Origin: Gammaproteobacteria bacterium
GTDB taxonomy: Bacteria; Pseudomonadota; Gammaproteobacteria; Steroidobacterales; Steroidobacteraceae
Direction: 5' to 3'
DNA length: 64,000 nt
Assembly (NCBI GenBank): GCA_010027845.1
Contig: RGUL01000002.1
Coordinates: 1-64,000 of the forward strand
Shown piece after piece: positions 1-64,000 of this stretch; positions within the stretch are counted from its first letter, which is position 1; each line of letters starts with the position of its first letter. Made by a program: the position numbers and the translations under genes. Below the pieces are notes generated by a model, which was given only the letters and a program-made list of their open reading frames with translations, ran no database searches and had not been told where the DNA came from.

Positions 1-984
1 CCGCTCGGCGCCTCGGGCAGCGATGGCGCCCGTAACCTCTATGAATCTTTGCGGCCGCGCGATCCGGAATTCGACCAACAAGGGCTCGATCCCGCGGGAA
101 TCACCATCGCAGCGGACGGGACCACTTGGGTCTGCGACCGTCGCGGGCCGTTTTTGATGCAACTCGATGCGCAAGGTCGCGCCATCGTGCGCATCGGGCC
201 GCAAGGCGTGGCCGGATCTTTGCCGGGCGTCAATCGGTTGTTGCCGGCGATACTCGAGGCGCGTCAGGCGGGCCTCGGCTGCGGGGGACTTGCGATGCGT
301 CCGACGTCGGGCGACGTATTGCTCGCCGTCGGTGCGCCGCTCGACATTGCCGGTCGCACTGCGAAGAACGCCAAACTCGTACGACTCGTGAGTTTTGCGC
401 CGCGAACGAACGTCGTCCGACAATACGCGGTGCCGGTGCAAGATTTCGAGTTCGGCTATCAAATTTTAGATCTTGAGACCCTGTCCGAGAATCGAATACT
501 CGCGTTGGTGCGTTATCGAGACGGCAGCGCAACGGGCGCTATCGTATGGGACGTCAGAATTTTCGATCTGTCGAACGCGACGGCGATCGATACCAAAACC
601 CTCACCAACGGCCCGAACTCCAGCCTCGCACTCGAGTACGGCACGCCGAGTGAAATTGGCTTGAGCGGCGTAACGCTCGTAACGAGCACCCGCCTCGTCG
701 AACTGCGGCCGCTCGGCTGGACACTTGAGGGTGCGGAAGGTCTGGCCAAACTCGATGCGCAAACGCTGCTGGTGATGGGCCAAGTGAACGGCGGCGTGAC
801 GAGTCGAATCGTCAACGGCGATCCGAATCTCAAAGTCGAAGACCATCAAGTCGACACGAACGGCCTGATCACTCCACGCGGCGCGGGCAGCACCGCCGCG
901 CCGACATTCGCGATCGTGCCCGATTCGCCCGAGCGTCGTCAGATCGTGTTGTGGTCGATCAAGTTGAAGACTTTGCTGCAGTAA
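1..984 (+). CDS. esterase-like activity of phytase family protein (5' truncated by window)
   Basis: Frame 1 is open from base 1 (PLGASGSDGARNLYESLRPRDPEF...) to TAA at 982-984; beta-propeller-like 'AADGTTWVCDRRGPFLMQLDAQGR' pattern. Confidence 0.7.
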   Translation, partial: PLGASGSDGARNLYESLRPRDPEFDQQGLDPAGITIAADGTTWVCDRRGPFLMQLDAQGRAIVRIGPQGVAGSLPGVNRLLPAILEARQAGLGCGGLAMRPTSGDVLLAVGAPLDIAGRTAKNAKLVRLVSFAPRTNVVRQYAVPVQDFEFGYQILDLETLSENRILALVRYRDGSATGAIVWDVRIFDLSNATAIDTKTLTNGPNSSLALEYGTPSEIGLSGVTLVTSTRLVELRPLGWTLEGAEGLAKLDAQTLLVMGQVNGGVTSRIVNGDPNLKVEDHQVDTNGLITPRGAGSTAAPTFAIVPDSPERRQIVLWSIKLKTLLQ

Positions 985-990
985 GCAGTC

Positions 991-2058
991 TCAACCACCA
1001 CTCCACCGCACTTCGATTTCGATGCGCCGATTGAGCGCGCGGTTCGCGGCCGAATCGTTCGGTACGACGGGACGCGTGTCGGCAAAGCCCTGTGCTTCGA
1101 TGCGTCGCGGATCGACGCCGCGACGCGTGACGAGTTCGCGTACGACCGCGATCGCACGCGCCGCAGACAAGTCCCAGTTATCTTTGAACCGCAGTGTGTT
1201 GATCGGTTGATCGTCGGTGTGACCACCGATGACGATGCGTGCGGACTGCACGCGCGCCAGATCACCGACTTTGTCGATGACGGCGAGCGCCAACGGCGTC
1301 AGCGTCGCATCGCCGGTGGCGAACGCGCCGCCCTCACCCAGCCGAACCACCAATGAATCTGCACCGCGATGTAGATGAATCACGCCGGTCGCGAGTTCGT
1401 CGGCAAATGCACGTTCGAGAGTCGCGATGCCGTTCGCTCTCGCGTTCGTCACATCGGTCGCGAGCGTCCCCGTTACGGTGTCCGTGGTGTCGGCGAGTGC
1501 GAGCATCGCGGGCGTCGCGCCGACGATGCTGACGGGCACTGCGAGCGCAGGATCGAGCGCGGACACTTTGCGCAGCACGCGCGAGACGCGTTGCGCGGCG
1601 ATCAAGCGCGCGGCGATCGGTGCGCTGTCGTCGGTATCGAATCGGATGCGCACACGGCCGCCGGTCAACACCAACTCGACGCCACCCGCACCGAGTTCGC
1701 TCGCCAGCGTGTTGCGTAGGCGCGCGAGTTCGCGCCGTGCAATGTCAAAAGAATTCACGCTCGCCGCGCGCCCCTCACCGAGCAGCCATTCGGATGACGG
1801 TGACGGTGCAAAACTCAGATCGTCGAGCGCGGTGCGCGGCGCGCTCGCGGCATCTTTACGCGTACCGAACTCGCTCTGCATTCGGCCCGAGAAATCGTCG
1901 AACTTCGGCGCATCGAGATTGGCGAACGAGAACATGAAGACGAACAGACACAACAGCAGTGTCATCATGTCGGCGAGACTCGTCATCCACACGGCCGACG
2001 CCGCCGGCGTACGCGCCCGCAGCGGCGGGAATCGCACCGAGTGCGCAGCAGGGTTCAT
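991..2058 (-). CDS. flagellar motor stator protein, MotB/PomB-like OmpA family
   Basis: N-terminal TM with Asp 'WMTSLADMMTLLLCLFVFMFSFANLD' (PomB-like) and C-terminal OmpA domain 'IVIGGHTDDQPINT...NWDLSAARA'. Confidence 0.85.
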   Translation of the reverse strand: MNPAAHSVRFPPLRARTPAASAVWMTSLADMMTLLLCLFVFMFSFANLDAPKFDDFSGRMQSEFGTRKDAASAPRTALDDLSFAPSPSSEWLLGEGRAASVNSFDIARRELARLRNTLASELGAGGVELVLTGGRVRIRFDTDDSAPIAARLIAAQRVSRVLRKVSALDPALAVPVSIVGATPAMLALADTTDTVTGTLATDVTNARANGIATLERAFADELATGVIHLHRGADSLVVRLGEGGAFATGDATLTPLALAVIDKVGDLARVQSARIVIGGHTDDQPINTLRFKDNWDLSAARAIAVVRELVTRRGVDPRRIEAQGFADTRPVVPNDSAANRALNRRIEIEVRWSGG

Positions 2059-2891
2059 GACAGGTGGCGCGCGGAGTCCACGGAGTTTTGAGGCGCCGGT
2101 GTGGACGCGCCTGGTGTAGCCGCGGAGCCACTCGCAGCCGTTGGCCCAGATGCATGCGGCGCACCGAGACGTGCGAGCATCGCTTCGCCGATCAAGCGCG
2201 GATTGTCGTTTCGCGAAATCATCTGCATGCCGGCAAGCACAGCCTCGAGATATTCGAGTTCTTCGTCGCTCGCGATGCGCAGCTTGCTGACGATCGGCGC
2301 GGCGACGACGTTAGCGAGCACGACGCCGTACAGCGTGGTCAGCAATGCTAGCGCCATCGCCGGACCGATCGCTTTGGGGTCAGACATGTTGCCGAGCATT
2401 TGCACGAGTCCGATCAACGTACCGACCAAACCCATCGCAGGTGCAGTCTCGACCCACGCCTGCCAAACGGAAATCACCGCAGCGTTGCGCTTGTAGATCG
2501 TTTCCATCTCGAGTCGCAGATGCGCGGTGAGCCGTGCTTCGTCGGTGCCGTCGGCGAGTAACGTCAGGCCTTGTCTCAAAAATGCCTCGGAGGTCGCAGC
2601 AGCTTCACCTTCGAGCGCGAGCAAGCCTTGCTTACGCGTGATCGAACCGAGTTCGGGCAACAAGGTCGCGAGTTTTTCGAGCCGCCGCGTACTCGGTCGA
2701 AACGCATCGGCCGCCGCGTGCAGATGCGCGACGAACTCCGGCCACGGATGACGGGCGTAAACGACGGCGATCGTGCCACCGACCACCATCAACAACGACG
2801 GCGGATCGAAAAACGCCGTGACGGAGCCGCCGCTCGCCATCGCCCAGACGACAAGCGCGAGCGCCGCCAATAAGCCAGCCAAGGTGGTCAT
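2055..2891 (-). CDS. MotA/PomA-type flagellar stator protein
   Basis: MTTLAGLLAALALVVWAMASGGSVTAFFDPPSLLMVVGGT; 'ETAPAMGLVGTLIGLVQML'; 4-nt overlap with motB-like gene. Start moved in from ORF start 3032 to the ATG at 2891. Confidence 0.85.
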   Translation of the reverse strand: MTTLAGLLAALALVVWAMASGGSVTAFFDPPSLLMVVGGTIAVVYARHPWPEFVAHLHAAADAFRPSTRRLEKLATLLPELGSITRKQGLLALEGEAAATSEAFLRQGLTLLADGTDEARLTAHLRLEMETIYKRNAAVISVWQAWVETAPAMGLVGTLIGLVQMLGNMSDPKAIGPAMALALLTTLYGVVLANVVAAPIVSKLRIASDEELEYLEAVLAGMQMISRNDNPRLIGEAMLARLGAPHASGPTAASGSAATPGASTPAPQNSVDSARHLS

Positions 2892-2980
2892 CGAGAACTC
2901 ATCCGGAGTGCATTTCCAAATTGATGAAGTCGACAGGATAGGGGATCCCGTTATACTCCAACCTAGCTTATTTTGACCGC

Positions 2981-3481
2981 TTGGTGGCCAGTCGCGTGCG
3001 CCCGTCGTTCTTGATTCTGCTGAGCGCAGCAATGCTCTCCATCCCCACCTTCGCGACCGAACCGACGCCGCGACAACTGTCGCAGTTCACGGTCCGTGAT
3101 CCGACCCGTGGCATCGAATGGTTGCGCTGCGCCGCAGGACAAACCTGGAACGGCACCACCTGCGCCGGCGAGCCGCGGCTGTTTTCCTACGAAGAAGCGA
3201 CGCGCGCCGCAGCGCTCGCCAGCGACGAACTCGGTGGTCGCTGGCGCTTGCCGAATCGCGAGGAACTCGAATCGTTGTTGTGCGTGCCGTGCGGCATACC
3301 GCAGATCGATACGCGCACCTTTCCGCACACACCCGCTGCGAGTTTTTGGTCGTCGACGACCAGTTGGTATTCGAGCACGCAACACTGGAGCGTGAACTTC
3401 CGCTCGGGCGTTGCCTCGGGGCGCAACCCGCCCGGCATGCGTCACCATGTTCGACTGGTGCGCGACGCGCCGCTCAAATAA
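2981..3481 (+). CDS. DUF1566 / Lcl C-terminal domain-containing secreted protein
   Basis: Signal peptide, then 'FSYEEATRAAALASDELGGRWRLPNREELESLL...FWSSTTS' typical of DUF1566. Confidence 0.7.
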   Translation: MVASRVRPSFLILLSAAMLSIPTFATEPTPRQLSQFTVRDPTRGIEWLRCAAGQTWNGTTCAGEPRLFSYEEATRAAALASDELGGRWRLPNREELESLLCVPCGIPQIDTRTFPHTPAASFWSSTTSWYSSTQHWSVNFRSGVASGRNPPGMRHHVRLVRDAPLK

Positions 3482-3500
3482 CGCTGCCGAAGATTTGCGA

Positions 3501-4193
3501 TTACAACTCGATGCAGGACGCGCCCGCTTTGCGTAACGCGGCGCAGATGCGCTCACCGTCGGCGCGCGATTCGACCTCGACGCGCAAACGATAAAGATTC
3601 GACCCCGAACCGTGTACGACCAACGGTTTCGAATTACGCAAACTCGCAACGATGCCTTGCGCCTCACGCCAAGACTTTTGAGCGCGCTCGGCGGAGGAAA
3701 ATGCACCGAGCTGCAAGGTGACCGCAGCCCGCGGTTTCGTCGCCGGTGGCTTCTCTGGTGCAGGCGTCTTCTCCGGCGCTGGCGGCTTGTCGGGTGCCGG
3801 TTTCGGCTCTTCCGTCGCACGAACCCCCGCCGCTTTTTCGACGGCTTCAGCCGTGGCGGGCGTCGGTACCGGCGGTGCTGCCGCGATCAATTCGGCTTGT
3901 CGTGCCCGAGCGCGCGCCGCCCACACGCCTTGAGGATGCTGTGCGATATAGGCTGCATAGGCTTCCGCCGTGTCGACGCGATTCGCGCCACGCCATTCGC
4001 GCTCGTCCGCAAGCGCAGCGCGACGACTGCGCGCCAATGCAGCCTCCTGCGACGCTGGAAATTGTTTTTCGAATTGCGCGTAAGCTTCGGGTGTGTCGAG
4101 CTTGCGCACCTTTTCCCATTCGGGATTCGTCGGCGAACACGCCACGATCGCAGCGCACAACAAAACAGTCGCGAGGTTTCGTTCAAGCATCAT
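3501..4193 (-). CDS. SPOR domain-containing lipoprotein-like protein
   Basis: Lipobox-like 'LLCAAIVACSP'; C-terminal 'VTLQLGAFSSAERAQKSWREAQG...YRLRVEVESRADGERICAALRKAG' SPOR domain. Confidence 0.8.
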   Translation of the reverse strand: MMLERNLATVLLCAAIVACSPTNPEWEKVRKLDTPEAYAQFEKQFPASQEAALARSRRAALADEREWRGANRVDTAEAYAAYIAQHPQGVWAARARARQAELIAAAPPVPTPATAEAVEKAAGVRATEEPKPAPDKPPAPEKTPAPEKPPATKPRAAVTLQLGAFSSAERAQKSWREAQGIVASLRNSKPLVVHGSGSNLYRLRVEVESRADGERICAALRKAGASCIEL

Positions 4194-4947
4194 GGGACAA
4201 GTCTAATCCATCCTCGGGTTTGACGATGCCAGCCTCGACCCAATGGAAGCGTCGGCCGACAATGCGCCAAGGAAAATAGTCGCGCGACACGCCGGGCGGC
4301 AACACGCGCTCGGTGCCGTGATCGACCCACTCGCGTGCCATGGCTAACCTTTGAAGCACGGTTGGCGTCATGGGCGCCGCGTCCGACATCGGTCGCGCGG
4401 CGATCGCCAGGGCAGGTTCGACATCAGCGGAATACCGGTCGTGGAAACTCGCCCAATGGCGACGTGCCAACAAATGCTTCAGACGTGCGCGCACGTGCTC
4501 GTGATCGTCGCGCTCGAGCGAGAGTTGCCCGAGTAAGTTGGCGAACAACACGGCGTGAGTCGGGCAGTCGACGAGCGCGCGCGGCAACTCTTCGACGAAG
4601 TCTGCGCATCGAGTCTCTGCGCGTAGCCCATGACGCAGACGCAGCAACAATGGCGAGAGCGGATCGAGGTCGATCACGAGCACGTGTGCCCAGCGCGCCA
4701 AAAATTCGGTCGGCAGACACCAACCCCCGCTGGGTCCGACCAAGATCAAGCCGGTCGTCGGCGGCCGCCACGTGTTCAGCCAGTCTGCGACGCAGTTGCG
4801 AAAGACCGCGTGTCGGTTGCGGCCGGCGAAAGCCCGAAAGTGCCAGCGTAGTCCACCCGACTGTCTGACGTACCCGGGCCTTGCCGGGCGTGTGCCCGCG
4901 AGCGCAAGTTCGTAGTGTTTAATATCGGAGTCGGCATCCCCAACCAT
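4183..4947 (-). CDS. hypothetical protein, methyltransferase-like Rossmann region
   Basis: ORF open to 5115; ATG at 4947 (MVGDADSDIKHYELALAG) is the likely start; 'GLILVGPSGGWCLPTEFLARWAHVLVIDLDP'. Confidence 0.55.
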   Translation of the reverse strand: MVGDADSDIKHYELALAGTRPARPGYVRQSGGLRWHFRAFAGRNRHAVFRNCVADWLNTWRPPTTGLILVGPSGGWCLPTEFLARWAHVLVIDLDPLSPLLLRLRHGLRAETRCADFVEELPRALVDCPTHAVLFANLLGQLSLERDDHEHVRARLKHLLARRHWASFHDRYSADVEPALAIAARPMSDAAPMTPTVLQRLAMAREWVDHGTERVLPPGVSRDYFPWRIVGRRFHWVEAGIVKPEDGLDLSHDA

Positions 4948-4961
4948 CGGAGAACATTGGC

Positions 4962-5897
4962 ATGAAACATCCGTTTTTGCGAATCGCGACACTGTTGTCG
5001 TTATGGATCGCGACACCGCTCTGGGCAGCCGACGCGGCGAAGTCCACTTGCGTGACCGCCACGGACGCTGACGTCGCAGCATTGTTCGATAAGTGGAACC
5101 TGACGTTGACGACACTCGACTCGGCCAAAGTCGCCGATCTTTATTGGTCAGACGGCGTACTGCTGCCGACCGTGTCGAATCAGCCGCGCACCAACACCGC
5201 GCTCATCAAAGATTATTTCGATCACTTCCTCGAAAAACACCCGCGCGGTCGCATCGACGAACGACACGTGCACCACAGCTGCAATCTGTCGGTCGACATG
5301 GGGCTGTACACCTTCTTCCTGCTCGACAAAAACGGCAAACCGCAGGAGGTGAACGCGCGTTATACGTACGTCTACACCTACCGCAACGGCACTTGGAAAA
5401 TTCAGCATCACCATTCGTCAGCGATGCCCGAGCCGATGAGCGCGACACCAGCCGCGGCGCCTGCGCATGCAACGCTGCCGCCGGCCTCGCCGCCACACGC
5501 GAGCACCGCCCCGGCGCCCGCGCCGTCGCCCGCGCCGGTCGCAGCGGCCGACTCGGCGCCCGGCGAAACACCTGCGGTCGCCGAGGCAACGCCCGAGGAG
5601 AACGCCAAACCCGTGTTACGCGCGCGACTGCAACGCACGCCGCCGATGCGTCACATCAGCGAATTCGTCTCCAAAGAATCGCTGGATGCGATCGGTGCGG
5701 ACACGGTGAGCGTGAAAGTTTGTGCGACCGCTCAAGACCCCAAAGCACGCAGTTTCGACGTGTCGGATCCGTCGCCGAAGAGCGAAGCGAACGAAGCCGC
5801 TTTAGCTTGGGCGCGTGGGTCGAACTGGTTGCTACAAAATCCGAACGGCGAGGCGTTTCCGATCTGCACGCACGTCATCGCGCGCTTCGGTGGCTAG
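4962..5897 (+). CDS. SnoaL-like/DUF4440 secreted protein with Pro/Ala linker and TonB-C-like C-terminal region
   Basis: Signal peptide; 'DADVAALFDKWNLTLTTLDSAKVADLYWSDGVLLPTVSNQ' NTF2-like; C-terminal 'VSVKVCATAQDPKA...NEAALAWARGSNWLLQNPNGEAFPICTHVIARF'. Confidence 0.7.
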   Translation: MKHPFLRIATLLSLWIATPLWAADAAKSTCVTATDADVAALFDKWNLTLTTLDSAKVADLYWSDGVLLPTVSNQPRTNTALIKDYFDHFLEKHPRGRIDERHVHHSCNLSVDMGLYTFFLLDKNGKPQEVNARYTYVYTYRNGTWKIQHHHSSAMPEPMSATPAAAPAHATLPPASPPHASTAPAPAPSPAPVAAADSAPGETPAVAEATPEENAKPVLRARLQRTPPMRHISEFVSKESLDAIGADTVSVKVCATAQDPKARSFDVSDPSPKSEANEAALAWARGSNWLLQNPNGEAFPICTHVIARFGG

Positions 5898-6415
5898 TCG
5901 AGTTTTTCGAACTCGCGCGGCATTTTATATTCTTTGCTGAACGCCGCCAGAATCGAATCGGCCCGCATCTTCTCTTCGGCGGGCACGAGCGGCGTGATGA
6001 TCGAGAGATTCGCATCGATCGCTTGGCGAGACACGACGTCCCAATTCGCAGTGGTCAGGCGCGCAGCCGACAGCCAAAGATAAGAGCGAAACACGTCGGC
6101 TTTGACGCCCTTGCCATAGGCGTAACGCACTCCGAGTTCGCTGCGCGCACGCGCGAACCCACCGAGCGCAGATTTCAGATACCACTCGCTAGCACGTCGT
6201 TGGTCCGCTTTGACGCATAGTCCGCGCGAATAGAGTTCGGCCATGCCGAACGCCGCCGAGCCGTTGCCATTGCGTGCATCGTCGCGCCATTCTTCGAGTG
6301 CCTTGCAATATTTGCCTTCTTGGAAGGCATGAAAGCCTTCCAGAAATGAGGCGAATGCAGGGCTCGCGATCGCGACGCCGAATGCGACCGCCATAACGAC
6401 GACAGCGCGACGCAT
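5894..6415 (-). CDS. Sel1-like repeat (TPR-like) protein
   Basis: 'AAFGMAELYSRGLCVKADQRRASEWYLKSALGGFARARSELGVRYAYGKGV'. Confidence 0.8.
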   Translation of the reverse strand: MRRAVVVMAVAFGVAIASPAFASFLEGFHAFQEGKYCKALEEWRDDARNGNGSAAFGMAELYSRGLCVKADQRRASEWYLKSALGGFARARSELGVRYAYGKGVKADVFRSYLWLSAARLTTANWDVVSRQAIDANLSIITPLVPAEEKMRADSILAAFSKEYKMPREFEKLD

Positions 6416-6422
6416 CGAGCCC

Positions 6423-7427
6423 TTAGCCCTTCGATCCCTTCATGGGATCGCGGTACAGCACGGTGATGCTGATGCGCCGATTCTTCGGATCGGACGGATG
6501 CGCAGGGTCCACCGGTTGCGAGTCGGCCACGCCTTCGATACGCGAGAAACGCGTGTCGTCGACCCCGAGATCGTTCAAGTATTTACGCGTCGCATCGGCA
6601 CGATTGGCGGAGAGCGCCCAGTTGTTGTTACCGGACGCTTTGAACTGCACGTTGTCAGTGTGACCGCGCACCGCGATCTCGTTCGGCACGCCCTTCAAAC
6701 TCTCGCCGACTTTTTGGATCAACGCTTTGGCCTCGGGCGCGAGCGAGTTGGTACCCGACGAGAACATCGAGAAGCCGGCACTGTCGAGGATCTCGATGCG
6801 CAAGCCTTCTTTTTCTTTGACGAACTTCACCAACGAGAGTAGATCCGCCGTCTTGGTGTCACCCGCGACCTGCGCCTTGAGCTTCGCCTGCAAGTTTTCG
6901 AAATTCTTCTCGTCCTGCTCGGCGGCGATCTTGCGGCGTTCGGCCTCGCTCAAGCCCTGCGGCAGCGCCTGATCTTCGTGGGTGCTTTCGTTTTCGTCGC
7001 GGCCCGGTGCGGAAATCTGGATGATGCCGGACTGCGTCAGATGCAGCGGCAGCGCTTTCGGGTCGATCAAAGATTGGCCGCCGAAGAATCCCGTCGAGCC
7101 ACCCGACTTATCCACCTTCGGTGAATTCGTCGGCTGAAAGTATTCTGCGATGCTCTTGCGTTGATCGGCTGCTGCGGCGCCCAGCAGCCACATGAGCAAG
7201 AAGAACGCCATCATCGCGGTCATCATGTCCGCGAGAGCGATTTTCCATGCACCACCGTGCGCGCCGCCGTGGCCGTCCGGCTGAACTTTCTTGATGATGA
7301 TCGGCGGCAGCTGCGGTGGCGCTTCTGCGCCTTCCGGTGGCGCAGCAGCCGCCTCCGCCGGTGCGGCGGCAGCGGCGTCTGCAGCCGGCGCTTCGGCCGG
7401 CGGTGCTTCGGGCGGATTACTTGCCAC
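6423..7427 (-). CDS. motB: flagellar motor protein MotB
   Basis: 'GAWKIALADMMTAMMAFFLLMWLLGA' TM with Asp; OmpA domain 'IAVRGHTDNVQFKASGNNNWALSANRADATRKYL'. Confidence 0.88.
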   Translation of the reverse strand: MASNPPEAPPAEAPAADAAAAAPAEAAAAPPEGAEAPPQLPPIIIKKVQPDGHGGAHGGAWKIALADMMTAMMAFFLLMWLLGAAAADQRKSIAEYFQPTNSPKVDKSGGSTGFFGGQSLIDPKALPLHLTQSGIIQISAPGRDENESTHEDQALPQGLSEAERRKIAAEQDEKNFENLQAKLKAQVAGDTKTADLLSLVKFVKEKEGLRIEILDSAGFSMFSSGTNSLAPEAKALIQKVGESLKGVPNEIAVRGHTDNVQFKASGNNNWALSANRADATRKYLNDLGVDDTRFSRIEGVADSQPVDPAHPSDPKNRRISITVLYRDPMKGSKG

Positions 7428-8280
7428 GCAGACCGTCGAACACTTCGGCGAACGTCGGCTGCGAGTGGTGGTTGATCGCCGCGCGCGCCGTCTCGATGAT
7501 CAGCGGCACGGGATAACCCTGCAGGTGCCCGACCAGCGCGAACTTCGCCACTTGGTAAATTTCGCCTTCTTCGTCGACGATCTGCTTCATGCGTTGCGAC
7601 AACGGACCGACGATGCCGTACGCCAAAAACACGCCGAGGAAGGTTCCGACGAGCGCGCTACCGATGAGGCCACCGAGCACCGGCGGCGGCTGATCGATGG
7701 CAGCCATCGTTTTCACCACGCCGAGCACGCAGGCCACGATACCGAGCGCAGGCAACGCGCCTTCGAGCGCGGCCATCGCTTCGGCCGGCTTCAAAGCGGC
7801 GGTGTGGTGCGCCTTGATGGCGACGTTTAAATAATCTTCGACCGCCTCGGGTTTCGGCGGCTGGTTGGACGTGACGAGCAAACGGATGGTATCGGCGATC
7901 ATCGCGATCAAGGCGTGATCTTTGAGGAGCTTCGGGTATTCGCCGAAGATCGCGCTCGCTTCCGGATTTTCGATGTGTGCTTCGAGCGCTACCGCGCCTT
8001 CGGCCTTGAATACTTTGAAGAGCTTGACGACGAGGAAGATCGTGTCCATGAACTCCTGCTTGTGATAGGCAGGACCGCTCAAAGTTTTGCCGATGCCACC
8101 ACCGACGCCTTTGATGATCTCGAGGCTGTTGCCGATCAACATCGCCGAGATGCCGGCGCCGAAGATCGTGCCGAGCTCGATCGGCGCCGCTTCGATGATC
8201 GGCTCCATGGGACCGTGGTGCAGCACGTAGAAGCCGAACACACAACCGAACAGCATCACCAAACCGACGATTACGAACAC
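7417..8280 (-). CDS. motA: flagellar motor stator protein MotA
   Basis: 'MFVIVGLVMLFGCVFGFYVLHHGPMEPIIEAAPIELGTIFGAGISAMLIGNS'; 'ALPALGIVACVLGVVKTM'; GTG start, overlaps motB. Confidence 0.88.
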   Translation of the reverse strand: MFVIVGLVMLFGCVFGFYVLHHGPMEPIIEAAPIELGTIFGAGISAMLIGNSLEIIKGVGGGIGKTLSGPAYHKQEFMDTIFLVVKLFKVFKAEGAVALEAHIENPEASAIFGEYPKLLKDHALIAMIADTIRLLVTSNQPPKPEAVEDYLNVAIKAHHTAALKPAEAMAALEGALPALGIVACVLGVVKTMAAIDQPPPVLGGLIGSALVGTFLGVFLAYGIVGPLSQRMKQIVDEEGEIYQVAKFALVGHLQGYPVPLIIETARAAINHHSQPTFAEVFDGLRGK

Positions 8281-8492
8281 TTGGCTTTTCTCCCAACCTA
8301 GCCGCTACGAGTGTAGCGGAACGGCGACGACGGGACGCAGCATCCCCGCCTTGAGTCGGAAAACGCCTCGAACCCAACCCAATCTGTCCCATTTTATACG
8401 GCGCACCCCGGTTATACAGGGCTTACGACCGTATGGGCGCATTCGGGGCAGATCCACGTATAGTTTCGACGCCCATGGCGGAGGAAGGTTCG

Positions 8493-10082
8493 ATGTACAC
8501 CGAGTTGCGTTACTGGCCCTGGCTGTCCACACCGATCCTCGCGCTGCTCGCGCTCCTCTGGCAGCCGTGGCTCGCGATCATTTTCGCGGCGTTGTTCACC
8601 GTCGGCTTGAACGACGTGCGTCAGTCGCACCGCTCGGTGTTGCGCAACTATCCGCTCACCGGGCATTTGCGCTTCATGCTCGAATACATCCGTCCGGAGA
8701 TCCGTCAGTACTTCATCGAGGACGACGAAGCCGAGTATCCCTTCTCACGCAATCAGCGCGCCTTGGTCTACGCCCGCGCCAAAGGCCAGAACGACAAGCG
8801 CGGCTTCGGCACGCTTAAAAACATGTACGCCCAGGATGCCGAGTGGCTGCTGCACTCGAATCGACCGCGGCACGTCGATCCGCAATCCTTGCGCATCACC
8901 ATCGGCGGGCCGCAATGCCGTCACCCCTACTCCGCCTCGATCTTCAACATCTCGGCCATGAGTTTCGGTGCGCTCTCGGCCAATGCCATCCGGTCATTGA
9001 ATAAGGGCGCCGCACTCGGCGGCTTCATGCACGACACGGGCGAAGGCTCGATCTCACCCTATCACCGTGAGTTCGGCGGCGATCTCGTATGGGAAATAGG
9101 CTCGGGTTACTTCGGTTGTCGCACGGCCGATGGGCGTTTTAGCGACGAGAAATTCGCCGCGCAGGCTGCCGACCCACAAGTGAAGATGATCGAAATTAAA
9201 CTTTCGCAAGGTGCGAAACCCGGGCACGGCGGCGTGCTCCCGGCCGCAAAAGTCAGTCGAGAGATCGCCGCGACGCGTGGCGTCGAGATGGGTCGCGACT
9301 GCGTCTCCCCCGCTAGTCACTCGGAATTTTCGACGCCCCTCGAATTACTGCGATTTATCGCCCGACTGCGCGAGTTGTCGGGCGGTAAGCCGGTGGGCTT
9401 CAAACTGTGCGTCGGTCATCCGACCGAATGGTTCGGAATCGCCAAAGCGATGCTCCGAACCGACATCGTTCCGGATTTCATCGTCGTCGATGGCGCCGAG
9501 GGCGGCACCGGCGCGGCACCGGCGGAATTCAGTGATCATGTCGGTATGCCGTTGCGCGATGGACTACGGCTCGTGCACAACACGCTGATCGGACTCGGAC
9601 TGAGGCCGCGCGTGAAGATCGGTGCCGCCGGCAAAATCATCTCGTCGTTCGATCTCGCACGTACCCTCGCGATCGGCGCGGATTGGTGTAACTCGGCACG
9701 CGGTTTCATGTTCGCCGTCGGCTGCCTGCAATCGCTGCACTGTCACACCGACGCATGCCCGACCGGCGTTGCGACGCAAGACCCTTTACGACAAAAAGCT
9801 TTGGTGGTCGCCGATAAATCGCTGCGCGTCAAAAGTTTTCACGCACAGACCGTCGCCTCGCTCGCCGAACTCGTCGGTGCTGCGGGCCTCGAGCACCCGT
9901 CGCAATTGCGACCGACGCATATCATGATGCGCGATGCGAACGGTCGCGGAATTTCTTTTGCACGCTCGCTCGACAAAATCACCAAAGGTGCACTGCGTAG
10001 CGAGTCGTTCGACGCCGAGAGTTTTCCAGAACCGTTCCGCAGCTATTGGGCCGATGCGAGTGCAGAACGGTTCACGGCTTGA
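8493..10082 (+). CDS. FMN-binding glutamate synthase family protein
   Basis: GltB-like FMN/Fe-S domain 'MSFGALSANAIRSLNKGAALGGFMHDTGEGSISPYH...VVDGAEGGTGAAP...SLHCHTDACPTGVATQDP'; ORF open from 8433, candidate starts 8433/8475/8493. Confidence 0.88.
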   Translation: MYTELRYWPWLSTPILALLALLWQPWLAIIFAALFTVGLNDVRQSHRSVLRNYPLTGHLRFMLEYIRPEIRQYFIEDDEAEYPFSRNQRALVYARAKGQNDKRGFGTLKNMYAQDAEWLLHSNRPRHVDPQSLRITIGGPQCRHPYSASIFNISAMSFGALSANAIRSLNKGAALGGFMHDTGEGSISPYHREFGGDLVWEIGSGYFGCRTADGRFSDEKFAAQAADPQVKMIEIKLSQGAKPGHGGVLPAAKVSREIAATRGVEMGRDCVSPASHSEFSTPLELLRFIARLRELSGGKPVGFKLCVGHPTEWFGIAKAMLRTDIVPDFIVVDGAEGGTGAAPAEFSDHVGMPLRDGLRLVHNTLIGLGLRPRVKIGAAGKIISSFDLARTLAIGADWCNSARGFMFAVGCLQSLHCHTDACPTGVATQDPLRQKALVVADKSLRVKSFHAQTVASLAELVGAAGLEHPSQLRPTHIMMRDANGRGISFARSLDKITKGALRSESFDAESFPEPFRSYWADASAERFTA

Positions 10083-11355
10083 GCAACACCCGCCGCGAAT
10101 GGCACCGTAATAAAAAGACCGATATCCAGGGCAGAATCGCCGCGATCGTGACCGCGGCCATCGCACCGCCAAGCGCAGCAGCGCCGGGCACCAAAGTGGC
10201 GCTCGTGGCGCATTCGAGCAGCAGGATCCGCATACCGCGCTGGTAATTACGCTCGATCGTTTGACCGAACCCCATCGACGAGGCGAGTCCGAACGCAAGC
10301 GTGCGCGACAAAATCATCAACACGAACGGTAGTAACCCGAGCAGCTCCGGCGGCGATTCAGTGAGCGCGCGGATCACGATCGCGATCAAAAGTCCGAGTG
10401 GCAGGCCGATCGGTAGCAACCACCAAGAGCGACGCGAATAGTCCGCGACGATGCGGCCATCGGACGCGGCGGCGATCCAACCGTAGACGTGCGCACCCCA
10501 AGCCATTTGGAACGCACCGATGAACAACGCCATCAACGGTTCGCCGGTACGCACGGCGAAACCGTACAGTCCTGCCGCTTCCGCATCCACGCCCCATCGA
10601 AACGTCGAGGAAACCGCGAGATCGGCAACGTACTTCGCGAGCAGACCGGCCATCACGGCGAGCCCCATGTTCACCGCACGATTCAAAAATACGCGATCAA
10701 AGCCGCGCTGCCGAAGAATTCCCGAACGCCAAGCGAGTACCGCGATGAAGAATGCACTCGCGAGACAACCTGTGGCGATCGAAGCAGCGAGCGGATCCAT
10801 ACCGAGACGTAATGCGATCTCGAGACAGGCGACCGTCAATGGCAACGACATGACGGACAGCATCGCAACGACTCGCGCCTGCCCCAAAATTCTGAGGTCG
10901 GTGTGAAACATCATTGCAACATTGCCGAGCGCGCATTGCAGCGGCAGCCACGGTAACAACGCGACGCTTTGCCAGTACCCGAATCGATGTGCGACGACGA
11001 GCGCGACCGCTAGTGTCGAGCCGGCGAGCGTGCCGGTCACCGCTTGCAACACGACCCCGGCGCGCAACGCACCGAAGCGGTGCGTCGGGCCGAGATCGGT
11101 GACGGCCTGCATGTAGCCAGGCTTCATCCCGAGTTGGCTGATGCTGCCGAACACGGTCATCAACACGCCGAGCAACGCCCACTCGGCCAACGCGAGCGAC
11201 GTCAGCGACGGCGCGAGGCGCGCGGTAGCGTAAACCGAACCTAGCGCACCCGGGACCGCCGCCAGCGCAAAACTCGCCCAACTCGCGAGGAATTTTCGAT
11301 CTTCCAAACCTGACCCAACCCAATCCATTTCGAGGTTCACGCTGCGGCGAACCAT
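10072..11355 (-). CDS. polysaccharide biosynthesis/flippase-like membrane protein
   Basis: About 12 hydrophobic segments, Wzx/MATE-like; ORF open to 11583 but likely start at 11355 (MVRRSVNLEMDW) or 11328. Confidence 0.65.
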   Translation of the reverse strand: MVRRSVNLEMDWVGSGLEDRKFLASWASFALAAVPGALGSVYATARLAPSLTSLALAEWALLGVLMTVFGSISQLGMKPGYMQAVTDLGPTHRFGALRAGVVLQAVTGTLAGSTLAVALVVAHRFGYWQSVALLPWLPLQCALGNVAMMFHTDLRILGQARVVAMLSVMSLPLTVACLEIALRLGMDPLAASIATGCLASAFFIAVLAWRSGILRQRGFDRVFLNRAVNMGLAVMAGLLAKYVADLAVSSTFRWGVDAEAAGLYGFAVRTGEPLMALFIGAFQMAWGAHVYGWIAAASDGRIVADYSRRSWWLLPIGLPLGLLIAIVIRALTESPPELLGLLPFVLMILSRTLAFGLASSMGFGQTIERNYQRGMRILLLECATSATLVPGAAALGGAMAAVTIAAILPWISVFLLRCHSRRVLLKP

Positions 11356-11412
11356 TGACTTGCGACGCCCTGCCCACCCTACACTCTGCAGGATAAGGGT
11401 GGGGAAACAGCT

Positions 11413-12919
11413 ATGAAGAAGATACAGCAGTGGGTCTACCGGACCCTGTTCGACGTGCACGGCACCGGTTCGTTGCCGCAAACGCTCGAAAAATTCATCA
11501 ACTGGTTGATCGTCGCGAATTTGCTCGCGCTGATGCTCGAGCACATCCCGACCGTGCACCAAGGGCGAGAAGAAATCTTCCACGACTTTGACGTAGCGTC
11601 GGTAATTTTCTTCACCGTCGAATATTTCTTGCGGCTATTCGCAGCACCGGCGAATCCTGCGCTCGCCGGCAAACGCTTCCCGGGGCTCCCCGTTCGCGAT
11701 CATCGACCTGCTGGTCATCGCACCGTTCTGGTTGCATTACACAGGCTTGGTCGAACTCGATCTGCGCGCGCTGCGAGGACTACGACTGCTGCGTCTACTG
11801 AAGTTCTTGCGCGACGTCGTACCGGCAATCCAGGAGTTCCGGATCGCCAATCGCGGCAAGACTTGGCGTCAGAAAGCGAACGCACTGATGAACGAAACGC
11901 CGACGTCGGGCAGGCTGCAGGGTCAGCTCGACATGGTGCTCATTTTTCTGATTATTTTGAGCGTCATCTGCGTTTTCTTGGAAACGGTACCGGAGATCGC
12001 ACAGCCGCTACACGAAGAGTTTCATTGGATCGATTTGATCTCGATCGCGATTTTCTCGGCCGAATATCTCTTGCGACTGTACGCGGCACCGGAGCAGGCA
12101 AAAGATAAAACGCCGTTGATGGCACGCCTGACCTTTCCGTTCAAACCCAACAGCATGGTCGATTTGGTCGCAATCCTGCCGTTCTATCTGCAGTTCATGA
12201 TCTCGCTCGACCTGCGGTTTATCAGAATCTTGCGCGTGCTGCGCGTCACGAAGCTCACACGCTACAACACGGCGATGAAAACCTTCGGCTTGGTGTTCGA
12301 GCGCGAGAAACGTGCGTTCGCCGCGGCCTTGTTCATCACCTTTTTGTTGATCATCCTGTCGGCCGCGGTCGTCTATGAAGTTGAGCACCCGGCACAACCG
12401 GAAAAATTCGACACCATGTTTAGGTCGGTTTATTGGGCGACCGTGACGCTCGCGAGCGTCGGCTACGGCGACATCTCGCCGATCACCCCCATCGGTCAGT
12501 TCTTTACGATCGTACTCGCCATCCTCGGCATTGCGATCGTCGCGGTGCCCGCCGGCATCATCGGTTCGGCGTTCACCGATCAGTTGCGTCAAGATCGCGA
12601 AGACATGGAACGGCAAATCGACGATGCGCTCGCCGACGGCGTCCTCACCGATGCGGAAACAGAAGTCCTCAATGAGGAGCGCCTTCGCTTGCACATGACC
12701 GAAGAGCAATTCGAGCTACTCAAGCAGCGCGCGCTCGAGAAGCGTGGCGCGATCGCCGATCCCAACTCGCGCGAGGCGCTGGTACGCAACACCGCGATGA
12801 TGATCGAGGAGCTGGAGAAGAAACTCGGTGGCGTGCCGCTCGAAGAAGCGCTCGATCGAATTCGCGGTATGGCGATCACCGAGAAGCAAAAGGCTGCGCT
12901 GCGGAGCCTATTGAACTGA
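11413..12919 (+). pseudogene. voltage-gated K+ channel with two tandem voltage-sensor domains, frameshifted near 11675-11695
   Basis: Frame 1 from 11413 gives VSD1 S1-S2 (...FFTVEYFLRLFAAPANPALAGKRFPG); frame 2 then continues ...SPFAIIDLLVIAPFWLHYTGLVELDLRALRGLRLLRLLKFLRDVV into VSD2 and a pore with TLASVGYGD. Confidence 0.8.
11732..12919 (+). CDS. ion transporter / voltage-gated potassium channel (3' part of the frameshifted gene)
   Basis: TTG-initiated ORF in frame 2; S4 'LDLRFIRILRVLRVTKLTRY', pore 'YWATVTLASVGYGDISPITPIGQFFTIVLAILGIAIVAVPAGIIGSAF'. Confidence 0.8.
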   Translation: MHYTGLVELDLRALRGLRLLRLLKFLRDVVPAIQEFRIANRGKTWRQKANALMNETPTSGRLQGQLDMVLIFLIILSVICVFLETVPEIAQPLHEEFHWIDLISIAIFSAEYLLRLYAAPEQAKDKTPLMARLTFPFKPNSMVDLVAILPFYLQFMISLDLRFIRILRVLRVTKLTRYNTAMKTFGLVFEREKRAFAAALFITFLLIILSAAVVYEVEHPAQPEKFDTMFRSVYWATVTLASVGYGDISPITPIGQFFTIVLAILGIAIVAVPAGIIGSAFTDQLRQDREDMERQIDDALADGVLTDAETEVLNEERLRLHMTEEQFELLKQRALEKRGAIADPNSREALVRNTAMMIEELEKKLGGVPLEEALDRIRGMAITEKQKAALRSLLN

Positions 12920-12923
12920 CGCC

Positions 12924-13367
12924 ATGCTGACGATCGACGAAGGTATTCTGCGGGTTTTGAGCGGCGTCAGTTTGTTCTCCGGGCTCGATCGCGTGCACCT
13001 GATCTGGTTACTGTCCGCGGCCGAGCGCGTGAACGTCGGCGCCGAACAGCTGTTCTTCGACGAGGGCGATCCCGGCGATAAGTTCTTCGTTTTCATCAAA
13101 GGTTCGACCGTCGTCGAAAAACGCGCCGGCGAAGGCTGGGCGAAAATCGTCGATCTACGACCCGGCGACACGTTCGGCGAGATGTCGATCATCGACGGGG
13201 TGCCACGCTCAGCACGCGTCCGCGCGCTCGGTGATTCGATCGCTCTCTGCCTGCCGCAACGTCGATTGGAGAGCTCCCCCGAAGTGGCTGCGATAATCTA
13301 CCGGAACATCGCGCGTATGCAGGCCGCACGCGTGCGCGAGGCGAACGAAAAACTGTTTTCCAAATAA
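12924..13367 (+). CDS. cyclic nucleotide-binding domain-containing protein
   Basis: 'LFFDEGDPGDKFFVFIKGSTVV...LRPGDTFGEMSIIDGVPRSARVRALGDS' including PBC-type FGEM...PRSA. Confidence 0.9.
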   Translation: MLTIDEGILRVLSGVSLFSGLDRVHLIWLLSAAERVNVGAEQLFFDEGDPGDKFFVFIKGSTVVEKRAGEGWAKIVDLRPGDTFGEMSIIDGVPRSARVRALGDSIALCLPQRRLESSPEVAAIIYRNIARMQAARVREANEKLFSK

Positions 13368-13382
13368 CTAGCCGGAGGCTAT

Positions 13383-14810
13383 ATGGCCGTGAAGCATCGA
13401 CCGCCGAAATCTTGGGATGTACTGGTGGTCGGCGCGGGCTCGGCCGGTCTACCGCTCGCGATTACGGCAGCGGAACGCGGTGCGCGCGTCCTGCAAATCG
13501 AAGCGGACCATCGCATCGGCGGCACGCTGCACTGGTCGTCAGGTCAGATCAGCGGCGCGGGAACGCGCCTGCAGAAGGCGCACGGCATCGAAGATACGCC
13601 CGACGAGCATTACCGCGATGCACAACGCATCGCGCACGACACCATCGACCCGGTGGTGCTACGGCTGTTCGTCGATCATGCCGGACCGACAATCGATTGG
13701 CTCGTGGATCGCGGATTCGAGCCCGCGCCCGGCACACCGGTCGCCGGCGAAGCGCACGAGGCGTATTCGACGCGCCGATATCTTTGGGGAACGCGTGCCG
13801 GCATTTCGATTCTGGAAGCACTGCGCCCGCATCACGACCGCTTGGTGCGCGAGGGCAAGATCGACTTGCGTTTGCAGCACCGCATGACGGAATTACTCGT
13901 CGACGACCGTGGCGCGGTGCGCGGTGTGCGCGCGAACACGCCGAACGGCGAATTCGAGTTCGAGGCGAAAAATGTCGTGCTCGCCACCGGCGGGTACGCG
14001 GCCAATCCCGCGCTGTGGAAAATCCTGACGCCGCGCAATCCGCTCTGTTCGCACGCCAATCCGTACTCCCGCGGTGACGGTTTGGTCGTCGCCGGCGAAC
14101 TCGGCGCAGCCATCGACGGTTCCGAAAAATTTCTATGTACTTTTGCCGGTGTACTGGAAAACCCAGCGGATCCGCGATCCGGTGCGTTCTTGGCGCTGTC
14201 GCCCGGGGCGCGCAAAGTTTGGGAGATCTTCGTCGATCGACGCGGCCGTCGTTTCATGCAAGAGGATCACCCGAGCATTGATTATCGCGAGCGCTCGCTG
14301 TTACGTCAGCCCGGTAACGCGATGTTCATCGTGCTCGACCAGGCGATCCTCGAAAACGCCGCGCCGATCACCGTCGAGCCGGCGGCGAAATATCGCGCAA
14401 GATTCGGACGACATCCGGCGTTCGTCAAAGCCAAAACTTTGGCCGAACTCGCGCGCGCACTCGGCGTGCCCGTTGCGAATCTGCGTCGCACTGTTGCCGA
14501 CTACAACGCCGCCGTCGATGGCCGTCACGATCGTAAATTCGGCCGACATTTTTTGATCCGCAAACTCGCCAAACCGCCGTTTTACGCAATTCGGGCACAA
14601 GGGCTCACGGTCGTCAGCCCGGCCGGGTTGCGCGTCGATCGCAAGCTGCGCGTGCTACGTAGCGACGGCAAACCGATCCGCAATCTTTTTGCCGCGGGCG
14701 AGGTGCTCGGCTTCGGCCGCACCTCGGGAAATGCCTTCGTAGGCGGTCTTTCACTCACCCCCGCGCTGGCTTTCGGCCGTCTGCTGGGGGAGTCGTTGCT
14801 CGAGTGGTGA
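13383..14810 (+). CDS. FAD-dependent oxidoreductase (fumarate reductase/ketosteroid dehydrogenase-like)
   Basis: 'VLVVGAGSAGLPLAITAAERGARVLQIEADHRIGGTLHWSSGQISGAGT' and C-terminal 'LFAAGEVLGFGRTSGNAFVGGLSLTPALAFGRLLGE'. Confidence 0.85.
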   Translation: MAVKHRPPKSWDVLVVGAGSAGLPLAITAAERGARVLQIEADHRIGGTLHWSSGQISGAGTRLQKAHGIEDTPDEHYRDAQRIAHDTIDPVVLRLFVDHAGPTIDWLVDRGFEPAPGTPVAGEAHEAYSTRRYLWGTRAGISILEALRPHHDRLVREGKIDLRLQHRMTELLVDDRGAVRGVRANTPNGEFEFEAKNVVLATGGYAANPALWKILTPRNPLCSHANPYSRGDGLVVAGELGAAIDGSEKFLCTFAGVLENPADPRSGAFLALSPGARKVWEIFVDRRGRRFMQEDHPSIDYRERSLLRQPGNAMFIVLDQAILENAAPITVEPAAKYRARFGRHPAFVKAKTLAELARALGVPVANLRRTVADYNAAVDGRHDRKFGRHFLIRKLAKPPFYAIRAQGLTVVSPAGLRVDRKLRVLRSDGKPIRNLFAAGEVLGFGRTSGNAFVGGLSLTPALAFGRLLGESLLEW

Positions 14811-14918
14811 CACCGCGCGCAACCGCACGATTTTTTGATTGACGGCGCGACGCCGGAGGCGTACTCCTCTAGCCGGATTGGATCGATTGGTTCAACGCTA
14901 GGATGGGAGTGGATTAGG

Positions 14919-15278
14919 GTGAACAAAACTAGAAACGCGATTCCTGGAGTCGTCGCGGCAATACTCGCCGTTGGCGCAGGCATGGCCTCGTTCTCGGCCG
15001 TCGCCCAGACCGCGCCGGGCGGTCCGCCGCCGGGCGGTGGGAACATGGGTCCGCCTCCGGGTGGCACCGCAGGCGGTCCGCCGCCGCAAGGTGGCATGGG
15101 TGGACAAGGTCAACCTCCGCAAGGTGGCTCGGGCGGCCAACCCCCGGGTGGGATGAAGCCGCCGCCCGGCGGCACCGGGTCGCCGCCGCCGGGCGGTGGG
15201 AACATGGGTCCGCCTCCGGGTGGTATGGGCGGCAACTGCACGCCTAAGCCGGACGGCACGAAGCCTCCCGGCTGCTGA
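14919..15278 (+). CDS. secreted Gly/Pro-rich low-complexity protein
   Basis: GTG start (ORF open from TTG 14835); signal peptide 'VVAAILAVGAGMASFSAVAQ' followed by GGPPPGGGNMGPPPGG-type repeats and C-terminal CTPKPDGTKPPGC. Confidence 0.6.
   Translation: MNKTRNAIPGVVAAILAVGAGMASFSAVAQTAPGGPPPGGGNMGPPPGGTAGGPPPQGGMGGQGQPPQGGSGGQPPGGMKPPPGGTGSPPPGGGNMGPPPGGMGGNCTPKPDGTKPPGC
15024..15064 (+). repeat. 41-nt direct repeat, copy 1
   Basis: ccgccgccgggcggtgggaacatgggtccgcctccgggtgg; identical to 15183-15223. Confidence 0.85.
15183..15223 (+). repeat. 41-nt direct repeat, copy 2
   Basis: Identical to 15024-15064; offset 159 nt keeps frame. Confidence 0.85.
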
Positions 15279-15321
15279 TCGTCGCCGACGGATGGCCTAA
15301 TCGTCGTAGCCGTCGGATCGA

Positions 15322-15359
15322 AGGCCGTCGATCGGATTTCCGGTCGGCGGCCTTTTTTT
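15322..15359 (+). terminator. rho-independent terminator
   Basis: AGGCCGTCGATCGG-ATTT-CCGGTCGGCGGCCT followed by a run of 7 T; fully paired 14-bp stem counting G-U. Confidence 0.9.
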
Positions 15360-15419
15360 CGCGCCCGTCCGACACGTAAGCTTCGTGGGACCGGAGTTAA
15401 ATTGGGTTGGGATAGAAAA

Positions 15420-16472
15420 ATGAAAAAGTCATTGCTGATTTCTTTGATGGCCGCGGGCACGCTTTTGACGGGCTGCAAGTCGATCGGCCCGGCGAGCATC
15501 GACTACAGCCGTACCGGCTTCAACGAGGCGATCCAACGCACGGATGCGCAGCAATTGCTGCTCAACATCGTCCGCCAACGCTACAACGACCCGGTGATGT
15601 TCCTCGAAGTGACGGCAGTCTCGAGCTCGATGTCGCGCTCGGGCAATCTCAATCTTTCGGGATTCTTTCCGACCGGCTTCGGCGCGAAAGAGTCCTACAA
15701 CGGTGGCCTCGGCGGCTCGCTGACGGAATCGCCGCTGATTTTCTACGCGCCCAACACCGGCGAGAAATTCGTACGCCAGATTCTCACGCCGATCGATTTG
15801 AAGACCATCTCGCTGCTGCTGCAATCGGGCTGGAGTATCGAGCGCGTGCTGCTGATCGCTGCAGACTCGATCAACGGTTTACGTAACAACGTCGCCGGCG
15901 ACAACGAATACCCGGTGCTCGCCAAACAGCTGCGTAATCTGCAGCGCAGCAATCGACTGGCATTCGCGATCGAGCGCGACGCCAACGGACTTGACGTACT
16001 GGCGATGATTCCGACGCCGGGCACCGTTAACGAAAAGTCATACCAAGAAGCCTGTCGGATCCTCAATCTGCGCGCCGACGGTAGACCGATCAAGGTCCAA
16101 CTCGGACTCGGCGATCCCTCGGTGCAGAGCGCGACGGTGCTGCTCGCGACCCGCTCGCTCTACTCGTCGTTCTATTTCTTAGGTAACGGTGTCATCGCCT
16201 CGAGTCGCGACCTCGAGGAAGGCATCGCTCAAAATCGCAGTATCGCTGGCTCGATATTCGACCCCGACAAAGGAGACCTGTTTCGCGTCAAAAGTTCGAA
16301 AGGCGAACCGGAGCGCGCAGCAGTCAAGGTACGTTATCGGGACGAATGGTTCTACGTCGGCGAGTCGGATCAGGATTCGCGGACGACCTTCGCGCTCATG
16401 AGCATGTTGCTGATGCTGCAAGGCGGTGACGTCAACCGCATGAGTCCGCTCGTGTCGCTGTCACCGCGCTGA
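15420..16472 (+). CDS. hypothetical lipoprotein
   Basis: MKKSLLISLMAAGTLLTGCKS lipobox; ORF open from 15402. Confidence 0.7.
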   Translation: MKKSLLISLMAAGTLLTGCKSIGPASIDYSRTGFNEAIQRTDAQQLLLNIVRQRYNDPVMFLEVTAVSSSMSRSGNLNLSGFFPTGFGAKESYNGGLGGSLTESPLIFYAPNTGEKFVRQILTPIDLKTISLLLQSGWSIERVLLIAADSINGLRNNVAGDNEYPVLAKQLRNLQRSNRLAFAIERDANGLDVLAMIPTPGTVNEKSYQEACRILNLRADGRPIKVQLGLGDPSVQSATVLLATRSLYSSFYFLGNGVIASSRDLEEGIAQNRSIAGSIFDPDKGDLFRVKSSKGEPERAAVKVRYRDEWFYVGESDQDSRTTFALMSMLLMLQGGDVNRMSPLVSLSPR

Positions 16473-16506
16473 CGCGGAGCACGTCGACAGTCGATCGATC
16501 GGGGAA

Positions 16507-19500
16507 ATGGAACGCAGCATCTTTCGCTTCATCCTTCGACACAGCGCGAAGGATCAGGCATGGCTCGTGTTCCTTTCGGCGGCGGCGCTGCCCTTCCTCT
16601 ATCTGTCGTTCGAACTGCCGAAGCGCATCGTCAACGAGGCGATCGGTGGGCACGACTTCCCCAAGCCGCTGCTCGGCATGCCGCTCGAGCAAGTGCCGTA
16701 TCTTCTGACGCTGTGCGCGGGCTTCCTCGCGCTCGTGCTCATCAACGGCGCATTCAAATTTTTTACCTCGACCTATCGCTACCGCGTCGGCGATCGACTG
16801 CTACGCCGTCTGCGCTACGACCTGATCGAGCGACTGCTGCGCTTTCCGGTGCGTCAATTCCGTTCGCAATCGTCGGGTCAGATCGTCTCGATGGTCGCGG
16901 CGGAAACGTCGCCACTCGGGTTCTTCATGTCGGAAGCGCTGACGGTGCCCACGGTCGCCGCCGGCACGCTCGGCACCATCGTCCTCTTCATCTTTTTGCA
17001 AGATTGGATGATGGGGCTTGCGGCGATCGCGTTGTATCCGTTGCAGATCATCGTGATCCCGAAGATTCAACAGCGCGTCAACGATTTGCAGCGTCGCGAA
17101 TCGCTCGCCGTGCGCGGCGTCTCGGACCGTGTCGGGCATTTGATCGCCGGGGCCGCGGAAATTCACGGCAACGACACATCTCAATACGAGCTCGCGCAGG
17201 TGACCAAGCGCCTCGGCGGAATTTTCGATCTGCGCGTGCGGATTGCGAGCTCGCGCTACGTCGTCAACGTTCTCAATCAGTTCTTCTCACAACTCACCCC
17301 GTTTTTCTTTTTGTCGATCGGCGGCTACCTTGCGATTCGCGGCGATATCAGTCTCGGCTCGCTGGTTGCGGTGCTCTCCGCGCACAAAGATATGTATGCC
17401 CCTTGGAAGGACTTGATCGACTATTACCAGAAGGCTGAGGACGCACGGGTCAAATACGAGCAATTGCAGGAATACTTCGAGCCACCGGGCTTGATGGATC
17501 GCGACGTACTCACCACCGACGCGATCACGGCCGATCACCGATTGAATTCTTTGACCGCGATCAACGTCGTGGTCGAGAGCGAAGATGGCATCAAATCGGT
17601 CGACGGCGCTAGCCTCGAACTGTCGTTGCCGGTGCATGCGGGCTTTCACGGCGGTAGCGGCGCCGCACGCGAAGAGTTGGCGCGTCTGTTCGCGCGCCAA
17701 CTCGCGCCGCGCGACGGCGAGCTAAACCTCGACGGTCGATCGTTACCCTCGTTACCGGATAGCTTGATCGGACGGCAGATCGCATTTGCCGGTGCAGAAA
17801 CGTTCCTCGGCACGGGTAGCATCCGTGATGCGTTGACCTATCCTTTGCGCCGGCGCCCAATCGTCGATCCGAACGTCAAAGATCGCGAGGCACTGCTCAC
17901 CGGTAACAATCCCTTCGAGCCGGACGTCGAGTGGGTCGATCATCGGGCTGCGGGTTGCGCTACCGTCGACGACCTACGTCGCAGGATCGCCGCAGTGTTG
18001 AGTGTCGTCGGAATGGTCGACGAAGTGTACGCCTTCGGCTTACGCCGGACGGTCGACGAGCGGCACGCGAGTTTGATCGATCGAGTGCTGATGGCGCGCC
18101 ACCGGTTGCACGAGCGCGTGGTCGCAGCCGGTCTCGGCACCGTCGTCGAGTCGTTCGACCGCGATCGTTATCTCACCAACGCAACGGTGGCGGAAAACAT
18201 CTTGTTCGGTACGCCGATCGGCGATGCATTATTGCCGGAACGGCTCGGCGACGAACCGTATATGCGGGCCGTGCTCGATGCGACCGGGCTGACCGAAGAA
18301 TTTCTCGAGCGCGGCCGCAAGCTCGCCGCGCTGATGACCGAGATGTTCCGCAGCCTCAAATCGGGGCAGCAGTTCTTCGAGCAGTTCAGTTTCATCAAAG
18401 CGGACGAGCTACCGGAATACGAACTCATCGTTCGGCGCAGCGAACAAATCGGCCTCGAAGCACTGACCGATCACGACCGCGCCCGCCTACTTCGTCTTCC
18501 GTTCAAACTCGTCGCCGCACAACACACGATCGGCCAAATCGACGAAGGCTTTCAAAAGCGCTTGCTCGCGGCCCGAAACCGTTTTGCGGGCGACTTACCG
18601 GCGCATTTGCAATCAGCCGTGCAATTCTTCGATCGCGATACGTACAACCGTACGTCGAGCATTTACGACAACCTACTCTTCGGTAAAGTCGTCGCGGCGC
18701 GCAAGGAAGAAGTCGAGCGACTCGATGCCGAAGTATCCGAAGTGCTGGACGAGCTCGATCTGCGTCTTGCCGTGATCGATCTCGGGCTCGACTACGACAT
18801 CGGCATCGGTGGTACACGCCTCACCGCCGCCCAACGCCAGCGACTAGCGCTTGCGCGCTGTCTGATCAAAAACCCGGAAGTCCTGATTTTGAACGACGCT
18901 TGGTCGGCACTCGACGGACGCAGTCAACAGGCGGTGTTCGAGGCGCTGCGCGCCGAGATGCATGGGCGCACGTTGCTATTGATCGAAGCCGATTCGGCTC
19001 GTCCAGGCGCGCTCGAACGATCCTTCGAGTTGATCAACGGCAAAGTCGTCGAACAAGCAGCGAGCGGCACGGCGCCTGCTTTGCCGGGCGCGGCCGGTGC
19101 CGCCACCGCGGCTACGTCGTCGGCTACGTCGTCGGACGACAAAACCGATCAACTCGGCAAAACGGTCGGAGTACTCGCGCAAATTCCGCTCTTCGCGGGC
19201 ATGGATCGCGCGCAACTCAAACTTTTGGCTTTCACCAGCGAGCCGGTGACCTTCGACGCGGGTCATGTCGTATTCAGACAAGGCGACACCGGCGACAACG
19301 CGTACGTCATCTTGGATGGCGATGCGGAAGTGGTGCTCGAAACCGGTGGCGACGGCACCGTGATCGCACGTCTAGGCCGATATCAGGTGTTCGGCGAGAT
19401 GGCTCTACTCACGAGTTCGCCGCGCAGCACGACCATCCGCGCCGGCAGCACGCTGTCGATGCTCGCGATCCGTCAGGACGTGTTCGTGCGGCTCGTGGAA

Positions 19501-19602
19501 GAAAATGCGGCCATCGCGGTCGGCATCACGCGGATGCTAATCGACCGATTGGCGAAAACCAACGCCGATCTCAATCGCGCGCGAGCGGCGTCTTTGGGTT
19601 GA
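16507..19602 (+). CDS. ABC exporter-like protein with degenerate NBD and C-terminal cyclic nucleotide-binding domain
   Basis: Six-TM exporter region (aa ~15-320); 'GFHGGSGAAREEL' at Walker A position; 'LTAAQRQRLALARCL' at signature; 'PEVLILNDAWSALD' at Walker B; C-terminal CNB 'VVFRQGDTGDNAYVILDGDAEVV...FGEMALLTSSPRSTTIRA'. Confidence 0.85.
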   Translation: MERSIFRFILRHSAKDQAWLVFLSAAALPFLYLSFELPKRIVNEAIGGHDFPKPLLGMPLEQVPYLLTLCAGFLALVLINGAFKFFTSTYRYRVGDRLLRRLRYDLIERLLRFPVRQFRSQSSGQIVSMVAAETSPLGFFMSEALTVPTVAAGTLGTIVLFIFLQDWMMGLAAIALYPLQIIVIPKIQQRVNDLQRRESLAVRGVSDRVGHLIAGAAEIHGNDTSQYELAQVTKRLGGIFDLRVRIASSRYVVNVLNQFFSQLTPFFFLSIGGYLAIRGDISLGSLVAVLSAHKDMYAPWKDLIDYYQKAEDARVKYEQLQEYFEPPGLMDRDVLTTDAITADHRLNSLTAINVVVESEDGIKSVDGASLELSLPVHAGFHGGSGAAREELARLFARQLAPRDGELNLDGRSLPSLPDSLIGRQIAFAGAETFLGTGSIRDALTYPLRRRPIVDPNVKDREALLTGNNPFEPDVEWVDHRAAGCATVDDLRRRIAAVLSVVGMVDEVYAFGLRRTVDERHASLIDRVLMARHRLHERVVAAGLGTVVESFDRDRYLTNATVAENILFGTPIGDALLPERLGDEPYMRAVLDATGLTEEFLERGRKLAALMTEMFRSLKSGQQFFEQFSFIKADELPEYELIVRRSEQIGLEALTDHDRARLLRLPFKLVAAQHTIGQIDEGFQKRLLAARNRFAGDLPAHLQSAVQFFDRDTYNRTSSIYDNLLFGKVVAARKEEVERLDAEVSEVLDELDLRLAVIDLGLDYDIGIGGTRLTAAQRQRLALARCLIKNPEVLILNDAWSALDGRSQQAVFEALRAEMHGRTLLLIEADSARPGALERSFELINGKVVEQAASGTAPALPGAAGAATAATSSATSSDDKTDQLGKTVGVLAQIPLFAGMDRAQLKLLAFTSEPVTFDAGHVVFRQGDTGDNAYVILDGDAEVVLETGGDGTVIARLGRYQVFGEMALLTSSPRSTTIRAGSTLSMLAIRQDVFVRLVEENAAIAVGITRMLIDRLAKTNADLNRARAASLG

Positions 19603-20371
19603 TTTCTTTGCCGCTGATCGGCTTGGCGGGAAGACCCAAAGCAATCCGCAGTTCTTGCATCGCCGCTGCACGATCGCGCTCGAAAGCGTTGCTACCCGTC
19701 ATCAGCGCAACCACTGCGGTACCCAGCACCTTGCCCGCTTCGACGTCGGTCGGGTGATGCGCACCGACGATGAGTCTCGATTCGCGATACTGCGCCGCGC
19801 GGGCAAACAATCGGTCGCGTGATTCCGGCACCAGCATGCCGAGCAGCACGGCGCAGATCGTACCGCGCGTCGCATGACCACTCGGGTACGATGCATAGTC
19901 GCGCATCGCGGCGGTCAACCCCGCGCTCACGTCGGCGAGTCGCTCGACTTCCGGATTACCGACATACGGGCGAGGCCGTTGCCAATGATCTTTGACGATC
20001 CCGGAGGGCACGCTGCCTTCGCGCAATGCGTGCTCTAAAAACCGGCTCGTGGTCGGCAATTTATCTGCGACGAACGCCGGCCCCAAAACGTCGGCGTAGC
20101 GAAAACATTCACCCTCCGCATCCTCGATCGCGAGCCGACGACGCACCGCATCGTCGCGTGCAGCGCGCTGCGCGGCGATCACCGCTGCAAGGTCGGCGCG
20201 TTGCTCCGGCGAACCGGCTTTCGGTGGCGGCGGCAGTAACGCCACCCAATCGATCGATCGCGTCGGCAAATATTGGTCGGCGCGCCCATCGGCCGCCAAG
20301 GCGACCGTGACGCCGAACAACAATACCAATAGGCCCCAGCTGCGCCGGGTCCATCGCAGTGCAGTCATCAT
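19571..20371 (-). CDS. PAP2 superfamily acid phosphatase
   Basis: Signal peptide; 'KDHWQRPRP', 'SYPSGHAT', 'SRLIVGAHHPTDVEAG' phosphatase motifs. Confidence 0.88.
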   Translation of the reverse strand: MMTALRWTRRSWGLLVLLFGVTVALAADGRADQYLPTRSIDWVALLPPPPKAGSPEQRADLAAVIAAQRAARDDAVRRRLAIEDAEGECFRYADVLGPAFVADKLPTTSRFLEHALREGSVPSGIVKDHWQRPRPYVGNPEVERLADVSAGLTAAMRDYASYPSGHATRGTICAVLLGMLVPESRDRLFARAAQYRESRLIVGAHHPTDVEAGKVLGTAVVALMTGSNAFERDRAAAMQELRIALGLPAKPISGKEINPKTPLARD

Positions 20372-21795
20372 CCGGCGCCCTTACGCGCGAGCAAAGAGCG
20401 ACGTCGACGGTCGAACAATTCGCCGATGCACGCCGCGATCTTCTCGGTGAGCGATACGTCGAAACCTGCGAGAAAGTGCTCGGCGACCGCCCGTCGCGCG
20501 TGCGAATCCGCTGCCGCGGCGAGCGCTGCAAAGAATTCGCTGCTCGCCTTGTGCAAACTCGTCATGCGCTCGAATCCCATGGTGCGCAGGAAGAGCGCCG
20601 CGATCGGCGAATGGCGAATGTCGTACTGCACGTCGACGTGTCGACCCTGCTCGAGCAGACTGCGCACGGCCGCTTCGATGTCGTCACGCGACGGCGGCGC
20701 GGGTGGCAGCGGGGGCAGCAAACTTTCGAGCGTACCGATGCTGTACGCATCGTCTTGCGCAAGCTCTCCCATCAGCGCCGATAAAGCGACTTCGGGGGCG
20801 AACCGCAACGACAACGCTTCCAAAAATGCGATCGACACCAGCTTTGCGCCCAAATAATGGCGAGCGATCCCGAGATTGCGCGCTGCGGCAGCGACTCGCG
20901 CGGCGTGCGTCGCCTCGTCGGGCTCGTCGTGAAATCGGCGAAACACCGCCTCGGGACGCAAGCTGCTCAAAAAACCGTGCATCTTTTGTAGCGAAACACG
21001 GTAATCGCGGACCGTGTACGTCGACGACGACAACAGGTTGTGGTTGGTTTCCGGAATCAAATGCCAGGTGTCGTCGAGAAACACGGCGACGTCGTCGGAG
21101 GCGAAGCCCTGCACGTCGCGATTCGCAAGTCGAACACCGCGCCGAACGACGGCGTCGATGTCGATCGAAGACCAGCCGAGCGCGCGCTCGGCGACCAAAG
21201 CGGTCAGCCGATCACGCAACACTTCACTGGCGTCCGGCGCCCCGGCCTTCGGCACGCGGAACGGAATCGTCGCCTCGATGCAGGCGATCACCTGCACGAT
21301 CACCTCGGGCTTGAAAACCGGTGCCAGCACCTTGGCGGCAACCAAGGCACTCAAAAATTCGTTCAGTCCGGAGAACGGCGGCAACTCGTCGCCGAACTCG
21401 AAACCGAACAAACGGCGCACGGCGAGAAATTCGGCATCATCGGCGCAGTCGGCGGCATCGCGAATCCGCAATTTTTCACCGCTCGTCCCGTCGAGCGCGA
21501 TCACCTCGCGCACGTATGGCGTCAATCGCGCCGCAAGATTGAGCGGAATGCGCTGGTCGACCTGCAGATAGACGACGTCGTGAAACAGACCCGCCAATTG
21601 TTCGATCGGGTCATCGTCACCACCGACTTGAAAAACGTGTTGTACGGTGTGGAAGCGGCGCCAGACGCCCGTCATCGACTGGATCACGATTTCGGCGACC
21701 GGTGCGAGGGCTGCAGAATTCGGATCGACCCCCAACGCCCCGCCGATCGACGCCAAGCGTTTACGGCATTCTTCGAAAGCGCGCCCTCGTTCCAT
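20368..21795 (-). CDS. HD-superfamily phosphohydrolase-like protein
   Basis: 'WRRFHTVQHVFQVGGDDDPIEQLAGLFHDVVYLQVDQ' resembles COG4339-type HD motif; rest uncharacterised. Confidence 0.5.
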   Translation of the reverse strand: MERGRAFEECRKRLASIGGALGVDPNSAALAPVAEIVIQSMTGVWRRFHTVQHVFQVGGDDDPIEQLAGLFHDVVYLQVDQRIPLNLAARLTPYVREVIALDGTSGEKLRIRDAADCADDAEFLAVRRLFGFEFGDELPPFSGLNEFLSALVAAKVLAPVFKPEVIVQVIACIEATIPFRVPKAGAPDASEVLRDRLTALVAERALGWSSIDIDAVVRRGVRLANRDVQGFASDDVAVFLDDTWHLIPETNHNLLSSSTYTVRDYRVSLQKMHGFLSSLRPEAVFRRFHDEPDEATHAARVAAAARNLGIARHYLGAKLVSIAFLEALSLRFAPEVALSALMGELAQDDAYSIGTLESLLPPLPPAPPSRDDIEAAVRSLLEQGRHVDVQYDIRHSPIAALFLRTMGFERMTSLHKASSEFFAALAAAADSHARRAVAEHFLAGFDVSLTEKIAACIGELFDRRRRSLLARKGAG

Positions 21796-21828
21796 CGAGG
21801 CTAGCTTAACCCACTCTCGACGTTAGCT

Positions 21829-22518
21829 TTAGACCCCGATGCCGTCGGTGACGCGGCGGTAGGTGTCCCACCACTCGGCCGAGGTATCCGACTTCTCGTA
21901 ATCCTTGAAGCACGGCGTCCCCAAGGTGTAGTGGATCAACTTGGCGCCGGGATTGGGATCGTATTCGGTCTCTAGCCAGTTCCACTCGGCAGGCAACGCG
22001 CCGACCAAAGAGTCGTCCAGCCACGAAAACCGATGCAGGAACGAGCCGGGCTTTTCTTGAATGAGCTGCGGGGTCAAAACTCGGTTAGCGGGGTGACCGC
22101 AATTCCAGAGAATCAAACTCGACCAATTTTTGCGCGGGTAATTCTCGTTTTTATTGCCGAGATATTTGACCGTCGCCTTGGTCTTATAGTCATGCTTCAC
22201 CACTTGCACGGCCTTGGTCGGGTCGTACAGGGCCGCGAGTTCAGCGATGTCGGCGCGGCAGATCATGTCACCGTCGGCGAACACCGCTAAGCCCTCGTAG
22301 TCGCAAAGAAACGGCGTCAAAAACCGCGAATAGATGAAGGCGTTACTGCCGTCCGTATGAGTCTCGGTGTAGAACTTCATCGCGCCTCTGGCGAGTGGCA
22401 GGAAGCGCACCGGAATCGAGGAGCGTTCTAGGACGCTCTGACAAAACGCGTGGTAAGCGACGGCCTCGCGCTGATCGAAACCGATCACGATCGTGAGATT
22501 TTTGACTGGCATGTTCAT
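21829..22518 (-). CDS. glycosyltransferase family 8-like protein
   Basis: 'IVIGFDQREAVAYHAFCQSVL...LAVFADGDMICRADIAELAAL' with DGD motif; start at 22518 or 22512 (ORF open to 22560). Confidence 0.65.
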   Translation of the reverse strand: MNMPVKNLTIVIGFDQREAVAYHAFCQSVLERSSIPVRFLPLARGAMKFYTETHTDGSNAFIYSRFLTPFLCDYEGLAVFADGDMICRADIAELAALYDPTKAVQVVKHDYKTKATVKYLGNKNENYPRKNWSSLILWNCGHPANRVLTPQLIQEKPGSFLHRFSWLDDSLVGALPAEWNWLETEYDPNPGAKLIHYTLGTPCFKDYEKSDTSAEWWDTYRRVTDGIGV

Positions 22519-22543
22519 GGCGTCGAATCTTGAAGCAAAATCG

Positions 22544-24259
22544 TTAGCCGTGCACTGCACGCTGCCCGACCAGTAGTTGCGCCGCGCGCTCGGCGATCGC
22601 CACCACGGCGGCGTTGGTCATGGCCGGCACGATCTGCGGCATGACCGAGGCGTCCGCGACGTAGAGGCCGGACACGCCCCGCACGGCGAGTTCAGGCGTC
22701 ACGGGAGCGCGCGCGTCAGAACCCATCCGCAGCGTGCCGACCGGATGATAGAACGGGCTCGTGCCGCGGCGAACGAACTGTCGCAATGCGGATCGGTCGA
22801 CGATCGCCGGGCCGGGATGTACTTCACGCAACACCCAGTCGGCCATCTCGCGGGACCGACCTAAATCGCGCGCGAGCTCGACCGCATCGACCATCAGCTC
22901 CAGATCTTTCGAATCTTCATAGGTCGCAGGGTCGATGATCGGTGCTAGGGAAAAATCGGCGCCGGCCAAACGAACACGGCCCCGACTACGCGGCTGCATC
23001 ACGCAAGGCACGAAGGTGAAACAGTTCTCGGGCGCAGCGCCGACGCTCGGGATCACGAACGGCACGGTGACGGCCATCAACAACACGTCGGGCACCGGCG
23101 AGGCGCCGAGCTTTGCGAACAGCATGCCCTCGCCGTGGTTGTAGGCGGATAACGGCACGGCACGGCGCGCCTCGAACGCCACGCCGCCGACGAGCGGGTG
23201 ATCGTGCAGATTTTGGCCGACCTCCGCATGGTCGAGGCGCACCTCGACACCATGTGCACGCAGATGATCGGCCGGTCCGATACCCGACAACATCAATATT
23301 TTGGGGGTGTCGATCGCACCGGCAGTGAGGATCACGCCGCGCTCCGCGCGCAATTCGACGATCCGCTCGGCGTGGCGATAGCGCACGCCGATGCAGCGCT
23401 GCCCTGCGAAGACGAGGCGTTCGACCGGCGCATCGCCGAGCAAGGTGAGATTGGGTCGGCCGGCGACGGGCTCGAGGAACGCGCGCGCCGCATGATCGCG
23501 GGTTCGATCGCGGGTGATGGTGAATTGGTTCCAACACGCTTCACCGGGATTCGCACCGTTGAAATCTTCGGTCCAGCCGTAGCCTCGGCCGCGAGCCGCA
23601 GCAAGGAAGGCATTGGCGACCGGACTCGCATCGCGCTCCGACACGGCGAGCACGTCGAGCGGACCATCACCGCCGCGCCATGCATCGGCGCCACCAGAGA
23701 ACGTTTCGCTGCGGCGGTGCATCGGCAGCAGGGCGGCATGATTCCAACCGGTCGCGCCAAGCGCCTCCCATCGATCGTAGCCACCGGGATGACCGCGTTG
23801 ATGCCCCATCGCATTCAGCAACGACGACCCACCGAAGCCGATTCCGCGCGGACACGGTAGAACGCGGCCATCGAGGTTAGGTTGAGGCATGGTGCGATAG
23901 GCTCGATCGTTACGACCGCCTTGCAAACTCGGCCAAGCGGCCGGCGTGTCGATCGCCGCGTCGTCCGGCCAAGCCCCGCCTTCCAACAAAACGACACGGG
24001 TCTGCGGATCGGCACTCAGTCGATGCGCGAGCACCGCACCTGCAGTGCCGCCACCGACGATCAACCAATCGACACGCTGTTTGATCAGCGCGGCGCTACG
24101 AGTCGATTTGACCGGGACCGGCGCGGCAGCGAACGCTGCGGCAGCGGACGTCAGACTGGCTCCGGCCGCGAGCGCCAGCCGCAGCGCTGCTCGGCGATCG
24201 ATACGACCCGCGACGACTTCACGGCGAAGATCGGCGATCTTCGCAACGTCGCTCGTCAT
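22544..24259 (-). CDS. GMC family oxidoreductase (choline dehydrogenase-like), putatively exported
   Basis: 'VDWLIVGGGTAGAVLAHRLSADPQTRVVLLEGG'; 'GAIDTPKILMLSGIGPADHL'; C-terminal 'HPVGTLRMG...GLYVADASVMPQIVPAMTNA'; twin-Arg N-terminus. ORF open to 24580, start at 24259. Confidence 0.88.
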   Translation of the reverse strand: MTSDVAKIADLRREVVAGRIDRRAALRLALAAGASLTSAAAAFAAAPVPVKSTRSAALIKQRVDWLIVGGGTAGAVLAHRLSADPQTRVVLLEGGAWPDDAAIDTPAAWPSLQGGRNDRAYRTMPQPNLDGRVLPCPRGIGFGGSSLLNAMGHQRGHPGGYDRWEALGATGWNHAALLPMHRRSETFSGGADAWRGGDGPLDVLAVSERDASPVANAFLAAARGRGYGWTEDFNGANPGEACWNQFTITRDRTRDHAARAFLEPVAGRPNLTLLGDAPVERLVFAGQRCIGVRYRHAERIVELRAERGVILTAGAIDTPKILMLSGIGPADHLRAHGVEVRLDHAEVGQNLHDHPLVGGVAFEARRAVPLSAYNHGEGMLFAKLGASPVPDVLLMAVTVPFVIPSVGAAPENCFTFVPCVMQPRSRGRVRLAGADFSLAPIIDPATYEDSKDLELMVDAVELARDLGRSREMADWVLREVHPGPAIVDRSALRQFVRRGTSPFYHPVGTLRMGSDARAPVTPELAVRGVSGLYVADASVMPQIVPAMTNAAVVAIAERAAQLLVGQRAVHG

Positions 24260-25131
24260 CGACCTTCCCGCATTTGACGCAGCAGCCGACGATCGACGTA
24301 GGTGCGCGAATCGAGCACCAGCCGGTCTTGAGCCTGCTGCAACTGGTGAATCCAAAACATCACGATGATGGTCATGATGAGGGCGGTCAGAGTCGAGTTG
24401 AAGGTCACGCCGAGTCCGAGCGTCACGCCCGAGATGTCGCCACCCATCGCGCCCTGCGCTTCCTGTAGCGCCGCGCCGATGCCGCGCACCGTACCGACGA
24501 AGCCCACCGCCGGAATCGCCCAGGCCGTAAAGCGCACCATCGATAATTTCGCCTCTTGGCTCGACGATTCGAATTCGCATTCGTCACGCACCGCCTCGGC
24601 TGCGTCTTGGATGCGCCCGGTTGCACCGAATCGATTCAAGGCGACGGTTAACAAACGCGGCAAGAACAGCTCTTGCTCGTGCTCCGGAAGTCCTTCCAGG
24701 GATCGCGAGTAGATGCGCACGTCCTCGGGCAGCACCACCATGCCTTCGCCGACGTTGACGTAATTACGCTCGAGCAAGCGGCGGGCTTGAGTCGTACCGC
24801 GCCATTGGCGCGCCAAAATCACCAGCGCCCACAAGCCGAGCGTGATCGAGACCTGCTGCTCGTAGTCGCGCAGGATGACGTAGGGCGATCGAAGTTGGCG
24901 GACCGCATGATCGGCCTTGTCGGCGTTCGTGATGCGCTGCGGCGCGTTCAAAATTGCATCCGCATTCGGTCGGATCACGAGCGCCCAGATGGTCTGCGTC
25001 AACAACAGGCACAGCGCGAGTGCGACGAAGCTGAACACGATGTCCTGCGACGTCCAACGCTCTCGCTCGCGTAAATTCGCGGCGGCACGGGGCTTTTCGA
25101 TCGACAGGGGGCGGGTGGATTCCATCACCAT
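24256..25131 (-). CDS. MotA/TolQ/ExbB proton channel family protein
   Basis: 'WAIPAVGFVGTVRGIGAALQEAQGAMGGDISGVTLGLGVTFNSTLTALIMTIIVMFWIHQL'; start at 25131 (ORF open to 25215). Confidence 0.8.
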   Translation of the reverse strand: MVMESTRPLSIEKPRAAANLRERERWTSQDIVFSFVALALCLLLTQTIWALVIRPNADAILNAPQRITNADKADHAVRQLRSPYVILRDYEQQVSITLGLWALVILARQWRGTTQARRLLERNYVNVGEGMVVLPEDVRIYSRSLEGLPEHEQELFLPRLLTVALNRFGATGRIQDAAEAVRDECEFESSSQEAKLSMVRFTAWAIPAVGFVGTVRGIGAALQEAQGAMGGDISGVTLGLGVTFNSTLTALIMTIIVMFWIHQLQQAQDRLVLDSRTYVDRRLLRQMREGR

Positions 25132-25168
25132 ACCGGCACCTCGAACATGCTGAATTACACGGTAAAAA

Positions 25169-25666
25169 TCATACACCGCGCTTGACGACGGTGCGTCGCC
25201 GGGCGCCACGCGCACGGAACACGTGGGGCTCGCCGAACGCGCGGTCGTAATCGAGCGTCAGCTCCTCGCCGGTACGAATCGCACGGGTGGTGACGTATCG
25301 GCCGGGGCGTACGAGCGCGACGTTCGCGTCCTTCGAATGGTTCAAGTATTGATAGAGACTGACGGCGTTGAGACCGGATCGTGGCAACCAATAGTCGCGA
25401 TCGTCACGCTCGCAAAACGCATCCAGCAAGCGACGCACCGCGCCCGGCGCGCCCTTCAACATCGACTTCGGAACGCGCACGTCACGAGTCGGTAACGGCG
25501 ATTCGAGCACTCGAACGCCCTTCGGGATGTTGCGGATCGCGAGCACACCCACGCCGTGAATCGGCGATATGCCGATGCGGCAATAGACCTCGTCGTGCAG
25601 GTGTCGAAGTAGTTTTTTGCGTTTCATCACGGCTCCGAAATCGTGAACGATCGTGCGTGCTTTCAT
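25169..25666 (-). CDS. SET domain-containing protein (putative lysine methyltransferase)
   Basis: 'ISPIHGVGVLAIRNIPKGVRV', 'LYQYLNHSKDANVAL', 'GEELTLDYDRAFGEP'. Confidence 0.82.
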   Translation of the reverse strand: MKARTIVHDFGAVMKRKKLLRHLHDEVYCRIGISPIHGVGVLAIRNIPKGVRVLESPLPTRDVRVPKSMLKGAPGAVRRLLDAFCERDDRDYWLPRSGLNAVSLYQYLNHSKDANVALVRPGRYVTTRAIRTGEELTLDYDRAFGEPHVFRARGARRRTVVKRGV

Positions 25667-25783
25667 CTCTCACCGCAAGCGTCACCGTTGCAGACGAGGA
25701 TGGAGTGAAGTCACCCAACCCATCCGCAACTTCAATTTTTCTGACGATGTTGCTATCTTTAGTGTTATCTTCCGCACAGTTGT

Positions 25784-26251
25784 TTGCGGTCGATACATAA
25801 AAACGGGCAGTTCGGGGCAAGCTTGTCGTTGTTCGATCACTGCGCTGAATGCAGAAGTTGTTGTCACGTCGATCAGGGAGCGCCGCCGTTGGTGGTGAAC
25901 CTGACGTCCTCCGAGCGTCGCTCGATGCAGCCCATTTGCATCGAAACGCGCTGCGGGCATCTCGGTGACCAAGGCTGCACTCTCGGTAAAACCAAGCCTT
26001 TCGGCTGCGACCTCTATCCGCTCGCATACGACCCCGATGCGCGCCAATTTCATTTCGACGGCGAATGTCCGCTGCTCGAGACCTACACCAGTCAACTCGC
26101 CGACGCCGGCAGCGATGCCTCGCGCCACCTTGCGCGCATGCAGGCGGCGATCAAGAAACTCGAAAGAACCGATACCGACTATCTGCGGGCGAACTTCGAG
26201 TTCGACCGCGATTACTTCGATCTCGTACCACTAAGTAGGACACCCGACTGA
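25784..26251 (+). CDS. YkgJ family cysteine cluster protein
   Basis: 'CAECRSCCHVDQGAPPLVV...CGHLGDQGCTLGKTKPFGCDLYPLAYD...CPLL'. Confidence 0.75.
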   Translation: MRSIHKNGQFGASLSLFDHCAECRSCCHVDQGAPPLVVNLTSSERRSMQPICIETRCGHLGDQGCTLGKTKPFGCDLYPLAYDPDARQFHFDGECPLLETYTSQLADAGSDASRHLARMQAAIKKLERTDTDYLRANFEFDRDYFDLVPLSRTPD

Positions 26252-27138
26252 TGCGGATGGAAATGTTTTCGGTTGCCCCGGCGACCAGCAAGGCTTTCGA
26301 CCTTCCGGCACAGACCCATCGGGTCGGCCACCAAACCTTCACGATCGGTAACCTCTGCGTTCCGAGTTACCACAACGAGATTCCTTACTACACGACCCGC
26401 TGGGATGCTCTGTGTCCCTACATCGCGGTGTCCGAAGAGATGATCGCCTGCGCCAAACGACCGCTGATCGTCTATGCGCTGCCACCCGACAGCCCGTACG
26501 GCGTGCCCATCAACGATAAGTACGGTCTGGTCGATCTGCGTTCGCAGGCGTTGTGGGAAGACCCGCGACGCTCACGCAAATTCCACGAACTATCGAAGCG
26601 CTTCAAGCAATTCCGTCTAGAGACCACCATGATCGCGGGCCGCACGCTCGACGTGTCGACGATGCTCGAAATGGGCGGTGAACACTTCGATAAGTGCGAA
26701 ATCACGATCCAAGAGATCGAAGGCTTCCTCGATTACGTGCGCAATCTCGACGTGCTCGTGATCCGTTGCTTTCACGACAGCGGCGAACTGGTATTCACCG
26801 ACGTGTCGATTCTATTGCCCGAATACGAACAGATTTACGGCAGCTTCTGCCAATGGAACGAGAACTATCGCAGCCGCTCCCCCGGGCTTTACGCCTGCCT
26901 CGCCGTCTGCGAGTGGGGTCGAGACAACGGCTACCACTATTACAACCTCGGCCCCGTCGGCGACTACAACTACAAAGACTTGTTCGTCACCGATCTACAG
27001 CCGATCTATGCGATCGCCTTGGTGGAGCCGGGTCACCCGTTGTGGAACGACCCGACCTCGCCGCTGCACACCGATTTCCCGGCGGGTGGCGTCAACAAAC
27101 TCTACCGTCGTAAATTCAAGGTTATCTCCTCGGACTGA
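26251..27138 (+). CDS. GNAT-fold/arginyl-tRNA-protein transferase-like protein
   Basis: 'SPGLYACLAVCEWGRDNGYHYYNLGPVGDYNYKDLF' resembles C-terminal Ate1/Bpt motif; stop-start overlap with YkgJ gene. Confidence 0.5.
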   Translation: MRMEMFSVAPATSKAFDLPAQTHRVGHQTFTIGNLCVPSYHNEIPYYTTRWDALCPYIAVSEEMIACAKRPLIVYALPPDSPYGVPINDKYGLVDLRSQALWEDPRRSRKFHELSKRFKQFRLETTMIAGRTLDVSTMLEMGGEHFDKCEITIQEIEGFLDYVRNLDVLVIRCFHDSGELVFTDVSILLPEYEQIYGSFCQWNENYRSRSPGLYACLAVCEWGRDNGYHYYNLGPVGDYNYKDLFVTDLQPIYAIALVEPGHPLWNDPTSPLHTDFPAGGVNKLYRRKFKVISSD

Positions 27139-27239
27139 CCCGGTTCGACGCCCCCAGCGACGCTGCGAAACCTTGGGGTGCGTCACCTTAGGCTGGGATG
27201 GGCTCGCCTAAGGCTGCGCGTCGGCCTATTATTGAGTCC

Positions 27240-27668
27240 ATGGAAGTCGATCGCGCCGCGCCCATCCCTGCGCTTCCGCCCCGCATGCCGGAGCCGGACA
27301 AAATGGCGGCGCGCGCGGCCGAACCCGCGGCGGCATCCAAGAAATCGCCAACCGTCGACGCGGCGCCAGCGGTGGAACCGCTCAAGCGACCGGAGCCGCC
27401 CGCCTATTTAAAGGCACCCTTCGAACCCAACCCCAATCCCGATCAAGTGCAGCGCGAGTTGCAAGAATCGGTGCGTGCTGCCAACGAGCGTCTGCTTGAG
27501 CGCGGTCAGCAAGTAAAAATCGACATCGACAAGACCACCAACATGGTCGTCGTGTCGGTCAAAGACAATGCCGGGTCGACGGTTCGGCAAATTCCGCCGG
27601 AACAAAGCCTGCAGATCGCCCGCAGCGTCGACCGTCTCACCGGCATCCTCGTCGACAAAAAGGCCTAA
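27240..27668 (+). CDS. flaG: FlaG family flagellar protein
   Basis: 'QQVKIDIDKTTNMVVVSVKDNAGSTVRQIPPEQSLQIARSVDRLTGILVDKKA' FlaG signature; ORF open from 27198. Confidence 0.85.
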   Translation: MEVDRAAPIPALPPRMPEPDKMAARAAEPAAASKKSPTVDAAPAVEPLKRPEPPAYLKAPFEPNPNPDQVQRELQESVRAANERLLERGQQVKIDIDKTTNMVVVSVKDNAGSTVRQIPPEQSLQIARSVDRLTGILVDKKA

Positions 27669-27713
27669 TCTTCGGCATCGCCGCTCGCGCGGCAAGCGTT
27701 ACCATCACCGACC

Positions 27714-28951
27714 ATGCATGGCATGTTGCTGCGGTTGGTGTTTTTGTTTTTGGTCGTCGGCGCTAGCACGGCCGCCGTGGCGCTTGCAGCAGACTCGGCC
27801 GTCCGCGTGACCTTCGATCGTCGGGGAATCGTGCGAACCGAGGCAGCGGGCCTGGCCGACCGCACCACCGGTCGCGCAGTTACGGACCATGACCCGGTGC
27901 GCATCGCATCGATCAGTAAACTCGTCGTCGCCATCGGTGTCTTGCGGCTCGTCGAACAAGGTCGTCTCGATCTCGACGCAGACGTCGGTCGATGGTTGGG
28001 CTACGAGCTGCGCAATCCTAATTTCCGACGGTGCCGATCACGTTGCGCCGGTTGCTATCGCACCGCTCGAGTCTCACCGATCGAGCGGGGTACGTCATTC
28101 CCTACGACGCCGAGTTGCGCGACACGCTGCTGCAAGCTGACGCTTGGGATGGCAACCATGCGCCGGGAGAATATTTTCGTTACACCAATCTCAATTTTCC
28201 GATCATCGCCGCGGTGCTCGAGCGAGCGACCGGAGAGCGCTTCGATCGGTTGATGCGCCGTCTCGTGCTCGCGCCCTTACGCCTCGACGCCTGCTTCAAC
28301 TGGCAAGGTTGTGGGTCGCAGACACGCACGCGTGCGGTCGTGCTCTATGACGGCGCGACCGCCGTCGTCGACGGTGCCAAGCAAAACTGCCCGGTCGTGC
28401 GCGGTAGCGACGGCAGTTGTGATCTCACGCGCTGGCGCGCCGGACGAAACGGCGCCATGTTCTCGCCGCAAGGCGGCTTGCGCATCTCTGCGCGCGACTT
28501 GTCGAAAATCGGGCGTTTGTTACTCGGTGAGGGAGTCGTCGATGGCGTTCGGCTACTGCGGCCTGCCTCGTTCCGCACACTGACGAACCCCGAATGGGTG
28601 TTCGACGGTCACAACGGCCTGCGCGGCGAAGCGGACACGAATGCCGACGCCGGCATCGGAATTTTTTGTCGTTACGGCCTCGCGCTGCAAACGCTCGCCA
28701 CGCCCGTGCGCGAGTGCGCCGACGATCCGCGCGGCGATGGTCGAGCGTTGATCGGTCACGCAGGCTCGGCATACGGCCTGCTCTCGGGTCTTTGGATCGA
28801 CCGTGACGCCGGTACGGGCGTCGCGTATTTCGTCACCGGCGCGCCGCAGACGCTCGGGCGACGATCGCAGTTCACCGCCATCGAGGAACACTTGCTCGCC
28901 GGCGAGCCACTGGAATTATTGCTCGGGACAACGGAGGCACGCGCACCATGA
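27714..28951 (+). pseudogene. serine hydrolase (beta-lactamase family), frameshifted at about 28025
   Basis: Frame 3 from 27714 carries SxxK '[42 protein letters not shown]'; continuation '[23 protein letters not shown]...[17 protein letters not shown]' is in frame 2. Confidence 0.85.
28031..28951 (+). CDS. serine hydrolase, C-terminal fragment of the frameshifted gene
   Basis: GTG-start ORF; '[25 protein letters not shown]', '[15 protein letters not shown]'. Confidence 0.75.
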
Positions 28952-29673
28952 CTCGCGATTACGGCGCGCGCGCAAGACTCGGTATCGCCACGCCGCAAGC
29001 CAATCCGACGGTCGAACCCGAGATGCGTGCGCTACTGCCACCGTCGATCGCGATCTACGCCACGCGCCTCGTGCATCCTGCGCCCGACGTCGAAACGCGA
29101 CTCGACCACTACATTCGCAACCTGCCCGGCGCGCTCGCGACGTTCGGCGTGTTACGACTCGACGCTTTCGGATTCGGCTGCACGGGATCGAGTTATCGCG
29201 CCGGCCCGGCGCTCGAAGACGAACTCACGGAGCGCGCCGCAGACGCGGCAAAGCTGCCGGTCATCACCGCCGCACAAGCCATCCGCGCGACCCTCACCCA
29301 CCTCGGCGCCCGCCGCATTGCGCTCGTCGCGCCCTATCCGGTCGCGCTCGCCGCCGCCGGGGTCGCCTACTGGCAATCGGCCGGCATCACCGTGACCCGA
29401 AGTCTGCGCGTCGATCCCGCGCTCACCGATACGCATCGCATCTACGAATTGACGAGCGACGATGCGCTCGTGGCGGTGCGTAAACTCGATGCGGACTCGG
29501 CCGACTGTATCGTCGTGAGCGGCACCGGTATGCCGACGCTCGCAGCGCTGCGCGCCTGCCGCAGCGAATTTCCCAAACCCGTCATCTCCTCGAACGCCTG
29601 TCTCGCTTGGTGTCTGCTGCGCGCCGTCGCACCGGACCTCGCGCCTTCCTCACCGGCGGAGCTACTGCCATGA
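28948..29673 (+). CDS. Asp/Glu racemase / maleate isomerase-like protein
   Basis: 'RLGIATPQANPTVEPEMRALLP', 'AFGFGCTGSSYRAG', 'CIVVSGTGMPTLAAL...KPVISSNACLAWCLLR'. Confidence 0.8.
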   Translation: MTRDYGARARLGIATPQANPTVEPEMRALLPPSIAIYATRLVHPAPDVETRLDHYIRNLPGALATFGVLRLDAFGFGCTGSSYRAGPALEDELTERAADAAKLPVITAAQAIRATLTHLGARRIALVAPYPVALAAAGVAYWQSAGITVTRSLRVDPALTDTHRIYELTSDDALVAVRKLDADSADCIVVSGTGMPTLAALRACRSEFPKPVISSNACLAWCLLRAVAPDLAPSSPAELLP

Positions 29674-31856
29674 CCACCGCAGCCGAGTCGAACACCCACA
29701 TCCACCGCCGCAGCTGTCATTTGTGCGAAGCCATGTGTGGCGTGAAGATCGCCGTGCGCGACGGAAAAATTCTCTCGGTACGCGGCGATGACGACGATCC
29801 CTTTAGTCGCGGGCATGTTTGCCCGAAGGTCGTCGGTCTCAAAGACGTGCACGAAGACCCCGAACGATTGCGCGAACCAATGCGACGCACCGCGAACGGC
29901 TGGGAAAAAATATCCTGGGATGCGGCGTTTGAACTTGCCGTCACCCGCCTCGATGCGATTCGCAAGCAGCACGGCAACGATGCGATCGCGCTCTATTTCG
30001 GTAATCCGACCGTTCATAGCTACACCGCATTCCTCGGCGGCATCCGCTTTGCGCGCAGTTTGCGGACGCGTAACCGTTACTCGGCGACCTCCGTCGATCA
30101 ACTGCCGCACCACTACGCCGCACAAGCGATGTACGGCCATCAATTTCTGCTGCCGATCCCAGACCTCGACCGCACCGAGTTTTTTCTTTTGATCGGCTGT
30201 AATCCGGTCGTGTCGAACGGCAGCTTGATGACCGTGCCCGACGTGACGCGTCGCTTGAAAGACCTACGCGCCCGCGGCGGACGCCTCGTAGTCGTCGATC
30301 CGCGTCGTACGGAAACGGCCGACATCGCCGATCGCCATCTATTCGTTAGACCCGGCACCGACCCTTGGTTGCTGCTTGCGATGTTGCACGTGATCTTTGC
30401 CGAGGGACGTGAGCGCTGCGGGCGTCTCGAGTCGTTCGTCGAAGGACTCGAGGCCGTGCGCGCAGCCTGCCGCGACATCACCCCCGACATCGCCGCACGC
30501 GCCACCGGCATAGAGGCCGAAGAAATCCGTCGCCTCGCCCGTGACTTCGCGACTGCACCGAGCGCCGTCTGCCATGGTCGCATGGGGGCCTCGACCCAAG
30601 AATTCGGTGCGTTGACGCAATGGTTGATTCAAGTGCTGAACATCGTCACCGGCAATCTCGATCGCAGCGGTGGCGCGATGTTCACCAAGCCGGCCTTCGA
30701 TCTCGTCTCGTTAGGCGGTGGCCCGAGCGCCCGCGGCACCTCGGCGCGCAAGACCCGCGTCTCCGGCCTTGCCGAATTCGGCGGCGAGTTTCCGGTCGCC
30801 GCACTCGCCGAAGAAATCGATACGCCGGGTGACGGTAAAATTCGCGCGCTCGTGACCTCGGCCGGCAACCCCGTGCTTTCGACGCCGAACGGCAGCCGTC
30901 TCGATCGCGCGCTGCCCGAGCTCGATTTTTTGTTGTCGATCGATTTTTATCTCAACGAAACCTCGCGCCATGCGCATTTGATCCTGCCGCCGACGTTCGC
31001 GCTCGAGCGCGATCATTACGACGTCATCTTCCATGCGCTCGCCATCCGCAATACTGCGAAATATTGCACGCCATTGTTCGAACGTACCGAGACCGCACGG
31101 CACGATTACGAAATCTTTGCCGCGCTCACCGAAGGTCTCGAGGCGCGCGATGAACGGGTGAAGAAAAGCGTTTTCGCCAAGCTGCGAGATCATTGGCTGA
31201 CACCGCATCGCACACTTGCCCTCGCATTGCGTTTCGGGCCGTACGGTGCGCGCTGGAATCCGTTCGCCGACGGCTTGACTCTAAAGCGCTTGCGCGATCG
31301 TCCCGAGGGTGTCGACCTCGGGCCGCTCGAACCTTGTCTGCCGGCTCGCTTACGTACACCCAATCGCCGCATCCAGCTCGCACCCACGCCGTTGCTCGAC
31401 GATCTACAGCGTCTCGAGCGCCGACGTGAGGCGATCGTCGCCGACCGCGCGACGACGCTGTTGCTAATCGGTCGGCGCGATCCGCGCACCAATAATTCTT
31501 GGCTACACAACAGCGCGCGTCTGGTCAAAGGGCCGCGACGTTGCACCCTGCGCATGCATCCGGACGATGCGCTGCGACTGTCGATTGCAGATGGCTCGAC
31601 CGTCGAGGTTAAATCGCGCACCGGCGCGATACGCCTGCCGCTCGAAATCACCGACGAACTAGCGCCCGGCGTCGTCAGCATGCCCCACGGTTGGGGTCAC
31701 GATCGCCCCGGCACGCAGACGAGTATTGCGTCGGCCCACGCCGGCGCGAGCATTAACGATTTGACGGACGAGCGACTCGTCGATGCACTGAGCGGTAACG
31801 CCGCTTTGAACGGCGTACCGGTCACGGTTCAGTGCATCGACGAGCGCGCCGCCTGA
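29670..31856 (+). CDS. molybdopterin-dependent oxidoreductase (4Fe-4S, formate dehydrogenase-like)
   Basis: 'RRSCHLCEAMCGVKIAVRDGKILSVRGDDDDPFSRGHVCPK'; 'EFFLLIGCNPVVSNGSLM'; C-terminal MoCo dinucleotide domain 'RIHPDDA'-like 'MHPDDALRLSIADGSTVEVKSRTG'; start at 29670. Confidence 0.88.
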   Translation: MTTAAESNTHIHRRSCHLCEAMCGVKIAVRDGKILSVRGDDDDPFSRGHVCPKVVGLKDVHEDPERLREPMRRTANGWEKISWDAAFELAVTRLDAIRKQHGNDAIALYFGNPTVHSYTAFLGGIRFARSLRTRNRYSATSVDQLPHHYAAQAMYGHQFLLPIPDLDRTEFFLLIGCNPVVSNGSLMTVPDVTRRLKDLRARGGRLVVVDPRRTETADIADRHLFVRPGTDPWLLLAMLHVIFAEGRERCGRLESFVEGLEAVRAACRDITPDIAARATGIEAEEIRRLARDFATAPSAVCHGRMGASTQEFGALTQWLIQVLNIVTGNLDRSGGAMFTKPAFDLVSLGGGPSARGTSARKTRVSGLAEFGGEFPVAALAEEIDTPGDGKIRALVTSAGNPVLSTPNGSRLDRALPELDFLLSIDFYLNETSRHAHLILPPTFALERDHYDVIFHALAIRNTAKYCTPLFERTETARHDYEIFAALTEGLEARDERVKKSVFAKLRDHWLTPHRTLALALRFGPYGARWNPFADGLTLKRLRDRPEGVDLGPLEPCLPARLRTPNRRIQLAPTPLLDDLQRLERRREAIVADRATTLLLIGRRDPRTNNSWLHNSARLVKGPRRCTLRMHPDDALRLSIADGSTVEVKSRTGAIRLPLEITDELAPGVVSMPHGWGHDRPGTQTSIASAHAGASINDLTDERLVDALSGNAALNGVPVTVQCIDERAA

Positions 31857-32201
31857 TCAGTCTTTTTTGAGCCAGTCGGCGACGCCGCCGTGACCCGAGC
31901 AAGCGCCCGAGCGGCTCTTCGCTTGGCTATAGCTGCCGTCTTTACAACGCGCCGTCGATCCCGGCGGTGGCGGCGGCGGAGCTGGTGGTTCGGCCGCGCC
32001 ATCTTTGGCGACGCCACCATGGCCCGAGCAGGCGCCGCGTCCGGCCACTTTCGAGACCGTTCCGTCCTTGCACTTCGGCATCGCAACCGCCGGTGCAGTC
32101 GGTGCGGCTGGTGCAGCGGGCGCAGCCGGTGCTTGCGCCAGCACGATGGCCGAGCCAGCCAACAACGTCGCGCTGGCTAAGTTGATGAAGATCTTTTTCA
32201 T
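31857..32201 (-). CDS. DUF3761-like secreted protein with two repeats
   Basis: Signal peptide, Ala/Pro linker, 'CKDGTVSKVAGRGACSGHGGV' and 'CKDGSYSQAKSRSGACSGHGGV'. Confidence 0.7.
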   Translation of the reverse strand: MKKIFINLASATLLAGSAIVLAQAPAAPAAPAAPTAPAVAMPKCKDGTVSKVAGRGACSGHGGVAKDGAAEPPAPPPPPPGSTARCKDGSYSQAKSRSGACSGHGGVADWLKKD

Positions 32202-32228
32202 GGGTGGGTGTTTCTCCGTAGGTTGAGA

Positions 32229-33032
32229 TCAGGCCTGCATGTACGCGTCGATCGCAGCGACCCAGGCCTCGGGGGCTTGATCCGTGATGTCGATCCCGCC
32301 GCCCGGAATCGCGACGAAATCGAAGTCCGGTCGCATCTGGTGTGCGACCTTCGAGTTTTCAAAAATTTGATCGCCGGTATTGGTCAGGATCAGCGTCGGC
32401 CGACGAATACGCTGAATGGCAGCCGCGTGATCGTACGCGAACGCTGCGTGATGTCCGTACCAGAACGGGCCATAGCCCATGAAACGCTCGACCGTATAGC
32501 GCGTGATCAAAGCCGGATCGGGCAGCGGATCTTTGCCGTACATCTCGTAACGAACTTTGAAGGCATCGACGAAATGGCTGCCGTCCGGCTCGGGCACGAA
32601 GTGCTTTTCTTCCGCCACCATTTTGGTGAAGAACGCGAGCTCCTCCGGCGTCAACACGAGCGCGCTACCCAAAATCAACTTCGTCACGCGCTCCGGGAAT
32701 TGCTGCTCGACCTCCGTCACCACCAAGGCACCGGTGTGGTGGCCGAACATGACCGCGCTGGCGATACCGAGGTGATCGAGAACGGCCGGTACGATGCGCG
32801 CCCAATCTTCGATGCGCGGCACGAAGTCGGTGACGTCCGACATCCCGAATCCCGGGCAGTCGATCGCGATCGGGCGAATGCCGCGCGCGCACATCGAATC
32901 GAACACGCTGTCGAACTGGCGCGAAGACATCGGCGCCTGATGCACGAGCACCAAAGGTCTGCCGGTCATGCCGTCCTGGTAATGAATTTGTCCGAAAGGA
33001 CCATCGGCGTAACCGCGACGCATCCGGCGCAT
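32229..33032 (-). CDS. alpha/beta hydrolase
   Basis: 'RPLVLVHQAPMSSRQFDSVFDSM...IAIDCPGFGMSD...AVMFGHHTGALVV'; ORF open to 33344, start at 33032 or 33023. Confidence 0.82.
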   Translation of the reverse strand: MRRMRRGYADGPFGQIHYQDGMTGRPLVLVHQAPMSSRQFDSVFDSMCARGIRPIAIDCPGFGMSDVTDFVPRIEDWARIVPAVLDHLGIASAVMFGHHTGALVVTEVEQQFPERVTKLILGSALVLTPEELAFFTKMVAEEKHFVPEPDGSHFVDAFKVRYEMYGKDPLPDPALITRYTVERFMGYGPFWYGHHAAFAYDHAAAIQRIRRPTLILTNTGDQIFENSKVAHQMRPDFDFVAIPGGGIDITDQAPEAWVAAIDAYMQA

Positions 33033-33045
33033 GACTGGACTCCGT

Positions 33046-33669
33046 TCAGCGAATCGTAGGACGGAATACTGGACCGAGTCGCGTATAACCGCCACGCCCG
33101 ACGCGCGCCAAAGGATCGTAGCTTGCGACATCGACCACCAGCCGCCCTTTGTCATCGCGGCTTGCGACATCATCGCGCAGCCATAGCCGTTCGATCTGTG
33201 CGAAAACGACCATCTGATCGGTGTTGCCGACGCGCGTGAACTGCGTCGCGACGCAACCAAGTGCGCACGGTGCATCGGCGATGCGCGGTACGGGCCAGTC
33301 CCAATCGACGAGTGCGAGACCGGTCGTATGCACTTCGCTGACACCCGCCGGCAATTCTGCAGCGGTGTCTTGCAATACTTGCGCTTGCGATGCCGAGGCG
33401 ATGTGGATCACACAGTGCGCCTTCGCACGCAAGTTCCGGTGCGTATCTTTGACTTTACCGGCCATCCCGTCGCCGATCGAAAACATCACCATCGGCGGTG
33501 CGCTCGTGATCGCGTTGAAGTACGAATACGGTGCCAGATTCCAACGCTGCTCGGGCGAGGACCCCGCCCCGTTGTCGGTCAAAACCCATGCGATCGGCCG
33601 CGGCACGATGATTTGACTGAACGCGAGATACGCCTCGCTTTCGGAAAGTTCGGCGAACGGGATGAGCAT
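33046..33669 (-). CDS. flavin reductase family protein
   Basis: 'SQIIVPRPIAWVLTDN...WNLAPYSYFNAITSAPPMVMFSIG'; start MLIPFAELSE at 33669. Confidence 0.85.
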   Translation of the reverse strand: MLIPFAELSESEAYLAFSQIIVPRPIAWVLTDNGAGSSPEQRWNLAPYSYFNAITSAPPMVMFSIGDGMAGKVKDTHRNLRAKAHCVIHIASASQAQVLQDTAAELPAGVSEVHTTGLALVDWDWPVPRIADAPCALGCVATQFTRVGNTDQMVVFAQIERLWLRDDVASRDDKGRLVVDVASYDPLARVGRGGYTRLGPVFRPTIR

Positions 33670-33717
33670 TCGGTCCTCGCGGGTAGAAAAAAATGGATCG
33701 TCGTTTAAGATGATGCC

Positions 33718-34557
33718 ATGACCGACCACTCGCCAGAAATCGTACCGCGCGATATCCGCTTCGCGATGGAAGCTGCGCGGGGCAAGCATTGGCTGGGCGG
33801 CGACCCGGTCGGCACGGCGGTCATGAACGCGCTGTCCTTGACCTTCCCCGACGGCGAGAAATTGTTCGTCGATGCGGTGCGACATTTTCGCGATCGACTC
33901 GACGGCGCTTTGCGAGATGAAGTCAAAAGATTCATCGCCCAGGAGGCGGCGCACTCGCGCGAGCATCACGCGCTCAACCAGCTCATCGACACCGAAAAAT
34001 ATCCGGTTGCAGCAATCCTCGCGCACGTGCGCGAACGCATCAGCATTACGCGTGCGCGCGGCCCATATGCCATGTTGCTCGCGACCATCGCGCTCGAGCA
34101 CTTCACGGCAATGATGGCGGACTTGCACATGGTGCACCGCGAGTTGTTCGAGAATGTCGATCCGGAGATCACACGATTGTGGCGCTGGCACGCACTCGAA
34201 GAAACCGAGCATAAAGCGGTCGCCTACGACGTTTTTCGCGAAGTCACCCGCCATTGGTCGCCGCTGAAGCGCTATCAATTACGCTGCTGGTCGATGGCGT
34301 ACATCACTTGGCAGTTCACGCGGAACATCACCAATCACGCTGTGGCGCTACTCCAAGCAGACGGCTACGACACACGGACGGCACGCAAATCGGTGCGCCG
34401 CTTTCTGTGGGGCAAACCGGGTTTGTTCCGGCGCGGCTGGCGCCTCTATTTCGCCTGGTACCGCCCCGGCTTCCACCCGTGGGATCACGACAATCGCGAG
34501 AGCGTCGCGGCCTGGCGTGCCGAGTTCGACACCCTCAACGTCGGCCGAGCACGCTGA
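33718..34557 (+). CDS. metal-dependent hydrolase (PF10118-like)
   Basis: 'VKRFIAQEAAHSREHHALN', 'ALEHFTAMMADL', 'WRWHALEETEHKAVAYDVF'. Confidence 0.82.
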   Translation: MTDHSPEIVPRDIRFAMEAARGKHWLGGDPVGTAVMNALSLTFPDGEKLFVDAVRHFRDRLDGALRDEVKRFIAQEAAHSREHHALNQLIDTEKYPVAAILAHVRERISITRARGPYAMLLATIALEHFTAMMADLHMVHRELFENVDPEITRLWRWHALEETEHKAVAYDVFREVTRHWSPLKRYQLRCWSMAYITWQFTRNITNHAVALLQADGYDTRTARKSVRRFLWGKPGLFRRGWRLYFAWYRPGFHPWDHDNRESVAAWRAEFDTLNVGRAR

Positions 34558-35974
34558 CGATCACGATCGCAAGCGTTGAGAATACGAACCCGGGCACGAG
34601 TTCGTAGAGCGTGAAGAGGCCGCCGATGGCCGCCGCTTGTTTCCAAAGAATCACGGTCGCACCACCGACCAAGATGCCCGCGAACGCACCAGCGCGCGTC
34701 ATGCGCGACCAATAGAGCGACAACACGACGGCCGGACCGAACGCAGCACCGAAGCCTGCCCACGCCCACGCGACCAACGCGAGCACTTTGCTGTCGGGGT
34801 CTAATCCCAAAACGAACGCGAGCAAGGCGATGACCAAGACGGATGCGCGTCCGACCCACAGTAATTCGGAAGCCGACGCCTGCGGACGAAACAAGCTACC
34901 GTAAAAGTCTTGCGAAAAAGCCGACGAGGCGACCAAAAGCTGTGCAGCGGCCGTGCTCATGATGGCGGCCATCACGCCTGCCAAGCAAAAACCCGCGACG
35001 ATCGGATGCATGTAGAGGTTCGACATCACGATGAAGACTTTTTCGGTGTCGGTGCCACTGAGCGGTGGAACGAGCACCAAACGCCCCGCCAATCCGACGA
35101 TGACCGCCGCCGCGAGCACGATCACCACCCACACCATCGCCACCCGACGAGCGACGGCGATGTGTTGCACCGAACGTGCGGCCATGAAGCGCGCCAAAAT
35201 ATGTGGCTGGCCGAAATAACCCAAGCCCCACGCCAACAAAGAAATGATGCCCATCCATCCGAGACGTTCGCCGTGATCGGCGACGAACGGATCGAGCAGA
35301 TCGGGATCGAGTGCGTCGAGACGCAGGACCATCGAGTCCCAGCCACCGACCATCGACACGCCCAGCGCCGCGACGAACACCAGCGCGAAGAACATCAAAG
35401 ATCCTTGTAAGACGTCCGACCAACTGACCGCGAGGAAACCGCCAAGGAAGGTGTAGCCGAGCATCACGAGCGAACCCCAGAACATCGCCTGCACGTACGG
35501 CAAGCCGAATAAGGCCTCGAATAGTCGGCCCGCCGCGACGAAACCCGAACTCGTATAAAAAACGAAAAACACCAAAATCAGCAGCGCCGAGAGCGCGCGC
35601 AAGCCTCGGCCGTGATCGGCAAAGCGATGTTCGAAATAGTCGGGCAGAGTCAAAGAATTTCCGTGACGCTCGGTCGCGGCGCGTAACGGCGCAGCGATCC
35701 ACTGCCAGTTGAGCCAAGTGCCGGCGACCAGCCCGAGCAGCAACCAGACCGAGTCGAAACCCGACGCATAGGCGAGCCCCGGCAACCCCATCAACAACCA
35801 ACCGCTCATGTCGGTCGCTTGCGCGCTGAGTGCGGTCACCCAGCTGCCGAGGCTACGACCGCCCAGAATGAAATCGCCTAGTGTTTGCGTGCGACGCCAA
35901 GCGAAGAAGCCGAGCCCCAAGCAGATCGCCATGTAGAGCAACGTCGTCGCAATGGTCACGGGTGAAGCAGTCAT
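34535..35974 (-). CDS. putP: sodium/proline symporter
   Basis: SSSF family '[36 protein letters not shown]', '[23 protein letters not shown]'. Confidence 0.88.
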
Positions 35975-36025
35975 GGCACTCTTGCAAAGTTACGCCGGCG
36001 TGTCGGCGTCGTTCGAGGATCGGTC

Positions 36026-37165
36026 ATGCGTTTCGCTGCTGCATCGGAATTTCGTCGCGCCGCACAGCGTCGCCTGCCGCGTTTTCTCTTCGATTACATC
36101 GACGGTGCAGCTTACGGGGAGTACACCTGCGGCCGCAACGTGAGCGATTTGGCGGCCGTACGCCTGCGACAACGCGTATTGCGCAACGTTGCCGACGTGT
36201 CGACCGCTACACGCGTGCTCGAAGAGGATTGGTCGATGCCGGTCGCTCTCGGGCCCGTGGGACTTTCCGGTATGTACGCACGGCGCGGCGAAGTTCAGGC
36301 GATGCGGGTCGCGACACAGCGTGGTATTCCGCTTTGTCTCTCGACCCTGTCGCTATGCTCTTTGGAGGAAGTCGCCGCCGCCGGCACGCGCGCTCCGTGG
36401 TTCCAGCTCTACATCATGCGCGACCGTCGCTTCATGAACGATTTGGTCGATCGTGCAGCGGCAGCCGGCTGTCGCACGCTCGTGCTGACGGTCGACATGG
36501 CAGTGCCCGGCGCGCGTTATCGCGATGCGCACTCCGGCATGAGCGGTCCGCATGCCGACTGGCAGCGCATGCTGCAAGCCATACGACACCCACGCTGGGC
36601 TTTGGATGTCGGTCTACTCGGCCGTCCGCACCGACTCGGCAATCTCGAACCTTTGATCGGCGCAGAGGCTCACATCCGCGATTACATGGGTTGGATCACT
36701 CGCAATTTCGACCCCTCGGTGACGTGGCGCGAGGTCGACGAATTGCGGCGCCGATGGCCGGGTAAATTGGTGCTCAAAGGTATTTTGGATCCCGACGACG
36801 CCCGGGAATCTTTGCAGCACGGCATCGATGCGATCGTGGTCTCGAATCACGGTGGGCGCCAGTTGGACGGTGTGCCGTCGACCGCGAGTGCGTTACCCGC
36901 AGTGGCCGCAGCAGTCGGCCGCAAGCTTCCGGTGCTGGTCGACGGCGGTGTTCGTGACGGACTCGACGTCGTACGCATGCTGGCGCTCGGCGCGAACGGC
37001 GTGCTGCTCGGACGAGCGTGGGCGTACGCATTGGGCGCAGCGGGCGGCGCGGGTGTCGCGCGGCTGTTAGCAATCATCGAAGCGGAGATGCGCGTCGCGA
37101 TGGCGCTCGGTGGCGTAACGCGGATCGAAGAAATCGACGCGCAGCTGCTCGCCCCTCGAGCGTGA
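36026..37165 (+). CDS. lldD: FMN-dependent L-lactate dehydrogenase (alpha-hydroxy-acid oxidase family)
   Basis: '[19 protein letters not shown]', '[12 protein letters not shown]', '[23 protein letters not shown]', '[33 protein letters not shown]'. Confidence 0.88.
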
Positions 37166-37198
37166 CAGCTGCGCGCCGATGTATCGGACGATGCTCAA

Positions 37199-39430
<2,232 letters not shown>

Positions 39431-39566
39431 CTATGCACGGATCACGGATGGACCCGGCAAGTTTGTCTCCTGTTGACGAGCGCATCGGTGCGCCCATGCA
39501 CGACAGCATGCGCACTCGCCACGACAGCGGAAAATCGTTTATTCCTATGCGGACAATCGACGCCGT

Positions 39567-41153
39567 CTATCGGGCTAATAAGTCAGCGGCTTTTTCGGCG
39601 ATCATGATGGTCGGCGCGTTGGTATTACCGCCGACGATTTTCGGCATGACCGAGGCATCGACGACCCGCAGGCCTGCGACGCCTCGCACCCGCAACTGCG
39701 AATCGACCACCGACGCCTCGTCCGCACCCATGCGACAAGTACCTACGGGGTGATACACGGTTTCGGCCTTGGCACGAATCGCGCCGATGATGTCGGCGTC
39801 GCTACGGACGCCATCGCCTGGATAAATTTCCGCGCCGCGCCACCGATCGAAGGCACGCGCTGCGAGCAAATCGCGCGACATCTGCACGGCCTCGACCAGC
39901 GTGTCGAGATCGGCACGCTCACGCAAATAATTGGCGAAGATCCGCGGTGCATCGCCGGTCGAGTCGGAACGCAGGCCGATATGACCACGACTCAATGGAC
40001 GCAAGATGCAGGCGTGCAACGTGTAGCCGTGCCCGGGCATACGATTGCGACCATGATCGTCGAGTTGTGCCGGCACGAAATGAAATTGCAGATCGGCGCG
40101 CTCGTCGCGCGCGAGACTAGACCGTGCAAAACCACCCGCTTCGGCGATGTTCGACGAGCCAGGGCCGTCTTGGGTCAAAAAGTAGCGTAAGCCCTCTGCC
40201 GCTTCCCGCAACAAACTGAAATCGTAAGTCACCGGTTCCCGGCATTTTCGTAGCGTGCAGTAGTCGACGTGGTCATGCAGGTTACGACCGACCTCGGGAT
40301 GCGCAATTCGCACACGGATACCGACGGACTCCAACTCGTCGATCGGCCCGATTCCCGAACACATCAAAAGTTGCGGCGAACCGATCGCACCCGCAGCCAG
40401 CAACACCTCGCCGGTCGCACGCGCAATTTTGAGCTCCCCGCGATGCAGATACTCCACGCCGACCGCCCGTGCGCCCTCGAGCGTCACGCGGCGAGTCGAA
40501 GCGTGCGACACGATGGTGAGATTCTGGCGTGCGCGCACCGGGTTTAGATAGGCGACCGCAGCGCTGCAACGTCGGCCGTTCCACTGTGTGACTTGATAGT
40601 GGCCGAAGCCCGCCTGCGTCGCGCCGTTGAAGTCGTCATTGCGCGGGTGCCCGCATTCGACTGCCGCGTCGACGAAGACATCCGACAAAATATTGCGATG
40701 GCGCAAATCGGAGACACCGAGCGGTCCGTCGGCACCGTGGAATTGGTTCGCGCCGCTTTGTCGGCGCTCGGCTCTACGAAAAAGGGGCAAAACATCGCGA
40801 TACGACCAACCGCCGAGACCCATCGACGCCCATTCTTCGTAGTCGCGCGCGTCGCCGCGCACGTAACACATCGCGTTGATCGAACTGCTACCACCTTGAA
40901 CTTTGCCGCGCGGCCAATAGAGTCGCCGACCGTTCAATTCGGGTTCGGGTTCGGTATAGAACTCCCAATTGAGAGAGGTATTGCCGACGAGTCGCGACAA
41001 ACCGGCGGGCATGTGAATCAAAGGATGAAAGTCGCGCCCGCCCGCTTCGAGTAGCAATACGCGCACGTCGGCCCGTTCGGTCAAACGGTTCGCGAGTACG
41101 CAACCGGCGGAGCCGGCGCCCACGATGATGTAATCGTACTCGTGCGCACGCAT
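39567..41153 (-). CDS. GMC family oxidoreductase (choline dehydrogenase-like)
   Basis: 'YDYIIVGAGSAGCVLANRLTERADVRVLLLEAGG', 'GAIGSPQLLMCSGIGPIDELESVGI', 'HPVGTCRMG'; start at 41153. Confidence 0.9.
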   Translation of the reverse strand: MRAHEYDYIIVGAGSAGCVLANRLTERADVRVLLLEAGGRDFHPLIHMPAGLSRLVGNTSLNWEFYTEPEPELNGRRLYWPRGKVQGGSSSINAMCYVRGDARDYEEWASMGLGGWSYRDVLPLFRRAERRQSGANQFHGADGPLGVSDLRHRNILSDVFVDAAVECGHPRNDDFNGATQAGFGHYQVTQWNGRRCSAAVAYLNPVRARQNLTIVSHASTRRVTLEGARAVGVEYLHRGELKIARATGEVLLAAGAIGSPQLLMCSGIGPIDELESVGIRVRIAHPEVGRNLHDHVDYCTLRKCREPVTYDFSLLREAAEGLRYFLTQDGPGSSNIAEAGGFARSSLARDERADLQFHFVPAQLDDHGRNRMPGHGYTLHACILRPLSRGHIGLRSDSTGDAPRIFANYLRERADLDTLVEAVQMSRDLLAARAFDRWRGAEIYPGDGVRSDADIIGAIRAKAETVYHPVGTCRMGADEASVVDSQLRVRGVAGLRVVDASVMPKIVGGNTNAPTIMIAEKAADLLAR

Positions 41154-41166
41154 GCGAAGACAAAGC

Positions 41167-41910
41167 TCAGCGGCGCGGTGGCGGCCAGGCGAGCGAGTCG
41201 TCGCGCACGTGATAGGTTTTGTCGAGACACGCGGCCGCGAGCAAGCATTCGCGCGTGAGACGCGCGAGATCCGCACGCGTCATCGGCGTCAACACCGTAT
41301 CGTCCTCGGTCAGTTTCGCGACACCCGTCGCCGCGTGATCGGCCGGATATAAACGCGCATTACGAATGATGGTGTAGCGAATACCGCTTTCGCGAAGCAA
41401 GCGCTCTCCCTCGCCTTGATCTTTGAGCCGCTCGAAGATTCCCGGTACGCGCTCCCAGCCGAGACCGATGAATTTTTTGACGTTATCACCGGCGCCGACG
41501 GCGCCATGATGGATGAACTGTCGTACACCCGCGGCGCGCGCGGCGACCAACAACGACGGCATCATCTTCGAATAGAAATTCGGATCACCATCTTCGACCC
41601 GTACCGCACTCACGATGACGTCGAAACGGCGACCTCGCAACGCGCGCTCGACCTCATCCGCCATCAAAAGATCGCCAGTGACGAATTCGACCGGCAAACC
41701 GACCAGCGTAGTGCGATCGGAACTCGGTCGCGCGAACACCACGACCCGTGCGCCAGCGGCCACGAGCTCGCGTGTGACCATCGCCCCGAGCTGTCCCGTG
41801 CCACCCAAAACCAATACGCGCGGCGACGACCGCTCAGTGGAGGCGGAAATCCCGCCTACTGCGCAGCCGCCGAGACCCAACAAAAAAATCGCCAGCCAGC
41901 GTCTTTTCAT
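41167..41910 (-). CDS. NAD(P)H-binding SDR/NmrA-like protein with lipoprotein signal
   Basis: 'MKRRWLAIFLLGLGGCAVGG' then 'VLVLGGTGQLGAMVTRELVAAGARVVVFAR'; ORF open to 41934. Confidence 0.8.
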   Translation of the reverse strand: MKRRWLAIFLLGLGGCAVGGISASTERSSPRVLVLGGTGQLGAMVTRELVAAGARVVVFARPSSDRTTLVGLPVEFVTGDLLMADEVERALRGRRFDVIVSAVRVEDGDPNFYSKMMPSLLVAARAAGVRQFIHHGAVGAGDNVKKFIGLGWERVPGIFERLKDQGEGERLLRESGIRYTIIRNARLYPADHAATGVAKLTEDDTVLTPMTRADLARLTRECLLAAACLDKTYHVRDDSLAWPPPRR

Positions 41911-41971
41911 GGATTGATCATACCCAAACATCATGTAAACATGACGAAATCCGACGAGACGAGGGGGTCAC

Positions 41972-43030
41972 GTGGGCCGGAAGCGATTAATTTGGTCGTG
42001 GGCAGCGCTTGTGCTGCTCGGCGCGTCGCGGCTCGCGGCGGCCGAACTGCCGAACGATCCGATGGAGCCGATCGCCAGCGCGCGCGGCGCGTTAACTGGT
42101 CCACTGTCCGGCGCCATCGTCGTTTCGCGGGACTTAGACGGCATCAAGCGCGCTTACGTCGATGGGGTCGGCCTGCGCATGCGCGGCCCGCTACCGCAGC
42201 CGGACGCGCAGTCGCGGCTGCAACGAAAACTTTGGGGCTGGCCCGACGACCTGCCCTACGCCCTATACACGCTCGAACGCGTCAATCTGCCCGATGCCAT
42301 CAAAGTTTTGGTGATCGTACCCGGGCGTGACACACCCGTGATGCGCAAAACGTGGGATCGCGAGGAAACCGGCCCCTACGCGCTCGGCTTTCCGCTGCTC
42401 GATGTCGATGCGGTCGATCGGCGCATGATCGCGCTCGGTCTGCGTCGAACACTGCCGGCCGTCAATCATTACGAACTACAGTTACGCGACGGTACGCCGT
42501 ATCCGATCACCGAGGCGAGCTACGAAATCCCCGACGCCACGCGCCTCGTATTGCTGTCGCGTGGTGGCGGACTGCCACAAAACGGCAGCGTCGACGCGAC
42601 GAGTGGCATCGGCGGCCCAGCCTATTCGAGTCTGATCGTCGAAGACGCTGCGGCGATGGAAGATTTTTTCTGTACCGTACTCGACTTCGAGCGTCGCACG
42701 AGTCGTGACTGGACGATCTTCGCGCCACGCTTTCGCTACGTGACCTTGCATGCGCGCGGTGCGCGCACCGGCAATCTTGGACTCGTCGAGTACGCACCCG
42801 CCGATCGCAAGCCCGGCACCGGTATCGCGCCACGTCCGCCGAATCGCGGCATCGCCGCGTGGAGTTTTCCGGTGCGCTCGCTAACCACCGTGCTCGCGCG
42901 CGCTAGAGAACGCGGCGTGACGATTCAGTCGACGCCGGTTGTGATCGACGATCCGCGTTTCGGCCGCGTGCGGATCGCGAGCCTGCTCGCGCCCAACGGT
43001 CTGCTCGTCGAGGTGTACGAACAGCGATGA
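41972..43030 (+). CDS. secreted VOC (glyoxalase-like) family protein
   Basis: GTG start, signal peptide; 'GAIVVSRDLDGIKRAYVDGVGLRM' and 'SLIVEDAAAMEDFFCTVLDFE' VOC modules. Confidence 0.75.
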   Translation: MGRKRLIWSWAALVLLGASRLAAAELPNDPMEPIASARGALTGPLSGAIVVSRDLDGIKRAYVDGVGLRMRGPLPQPDAQSRLQRKLWGWPDDLPYALYTLERVNLPDAIKVLVIVPGRDTPVMRKTWDREETGPYALGFPLLDVDAVDRRMIALGLRRTLPAVNHYELQLRDGTPYPITEASYEIPDATRLVLLSRGGGLPQNGSVDATSGIGGPAYSSLIVEDAAAMEDFFCTVLDFERRTSRDWTIFAPRFRYVTLHARGARTGNLGLVEYAPADRKPGTGIAPRPPNRGIAAWSFPVRSLTTVLARARERGVTIQSTPVVIDDPRFGRVRIASLLAPNGLLVEVYEQR

Positions 43031-44436
43031 TCCTCACGATCGCCAACAAAGAATTCCGCGCGATCCTGCGCGATGGTCGTGCGCTCTACGGCACGATCGT
43101 CTTCGCGCTGCTCGGCGTGCTCGCGTTGGTCACTGGCGCGATCCGCTTTTCGGAACTCGACGCCGAGCGTCTACGCGCGCAAGAACACGTCGCCGAACAA
43201 TGGCGCGCGCAAGGTGACAAGAACCCGCACTCCGCCGCGCACTACGGCCAATACGCATTTCGTCCGGCGTTACCACTCGCGTTCTTCGATCCGGGCGTAC
43301 AGGCATTCGAGGGCGTGTCGATCTGGCTCGAAGCGCATAAGCGGAACTTTGCGACCGGTCGGCCGGCCGACGACGCCGCACCGCTCGCACGCTTCGGCGA
43401 ACTATCACTCGCGTTCATCTATCAAGCGTTGCTGCCGCTCGGCATCCTATTGCTCGCGTATCCCGCCTTCGCTGCCGAGCGCGACTCCGGAACTTTGCGG
43501 CAACTCATGGCCACTGGCGTCGACGGCCGGCGCTTGTTCGTCGGCAAATTCATCGGTATCGGGGCCGCCGTACTAGTGCTCGCAGCGCCCGTGACCATCC
43601 TCGCGCTCATTGCCTTGGTCGTCGCAACCGGCACGCGTTGGCTGGCACACGCCACACTATTGCTCACGTTCTACGCATGGTTCGCAGCGATCGTGCTCGC
43701 CGCCTCACTTTGGGTGTCTGCGGTCGCCTCGTCGGCACGCAGCGCACTGCTGACGCTACTGGCGATCTGGGCCGTCGCAGTATTCGTATTGCCGCGCATC
43801 GCAGGTGACCTCGGTCGCATCATCGCGCCCGTGCCGGGCGCCCAGCGTCTGCAAGCGGCGATCGAGCGTGATTTGGCAGAGGGCATCGACGGTGAATCAC
43901 CGGCGGCAAAGATCGAAAAACGTCGCCGACAACTCTATCGCTTGTACAAAGTCGACGACGACCGTGCGCTACCCATCAACATGCAAGGTGTCATCTTCGG
44001 CATCCAAGATGAAATATCCAACGCCGTGTATGACAAACATTTCGCGCGCTTGCAGTCTGCAGTCGATGCGCAGATCGACTTATACGAAATCGTTTCTTTG
44101 CTCTCACCGCGCATGGCGTTGATGCTGGTGTCGCAGGAGCTGTCTGGCACCAGCGTCGGCGCACAACGCCGCTTCGCCGACGGCGCCGAGCGTTTTCGGC
44201 GACGATTGATGGCCACGCTCAACGCCGACATCACTCTGCACTCGCGCAACGACGATCCGGCGTATCGTGCCGGCGCCGATCTCTGGCGTTCCGCAGGTGA
44301 ATACCGCTACGAATTCGAGCCGCTGCGCGAGGCGTTACGCCGCTGTGGCGCAGCTGCGATGGTGTTGCTGCTGTGGACGCTACTCGCCGGCGCCGGCGGA
44401 TTGCTGGCGGCGCGTCGACTCGGGAGTAATCCATGA
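43027..44436 (+). CDS. ABC transporter permease, DUF3526-type
   Basis: 'LGILLLAYPAFAAERDSGTLRQLMATGVDGRRLFVGKFIGIG'; overlaps upstream gene by 4 nt. Confidence 0.8.
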   Translation: MILTIANKEFRAILRDGRALYGTIVFALLGVLALVTGAIRFSELDAERLRAQEHVAEQWRAQGDKNPHSAAHYGQYAFRPALPLAFFDPGVQAFEGVSIWLEAHKRNFATGRPADDAAPLARFGELSLAFIYQALLPLGILLLAYPAFAAERDSGTLRQLMATGVDGRRLFVGKFIGIGAAVLVLAAPVTILALIALVVATGTRWLAHATLLLTFYAWFAAIVLAASLWVSAVASSARSALLTLLAIWAVAVFVLPRIAGDLGRIIAPVPGAQRLQAAIERDLAEGIDGESPAAKIEKRRRQLYRLYKVDDDRALPINMQGVIFGIQDEISNAVYDKHFARLQSAVDAQIDLYEIVSLLSPRMALMLVSQELSGTSVGAQRRFADGAERFRRRLMATLNADITLHSRNDDPAYRAGADLWRSAGEYRYEFEPLREALRRCGAAAMVLLLWTLLAGAGGLLAARRLGSNP

Positions 44437-45842
44437 TCGGTGCCGAGTGGTCGTTGCTCCGGCGCGAGCCACACTTGAAATGGGGCGCGATCGCGCTGTT
44501 GCTGTTGGTCGGGCTCGCAGCGTGGAACGGCCGGATGCTGCTCGAGTCGCGTACTGTCGATGCGGCGCTCGCGCTGCAAGAGTCGCGGGAGACCATCGAT
44601 GCGCTGGCCGTGCAGGCCGCGAACGGCAACGCCACTGCGACCTCACCGGGTGCCGCAGCGTTCGGCGCAGTGAGCGCAACGATCGTGCGACGCAGCGCGA
44701 CCGGCGAAGCGTTGGCCATCGGGCAAACGGACCTCGAGGCCAATTTTCAAAAACTCACGGCGCGGAACGCCTACGCCGCACTCGCAGCAAGCGCGCCCGA
44801 TAATGCCTTGCGACTGGCCGTCGGTAACTTCGACGTCGCCTTCGTGTTGGTTTGGCTCATACCGTTACTCGTGATCGCGGCTTTCTTCGACATCATCTCA
44901 GGTGAGCGCGAGCGCGGCGTACTCGCACTCGCGGTCGTCGCCGGGGCCGCCGCATCGCGATATCTTTGGATCAAATGGCTGACCCGGACGTTGGCGAGCA
45001 TCGGCGTCACATGGCTCGCCGTTGCAATAGCGATCGCGGTCGGTGAACGCTCGTGGACCGCCGAAACCGCCATTACGCTCGTCGGCTGGGGCGTCGTGCT
45101 GTCTGCATACGTCTTTTTTTGGGCATCGCTCGCGCTCGCCTGTAACGTCGGTCGCGGCAACTCGGAGCGACATGCCGCCGTGCTCGCGGCCGCTTGGCTC
45201 ACCTTAGTGATCCTGTTGCCGGCGGCAATCAACCTGCTCGTCACCAATGTCTTCCCAGCGCCCTCGCGGGTCGAATTGGCTGCACAACTGCGCGAAGCGA
45301 CCGAAGCGGCCGACCGGGCTGCCGCCAAAGATCGCGACCGCTGGTTCTTCGATCACCCCGATTTGCGCAGCGGCGAGGCTGAGCGCGCCGCCTACTACCG
45401 CAGCGTCGCCGCGTCCGAGCGGATGATCACCGACGCCATCACGCCGCAACTTTCGGCATTCGAATCACGTGCCGCGGAGCGACGCGCGCTCACCCGTCGT
45501 TTGCAATGGCTGTCGCCCGCCGCCACCACGCACGATGCGTTGACGATCCTGTCGCATACCGATGGCGCCTCGCAGGCAACGTTTCGCGCTGCGGTCCTGA
45601 TATTTCACAATCGGTGGCAGACGTTTTTCTTCGAGCGTATCGACGGCGATCGACTCCTGACCCGCGACGATTACGCTCGCCTGCCAACTTTCGAGTCGCC
45701 ACCGACGTCTTCGCTCCGGTCGTTACGGAGGGCGAGCACCAACGTGCTCGTGTTGTTGGCGATCGGCGCTTTATTGTGCATTTACTGCGGCATGCGACTT
45801 ACGCGGCTCGATGCGATTCCGCCGCAACAGGAAGGTGGCTGA
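44433..45842 (+). CDS. ABC transporter permease, DUF3526-type
   Basis: 'LVWLIPLLVIAAFFDIISGERERGVLALAVVAGAAASRYLWIKWLTR'; 4-nt overlap with upstream gene. Confidence 0.8.
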   Translation: MIGAEWSLLRREPHLKWGAIALLLLVGLAAWNGRMLLESRTVDAALALQESRETIDALAVQAANGNATATSPGAAAFGAVSATIVRRSATGEALAIGQTDLEANFQKLTARNAYAALAASAPDNALRLAVGNFDVAFVLVWLIPLLVIAAFFDIISGERERGVLALAVVAGAAASRYLWIKWLTRTLASIGVTWLAVAIAIAVGERSWTAETAITLVGWGVVLSAYVFFWASLALACNVGRGNSERHAAVLAAAWLTLVILLPAAINLLVTNVFPAPSRVELAAQLREATEAADRAAAKDRDRWFFDHPDLRSGEAERAAYYRSVAASERMITDAITPQLSAFESRAAERRALTRRLQWLSPAATTHDALTILSHTDGASQATFRAAVLIFHNRWQTFFFERIDGDRLLTRDDYARLPTFESPPTSSLRSLRRASTNVLVLLAIGALLCIYCGMRLTRLDAIPPQQEGG

Positions 45843-45843
45843 C

Positions 45844-46548
45844 ATGATCGAGGCCAAAGGTTTATCGAAGTCGTACGGCAGTGTGCACGCGCTACGCGGT
45901 CTCGATCTCGAGGTCCAGCCGGGTGGTATCTATTGCCTGCTGGGCGCGAACGGCGCGGGCAAAACGACGACGTTGAACTTATTTCTCGGCTTCATCCAGC
46001 CGACGAACGGCGCCGCATCGATCGCCGGGCACGTCGTGCACGTCGATCCGGTCGCCGCACGCCGACAGGTCGCCTACATCCCCGAGACCGTCATGCTCTA
46101 CGGCATGCTGAGTGGTGTGGAAAATCTCGACTACTTCGCCAAGCTCTCCGGGTGCACGCACGATCAAGCAGCATTACGCGGCTTCTTACAACGTGCCGGG
46201 CTCAACCCGACCGCGCACGATCGGCCGCTCAAGACATATTCGAAGGGCATGCGGCAAAAAGTCGGCGTCGCCATCGCATTGGCAAGAAATGCGCGTGCAC
46301 TGCTACTCGACGAGCCGACGTCCGGCTTGGATCCGAAAGCGAGCAACGAATTTTCGGAACTCATCGCCGGCATGGCCCGCGATGGCGCCGCCATCTTGAT
46401 GGCGACGCACGACCTGTTTCGCGCCCGCGAGACCGGCACTCACATCGGCATCATGCGCGATGGTGTGCTGCGTGCGGAATTCGTGGCGAGCGAGATCGAC
46501 CACGGAACTCTCGAAAACGAGTACTTGAAAATCATGAAGGAGGACTGA
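45844..46548 (+). CDS. ABC transporter ATP-binding protein
   Basis: Walker A 'GANGAGKTTTLN', signature 'YSKGMRQKVGVAIAL', Walker B 'ALLLDEPTSGLD'. Confidence 0.93.
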   Translation: MIEAKGLSKSYGSVHALRGLDLEVQPGGIYCLLGANGAGKTTTLNLFLGFIQPTNGAASIAGHVVHVDPVAARRQVAYIPETVMLYGMLSGVENLDYFAKLSGCTHDQAALRGFLQRAGLNPTAHDRPLKTYSKGMRQKVGVAIALARNARALLLDEPTSGLDPKASNEFSELIAGMARDGAAILMATHDLFRARETGTHIGIMRDGVLRAEFVASEIDHGTLENEYLKIMKED

Positions 46549-46549
46549 C

Positions 46550-47155
46550 GTGAATAAACAGACAAAATTGTTGGTTGGGGTTGCAGCAGCATTAGCGTGT
46601 ACGGTGGCGAGCACGCATAACACCTTGACCTCGTACTACGTCCCAGCGGGCTACATGCAAGATCTCGAGATCCGCGTGACCCACGGTTGCAAAGATAGCC
46701 CCGTCAAAGAATTCCGCGTGAAGATCCCCGATGGTGTAGTGCGCGTACAAACGCAATACACCCGTGATTGGACGGTCGAGAAGCGCATGCGCAAATTACC
46801 GAAACCCGTGCCGGGTGACGGCGGCAATATGATCACGGAGACTGTCGACGAGATCATCTGGAAAAATCCGAAGAGCCCGATGCCGGCCGCCGGCGTCTAT
46901 GAGGGGTTCCATTTCCGCGCCGCGATTCCCGATACACCGGGGCAGATTTTATTCTTCCGTTCGATCAACGTCTGCGCATCGGGCGAAGAGCGCTACGTCG
47001 ACTTGCCGACCGAGCCGCTCGACGCCTCAACGCCCAATCTGCCGGAGAAACTTTTGAAGTTCATGATGGCAACACCCACACCGTCGGCTTTCGTGATTAT
47101 CGAAAAGCCGACACGACCGCAGTATCCCTTCGCATCAATGGCTCCGAAGAAATAA
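46550..47155 (+). CDS. DUF1775 (YcnI-like) protein
   Basis: 'ASTHNTLTSYYVPAGYMQDLEIRVTHGCKDSPVKEFRVKIPDGV'. Confidence 0.85.
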   Translation: MNKQTKLLVGVAAALACTVASTHNTLTSYYVPAGYMQDLEIRVTHGCKDSPVKEFRVKIPDGVVRVQTQYTRDWTVEKRMRKLPKPVPGDGGNMITETVDEIIWKNPKSPMPAAGVYEGFHFRAAIPDTPGQILFFRSINVCASGEERYVDLPTEPLDASTPNLPEKLLKFMMATPTPSAFVIIEKPTRPQYPFASMAPKK

Positions 47156-47171
47156 GCAAGAGGCAGTTCCC

Positions 47172-48803
47172 ATGCGATGTCGTTCAATATTCGCCGCAGC
47201 CTGTCTTTTTTTGCTGCCGGCGCTCGCGCAAGCCCACGCGGTGCTGCTCGATTCGTCACCCAAGTCGGGTGAGATGTTGGCGACATCGCCCAAGGAAGTG
47301 ACCGCCACCTTCAACGAAAGCGTCGGGCCCATCTTCTTCCGCATCCTCGATACTTCGGGGCAAGAAGTGGGCAAGCCCGGCGAAATTCGTCTCGACGGTG
47401 CACGCATGATTCTACCGTTGAACGACTCTTTGCCGAACGGCACCTACTTGCTGACTTATCGCGTGATTTCCGCCGATACGCACCCGGTCGGAACGACGTT
47501 CGGCTTTTCGATCGGCGAGCCGATGCGGGCGACGAGCGCCGCATCGGCTGCATCGGAGACGCGCTCCAAATGGTCGCCGTTGGTCGGCATCAATCGGTGG
47601 GTGCTGTACGCCAGCATGTTGTGGGCAGCGGGCTCGGTGCTGTTCGTGCTCGCGCTCGCGCCTAGTGCGCCGGTCGCGGTGACGAGCATGCGTGGAGGGC
47701 GGCTCGCCGCACTTTTGAGCGCAATCTCATTCGTTCTGGCCATCGGTTTCGGCGGTGCTGACATGCGGCTTGCCGGTTTCGATGGTCTCTGGGCCGCCGA
47801 AACTTGGCGGACCGGTCTCGGTAGCACGCTCGCCGCCAGCGCAGCACTCGGCGTACCCGGCATGCTGCTGTTGATGGTTGCGCTCAACGCTAACGATCGG
47901 CCTCGCACCGGTTTCGCGACAGTCGGTGCGGCGCTCGCGATCGGATCTTTTCTCGTCACCGGTCACGCCGCGACCGCACCACCCGCGTGGCTGATGGCAC
48001 CGATCGTCGGTCTGCATTTGGTCTCGACGGCGTTTTGGCTCGCGGCCCTCTTGCCGCTACGGCACGCAGCGCGCGTGCTACCCGCTGGCGAAGCCGGTGA
48101 ACTGATGGACCGCTTTTCTCGTTATGCCGTGCCTGCGGTCGGGATCGTTTTATTTTCGGGCATCGCGATTTCTTGGCGTCAGCTCGGCAGCCCGATGCGT
48201 CTGATCGACAATCCTTACGGCTTGATTCTCGCGACCAAACTCGCGTTGTTCCTGTGCATCCTCGCGATCGCCGCCTACAACAAGAAAGCCCTGACACCGC
48301 AACTTGGTCTCGGGATCGCCGGCGCCGATGCGCGCATCCGTCGCACCATCGGCGTCGAACTTTCGATTTATTTCGCGGTGCTACTTGCCGCAGCAGGCCT
48401 CACGCTCACGACACCGCCGCGGGCGCTAGTCGCAGGCGCTGCCCCTAACGCGACGGCCGCGATGACTGCCGACGGCACTTGGCGCAAGAACGTCAAAGAT
48501 ACGGCCGGCTATTCGGTCGATCTCGAGTTATCGCCCGCAAAGGCTGGTCAAAATATGTTGATGGCGACGCTAAAAGATCGAGATGGCAGACCCATCACGA
48601 ACGCCGCGGCGCTCGATATCGTCGTTTCACTGCCCGCCGCCGGGATCTCCGACGTGCGACTCAAAGGCCAAGACGTCGGCAACGGCATGTGGCACGTAAT
48701 GATCGAGGAAATGCTGATCCCCGGCGAGTGGAAACTCGCCGTGGAAGCATTCGTCACCGATTACGACAAGTCGACCTTCGAGACGACGGTACCGATCGGA
48801 TGA
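47172..48803 (+). CDS. CopC/CopD fusion copper resistance protein
   Basis: Signal peptide + CopC 'AHAVLLDSSPKSGEMLATSPKEVTATFNESVG' + CopD TM region. Confidence 0.88.
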   Translation: MRCRSIFAAACLFLLPALAQAHAVLLDSSPKSGEMLATSPKEVTATFNESVGPIFFRILDTSGQEVGKPGEIRLDGARMILPLNDSLPNGTYLLTYRVISADTHPVGTTFGFSIGEPMRATSAASAASETRSKWSPLVGINRWVLYASMLWAAGSVLFVLALAPSAPVAVTSMRGGRLAALLSAISFVLAIGFGGADMRLAGFDGLWAAETWRTGLGSTLAASAALGVPGMLLLMVALNANDRPRTGFATVGAALAIGSFLVTGHAATAPPAWLMAPIVGLHLVSTAFWLAALLPLRHAARVLPAGEAGELMDRFSRYAVPAVGIVLFSGIAISWRQLGSPMRLIDNPYGLILATKLALFLCILAIAAYNKKALTPQLGLGIAGADARIRRTIGVELSIYFAVLLAAAGLTLTTPPRALVAGAAPNATAAMTADGTWRKNVKDTAGYSVDLELSPAKAGQNMLMATLKDRDGRPITNAAALDIVVSLPAAGISDVRLKGQDVGNGMWHVMIEEMLIPGEWKLAVEAFVTDYDKSTFETTVPIG

Positions 48804-48804
48804 A

Positions 48805-49872
48805 TCAGCGCGCGACGTGCATCGGCGGCAATGTGTCGACCAATGCACAACTCGCGCTGATGCCCTCGTAGCGTGTCTCGATCGAGGCGGCACGCGGTGC
48901 GGCTTCGATTTCGGCAATCGGCGCATCCTCGTTGGGTTTTTGAACGAGTAAACGCAACCGGTCTTGCATGCCACGGCCATTACGATCCGGCATCGGCGCG
49001 CGTAGCAGCATCAGTTGCACCGCTCGTCCGTCCTTCGTCGTCACCGCCGTCTTCGCGCCGCGATCGTGTGCCCGCCACTGACGCGCACCTTTCGCGTCTT
49101 CGATCCGACAGTCGTAGCCTCGCGCACGATACATGCGGATATGCGTGCGATCCTTGCGGCCGACGAACTGGTGACCGGCCATCAAGTTGATGTCGTAATC
49201 CCACAAGACGTCCGGTCCGAGCACCCATTCTGCATCGGCCAAAAACTTCACGTCGGTGTTGTTGACCATGTAGGTGCAGGTGCCGGGGCCGGCATCTCGA
49301 CCGGAGGCGATTTTCCCATCGAGTACGCCCACGATCTGCTCACCACTGCGTCGCCAAAGAAAATCGCAATGGATGCCGTCGGGATCACGCCACTTCACCT
49401 CTTTCCAAAGTTCCGGGCGCTCGTGTAAATCGACGTATTTTTCCGGATCCGCCAGCCCTTGACCGTTGATCACCACGGCACCGCGCTGCTCGTCGATCCA
49501 GACTTTGTAGAGAATCTGGGTGCGATGCATCATCGGTGCATCACGACCGCCGGCATTGATCTGGCCGTAGAACACGACCTCGCCGAGTTGCGGCGCGTCG
49601 ATGCGTTGGAAGATATGATGCCAATGCTCGTGCTCACCCTCGATCGGCGTACGGTAGCGTCGCTCGAAGTGAACTTGCGGATAGGAATCCCAACCGCCCG
49701 GCAACCAAGCGATCAGGTCAGCGAGCACCGACTCCAGTTCTTGACGTGATTGGTCATAGGACGGACCGGCCGAAGATAAGGTCGAAACGACCGCTAGCGC
49801 CAAAGCGCACAAAACGCCACGCACTCGCACCGACTTTTTGACTGACATGCAGTGATCCCCCGATTGCTGCAA
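48805..49872 (-). CDS. CpcT/CpeT-like secreted protein
   Basis: Signal peptide; 'LIAWLPGGWDSYPQ', 'MHRTQILYKVWID', 'CDFLWRRSGEQIVGVLDG', 'AEWVLGPDVLWDYD' resemble CpeT/CpcT family. Confidence 0.5.
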   Translation of the reverse strand: MQQSGDHCMSVKKSVRVRGVLCALALAVVSTLSSAGPSYDQSRQELESVLADLIAWLPGGWDSYPQVHFERRYRTPIEGEHEHWHHIFQRIDAPQLGEVVFYGQINAGGRDAPMMHRTQILYKVWIDEQRGAVVINGQGLADPEKYVDLHERPELWKEVKWRDPDGIHCDFLWRRSGEQIVGVLDGKIASGRDAGPGTCTYMVNNTDVKFLADAEWVLGPDVLWDYDINLMAGHQFVGRKDRTHIRMYRARGYDCRIEDAKGARQWRAHDRGAKTAVTTKDGRAVQLMLLRAPMPDRNGRGMQDRLRLLVQKPNEDAPIAEIEAAPRAASIETRYEGISASCALVDTLPPMHVAR

Positions 49873-49938
49873 CGAAGTCTCGAAGATATCAGAGGTCTAG
49901 CTCGGCAGGCCGCCACGTAGCGGCGTACACTGCACTCT

Positions 49939-50925
49939 ATGAACGACGTGACACGAGACTGGGTGCGCTCGCTGCCGAAGGCCGAGTTACATCTGCACCT
50001 GGAAGGCTCGCTCGAGCCGGAAATGATGTTCGAACTAGCGGCCCGTAACGGCATACAGTTGCCGTTTCGCAGTGTCGCAGAGATTCGCGCAGCCTACGAA
50101 TTCAGCAAGCTCGATGATTTTCTCGCCATCTATTACCAAGGCATGTCGGTGTTACGCACTCGACGCGACTTTCGCGATCTGACGTTCGCCTATCTGCAGC
50201 GCGCACACGCCGATGGCGTCGTCCATGTCGAAGTGTTCTTCGATCCACAAGGTCACACCGTTCGCGGCGTACCGTTCGCAGACGTCGTCGACGGGATAGT
50301 CGACGGTCTCGCCGAAGGCGAACGCCAATTCGGGATCACCCATCGACTCATTCTTTGCTTCCTACGACATTTGTCTGAAGAGGATGCATTCGCGACGCTG
50401 GAGACGGCAAAGCCGCATCTCAGCAAAATATCGGGTATCGGACTCGACTCAAGCGAACTCGGTCATCCACCATCCAAGTTCACGCGGGTATTCGCTGCCG
50501 CCCGCGCGCTCGGCCTGCGACTCGTCGCGCACGCCGGTGAAGAAGGTCCGCCGGAATACGTCACCGAAGCGCTCGATTTGCTGCGCATCGAAAGACTCGA
50601 TCACGGCAATCGTGCGCTAGAAGATTCAGCGCTCGTCGAACGACTGCGGGCGAGTGGCATGACACTCACTGTCTGTCCGCTGTCGAATTTACGCCTGTGC
50701 GTCGTCGACGATCTGCGTAAGCATCCTCTGCGTCGCATGCTGCAATCGGGCCTCAACGCGACCGTCAACTCGGACGATCCCGCTTATTTCGGTGGCTACG
50801 TGCTCGATAACTACATGGCCATCGTCGCGGCACTCGACCTGTCGCGTGCCGAGGTCCTGCAGCTAACGGAAAATAGCTTGCGCGGTGCGTTCGCTACACT
50901 CGACGCGACGAGTGACCTTCGATGA
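49939..50925 (+). CDS. add: adenosine deaminase
   Basis: 'PKAELHLHLEGSLEPEMMFELA', 'LVAHAGEEGPPEYV', 'IERLDHGNRALED', 'VNSDDPAYFGGYV'. Confidence 0.9.
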   Translation: MNDVTRDWVRSLPKAELHLHLEGSLEPEMMFELAARNGIQLPFRSVAEIRAAYEFSKLDDFLAIYYQGMSVLRTRRDFRDLTFAYLQRAHADGVVHVEVFFDPQGHTVRGVPFADVVDGIVDGLAEGERQFGITHRLILCFLRHLSEEDAFATLETAKPHLSKISGIGLDSSELGHPPSKFTRVFAAARALGLRLVAHAGEEGPPEYVTEALDLLRIERLDHGNRALEDSALVERLRASGMTLTVCPLSNLRLCVVDDLRKHPLRRMLQSGLNATVNSDDPAYFGGYVLDNYMAIVAALDLSRAEVLQLTENSLRGAFATLDATSDLR

Positions 50926-51680
50926 AATCACTCACCGGAAAAATCGTCGCCGTCATCGGCGGTTCCAGCGGCATGGGGCGTGCGACGGCACTCGCCCTCG
51001 CGCACGAAGGCGCGGCCGTGGTCGTGGGCGCGCGACGCGCCGAACTCTGCGCGCAGGTGGTCGCGGAGATCGAAGCTGCCGGTGGTCGGGCCCACGCAAT
51101 GCCGCTCGATGCCACCGACGAAGGCAGCGTCGGCGAATTCTTCGCCGATCTCGAACGGCGTTTCGGACGTCTCGACGGGGCGTTCAATAATGTCGGTCGC
51201 ACACTCGGTTCGTCACCCACCACCGAGACCACCCTCGAGCGCTTTCAAAAAACGCTCGATTTCAATCTGCGTTCGACGTTTTTGTGTTTGCGCGAAGAAC
51301 TACGTTTGATGCAGCGAACGGGCGGCGGTGCGATCGTCAACAACAGCTCGATCGGTGGCACGCGCGGTTTTGCGAACTTACAGGATTATTGCGCTGCGAA
51401 GTGGGGCGTGGTCGGCCTGACGAAAGCGGTCGCGCTCGAGGGCGCCGCCGCAGGTATACGCGTAAACGTGATCGCACCGGGCCTGGTCGCCACCGAACGA
51501 TTCGAACTCATCCGCAGTCAAAATTCAGCCATGATCGACTCACGTCTCAAAGAAATCCCGCTCGGGCGTCCGGGCGCTATGGACGAAATCGGTGCGACGG
51601 TGGTGTGGTTGCTCGGCCCGGGCTCCGGATTTCTCACCGGGGCCATCATCCCCGTCGACGGCGGGGAGTGCGCGAGATGA
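50922..51680 (+). CDS. SDR family oxidoreductase
   Basis: 'VAVIGGSSGMGRATALALAHEGAAVVVGAR', 'YCAAKWGVVGLTKAVALE'. Confidence 0.92.
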   Translation: MKSLTGKIVAVIGGSSGMGRATALALAHEGAAVVVGARRAELCAQVVAEIEAAGGRAHAMPLDATDEGSVGEFFADLERRFGRLDGAFNNVGRTLGSSPTTETTLERFQKTLDFNLRSTFLCLREELRLMQRTGGGAIVNNSSIGGTRGFANLQDYCAAKWGVVGLTKAVALEGAAAGIRVNVIAPGLVATERFELIRSQNSAMIDSRLKEIPLGRPGAMDEIGATVVWLLGPGSGFLTGAIIPVDGGECAR

Positions 51681-52552
51681 ACGAACCGAGCGGTAGCCGA
51701 CGCGAGTGCGAGCGAGCTTTTGCGCGTATCGCCGAAGGACTTGTGCACTACCGACACGTCGATGGCGATGCGGCGTCGCGACCGACGCTGATGATGCACG
51801 CCTCGCCTGCTTCCTCGCGGAGCGTCGAGCCGCTGGCGTTGGCGGTCGCGCAGATCGGCGGTGGTCGTGTGATCGCGCCGGATACGCCAGGAAACGGCGA
51901 CTCGGTACCGCTGCGACAGAACGAACCCGAACTTCTCGATTACGCGAATGCGATCGTCCGCACGCTCGATGCACTTGCGATCAAACGGGTCGATATATAC
52001 GGCTTTCACACCGGTGCGCACATCGGCATCGAATTGGCCATCGCGCACCCGGATCGCGTCGGAAGTCTCGCCCTAGACGGTCTGTTGTGGCTCGAGGAGT
52101 CCGAGCGCGCGGACTTCCTCACACAGTACGCACCGCCATTGGTGGCCGACGCATGGGGCACTCAAATATTTCAGGCCCTACAGTTCATTCGCGATCAGTC
52201 TTGGTTTTTCCCGCATTTCAAACGTGATCCGGCACATAACTTGGGCGGCGGCGCGATGCCCCCTGAGTTGTTGCACACGCTCACCGTCGATCTTTTGAAG
52301 GCGGCGTCAAGCTATCACCTCGCCTATCGCGCGGTGTTTCGCCATCGACTCGCCGAGCGACTACCGAAATTGACAGTGCCGGTACTGCTCATGGCCGACG
52401 ACGGTGACCCGACGCGCGAGAGCGTACGACGCGCCGCGACGTTGGTCGTCGATGCACGAACGGCGATCGGCGGTGAAGGCTGGTCGCCCGATGGCGTGCG
52501 CCGCAAAGCCTCACGCTTGGTTGAATTTTTCGGGCAAACCGCCGAGCGATAA
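51677..52552 (+). CDS. alpha/beta hydrolase
   Basis: 'GRVIAPDTPGNGDSVPLRQ', 'VDIYGFHTGAHIGIELAIAHPDRV'; ATG at 51677 overlapping SDR stop. Confidence 0.85.
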   Translation: MNEPSGSRRECERAFARIAEGLVHYRHVDGDAASRPTLMMHASPASSRSVEPLALAVAQIGGGRVIAPDTPGNGDSVPLRQNEPELLDYANAIVRTLDALAIKRVDIYGFHTGAHIGIELAIAHPDRVGSLALDGLLWLEESERADFLTQYAPPLVADAWGTQIFQALQFIRDQSWFFPHFKRDPAHNLGGGAMPPELLHTLTVDLLKAASSYHLAYRAVFRHRLAERLPKLTVPVLLMADDGDPTRESVRRAATLVVDARTAIGGEGWSPDGVRRKASRLVEFFGQTAER

Positions 52553-53854
52553 TCGCGTCAACATCCAAACGCCCAGCACGTTGCACACCCCGGGCAATAT
52601 CGCCGCCAGCGTCACGATCGAGGCGATCGCCAAATCGGGTTGCGCCGGCGGCAGCTTGCCACCGGCGGCGCTCACGAACCCTGACCACTGCAACACCAGG
52701 CCCGCGAGCAGAGGACCGACCGCCGCCGTACCTTTTTCCACGATGCTGTACACCGCCGACATCGTGCCCTCGAGTGCCACGCCGGTGGTGCGCGTGTTGT
52801 GCTCCATCGTATCCGGTAACAAAGAAAATCCCATCACCAACAATCCCGCGGTGATGACTCCGGTCGATGCGAGCCGCACATCCGTAACCCAACTCGGCTC
52901 ACCACCCACGCTCGCGATCCAACTGAAGGCGACGAGGGCATAGGCGAGACCCGAAGCCATGTACACGTTGCGCTTACCGTAACGCCGACCGAGCCACGCC
53001 CAACCGGGAATCGAGAGCAAAGTACCGACCGTTTGGTAGGCGCCGAAACGAATCAAAAAAGATTCGTCTTGATGCAACACATAGCGTGCGAGATACAAAA
53101 TCGACGCGCCCGTGCTGGCGACCGCCGTCAACTGAAAGAATTTCGCCGCAATGAAGATGCGAAACGGTTCGTTACGCAAGACGTTACGTAGTTGTGCGAT
53201 CGAGTTGCCGCTCGCCGCCCGCCCCGATTCGAGCGTCGGCGTGCGCGACACCACGAGCGCACAAAGCCACATAAATGCCAACACGATCGCCGCCTGCACG
53301 AGACTCATACCGAAGTAGCCTTCCCGACCTTTGCCGAAACGATCGATCAACACCGGCCCCAACACAGCGATATTGAGGCTCGCGATCGTCATCGCGGCAA
53401 CGCGCCACGACATCATCGTGGTGCGCTCGTGCGCGATCGCCGTGATTTCGGCGGGCACGGCGAGATACGGCACGACGAAGAGGCTATAACCCGTCGCGAA
53501 CAAGATCAGCGCAACCAGCGCCCACCACTGCACCAAGGACGCATCGAGCGTAGTCGGAGCTGCGAATAAGGCGACGTACGCCACCGCAGCCAGAGGCCCC
53601 GCAGCGAACATGAACGGTGCGCGACGGCCGTAACGCGAGCGCGTACGGTCGCTCCATTGCCCGATGACCACGGCCGCACCGATATCCCAGAGCCGCGATA
53701 CGAAGATCAAACCACCGGCGATGCCCGGTGCGATTCCGAGATACTCGGTGAAGTAGAACAGCACCACGAGATTGATCGCACCGAGCATGGTGCTCGAGCC
53801 CAAAGTACCGCTCGCCCAACCGAGAGCGACTAAAGTCGGACTTCGCACGTTCAC
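52511..53854 (-). CDS. MFS transporter, GPH (MelB-like) family
   Basis: 'GAAVVIGQWSDRTRSRYGRRAPFMFAAGPLAAVAY' GPH signature, 12 hydrophobic segments. Confidence 0.88.
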   Translation of the reverse strand: MNVRSPTLVALGWASGTLGSSTMLGAINLVVLFYFTEYLGIAPGIAGGLIFVSRLWDIGAAVVIGQWSDRTRSRYGRRAPFMFAAGPLAAVAYVALFAAPTTLDASLVQWWALVALILFATGYSLFVVPYLAVPAEITAIAHERTTMMSWRVAAMTIASLNIAVLGPVLIDRFGKGREGYFGMSLVQAAIVLAFMWLCALVVSRTPTLESGRAASGNSIAQLRNVLRNEPFRIFIAAKFFQLTAVASTGASILYLARYVLHQDESFLIRFGAYQTVGTLLSIPGWAWLGRRYGKRNVYMASGLAYALVAFSWIASVGGEPSWVTDVRLASTGVITAGLLVMGFSLLPDTMEHNTRTTGVALEGTMSAVYSIVEKGTAAVGPLLAGLVLQWSGFVSAAGGKLPPAQPDLAIASIVTLAAILPGVCNVLGVWMLTRLSLGGLPEKFNQA

Positions 53855-54582
53855 GGCAAGCGAAATGCCGATGCCGGCGGTGCGATCGTTTTATCGCGCC
53901 AATATTCGATCGAGTACAGCGGCAGATCGGTTCGAGTCATGATGTAGTGGCCGCCGAGCTGCCCGAGTTGGATACGAATCTCGTCGTCCATGTACGCGAC
54001 GTCCGAGTGCAGTTTGATCCGCGGCTGAAGTTCGGCCGCGAGTTGCGCCGGATCGTCGACGCCGATTTCTTCGGCGAACGTCTCCATTGACATTTCGGGA
54101 TCGGCCGGCACGACCTTAAGCCCTTCGAAGTCCACGAAGAAGCGATTCGGGTGTTCGACTTCGTGACGATATTTTGCGAACGCGAAATGCAGCGTCGGCA
54201 CGCGCTTCTCGCCGAGTAAGAACTGCGAGGTGAAATTGTAGGCACCGGTCTGCGGCTCGATCTCGAGACCGTTACCGAGAAACGTCGCCGGTATGTCCGG
54301 CAATCGCCCCATCGAAAACACTTTCAACGACGTGGTCACGCCGACTCCTTCATCTTTGGCGGCCGCACCGCCCACGAGCCGTCCGATGCTGTGATAGCCG
54401 GCGACCCAGTGACCGGAAAAAACCTCCGGGTGCTCAAGCGCGCGCGGATATTTGCTATGCATTGCGAGCTCGTCGATGAGGGCATCGATACGCTTCGATT
54501 CCGGCGTGCCCGACTTGAAGCCCTCTTTGTGCGTCGCGATGATGTCGAGCAATTCGCGCAGCAGAGTGTTGCGGTCCGACAT
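53851..54582 (-). CDS. PAP/fibrillin-like protein
   Basis: 'LLRELLDIIATHKEGFKSGTPESKRIDALIDELAMH...VFSGHWVAGYHS' and 'VAYMDDEIRIQLGQLGGHYIMTRTD' resemble PAP_fibrillin; start 54582. Confidence 0.5.
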   Translation of the reverse strand: MSDRNTLLRELLDIIATHKEGFKSGTPESKRIDALIDELAMHSKYPRALEHPEVFSGHWVAGYHSIGRLVGGAAAKDEGVGVTTSLKVFSMGRLPDIPATFLGNGLEIEPQTGAYNFTSQFLLGEKRVPTLHFAFAKYRHEVEHPNRFFVDFEGLKVVPADPEMSMETFAEEIGVDDPAQLAAELQPRIKLHSDVAYMDDEIRIQLGQLGGHYIMTRTDLPLYSIEYWRDKTIAPPASAFRLP

Positions 54583-54613
54583 GATGTGATCCCTCTCTTT
54601 TCGGCCGTCGATT

Positions 54614-55417
54614 CTAATCTTGGAAACGCAGCGTTTTGTCGAGTTCGTCGACGACGCCGGCACCGTGTTTCTCGTTCAATTTTTTGAAAACGTCCGGCAA
54701 TTGCGCAAGATCGTCGATTACACGGCCGTGCGCCCGCGTCACGGTGGTGCCGCGCCGATCGCCCATCACCATCCATGGTCGCCAGCCGAGCACGTTAGTT
54801 TTTTGCACGACGACATCGACGTGCGGTCGTTGCGGGTCGCGCAACTGACCCGCACTGGCGTGATAGGTGAAGTTCTCGTGAAAACCGAAGCCCGGGATTC
54901 CGGGCGCCGGTGACGGCATCACGCTATCGAGACTCTCCGTCAGCCAAACGTCGTCGCCCGTCGTTTGCCAATCGAAACGGTGTCCGAACGGTACGCCACC
55001 AGAGAATTGCAGCGCGCGTGCGGCCGTGAAATTTGGCTGAATGACGTAGGGCGTCGGCCCGAGCACGGTCTTCGGCACCGGCACCGTCATGCCGGTGTAG
55101 GGGTTGCGCCAAGTTTCGAGTACCGCACGCGTCTTGAGGTCGGCAAAGCAGGCGAGCTCGAGCACGACGGTGTCGTAGCCGCCGTCGGCACGTCGTCGGT
55201 GGCGTGAATAAATTTGTGATAACACGCGGAACAGCGGCATCGCCTCGGCATCGACGTGCGCACTCAGCACGCCGTCGCTCCAACGCACCGCGAGGCCGCC
55301 ATCGTCACGACCAATGACGCGGATCAGATCGCGTAGAGGGGACGGATCTGCTGCGGTTGCGACCATACCGAGCGTCGTACACGCCCCGAGTCCGACCAGC
55401 CATTGGCGCCGATTCAT
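54614..55417 (-). CDS. DUF1838 family protein
   Basis: 'MNRRQWLVGLGACTTLGMV'; 'ETWRNPYTGMTVPVPKTVLGPTPYVI'; 'YHASAGQLRDP...GWRPWMVMG'. Confidence 0.7.
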   Translation of the reverse strand: MNRRQWLVGLGACTTLGMVATAADPSPLRDLIRVIGRDDGGLAVRWSDGVLSAHVDAEAMPLFRVLSQIYSRHRRRADGGYDTVVLELACFADLKTRAVLETWRNPYTGMTVPVPKTVLGPTPYVIQPNFTAARALQFSGGVPFGHRFDWQTTGDDVWLTESLDSVMPSPAPGIPGFGFHENFTYHASAGQLRDPQRPHVDVVVQKTNVLGWRPWMVMGDRRGTTVTRAHGRVIDDLAQLPDVFKKLNEKHGAGVVDELDKTLRFQD

Positions 55418-55507
55418 GAACGAGCCCCCATCGCACGTCCTCAATGAAATTGACGCTGCGACGGATGGAACTATAGCCTGTCGCTCTGACGTCGGAATGG
55501 CGTCGCC

Positions 55508-57376
55508 ATGATTTTCGGGATCGTTGCCATGACTTTTAGTATCGTTTGTCTCTCGCCGGCTCTTCGCTGCGGCGCGGACCCCGACACCTTGACCGATAAC
55601 CTACGTCGTATCGAAACGGCGTGGCATGCCGTCGGCGCACCATCGACTCGCGTGGTCCTGCTGCCGAGCGGTTGTCTCACGGGCGGCGCGGGTTTCGCCA
55701 CGCAAGCGGCCGCCTCCGCCGCCGTCGCCCCACTTTGCGCATGGGCGAACAGCGCCGAGGTCTGCTTCGGCGGAGCGGAACGAATCGACGGTCGGCTGCA
55801 AGGTTTTATCGTCGCTCCACACGCGGACGACGTGACATGGCAAGCGTCAATCGCTGACGGCTTCGCCACAAAAGTTACGGTGCTCGAATCGTCGGCGGGC
55901 AAAATCGCTTGTCTGCCCGGTGCGGACATCCTGCATCCCGAGTACGTAAGATTAGCGTTGTTCGCGGGTGCCGAAATTATTTTGAATCCCACCGACGAGC
56001 GCAGCGACGATCGCAGTACTGCGCGCCACTACGCACGTGGCGCACGCGCTTGGGAAAATCTCGCCGTCGTCGCCGCTTGCGCTGCAGCATCGACCAGCGC
56101 CGTCGGGCGCAGCGTGCAGGAAATCTGGAATCACTCCGGTCATTTGTCGGTCTCAGGGGACGGACCTGCCGCCTCCGCTTTGATCGACCTCAAGACCTTA
56201 CGCGCCCGACGCGCAGAACCCTGGATCAACTTCCCCGCGCAACTGCGTACGGCACTCTATGCGCGCGAGTTCGAGCACGCCGCCGAGCGCACTCGAGAGT
56301 CACCCACGGAATCGACCGCGAACTCGTCGATGGAGTCGATCGAAGCCTACGACGTGCTGATGATGCAATCGCATCAAAATTTCGTCGCGAATCCCGAAAC
56401 GCGCGATGCGACGATCGCCGATAACATGCAGCGTGCGCTCGGTCTCGCCCGCCTGTTCGCCATGCGTCCGAGCACCAAGCTCGTCGTGTTCCCGGAATTT
56501 TTTCTGCAGGGGTCGGACGGTGCGCATCCGCACGAATATTGGGAACGCTGCGGCATCCGCATCCCCGGCCCCGAAACCGAGCAGCTCGCTGCGTTCGCCA
56601 AAGCCTGCGGTGTCTACGTCAGCGGCGCGGTGCTCGAATACGATCCGAGTTGGCCGCGCCGTTACTTCAATACGTCTTTGATCATCGCCCCCACGGGCGA
56701 GATCGTGCTGCGCTACCGCAAACTGCAATGCGCCGATCTAAACGGACTTTTGAACATCACCACGCCGGGCAACGTTTACTCCGAGTACGTCGCACGCTAC
56801 GGCATCGATGCCTTGGTGCCGGTCGTCGATACGCCGATCGGCAAACTCGGCACGCTGATCTGTTTCGACTCCAACTGGCCGGAGTTGTGGCGCTCGCTCG
56901 CATTGCGCGGTGCCGAGGTGATCTGCAATCCGACCAGCGAAATTCACAGTAATCGGCGCCCGTACTGGTATCAAGCCAAACGTGCGCACGCAGCCCAGAA
57001 CATGCTCTATGTCGCATCCGCCAACGCCGGTAGCGAACAGTTTTTTCCAGGCGCACCCGTTACCGCCATGAACCGCGGACACTCCGCGTTGATCGACTAC
57101 AACGGCGAACTCGTCGCCTATGCGGATGGGCCGGGCGTGATTCCTTTGCTCGGGCGCATTGAACTCGGCGCATTACGGCGCGCCCGGGACGCGCTCGCCG
57201 ACGATCCGCGCGTGCACTTTCGTCCCGAGTCCGTCGCACGAGCCTACGCCGACTTTCCCGGCTTTCCGCTCGACTGTTTTTTAGATGCGCCCATGGAGGC
57301 GGCAGCCGAAGGCCCGAAACTGGTTGCCGCGCAAATCGCGGCGCTACAAGCCCTCGGCGTGCTCACACCACCGTGA
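55508..57376 (+). CDS. tandem nitrilase-superfamily protein (degenerate N-terminal domain + intact C-terminal domain)
   Basis: C-terminal 'KLVVFPEFFLQGSDG', 'VLRYRKLQ', 'GKLGTLICFDSNWPELWRSLALRGAEVICNPTSE'; N-terminal 'RVVLLPSGCLTGGAG', 'GKIACLPGADILHPEYVRLALFAGAEIILNPTDE'. Confidence 0.88.
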   Translation: MIFGIVAMTFSIVCLSPALRCGADPDTLTDNLRRIETAWHAVGAPSTRVVLLPSGCLTGGAGFATQAAASAAVAPLCAWANSAEVCFGGAERIDGRLQGFIVAPHADDVTWQASIADGFATKVTVLESSAGKIACLPGADILHPEYVRLALFAGAEIILNPTDERSDDRSTARHYARGARAWENLAVVAACAAASTSAVGRSVQEIWNHSGHLSVSGDGPAASALIDLKTLRARRAEPWINFPAQLRTALYAREFEHAAERTRESPTESTANSSMESIEAYDVLMMQSHQNFVANPETRDATIADNMQRALGLARLFAMRPSTKLVVFPEFFLQGSDGAHPHEYWERCGIRIPGPETEQLAAFAKACGVYVSGAVLEYDPSWPRRYFNTSLIIAPTGEIVLRYRKLQCADLNGLLNITTPGNVYSEYVARYGIDALVPVVDTPIGKLGTLICFDSNWPELWRSLALRGAEVICNPTSEIHSNRRPYWYQAKRAHAAQNMLYVASANAGSEQFFPGAPVTAMNRGHSALIDYNGELVAYADGPGVIPLLGRIELGALRRARDALADDPRVHFRPESVARAYADFPGFPLDCFLDAPMEAAAEGPKLVAAQIAALQALGVLTPP

Positions 57377-57386
57377 GCGACACGCA

Positions 57387-58094
57387 CTACCAGGGTATTT
57401 TTTCGCCGGTATAGAGCGTCATCTCGGCGTTTTGATCGAGTCGCTCGATATGCCCGATCACCGCCGTCACGCTTTGCGGGGCCTCGATGACGCCCGGGCC
57501 TTGATAGCCGCTGCTGTGCAGCAACCGCGTCGACACCATACCCGGCGCAAGAATGCCGATCTTCACACCCTGCTCACGCACTTCGGCCTGCAAGGTTCGC
57601 ATCGCCATGTTCACCGCCGCTTTACTCGCGCGATAGAAATAGAGATTACCGAACCGACTCGTATTGGTGAGCGATGACAGTCCACTCGTGATCACTACGA
57701 TTTTCTTTTGTTCGCTTGCGAGCACGTGTGGCATGAACGCCTGCGCCATCGCGAGCGGACCAAAAGTATTGATGCGCAACACTTCCTCGAACGTCTCGTA
57801 ATCGAGCGTCGCGAAAGATTGCTTGTCGCGATTCCCGAGCCAGCCGGCGTTGTTGAGCAACACGTCGATCGCCTGCTCGGTGAGCTTTCGCGCCAAGTCA
57901 CGAATCGACTCGCCAGCACCGACGTCGAGCGTTTCGATGCTCACATTAGGATGCGTCGTTGCGAGCGCCGTGAGTTCCGGCGCGCCGTGCGGATGGCGCG
58001 CGGTGGCGATCACTCGCCACCCGCGCTCCGCGTATTGCCTGACGAATTCGAGCCCCAGCCCGCGATTAGCACCGGTGACGAGTACGGTCGGCAT
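57387..58094 (-). CDS. SDR family oxidoreductase
   Basis: 'PTVLVTGANRGLGLEFVRQYAERGWRVIATAR', 'YRASKAAVNMAMRTL'; start 58094. Confidence 0.9.
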   Translation of the reverse strand: MPTVLVTGANRGLGLEFVRQYAERGWRVIATARHPHGAPELTALATTHPNVSIETLDVGAGESIRDLARKLTEQAIDVLLNNAGWLGNRDKQSFATLDYETFEEVLRINTFGPLAMAQAFMPHVLASEQKKIVVITSGLSSLTNTSRFGNLYFYRASKAAVNMAMRTLQAEVREQGVKIGILAPGMVSTRLLHSSGYQGPGVIEAPQSVTAVIGHIERLDQNAEMTLYTGEKIPW

Positions 58095-58120
58095 ACGCCC
58101 GGTGCTACCAAACGTCAGCG

Positions 58121-61111
58121 TCAAAACGTACGCGACAACGTCGCATACACGTAACGTCCCGTCGCATTGGCGAGGCTACCGAAATAGCCGAAGTTGCTCG
58201 ACGTGATCGGCGGCGCCTTATCGGCGATGTTACGAACACCGAGCCGCAAAGAAACACCGTCGAGCACGTCGTCGCGACGCTTGAAGTCGTACTGACCGTA
58301 CAAGCTCGCCGTGGTCCAGCTATCGACTTTGAACAACTGGCCGTTGATCGGAGCCGGTGAGGTGTCATTCACCGACCCGACGTAGTTCACGAAAAATCCA
58401 GCTCGTAGTTGATTACGGCGCCAATTGAGCGAGGCCGAACCGCGCCATTCCGGATTGCCGTTCACGCCGATCTGATTGCCCGCAGCGGTCACCACGATGC
58501 CCGATCCGAGTCGGCCCGCGTTATTGGCCTCGATGACCTGACGCGCCATATCGGTCGCGTCTTGATTGAACTTGGTCAACTTCGCAGCGTTGACGTTGAA
58601 CGAGAACGAACCGAGCGCGCTGCTACGGATGTCGTAACGCAACGCAGCGTCGTAGCCGGCGAGTTGTCGTGGCGTGATGTTGAAGTAGTTATCGTTGATC
58701 TGTACCAACTGCCCTACTTTGTTGGTACCAACGGGCGGATCGCGCACCAAGTTGGGATTCGATTTGCCATCAAGACGTAGCAGATAGTCGTACAACAACT
58801 GCACCTGACCGCCCTCGATGCCGATCACGTTCTTCTCACGGATCGACCAATAGTCGAGCGAAACCGTCATCTTGCCCGCCGACTCGGGCAGGAAGGTCGG
58901 TTGGAACACGAAACCTGCCGAAACGTTGTCGGCTTCCTCAGGTCCGAGGCCACGATTACCCGAGCGCACTTCGGTCGTGCTCGCGCCCGCACACGTGACG
59001 TTGTTCACGCGGCAAAAGGAATAGTCGGTCCGAGTGTTCGAAACCTGTGTGCCCGCGCTGTAGAACTGCGGCAAGTTCGGCGCACGGAAACCTTGCGAAG
59101 CGGCACCGCGCAACGCCAACCAATCGGTCATCGTCCAGTTGAGGGCGATTTTGGGCTTGGCGACGTTACCGAAGTCCGAATAGTTTTCGTCACGGATGGC
59201 GAGCTGCATATCGACCGACCGCATCAACGGAATACCCATTGATCGACTGACGAGCGGCACGGCGAGCTCGAGATAGGCCGACGTAATCGAGCGATGCGCG
59301 CGCACGTCCGGCGAGGGGCTCGCACCCATGACGTCCGTACCGTACGTGATGCCGGTCACGGTGTCGGTGTAGGTGACCGTGCCGTCCAATCTTTTGTCGC
59401 GATTGTCGACGTAGCCGTCGCGACGCGCTTCGATACCACCGGCGATGCCGACGTCACCGGCGGGCAATTTGAACGCGTCGGCCCGTGACAGCTTCAAATC
59501 CCACAGTGCGAGCGACGTTTCGCTGATTCGATGCACACCGACGAGGAAGCTGTTGATCGTAGCCCGATCGCTCGGCGTGAGGTCGGCTCCTTGGTAGTCG
59601 TTGACGTTGCCGCCGTTGAAGGGGTTGTAGGCATCGGGCGTCGATTTCGCGAGCGCTTGTTGGAACAGCGTGTTGCTGATCGCGTTGAGCGTGTGGTCGT
59701 CGGTTTTCGCCCAGGAGTAAACGACCGCAGATTCCCAATCGAGTCCGAATTTTTGACCGCGCACACCGGCGAGCAGCCGGTAGCTATCGTCCGCGACTTG
59801 ATAGACTCGCGCACCGGTGTCCACCGGACGATAAGTCGTGATGCGTAGCGGCAAACCGGTCGTCGGGACGTTGACGAGATTGGCAATGCGGTTCGGATTC
59901 GCGACACCATTGAAGGTCGTCGGACCGAACGGGTTGTAGTAGTTGGACGCCGGAACCGAGATCACCGCGCTCGAGATCGGTGCCGATTGCTCGCGCAAAC
60001 CCTCAAAGTTCGCGCGGTAGTACCCCGCTTCGCCGAATAATTCGACGTCACCGAGTTGTTTGTTCAACGTCGTGAAGAGGTTGTAGCGATCGAGCGAGCC
60101 TTTGAGCGTCCGATCGGCGTTTTCGTTGTAGCGTAATTCGCGATCGGCTGCACCGGTGATGGTGCCGGACTTCAAACAAAGATTGCCGTTGTAGGTCGTG
60201 CTGCTGCAACCCGCCGCCGTATTGGAAATTGGCTCGACGTGGAACACGCCCGACGTGGTCAGCGCCACCGTGCCCTGTCGGACGGCGACCGTACTCGGAA
60301 TCACCGTGAACGAACCCCAGGGCGAAGACGTGCTGCGGTTATCGAAGGCGGTATCGCCCGCCCACGGCGTATTCGCGATCGCGGCACGATGATCTTCGTT
60401 GGCTGCGTAGTCGCGTTCGCTGGCGAGCAATTTGCCATGACCCGTGTAGCCACCGAAAAACATCAAACGCGTGCCGTCGGAGAGTCGTGTGCCCGCTTTG
60501 ATATTGACCGTGGTTTCACGGTAGTTGGTGCCCTCGGAACCACCGTACTGCGCCTCGGCGCGTAGACCATTGAAATTAGTCTCGAGCACTGTGTTGACGA
60601 CACCCGCGACGGCATCGGTGCCGTAAATCGCAGCCGCACCGTCACGTAACACCTCGATGCGCTTCACACCGGAGACCGGGAACGCGTTGGTGTTCGCCGT
60701 TTGCACGGGAACGAAATTTTCGGTTTGCGTGCCGGGCGCCGGCACGACGCGTCGACCGTTCAACAACACCAAGGTGTTGCCGGTACCGAGATTACGCAAA
60801 TTGATCGACGACGTGTCGCCTCGCGCGTCGTTGAGGTTGCCCGTGGTACGCGCTTCTTGGAATTGAACGTCACCCGCTTGAGGAATGGAGCGAAACAATT
60901 CGTCGCCGGACACGGCCGCGGTGGCGACGATGTCTTCCTTTTCGACCACCGTCACCGGCAGCACGTCGTTCAATTTCGCGCCGCGAATCTGCGTGCCCAC
61001 TATCACGACTTCTTCGAGTTCCGGCTTCGCTGCGTTTTGCGACGCCGCAGTCACCGTCGACACCGCCAAAATGGCAGCCGCGACGGCAACAAAAGTTCGT
61101 TGCTTGCTCAA
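58121..61111 (-). CDS. TonB-dependent receptor
   Basis: 'EEVVIVGTQIRGAKLNDVLPVTVVEKEDI', plug 'GTGNTLVLLNGRRVVPAPGT...GVKRIEVLRDGAAAIYGTDAVAGVVN', C-terminal '...YVYATLSRTF'; TTG start at 61111. Confidence 0.92.
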   Translation of the reverse strand: MSKQRTFVAVAAAILAVSTVTAASQNAAKPELEEVVIVGTQIRGAKLNDVLPVTVVEKEDIVATAAVSGDELFRSIPQAGDVQFQEARTTGNLNDARGDTSSINLRNLGTGNTLVLLNGRRVVPAPGTQTENFVPVQTANTNAFPVSGVKRIEVLRDGAAAIYGTDAVAGVVNTVLETNFNGLRAEAQYGGSEGTNYRETTVNIKAGTRLSDGTRLMFFGGYTGHGKLLASERDYAANEDHRAAIANTPWAGDTAFDNRSTSSPWGSFTVIPSTVAVRQGTVALTTSGVFHVEPISNTAAGCSSTTYNGNLCLKSGTITGAADRELRYNENADRTLKGSLDRYNLFTTLNKQLGDVELFGEAGYYRANFEGLREQSAPISSAVISVPASNYYNPFGPTTFNGVANPNRIANLVNVPTTGLPLRITTYRPVDTGARVYQVADDSYRLLAGVRGQKFGLDWESAVVYSWAKTDDHTLNAISNTLFQQALAKSTPDAYNPFNGGNVNDYQGADLTPSDRATINSFLVGVHRISETSLALWDLKLSRADAFKLPAGDVGIAGGIEARRDGYVDNRDKRLDGTVTYTDTVTGITYGTDVMGASPSPDVRAHRSITSAYLELAVPLVSRSMGIPLMRSVDMQLAIRDENYSDFGNVAKPKIALNWTMTDWLALRGAASQGFRAPNLPQFYSAGTQVSNTRTDYSFCRVNNVTCAGASTTEVRSGNRGLGPEEADNVSAGFVFQPTFLPESAGKMTVSLDYWSIREKNVIGIEGGQVQLLYDYLLRLDGKSNPNLVRDPPVGTNKVGQLVQINDNYFNITPRQLAGYDAALRYDIRSSALGSFSFNVNAAKLTKFNQDATDMARQVIEANNAGRLGSGIVVTAAGNQIGVNGNPEWRGSASLNWRRNQLRAGFFVNYVGSVNDTSPAPINGQLFKVDSWTTASLYGQYDFKRRDDVLDGVSLRLGVRNIADKAPPITSSNFGYFGSLANATGRYVYATLSRTF

Positions 61112-61209
61112 GTTCCTCTCCCGATATTTTTGTTCATCGGCCCGATCGCGGGCGATGTGCCATTGTCGCCTGCGCACCGTAGAATGACAATCGGTCGACT
61201 GGGGGGCAT

Positions 61210-62943
61210 ATGAAATCTAAGTTCGCATTCGCAACGTCGTTAGTCACCGGCGCATTGTTATTTTTGGCGGGAATGGTCGTCGGACCGACGGCAACCGCCC
61301 AACAACAATCGCTGCTCGAATATCCGAGCATCCACTCGCCGCGCGTCGGGATGCAGGGAATGGCCGTCAGTCAAAGTGAATTAGCCAGTAACGTTGGCGC
61401 GCGGGTGCTAGCCGAGGGTGGTAACGCAGTCGATGCAGCGACGGCCATCGCGTTCACGCTCGCCGTCACCTTGCCCCGGGCAGGTAATTTGGGCGGCGAC
61501 GGCTTCATGACCCTCTATCGCGCTGACACAAAGAAAGTCACCGTGATCGATTTTCGCAGCGTCGCACCGCGCGCGGCGAAATTAGATATGTTCCTGAGAC
61601 CGGATGGCAAAGAGGCGCCCGAAGCATCGGTCGGTTATCGCGCCCCCGCAGTGCCGGGTACGGTCGCAGGACTTTGGCTCGCGCATCAAAAATATGGGCG
61701 CACGAGGTGGAAGAAATTGGTCGAACCCGCACGGCTGATGGCGCAAGACGGTATCGTGTTGTCGGCGGACGAAGCGTTCGTGTTCAGCTGGGGACGCAAG
61801 CGCTTGAGTGCGAGCGACGCGGCGCTCAAAACATTCTTGAAAGCCGACGGCTCCTTGTACACCGCCGGTGAGCGTTTACGTCAGCCAGCCCTTGCTTGGA
61901 CGCTAGGCGAAATCGCCAAGGGCGGCGCCGATGCCTTTTATAAAGGCGAAATCGCGCGCCGCTTCGCGGCAGACATGGCGCGGCACGACGGTCTTATCAC
62001 GCGGGACGATCTCGCGGCCTATCGCGCGATCGAGCGTGAGCCGCTGCATGGCACCTACCGCGGCTACACGCTCTACACGCCACCGCCGGCGAGCGGCGGT
62101 GCGACCCTGCTTAACATGCTCAACATCCTCGAAAACTTCGATGTGACCGGATCCGGATTGGGGTCGGCTGAAACCGAACACTTACTCGCCGAGACCATGC
62201 GGCTCGGGCATCGCGATCGCGTCAAGCATTTGGGCGACATCGATTTCGCGACGGTACCGTTGAAAGGTTTATTGTCCAAAGAATATGGCGCGGAGCGCGC
62301 CAAACTCATCGACCGAACGAAAGCTTCGAAAAACGCCGACGTCAAAGCCGGCGATCCGTTCGCTCATGAAAGCCCGAACACCACGCATTTTTCCGTCGCA
62401 GATCGCGAAGGCAACGTCGTGTCCATGACCTACACGCTCGGCTCGGATTTCGGCTCGGGTGTGATGGTCGATGGCGCCGGCTTTCTACTCAACAATCAAA
62501 TGAACAATTTTAGTCACGAAGCGGCATATCGAGCTGCGGCGCGCGGCGAGGCGTTGCCGCCGAATGCGATGCAAAGCGGCAAGCGCATGATGTCGACCAT
62601 GATGCCTACGCTCGTCTTTAAAGACGAGAAGCCTTGGTTGGCGGTCGGCACGCCGGGCGGCGGACGCATCATCAACACCATTTTGCAGGTGCTCGTGAAC
62701 GTCATCGATTTCAAACTGAACATCGACGAAGCGACCCATCAGCCGCGGATTTCGCAGAACGAAGGTCCGCTAGAAGTCGAACCGAATTTCAATCCGGACA
62801 CGCTTGCACTGTTGCGCGCTAAAGGACACGACATCAAGCAGTCGGAGACGATGGGTAGTGCACAGTCGATCGCGATCGAAAACGGCTATTTCTTCGGCGC
62901 CGCCGATCCCAGGCGTCCGGGCGCCGCGGCGATCGCACCCTAG
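61210..62943 (+). CDS. ggt: gamma-glutamyltransferase
   Basis: 'GGNAVDAATAIAFTLAVTLPRAGNLGGDGFM', catalytic Thr region 'ESPNTTHFSVADREGNVVSMTYTLGSDFGSGVMVDGAGFLLNNQMNNF'. Confidence 0.93.
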   Translation: MKSKFAFATSLVTGALLFLAGMVVGPTATAQQQSLLEYPSIHSPRVGMQGMAVSQSELASNVGARVLAEGGNAVDAATAIAFTLAVTLPRAGNLGGDGFMTLYRADTKKVTVIDFRSVAPRAAKLDMFLRPDGKEAPEASVGYRAPAVPGTVAGLWLAHQKYGRTRWKKLVEPARLMAQDGIVLSADEAFVFSWGRKRLSASDAALKTFLKADGSLYTAGERLRQPALAWTLGEIAKGGADAFYKGEIARRFAADMARHDGLITRDDLAAYRAIEREPLHGTYRGYTLYTPPPASGGATLLNMLNILENFDVTGSGLGSAETEHLLAETMRLGHRDRVKHLGDIDFATVPLKGLLSKEYGAERAKLIDRTKASKNADVKAGDPFAHESPNTTHFSVADREGNVVSMTYTLGSDFGSGVMVDGAGFLLNNQMNNFSHEAAYRAAARGEALPPNAMQSGKRMMSTMMPTLVFKDEKPWLAVGTPGGGRIINTILQVLVNVIDFKLNIDEATHQPRISQNEGPLEVEPNFNPDTLALLRAKGHDIKQSETMGSAQSIAIENGYFFGAADPRRPGAAAIAP

Positions 62944-63734
62944 TGCTGCAGCCGCCGCACCTCGGCGATATCTTTGGGAGGCTCGAGCCAGAGGCGCCCA
63001 TCACTTTCTAAATATTCACGTATGGATGCGGGCAGATCGGCATAGCGATCAATCCGCCACGTCACCATGTGCATCACACCCTGACCGAGCCCGGCCGGAA
63101 GGTCGCCGAAGCGCAGCCAGCTGATTTGATATGGCTTTTGCACGCCTTTCGCGTTGCCATGATCGAAAAAGTCGTAATGCTCGAAGGACTGCAAACGAGC
63201 GCCGCTCGGCATTGGTATATCTAAAAATAGCGGTGCCGAAAACGCCAACGTATTACCGATACGACGTGCGACGATGTCGTTTTCTGGGCCGATTCGCTGC
63301 TTGCGAGCACCCGCACCCTGCTCGACCCAAGTCTCCATCTCGGTGCCACGCAGCGTGTAGGTGATGTACTGATACGGATAGGCGATCGGCGGCAACGGCT
63401 TGCCCTGCCACTCGCGCAAAATCGCGCCGGTGTCGATGTCGCGATAAATGAAAGTTTTTCGTGAAATTTGATGGGCTTCGGTAGCGGTCGAGAGCGATCG
63501 TTCGAGTCGCGCGGCGTCGATGCCCTCCATGCGCAACACCGGCTTGCCATCGGGATAGGTATAAACCGTTCCGATCGCATACCAATAAATGGGCTCGCCT
63601 TTGCCGACACGCATATCGACCCAGCGGCGAAACACCCCTGGATCGAACCCGTGGTCGGCAGCGACAGCGGGGGTCGCGAGCAACGAGCCGACGAACATCA
63701 ACCACAGGCCGATAGATTTTTTGCTGCGCCTCAT
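62940..63734 (-). CDS. DUF1838 family protein (second copy)
   Basis: Signal peptide; 'AILREWQGKPLPPIAYPYQYITYTLRG' domain layout parallels 54614-55417. Confidence 0.6.
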   Translation of the reverse strand: MRRSKKSIGLWLMFVGSLLATPAVAADHGFDPGVFRRWVDMRVGKGEPIYWYAIGTVYTYPDGKPVLRMEGIDAARLERSLSTATEAHQISRKTFIYRDIDTGAILREWQGKPLPPIAYPYQYITYTLRGTEMETWVEQGAGARKQRIGPENDIVARRIGNTLAFSAPLFLDIPMPSGARLQSFEHYDFFDHGNAKGVQKPYQISWLRFGDLPAGLGQGVMHMVTWRIDRYADLPASIREYLESDGRLWLEPPKDIAEVRRLQH

Positions 63735-63768
63735 GGCTCCTTCCTCCGGGGTTTGCCTCGCTCCACGC

Positions 63769-64000
63769 TTAAGGATTTTCGCTACCGCGAAAGCCTTTAG
63801 CCACGATGTAGACCTCGCGCGATTTCGGTCGCGAGGCCTGCGGCTTGCGGATCGAAACTTTTTGGAAACTCTTACGCAGTTCTTTTAAATATTGATCGGA
63901 CCCTTCGCCCTGAAACATTTTGGCGACGAAGGTCGCACCGGGTTTCAGCGCGAGGCGCACCGTATCGAGCGCGAGTTCGAGGAAATACATCGAGCGCGCC
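63769..64000 (-). CDS. rlmE: RlmE/FtsJ 23S rRNA methyltransferase, C-terminal part (gene runs off window)
   Basis: '[52 protein letters not shown]'. Confidence 0.88.

Follow-up and report, generated by a model that had tools for sequence, protein, structure and literature searches.

To our knowledge, the Kv-superfamily channels described so far have a single voltage sensor for each pore repeat. Two voltage-sensor domains (VSDs) in a single polypeptide are found in the two-pore channels (TPCs), where they follow the order VSD-pore-VSD-pore. The TPC family is treated in a 2024 review of voltage sensors (PMC13095418), from which the terms for a tandem VSD that were searched are absent. In a 2025 review on the modularity of K+ channels (PMC12332018), the figure on VSD contexts has Hv, Kv, the phosphatase, and the transporter only, with no VSD-VSD-pore arrangement. 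A VSD-VSD-pore channel was not found in open-access full texts either; since subscription journals, preprints, and domain-architecture databases lay outside this scope, an earlier description cannot be excluded. It is within this limit that the opinion of the first-pass annotation, namely that such a layout is not known as characterised, can be upheld.

This layout is encoded at positions 11413-12919 (+) of the window, as we call the whole stretch of 64,000 nucleotides that was analysed. Two reading frames there encode VSD1 (S1-S4), a linker, VSD2 (S1-S4), S5, the P region, S6, and a C-terminal domain. The first-pass annotation had read the same arrangement from the letters, and it is confirmed: the motifs that it quoted, both sets of S2, S3, and S4 as well as TLASVGYGD, are all in place. 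Frame 1 opens with ATG 11413 and contributes the N-terminus and S1-S2 of VSD1 (11413..11683, +; Ion_trans 5-59), including the S2 segment FFTVEYFLRL with its Phe/Glu charge-transfer residues; the open reading frame itself (11413-12108) continues past them into a meaningless tail. Following a frame break in the S2-S3 loop (11676..11700, +, from the DNA alignment with the orthologue L005), frame 2 encodes S3 with its Asp and an S4 with R-R-R-R-K-R at every third residue (11687..11818, +). The linker between the two sensors (11819..11926, +) has conserved GRT-RQK and NETPTSGRL motifs and is positively charged by the loop charge count, and is thus predicted to be probably cytoplasmic. VSD2 (11927..12268, +) has all six S4 charges and is followed by a normal S4-S5 linker. 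The stretch of S5, pore helix, selectivity filter, and S6 (12308..12577, +) is supported by alignment and by a match to Ion_trans_2 (PF07885, E 4.9e-17); the filter TLASVGYGD at 12446-12472, kept in the aligned orthologues, is a canonical K+ filter between two pore helices. The C-terminal helical cytoplasmic domain in frame 2 (12578..12919, +, with the stop codon at 12917-12919) is the least conserved part, with a mean identity of 54% within the window's family.

The Pfam Ion_trans model gives 21.6 bits for the VSD1 fragment of the window and 109 bits for VSD2 plus pore, and a genome search returned three separate Ion_trans matches at 11488-11652, 11687-11815, and 11930-12589. The two sensors of the window have 45 identities over 112 positions, or 31 SD over shuffles. 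When hydropathy and the charged S4 helices are taken together, ten transmembrane segments are counted, in keeping with the roughly ten that had been proposed earlier. The only other Ion_trans protein of the window's genome (L001, at G000:C1:31675-32421, -) has one VSD, a TMTSTGYGD filter, and a long loop from S5 to the pore.

Set beside the Kv superfamily, the protein has the K+ filter of the VGYGD type between two pore helices, and it has twice, in VSD1 and in VSD2, the S1-S4 unit with an S4 charge at every third position, an S2 Glu, and an S3 Asp. The 6-TM plan of a Kv channel, with a single VSD in each pore subunit, is not what is found, as intact orthologues have two; the protein therefore belongs to the Kv superfamily with a variant layout, and is not a canonical Kv channel. 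The proteobacterial one-VSD Kv channels (Ion_trans plus Ion_trans_2, e.g., L023-L031) align with it over VSD2, the S4-S5 linker, the pore, the filter, and the early C-terminal domain at about 35-41% identity, but they have a single VSD and a TLTTVGYGD filter where the tandem proteins have TLASVGYGD; many of them also finish with a zinc-ribbon-like CPHCG tail, which is absent from the tandem proteins. Eukaryotic Kv channels (KCNQ, Kv2, Kv4, Shaker) are the closest solved structures, to VSD2-pore by sequence and to VSD1 by fold, yet they too have one VSD per pore subunit, and none aligns across both sensors and the pore. The methanococcal Kv model of NCBIfam (K_channel_Meth, NF040645), also with one VSD, matches weakly over VSD2-pore, with 27-67 bits where the cut-off is 300, and the nearest NCBIfam models are all far under their cut-offs. 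Unlike the TPCs with their two VSD-pore repeats per chain, the tandem proteins have a single pore and one filter. Hv1, the voltage-sensing phosphatase, and the VSD-transporter likewise have a VSD without its own S5-S6, but the effector differs, the extra VSD of the tandem proteins being fused to a complete Kv channel. Two features of Hv1, a VSD without a pore domain and an Asp as the S1 selectivity residue, are not met here: a pore is present, and the S1 acid of VSD1 is Glu in 33 of 34 tandem proteins (Asp in one), as it is Glu in VSD2.

The first-pass annotation had named as one refutation the case that orthologues start at the second VSD. Instead, the VSD1-VSD2-pore frame runs uninterrupted in eight genomes from the window's family and in 23 genomes from the genus g286, and intact copies are present in 32 genomes or plasmids besides the window. 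In the window's family, the intact frame of 505-508 aa spans from an ATG before VSD1 to a stop after the C-terminal domain in genomes of three genera (G001, G006, G007, G010, G011, G021, G052, and G061), and the gene is present in some form in 12 of 217 genomes, the window included. In a second family, that of the genus g286, 24 of 151 genomes have the gene, all without an internal stop except one; the open frames have 530-558 codons, and many of them lie in closed single-contig genomes (the g286 genomes measure about 2 Mb, and many consist of a single contig). A diverged tandem member of 491 aa (WP_159082572.1), annotated only as 'ion transporter', is carried by a plasmid of Gemmobacter aquarius. 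Every intact protein scanned has two Ion_trans stretches, against one in a one-VSD paralogue from g286, and a home-built sensor profile finds two sensor domains per tandem frame and one in all single-VSD relatives. Samples of the order, the class, the phylum, and the Alphaproteobacteria gave one-VSD relatives only, g286 excepted (the matches in the 289 sampled genomes of Alphaproteobacteria were all one-VSD), and no relative was found in viral contigs. With intact orthologues in few groups and one-VSD relatives elsewhere, the tandem layout is real and conserved, with a distribution both patchy and narrow. One g286 copy (L122, G922:C1:790475-791995) stands at 56-64% to the window-family type versus 43-45% to the type of its own genus, which points to a likely horizontal transfer between the families. 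A metagenome-assembled genome titled Klebsiella pneumoniae (L010, CAMCBU010000004.1) has the same locus as G007, a member of the window's genus; the organism name looks wrong.

The window's own copy is broken. It had been suggested that a one-base repair near 11685 would complete VSD1; the difference in frame is there, but the lesion is not a single base. In the DNA alignment, the window is 14 bases shorter than L005, its nearest intact orthologue (74% identity), in the S2-S3 loop of VSD1, so removing one base restores the frame and not the lost residues. The dN/dS values against L005 are 0.15 for S1-S2 of VSD1, 0.03 for S3-S4 of VSD1, 0.09 for VSD2, and 0.17 for the pore; these ratios are rough, with dS near saturation. 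The S3-S4 piece of VSD1 has 94% amino acid identity to that of L005, and the dN/dS of VSD1 is 0.06-0.11 across intact and window pairs. Judged by these values, purifying selection acts on both sides of the break. The strong conservation around it suggests that the break is recent or an assembly error, and the two cannot be distinguished without reads. Other damaged copies exist: the same loop is broken by a seven-G run in G019 (L011), a break lies between VSD2 and the pore in G043 (L022), G955 (L142) has one in-frame stop, and the copy of G023 ends at a contig end. A programmed frameshift or phase variation was considered and rejected, since two genomes have different lesions in the same loop, a 14-base gap and a seven-G run, with no common frameshift signal. 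The linker has an in-frame ATG (11888..11890, +), inferred to be a possible internal restart, from which the broken copy could make an ordinary one-VSD channel; no clear ribosome-binding site was seen for it. The copy in the window's strain is either a one-VSD channel, or dead, or misassembled.

In the alignment of the 34 tandem proteins, both sensors keep their charges. All six S4 positions (R-R-R-R-K-R) are retained in 33 proteins for VSD1 and again in 33 for VSD2, the S2 Glu and the S3 Asp are invariant in both sensors, and the S2 Phe is present in 33 of the VSD1 and in all 34 of the VSD2 sequences. The exception is Gemmobacter, where three of the six S4 charges are lost in VSD1 and two in VSD2; VSD1 may thus in some cases be less than a full sensor. 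The two sensors are about equally conserved, with mean identities of VSD1 versus VSD2 of 0.67 versus 0.64 in the window-family type and 0.72 versus 0.74 in g286. Within a single protein, VSD1 shares 31-44% identity with VSD2, at 10-34 SD over shuffles, and their profiles match with a probability of 99.9. By their charges and their conservation, both sensors look functional. Failure of the first segment to fold as a VSD had been named as a further refutation. Modelled alone (14-row alignment), VSD1 comes out as a predicted VSD of four membrane helices, its S4 carrying a long extension (pLDDT 76, pTM 0.66), and all 50 PDB matches listed are subunits of voltage-gated K+, Na+, or Ca2+ channels, with KCNQ channels in the lead among them (highest TM 0.69, by query length). 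The full-length AlphaFold monomer, made with six sequences, is poor (pLDDT 62, pTM 0.39), and the site where VSD1 packs cannot be read from it.

The origin of VSD1 is only partly constrained. In both trees, the VSD1 sequences form one group and the VSD2 sequences another, the latter including the one-VSD paralogue from g286; a recent internal duplication of VSD2 is rejected, as VSD1 groups separately in both. A joint grouping of VSD1 and VSD2 is neither supported nor rejected (AU p 0.39), so whether VSD2 was duplicated or another VSD was fused stays unresolved, and the VSD1 of Gemmobacter is too diverged to be placed. The one-VSD paralogue is present in some g286 genomes (L102:4544-5722, -; L167:17822-19009; L168:17850-19061), and in two of them some 13 kb separate it from the tandem gene. 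It carries the VSD1-VSD2 linker at its N-terminus and so looks like the product of VSD1 loss from a tandem ancestor, an inference that we regard as possible. It may possibly be a partner subunit as well.

Some of the neighbouring genes deserve mention. Four bp downstream of the channel lies a gene for a single-domain cyclic-nucleotide-binding protein (12924-13367, +; PF00027), and a role for this protein as a regulatory subunit in trans was weighed. Its gene adjoins the channel in G006, the nearest relative (83% identical), and is located elsewhere in G011 (56%); with adjacency limited to the nearest relative and not seen in other orthologues, the idea was dropped, and the protein is probably no part of the channel system. 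In g286, a conserved gene of 188 codons (L101:4853-5419, +) lies upstream and overlaps the start of the tandem gene by 4 bp. Its product is 77-86% conserved in four g286 genomes, has one hydrophobic segment near the N-terminus and no Pfam match, and is a candidate partner of the tandem channel. Also adjoining the channel in the window is a 419-aa membrane protein (10072-11331, -), polysaccharide-flippase-like by eye, 67% conserved in G006, and without a Pfam match. A short protein at 14835-15278 (+) has Gly/Pro-rich, GGMGPPPGG-like repeats after a signal-like N-terminus, again with no Pfam match.

The reading we favour, at a probability of roughly three in four, is a K+ channel subunit of about ten TM segments, with VSD1, linker, VSD2, pore, and C-terminal domain in one polypeptide, in which VSD1 is most likely a second voltage input. 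The tandem arrangement, its conservation, the full charges of both sensors, and the selection acting on VSD1 are demonstrated. Four such subunits would probably assemble around a single K+ pore into a tetramer that has eight voltage sensors, an inference for which there is no tetramer model. VSD2, joined to S5 by the normal S4-S5 linker, would be the direct driver of the gate. VSD1 would be an extra, charge-complete sensor tethered through the cytoplasmic linker of about 36 residues; that it senses voltage, moves, and is coupled to the gate, biasing VSD2 or the pore so as to shift or steepen gating, is inferred. The stronger proposal, that all eight sensors are functional and that a peripheral VSD1 controls or biases VSD2, each subunit thereby integrating two voltage inputs, could in our judgement equally well be right or wrong. 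What counts against the favoured reading is the absence of electrophysiology and of a tetramer model, the poor monomer, the broken copy in the window, and the charge loss in the VSD1 of Gemmobacter.

Whether the gene in the window is decaying or misassembled, and yields no more than a one-VSD channel started at ATG 11888, is a question on which we see even odds. The 14-base break, the further breaks in three other genomes, and the linker kept by the one-VSD paralogue L102 would all fit, but VSD1 shows selection before and after the break, orthologues are as a rule intact and have a start codon, often together with a purine-rich stretch, ahead of VSD1, and the matter touches the copy of the window and not the family. 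A misassembly that joined two genes or contigs to create the layout itself has next to nothing left in its favour: the window does come from a metagenome-assembled genome of 182 contigs, but dozens of independent genomes share the layout, g286 has a conserved neighbourhood, and the closed genomes already refute such an artefact for the family. For VSD1 itself, it is conceivable, if rather unlikely, that the domain serves structure, assembly, or localisation and is not coupled to the pore; it has no pore of its own, any coupling to the gate is unknown, and Gemmobacter does without half of the S4 charges of VSD1, whereas a domain with a purely structural role would have no need of the six S4 charges, the S2 Phe and Glu, and the S3 Asp that 33 of the 34 proteins keep. 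Quite improbable is an independent, Hv-like pathway for protons or cations fused to a K+ channel. That VSDs alone can conduct has been established for Hv1 (PMC12332018), but VSD1 shares the conserved acid at the end of S1, a Glu, with VSD2 and with ordinary Kv relatives, and no Hv-specific feature was seen in VSD1.

The tandem family would bear on two questions: how steep gating becomes with a given number of sensors, and by what means a sensor that lacks an S4-S5-pore connection of its own can be coupled. The intact proteins, of bacterial origin and each the product of a single gene, are small at about 506 aa, which makes expression, electrophysiology, and cryo-EM practical. Carried by some aquatic bacteria, a conserved family in which each pore comes with two charge-complete sensors would be a natural experiment on the number of sensors that a pore can use.
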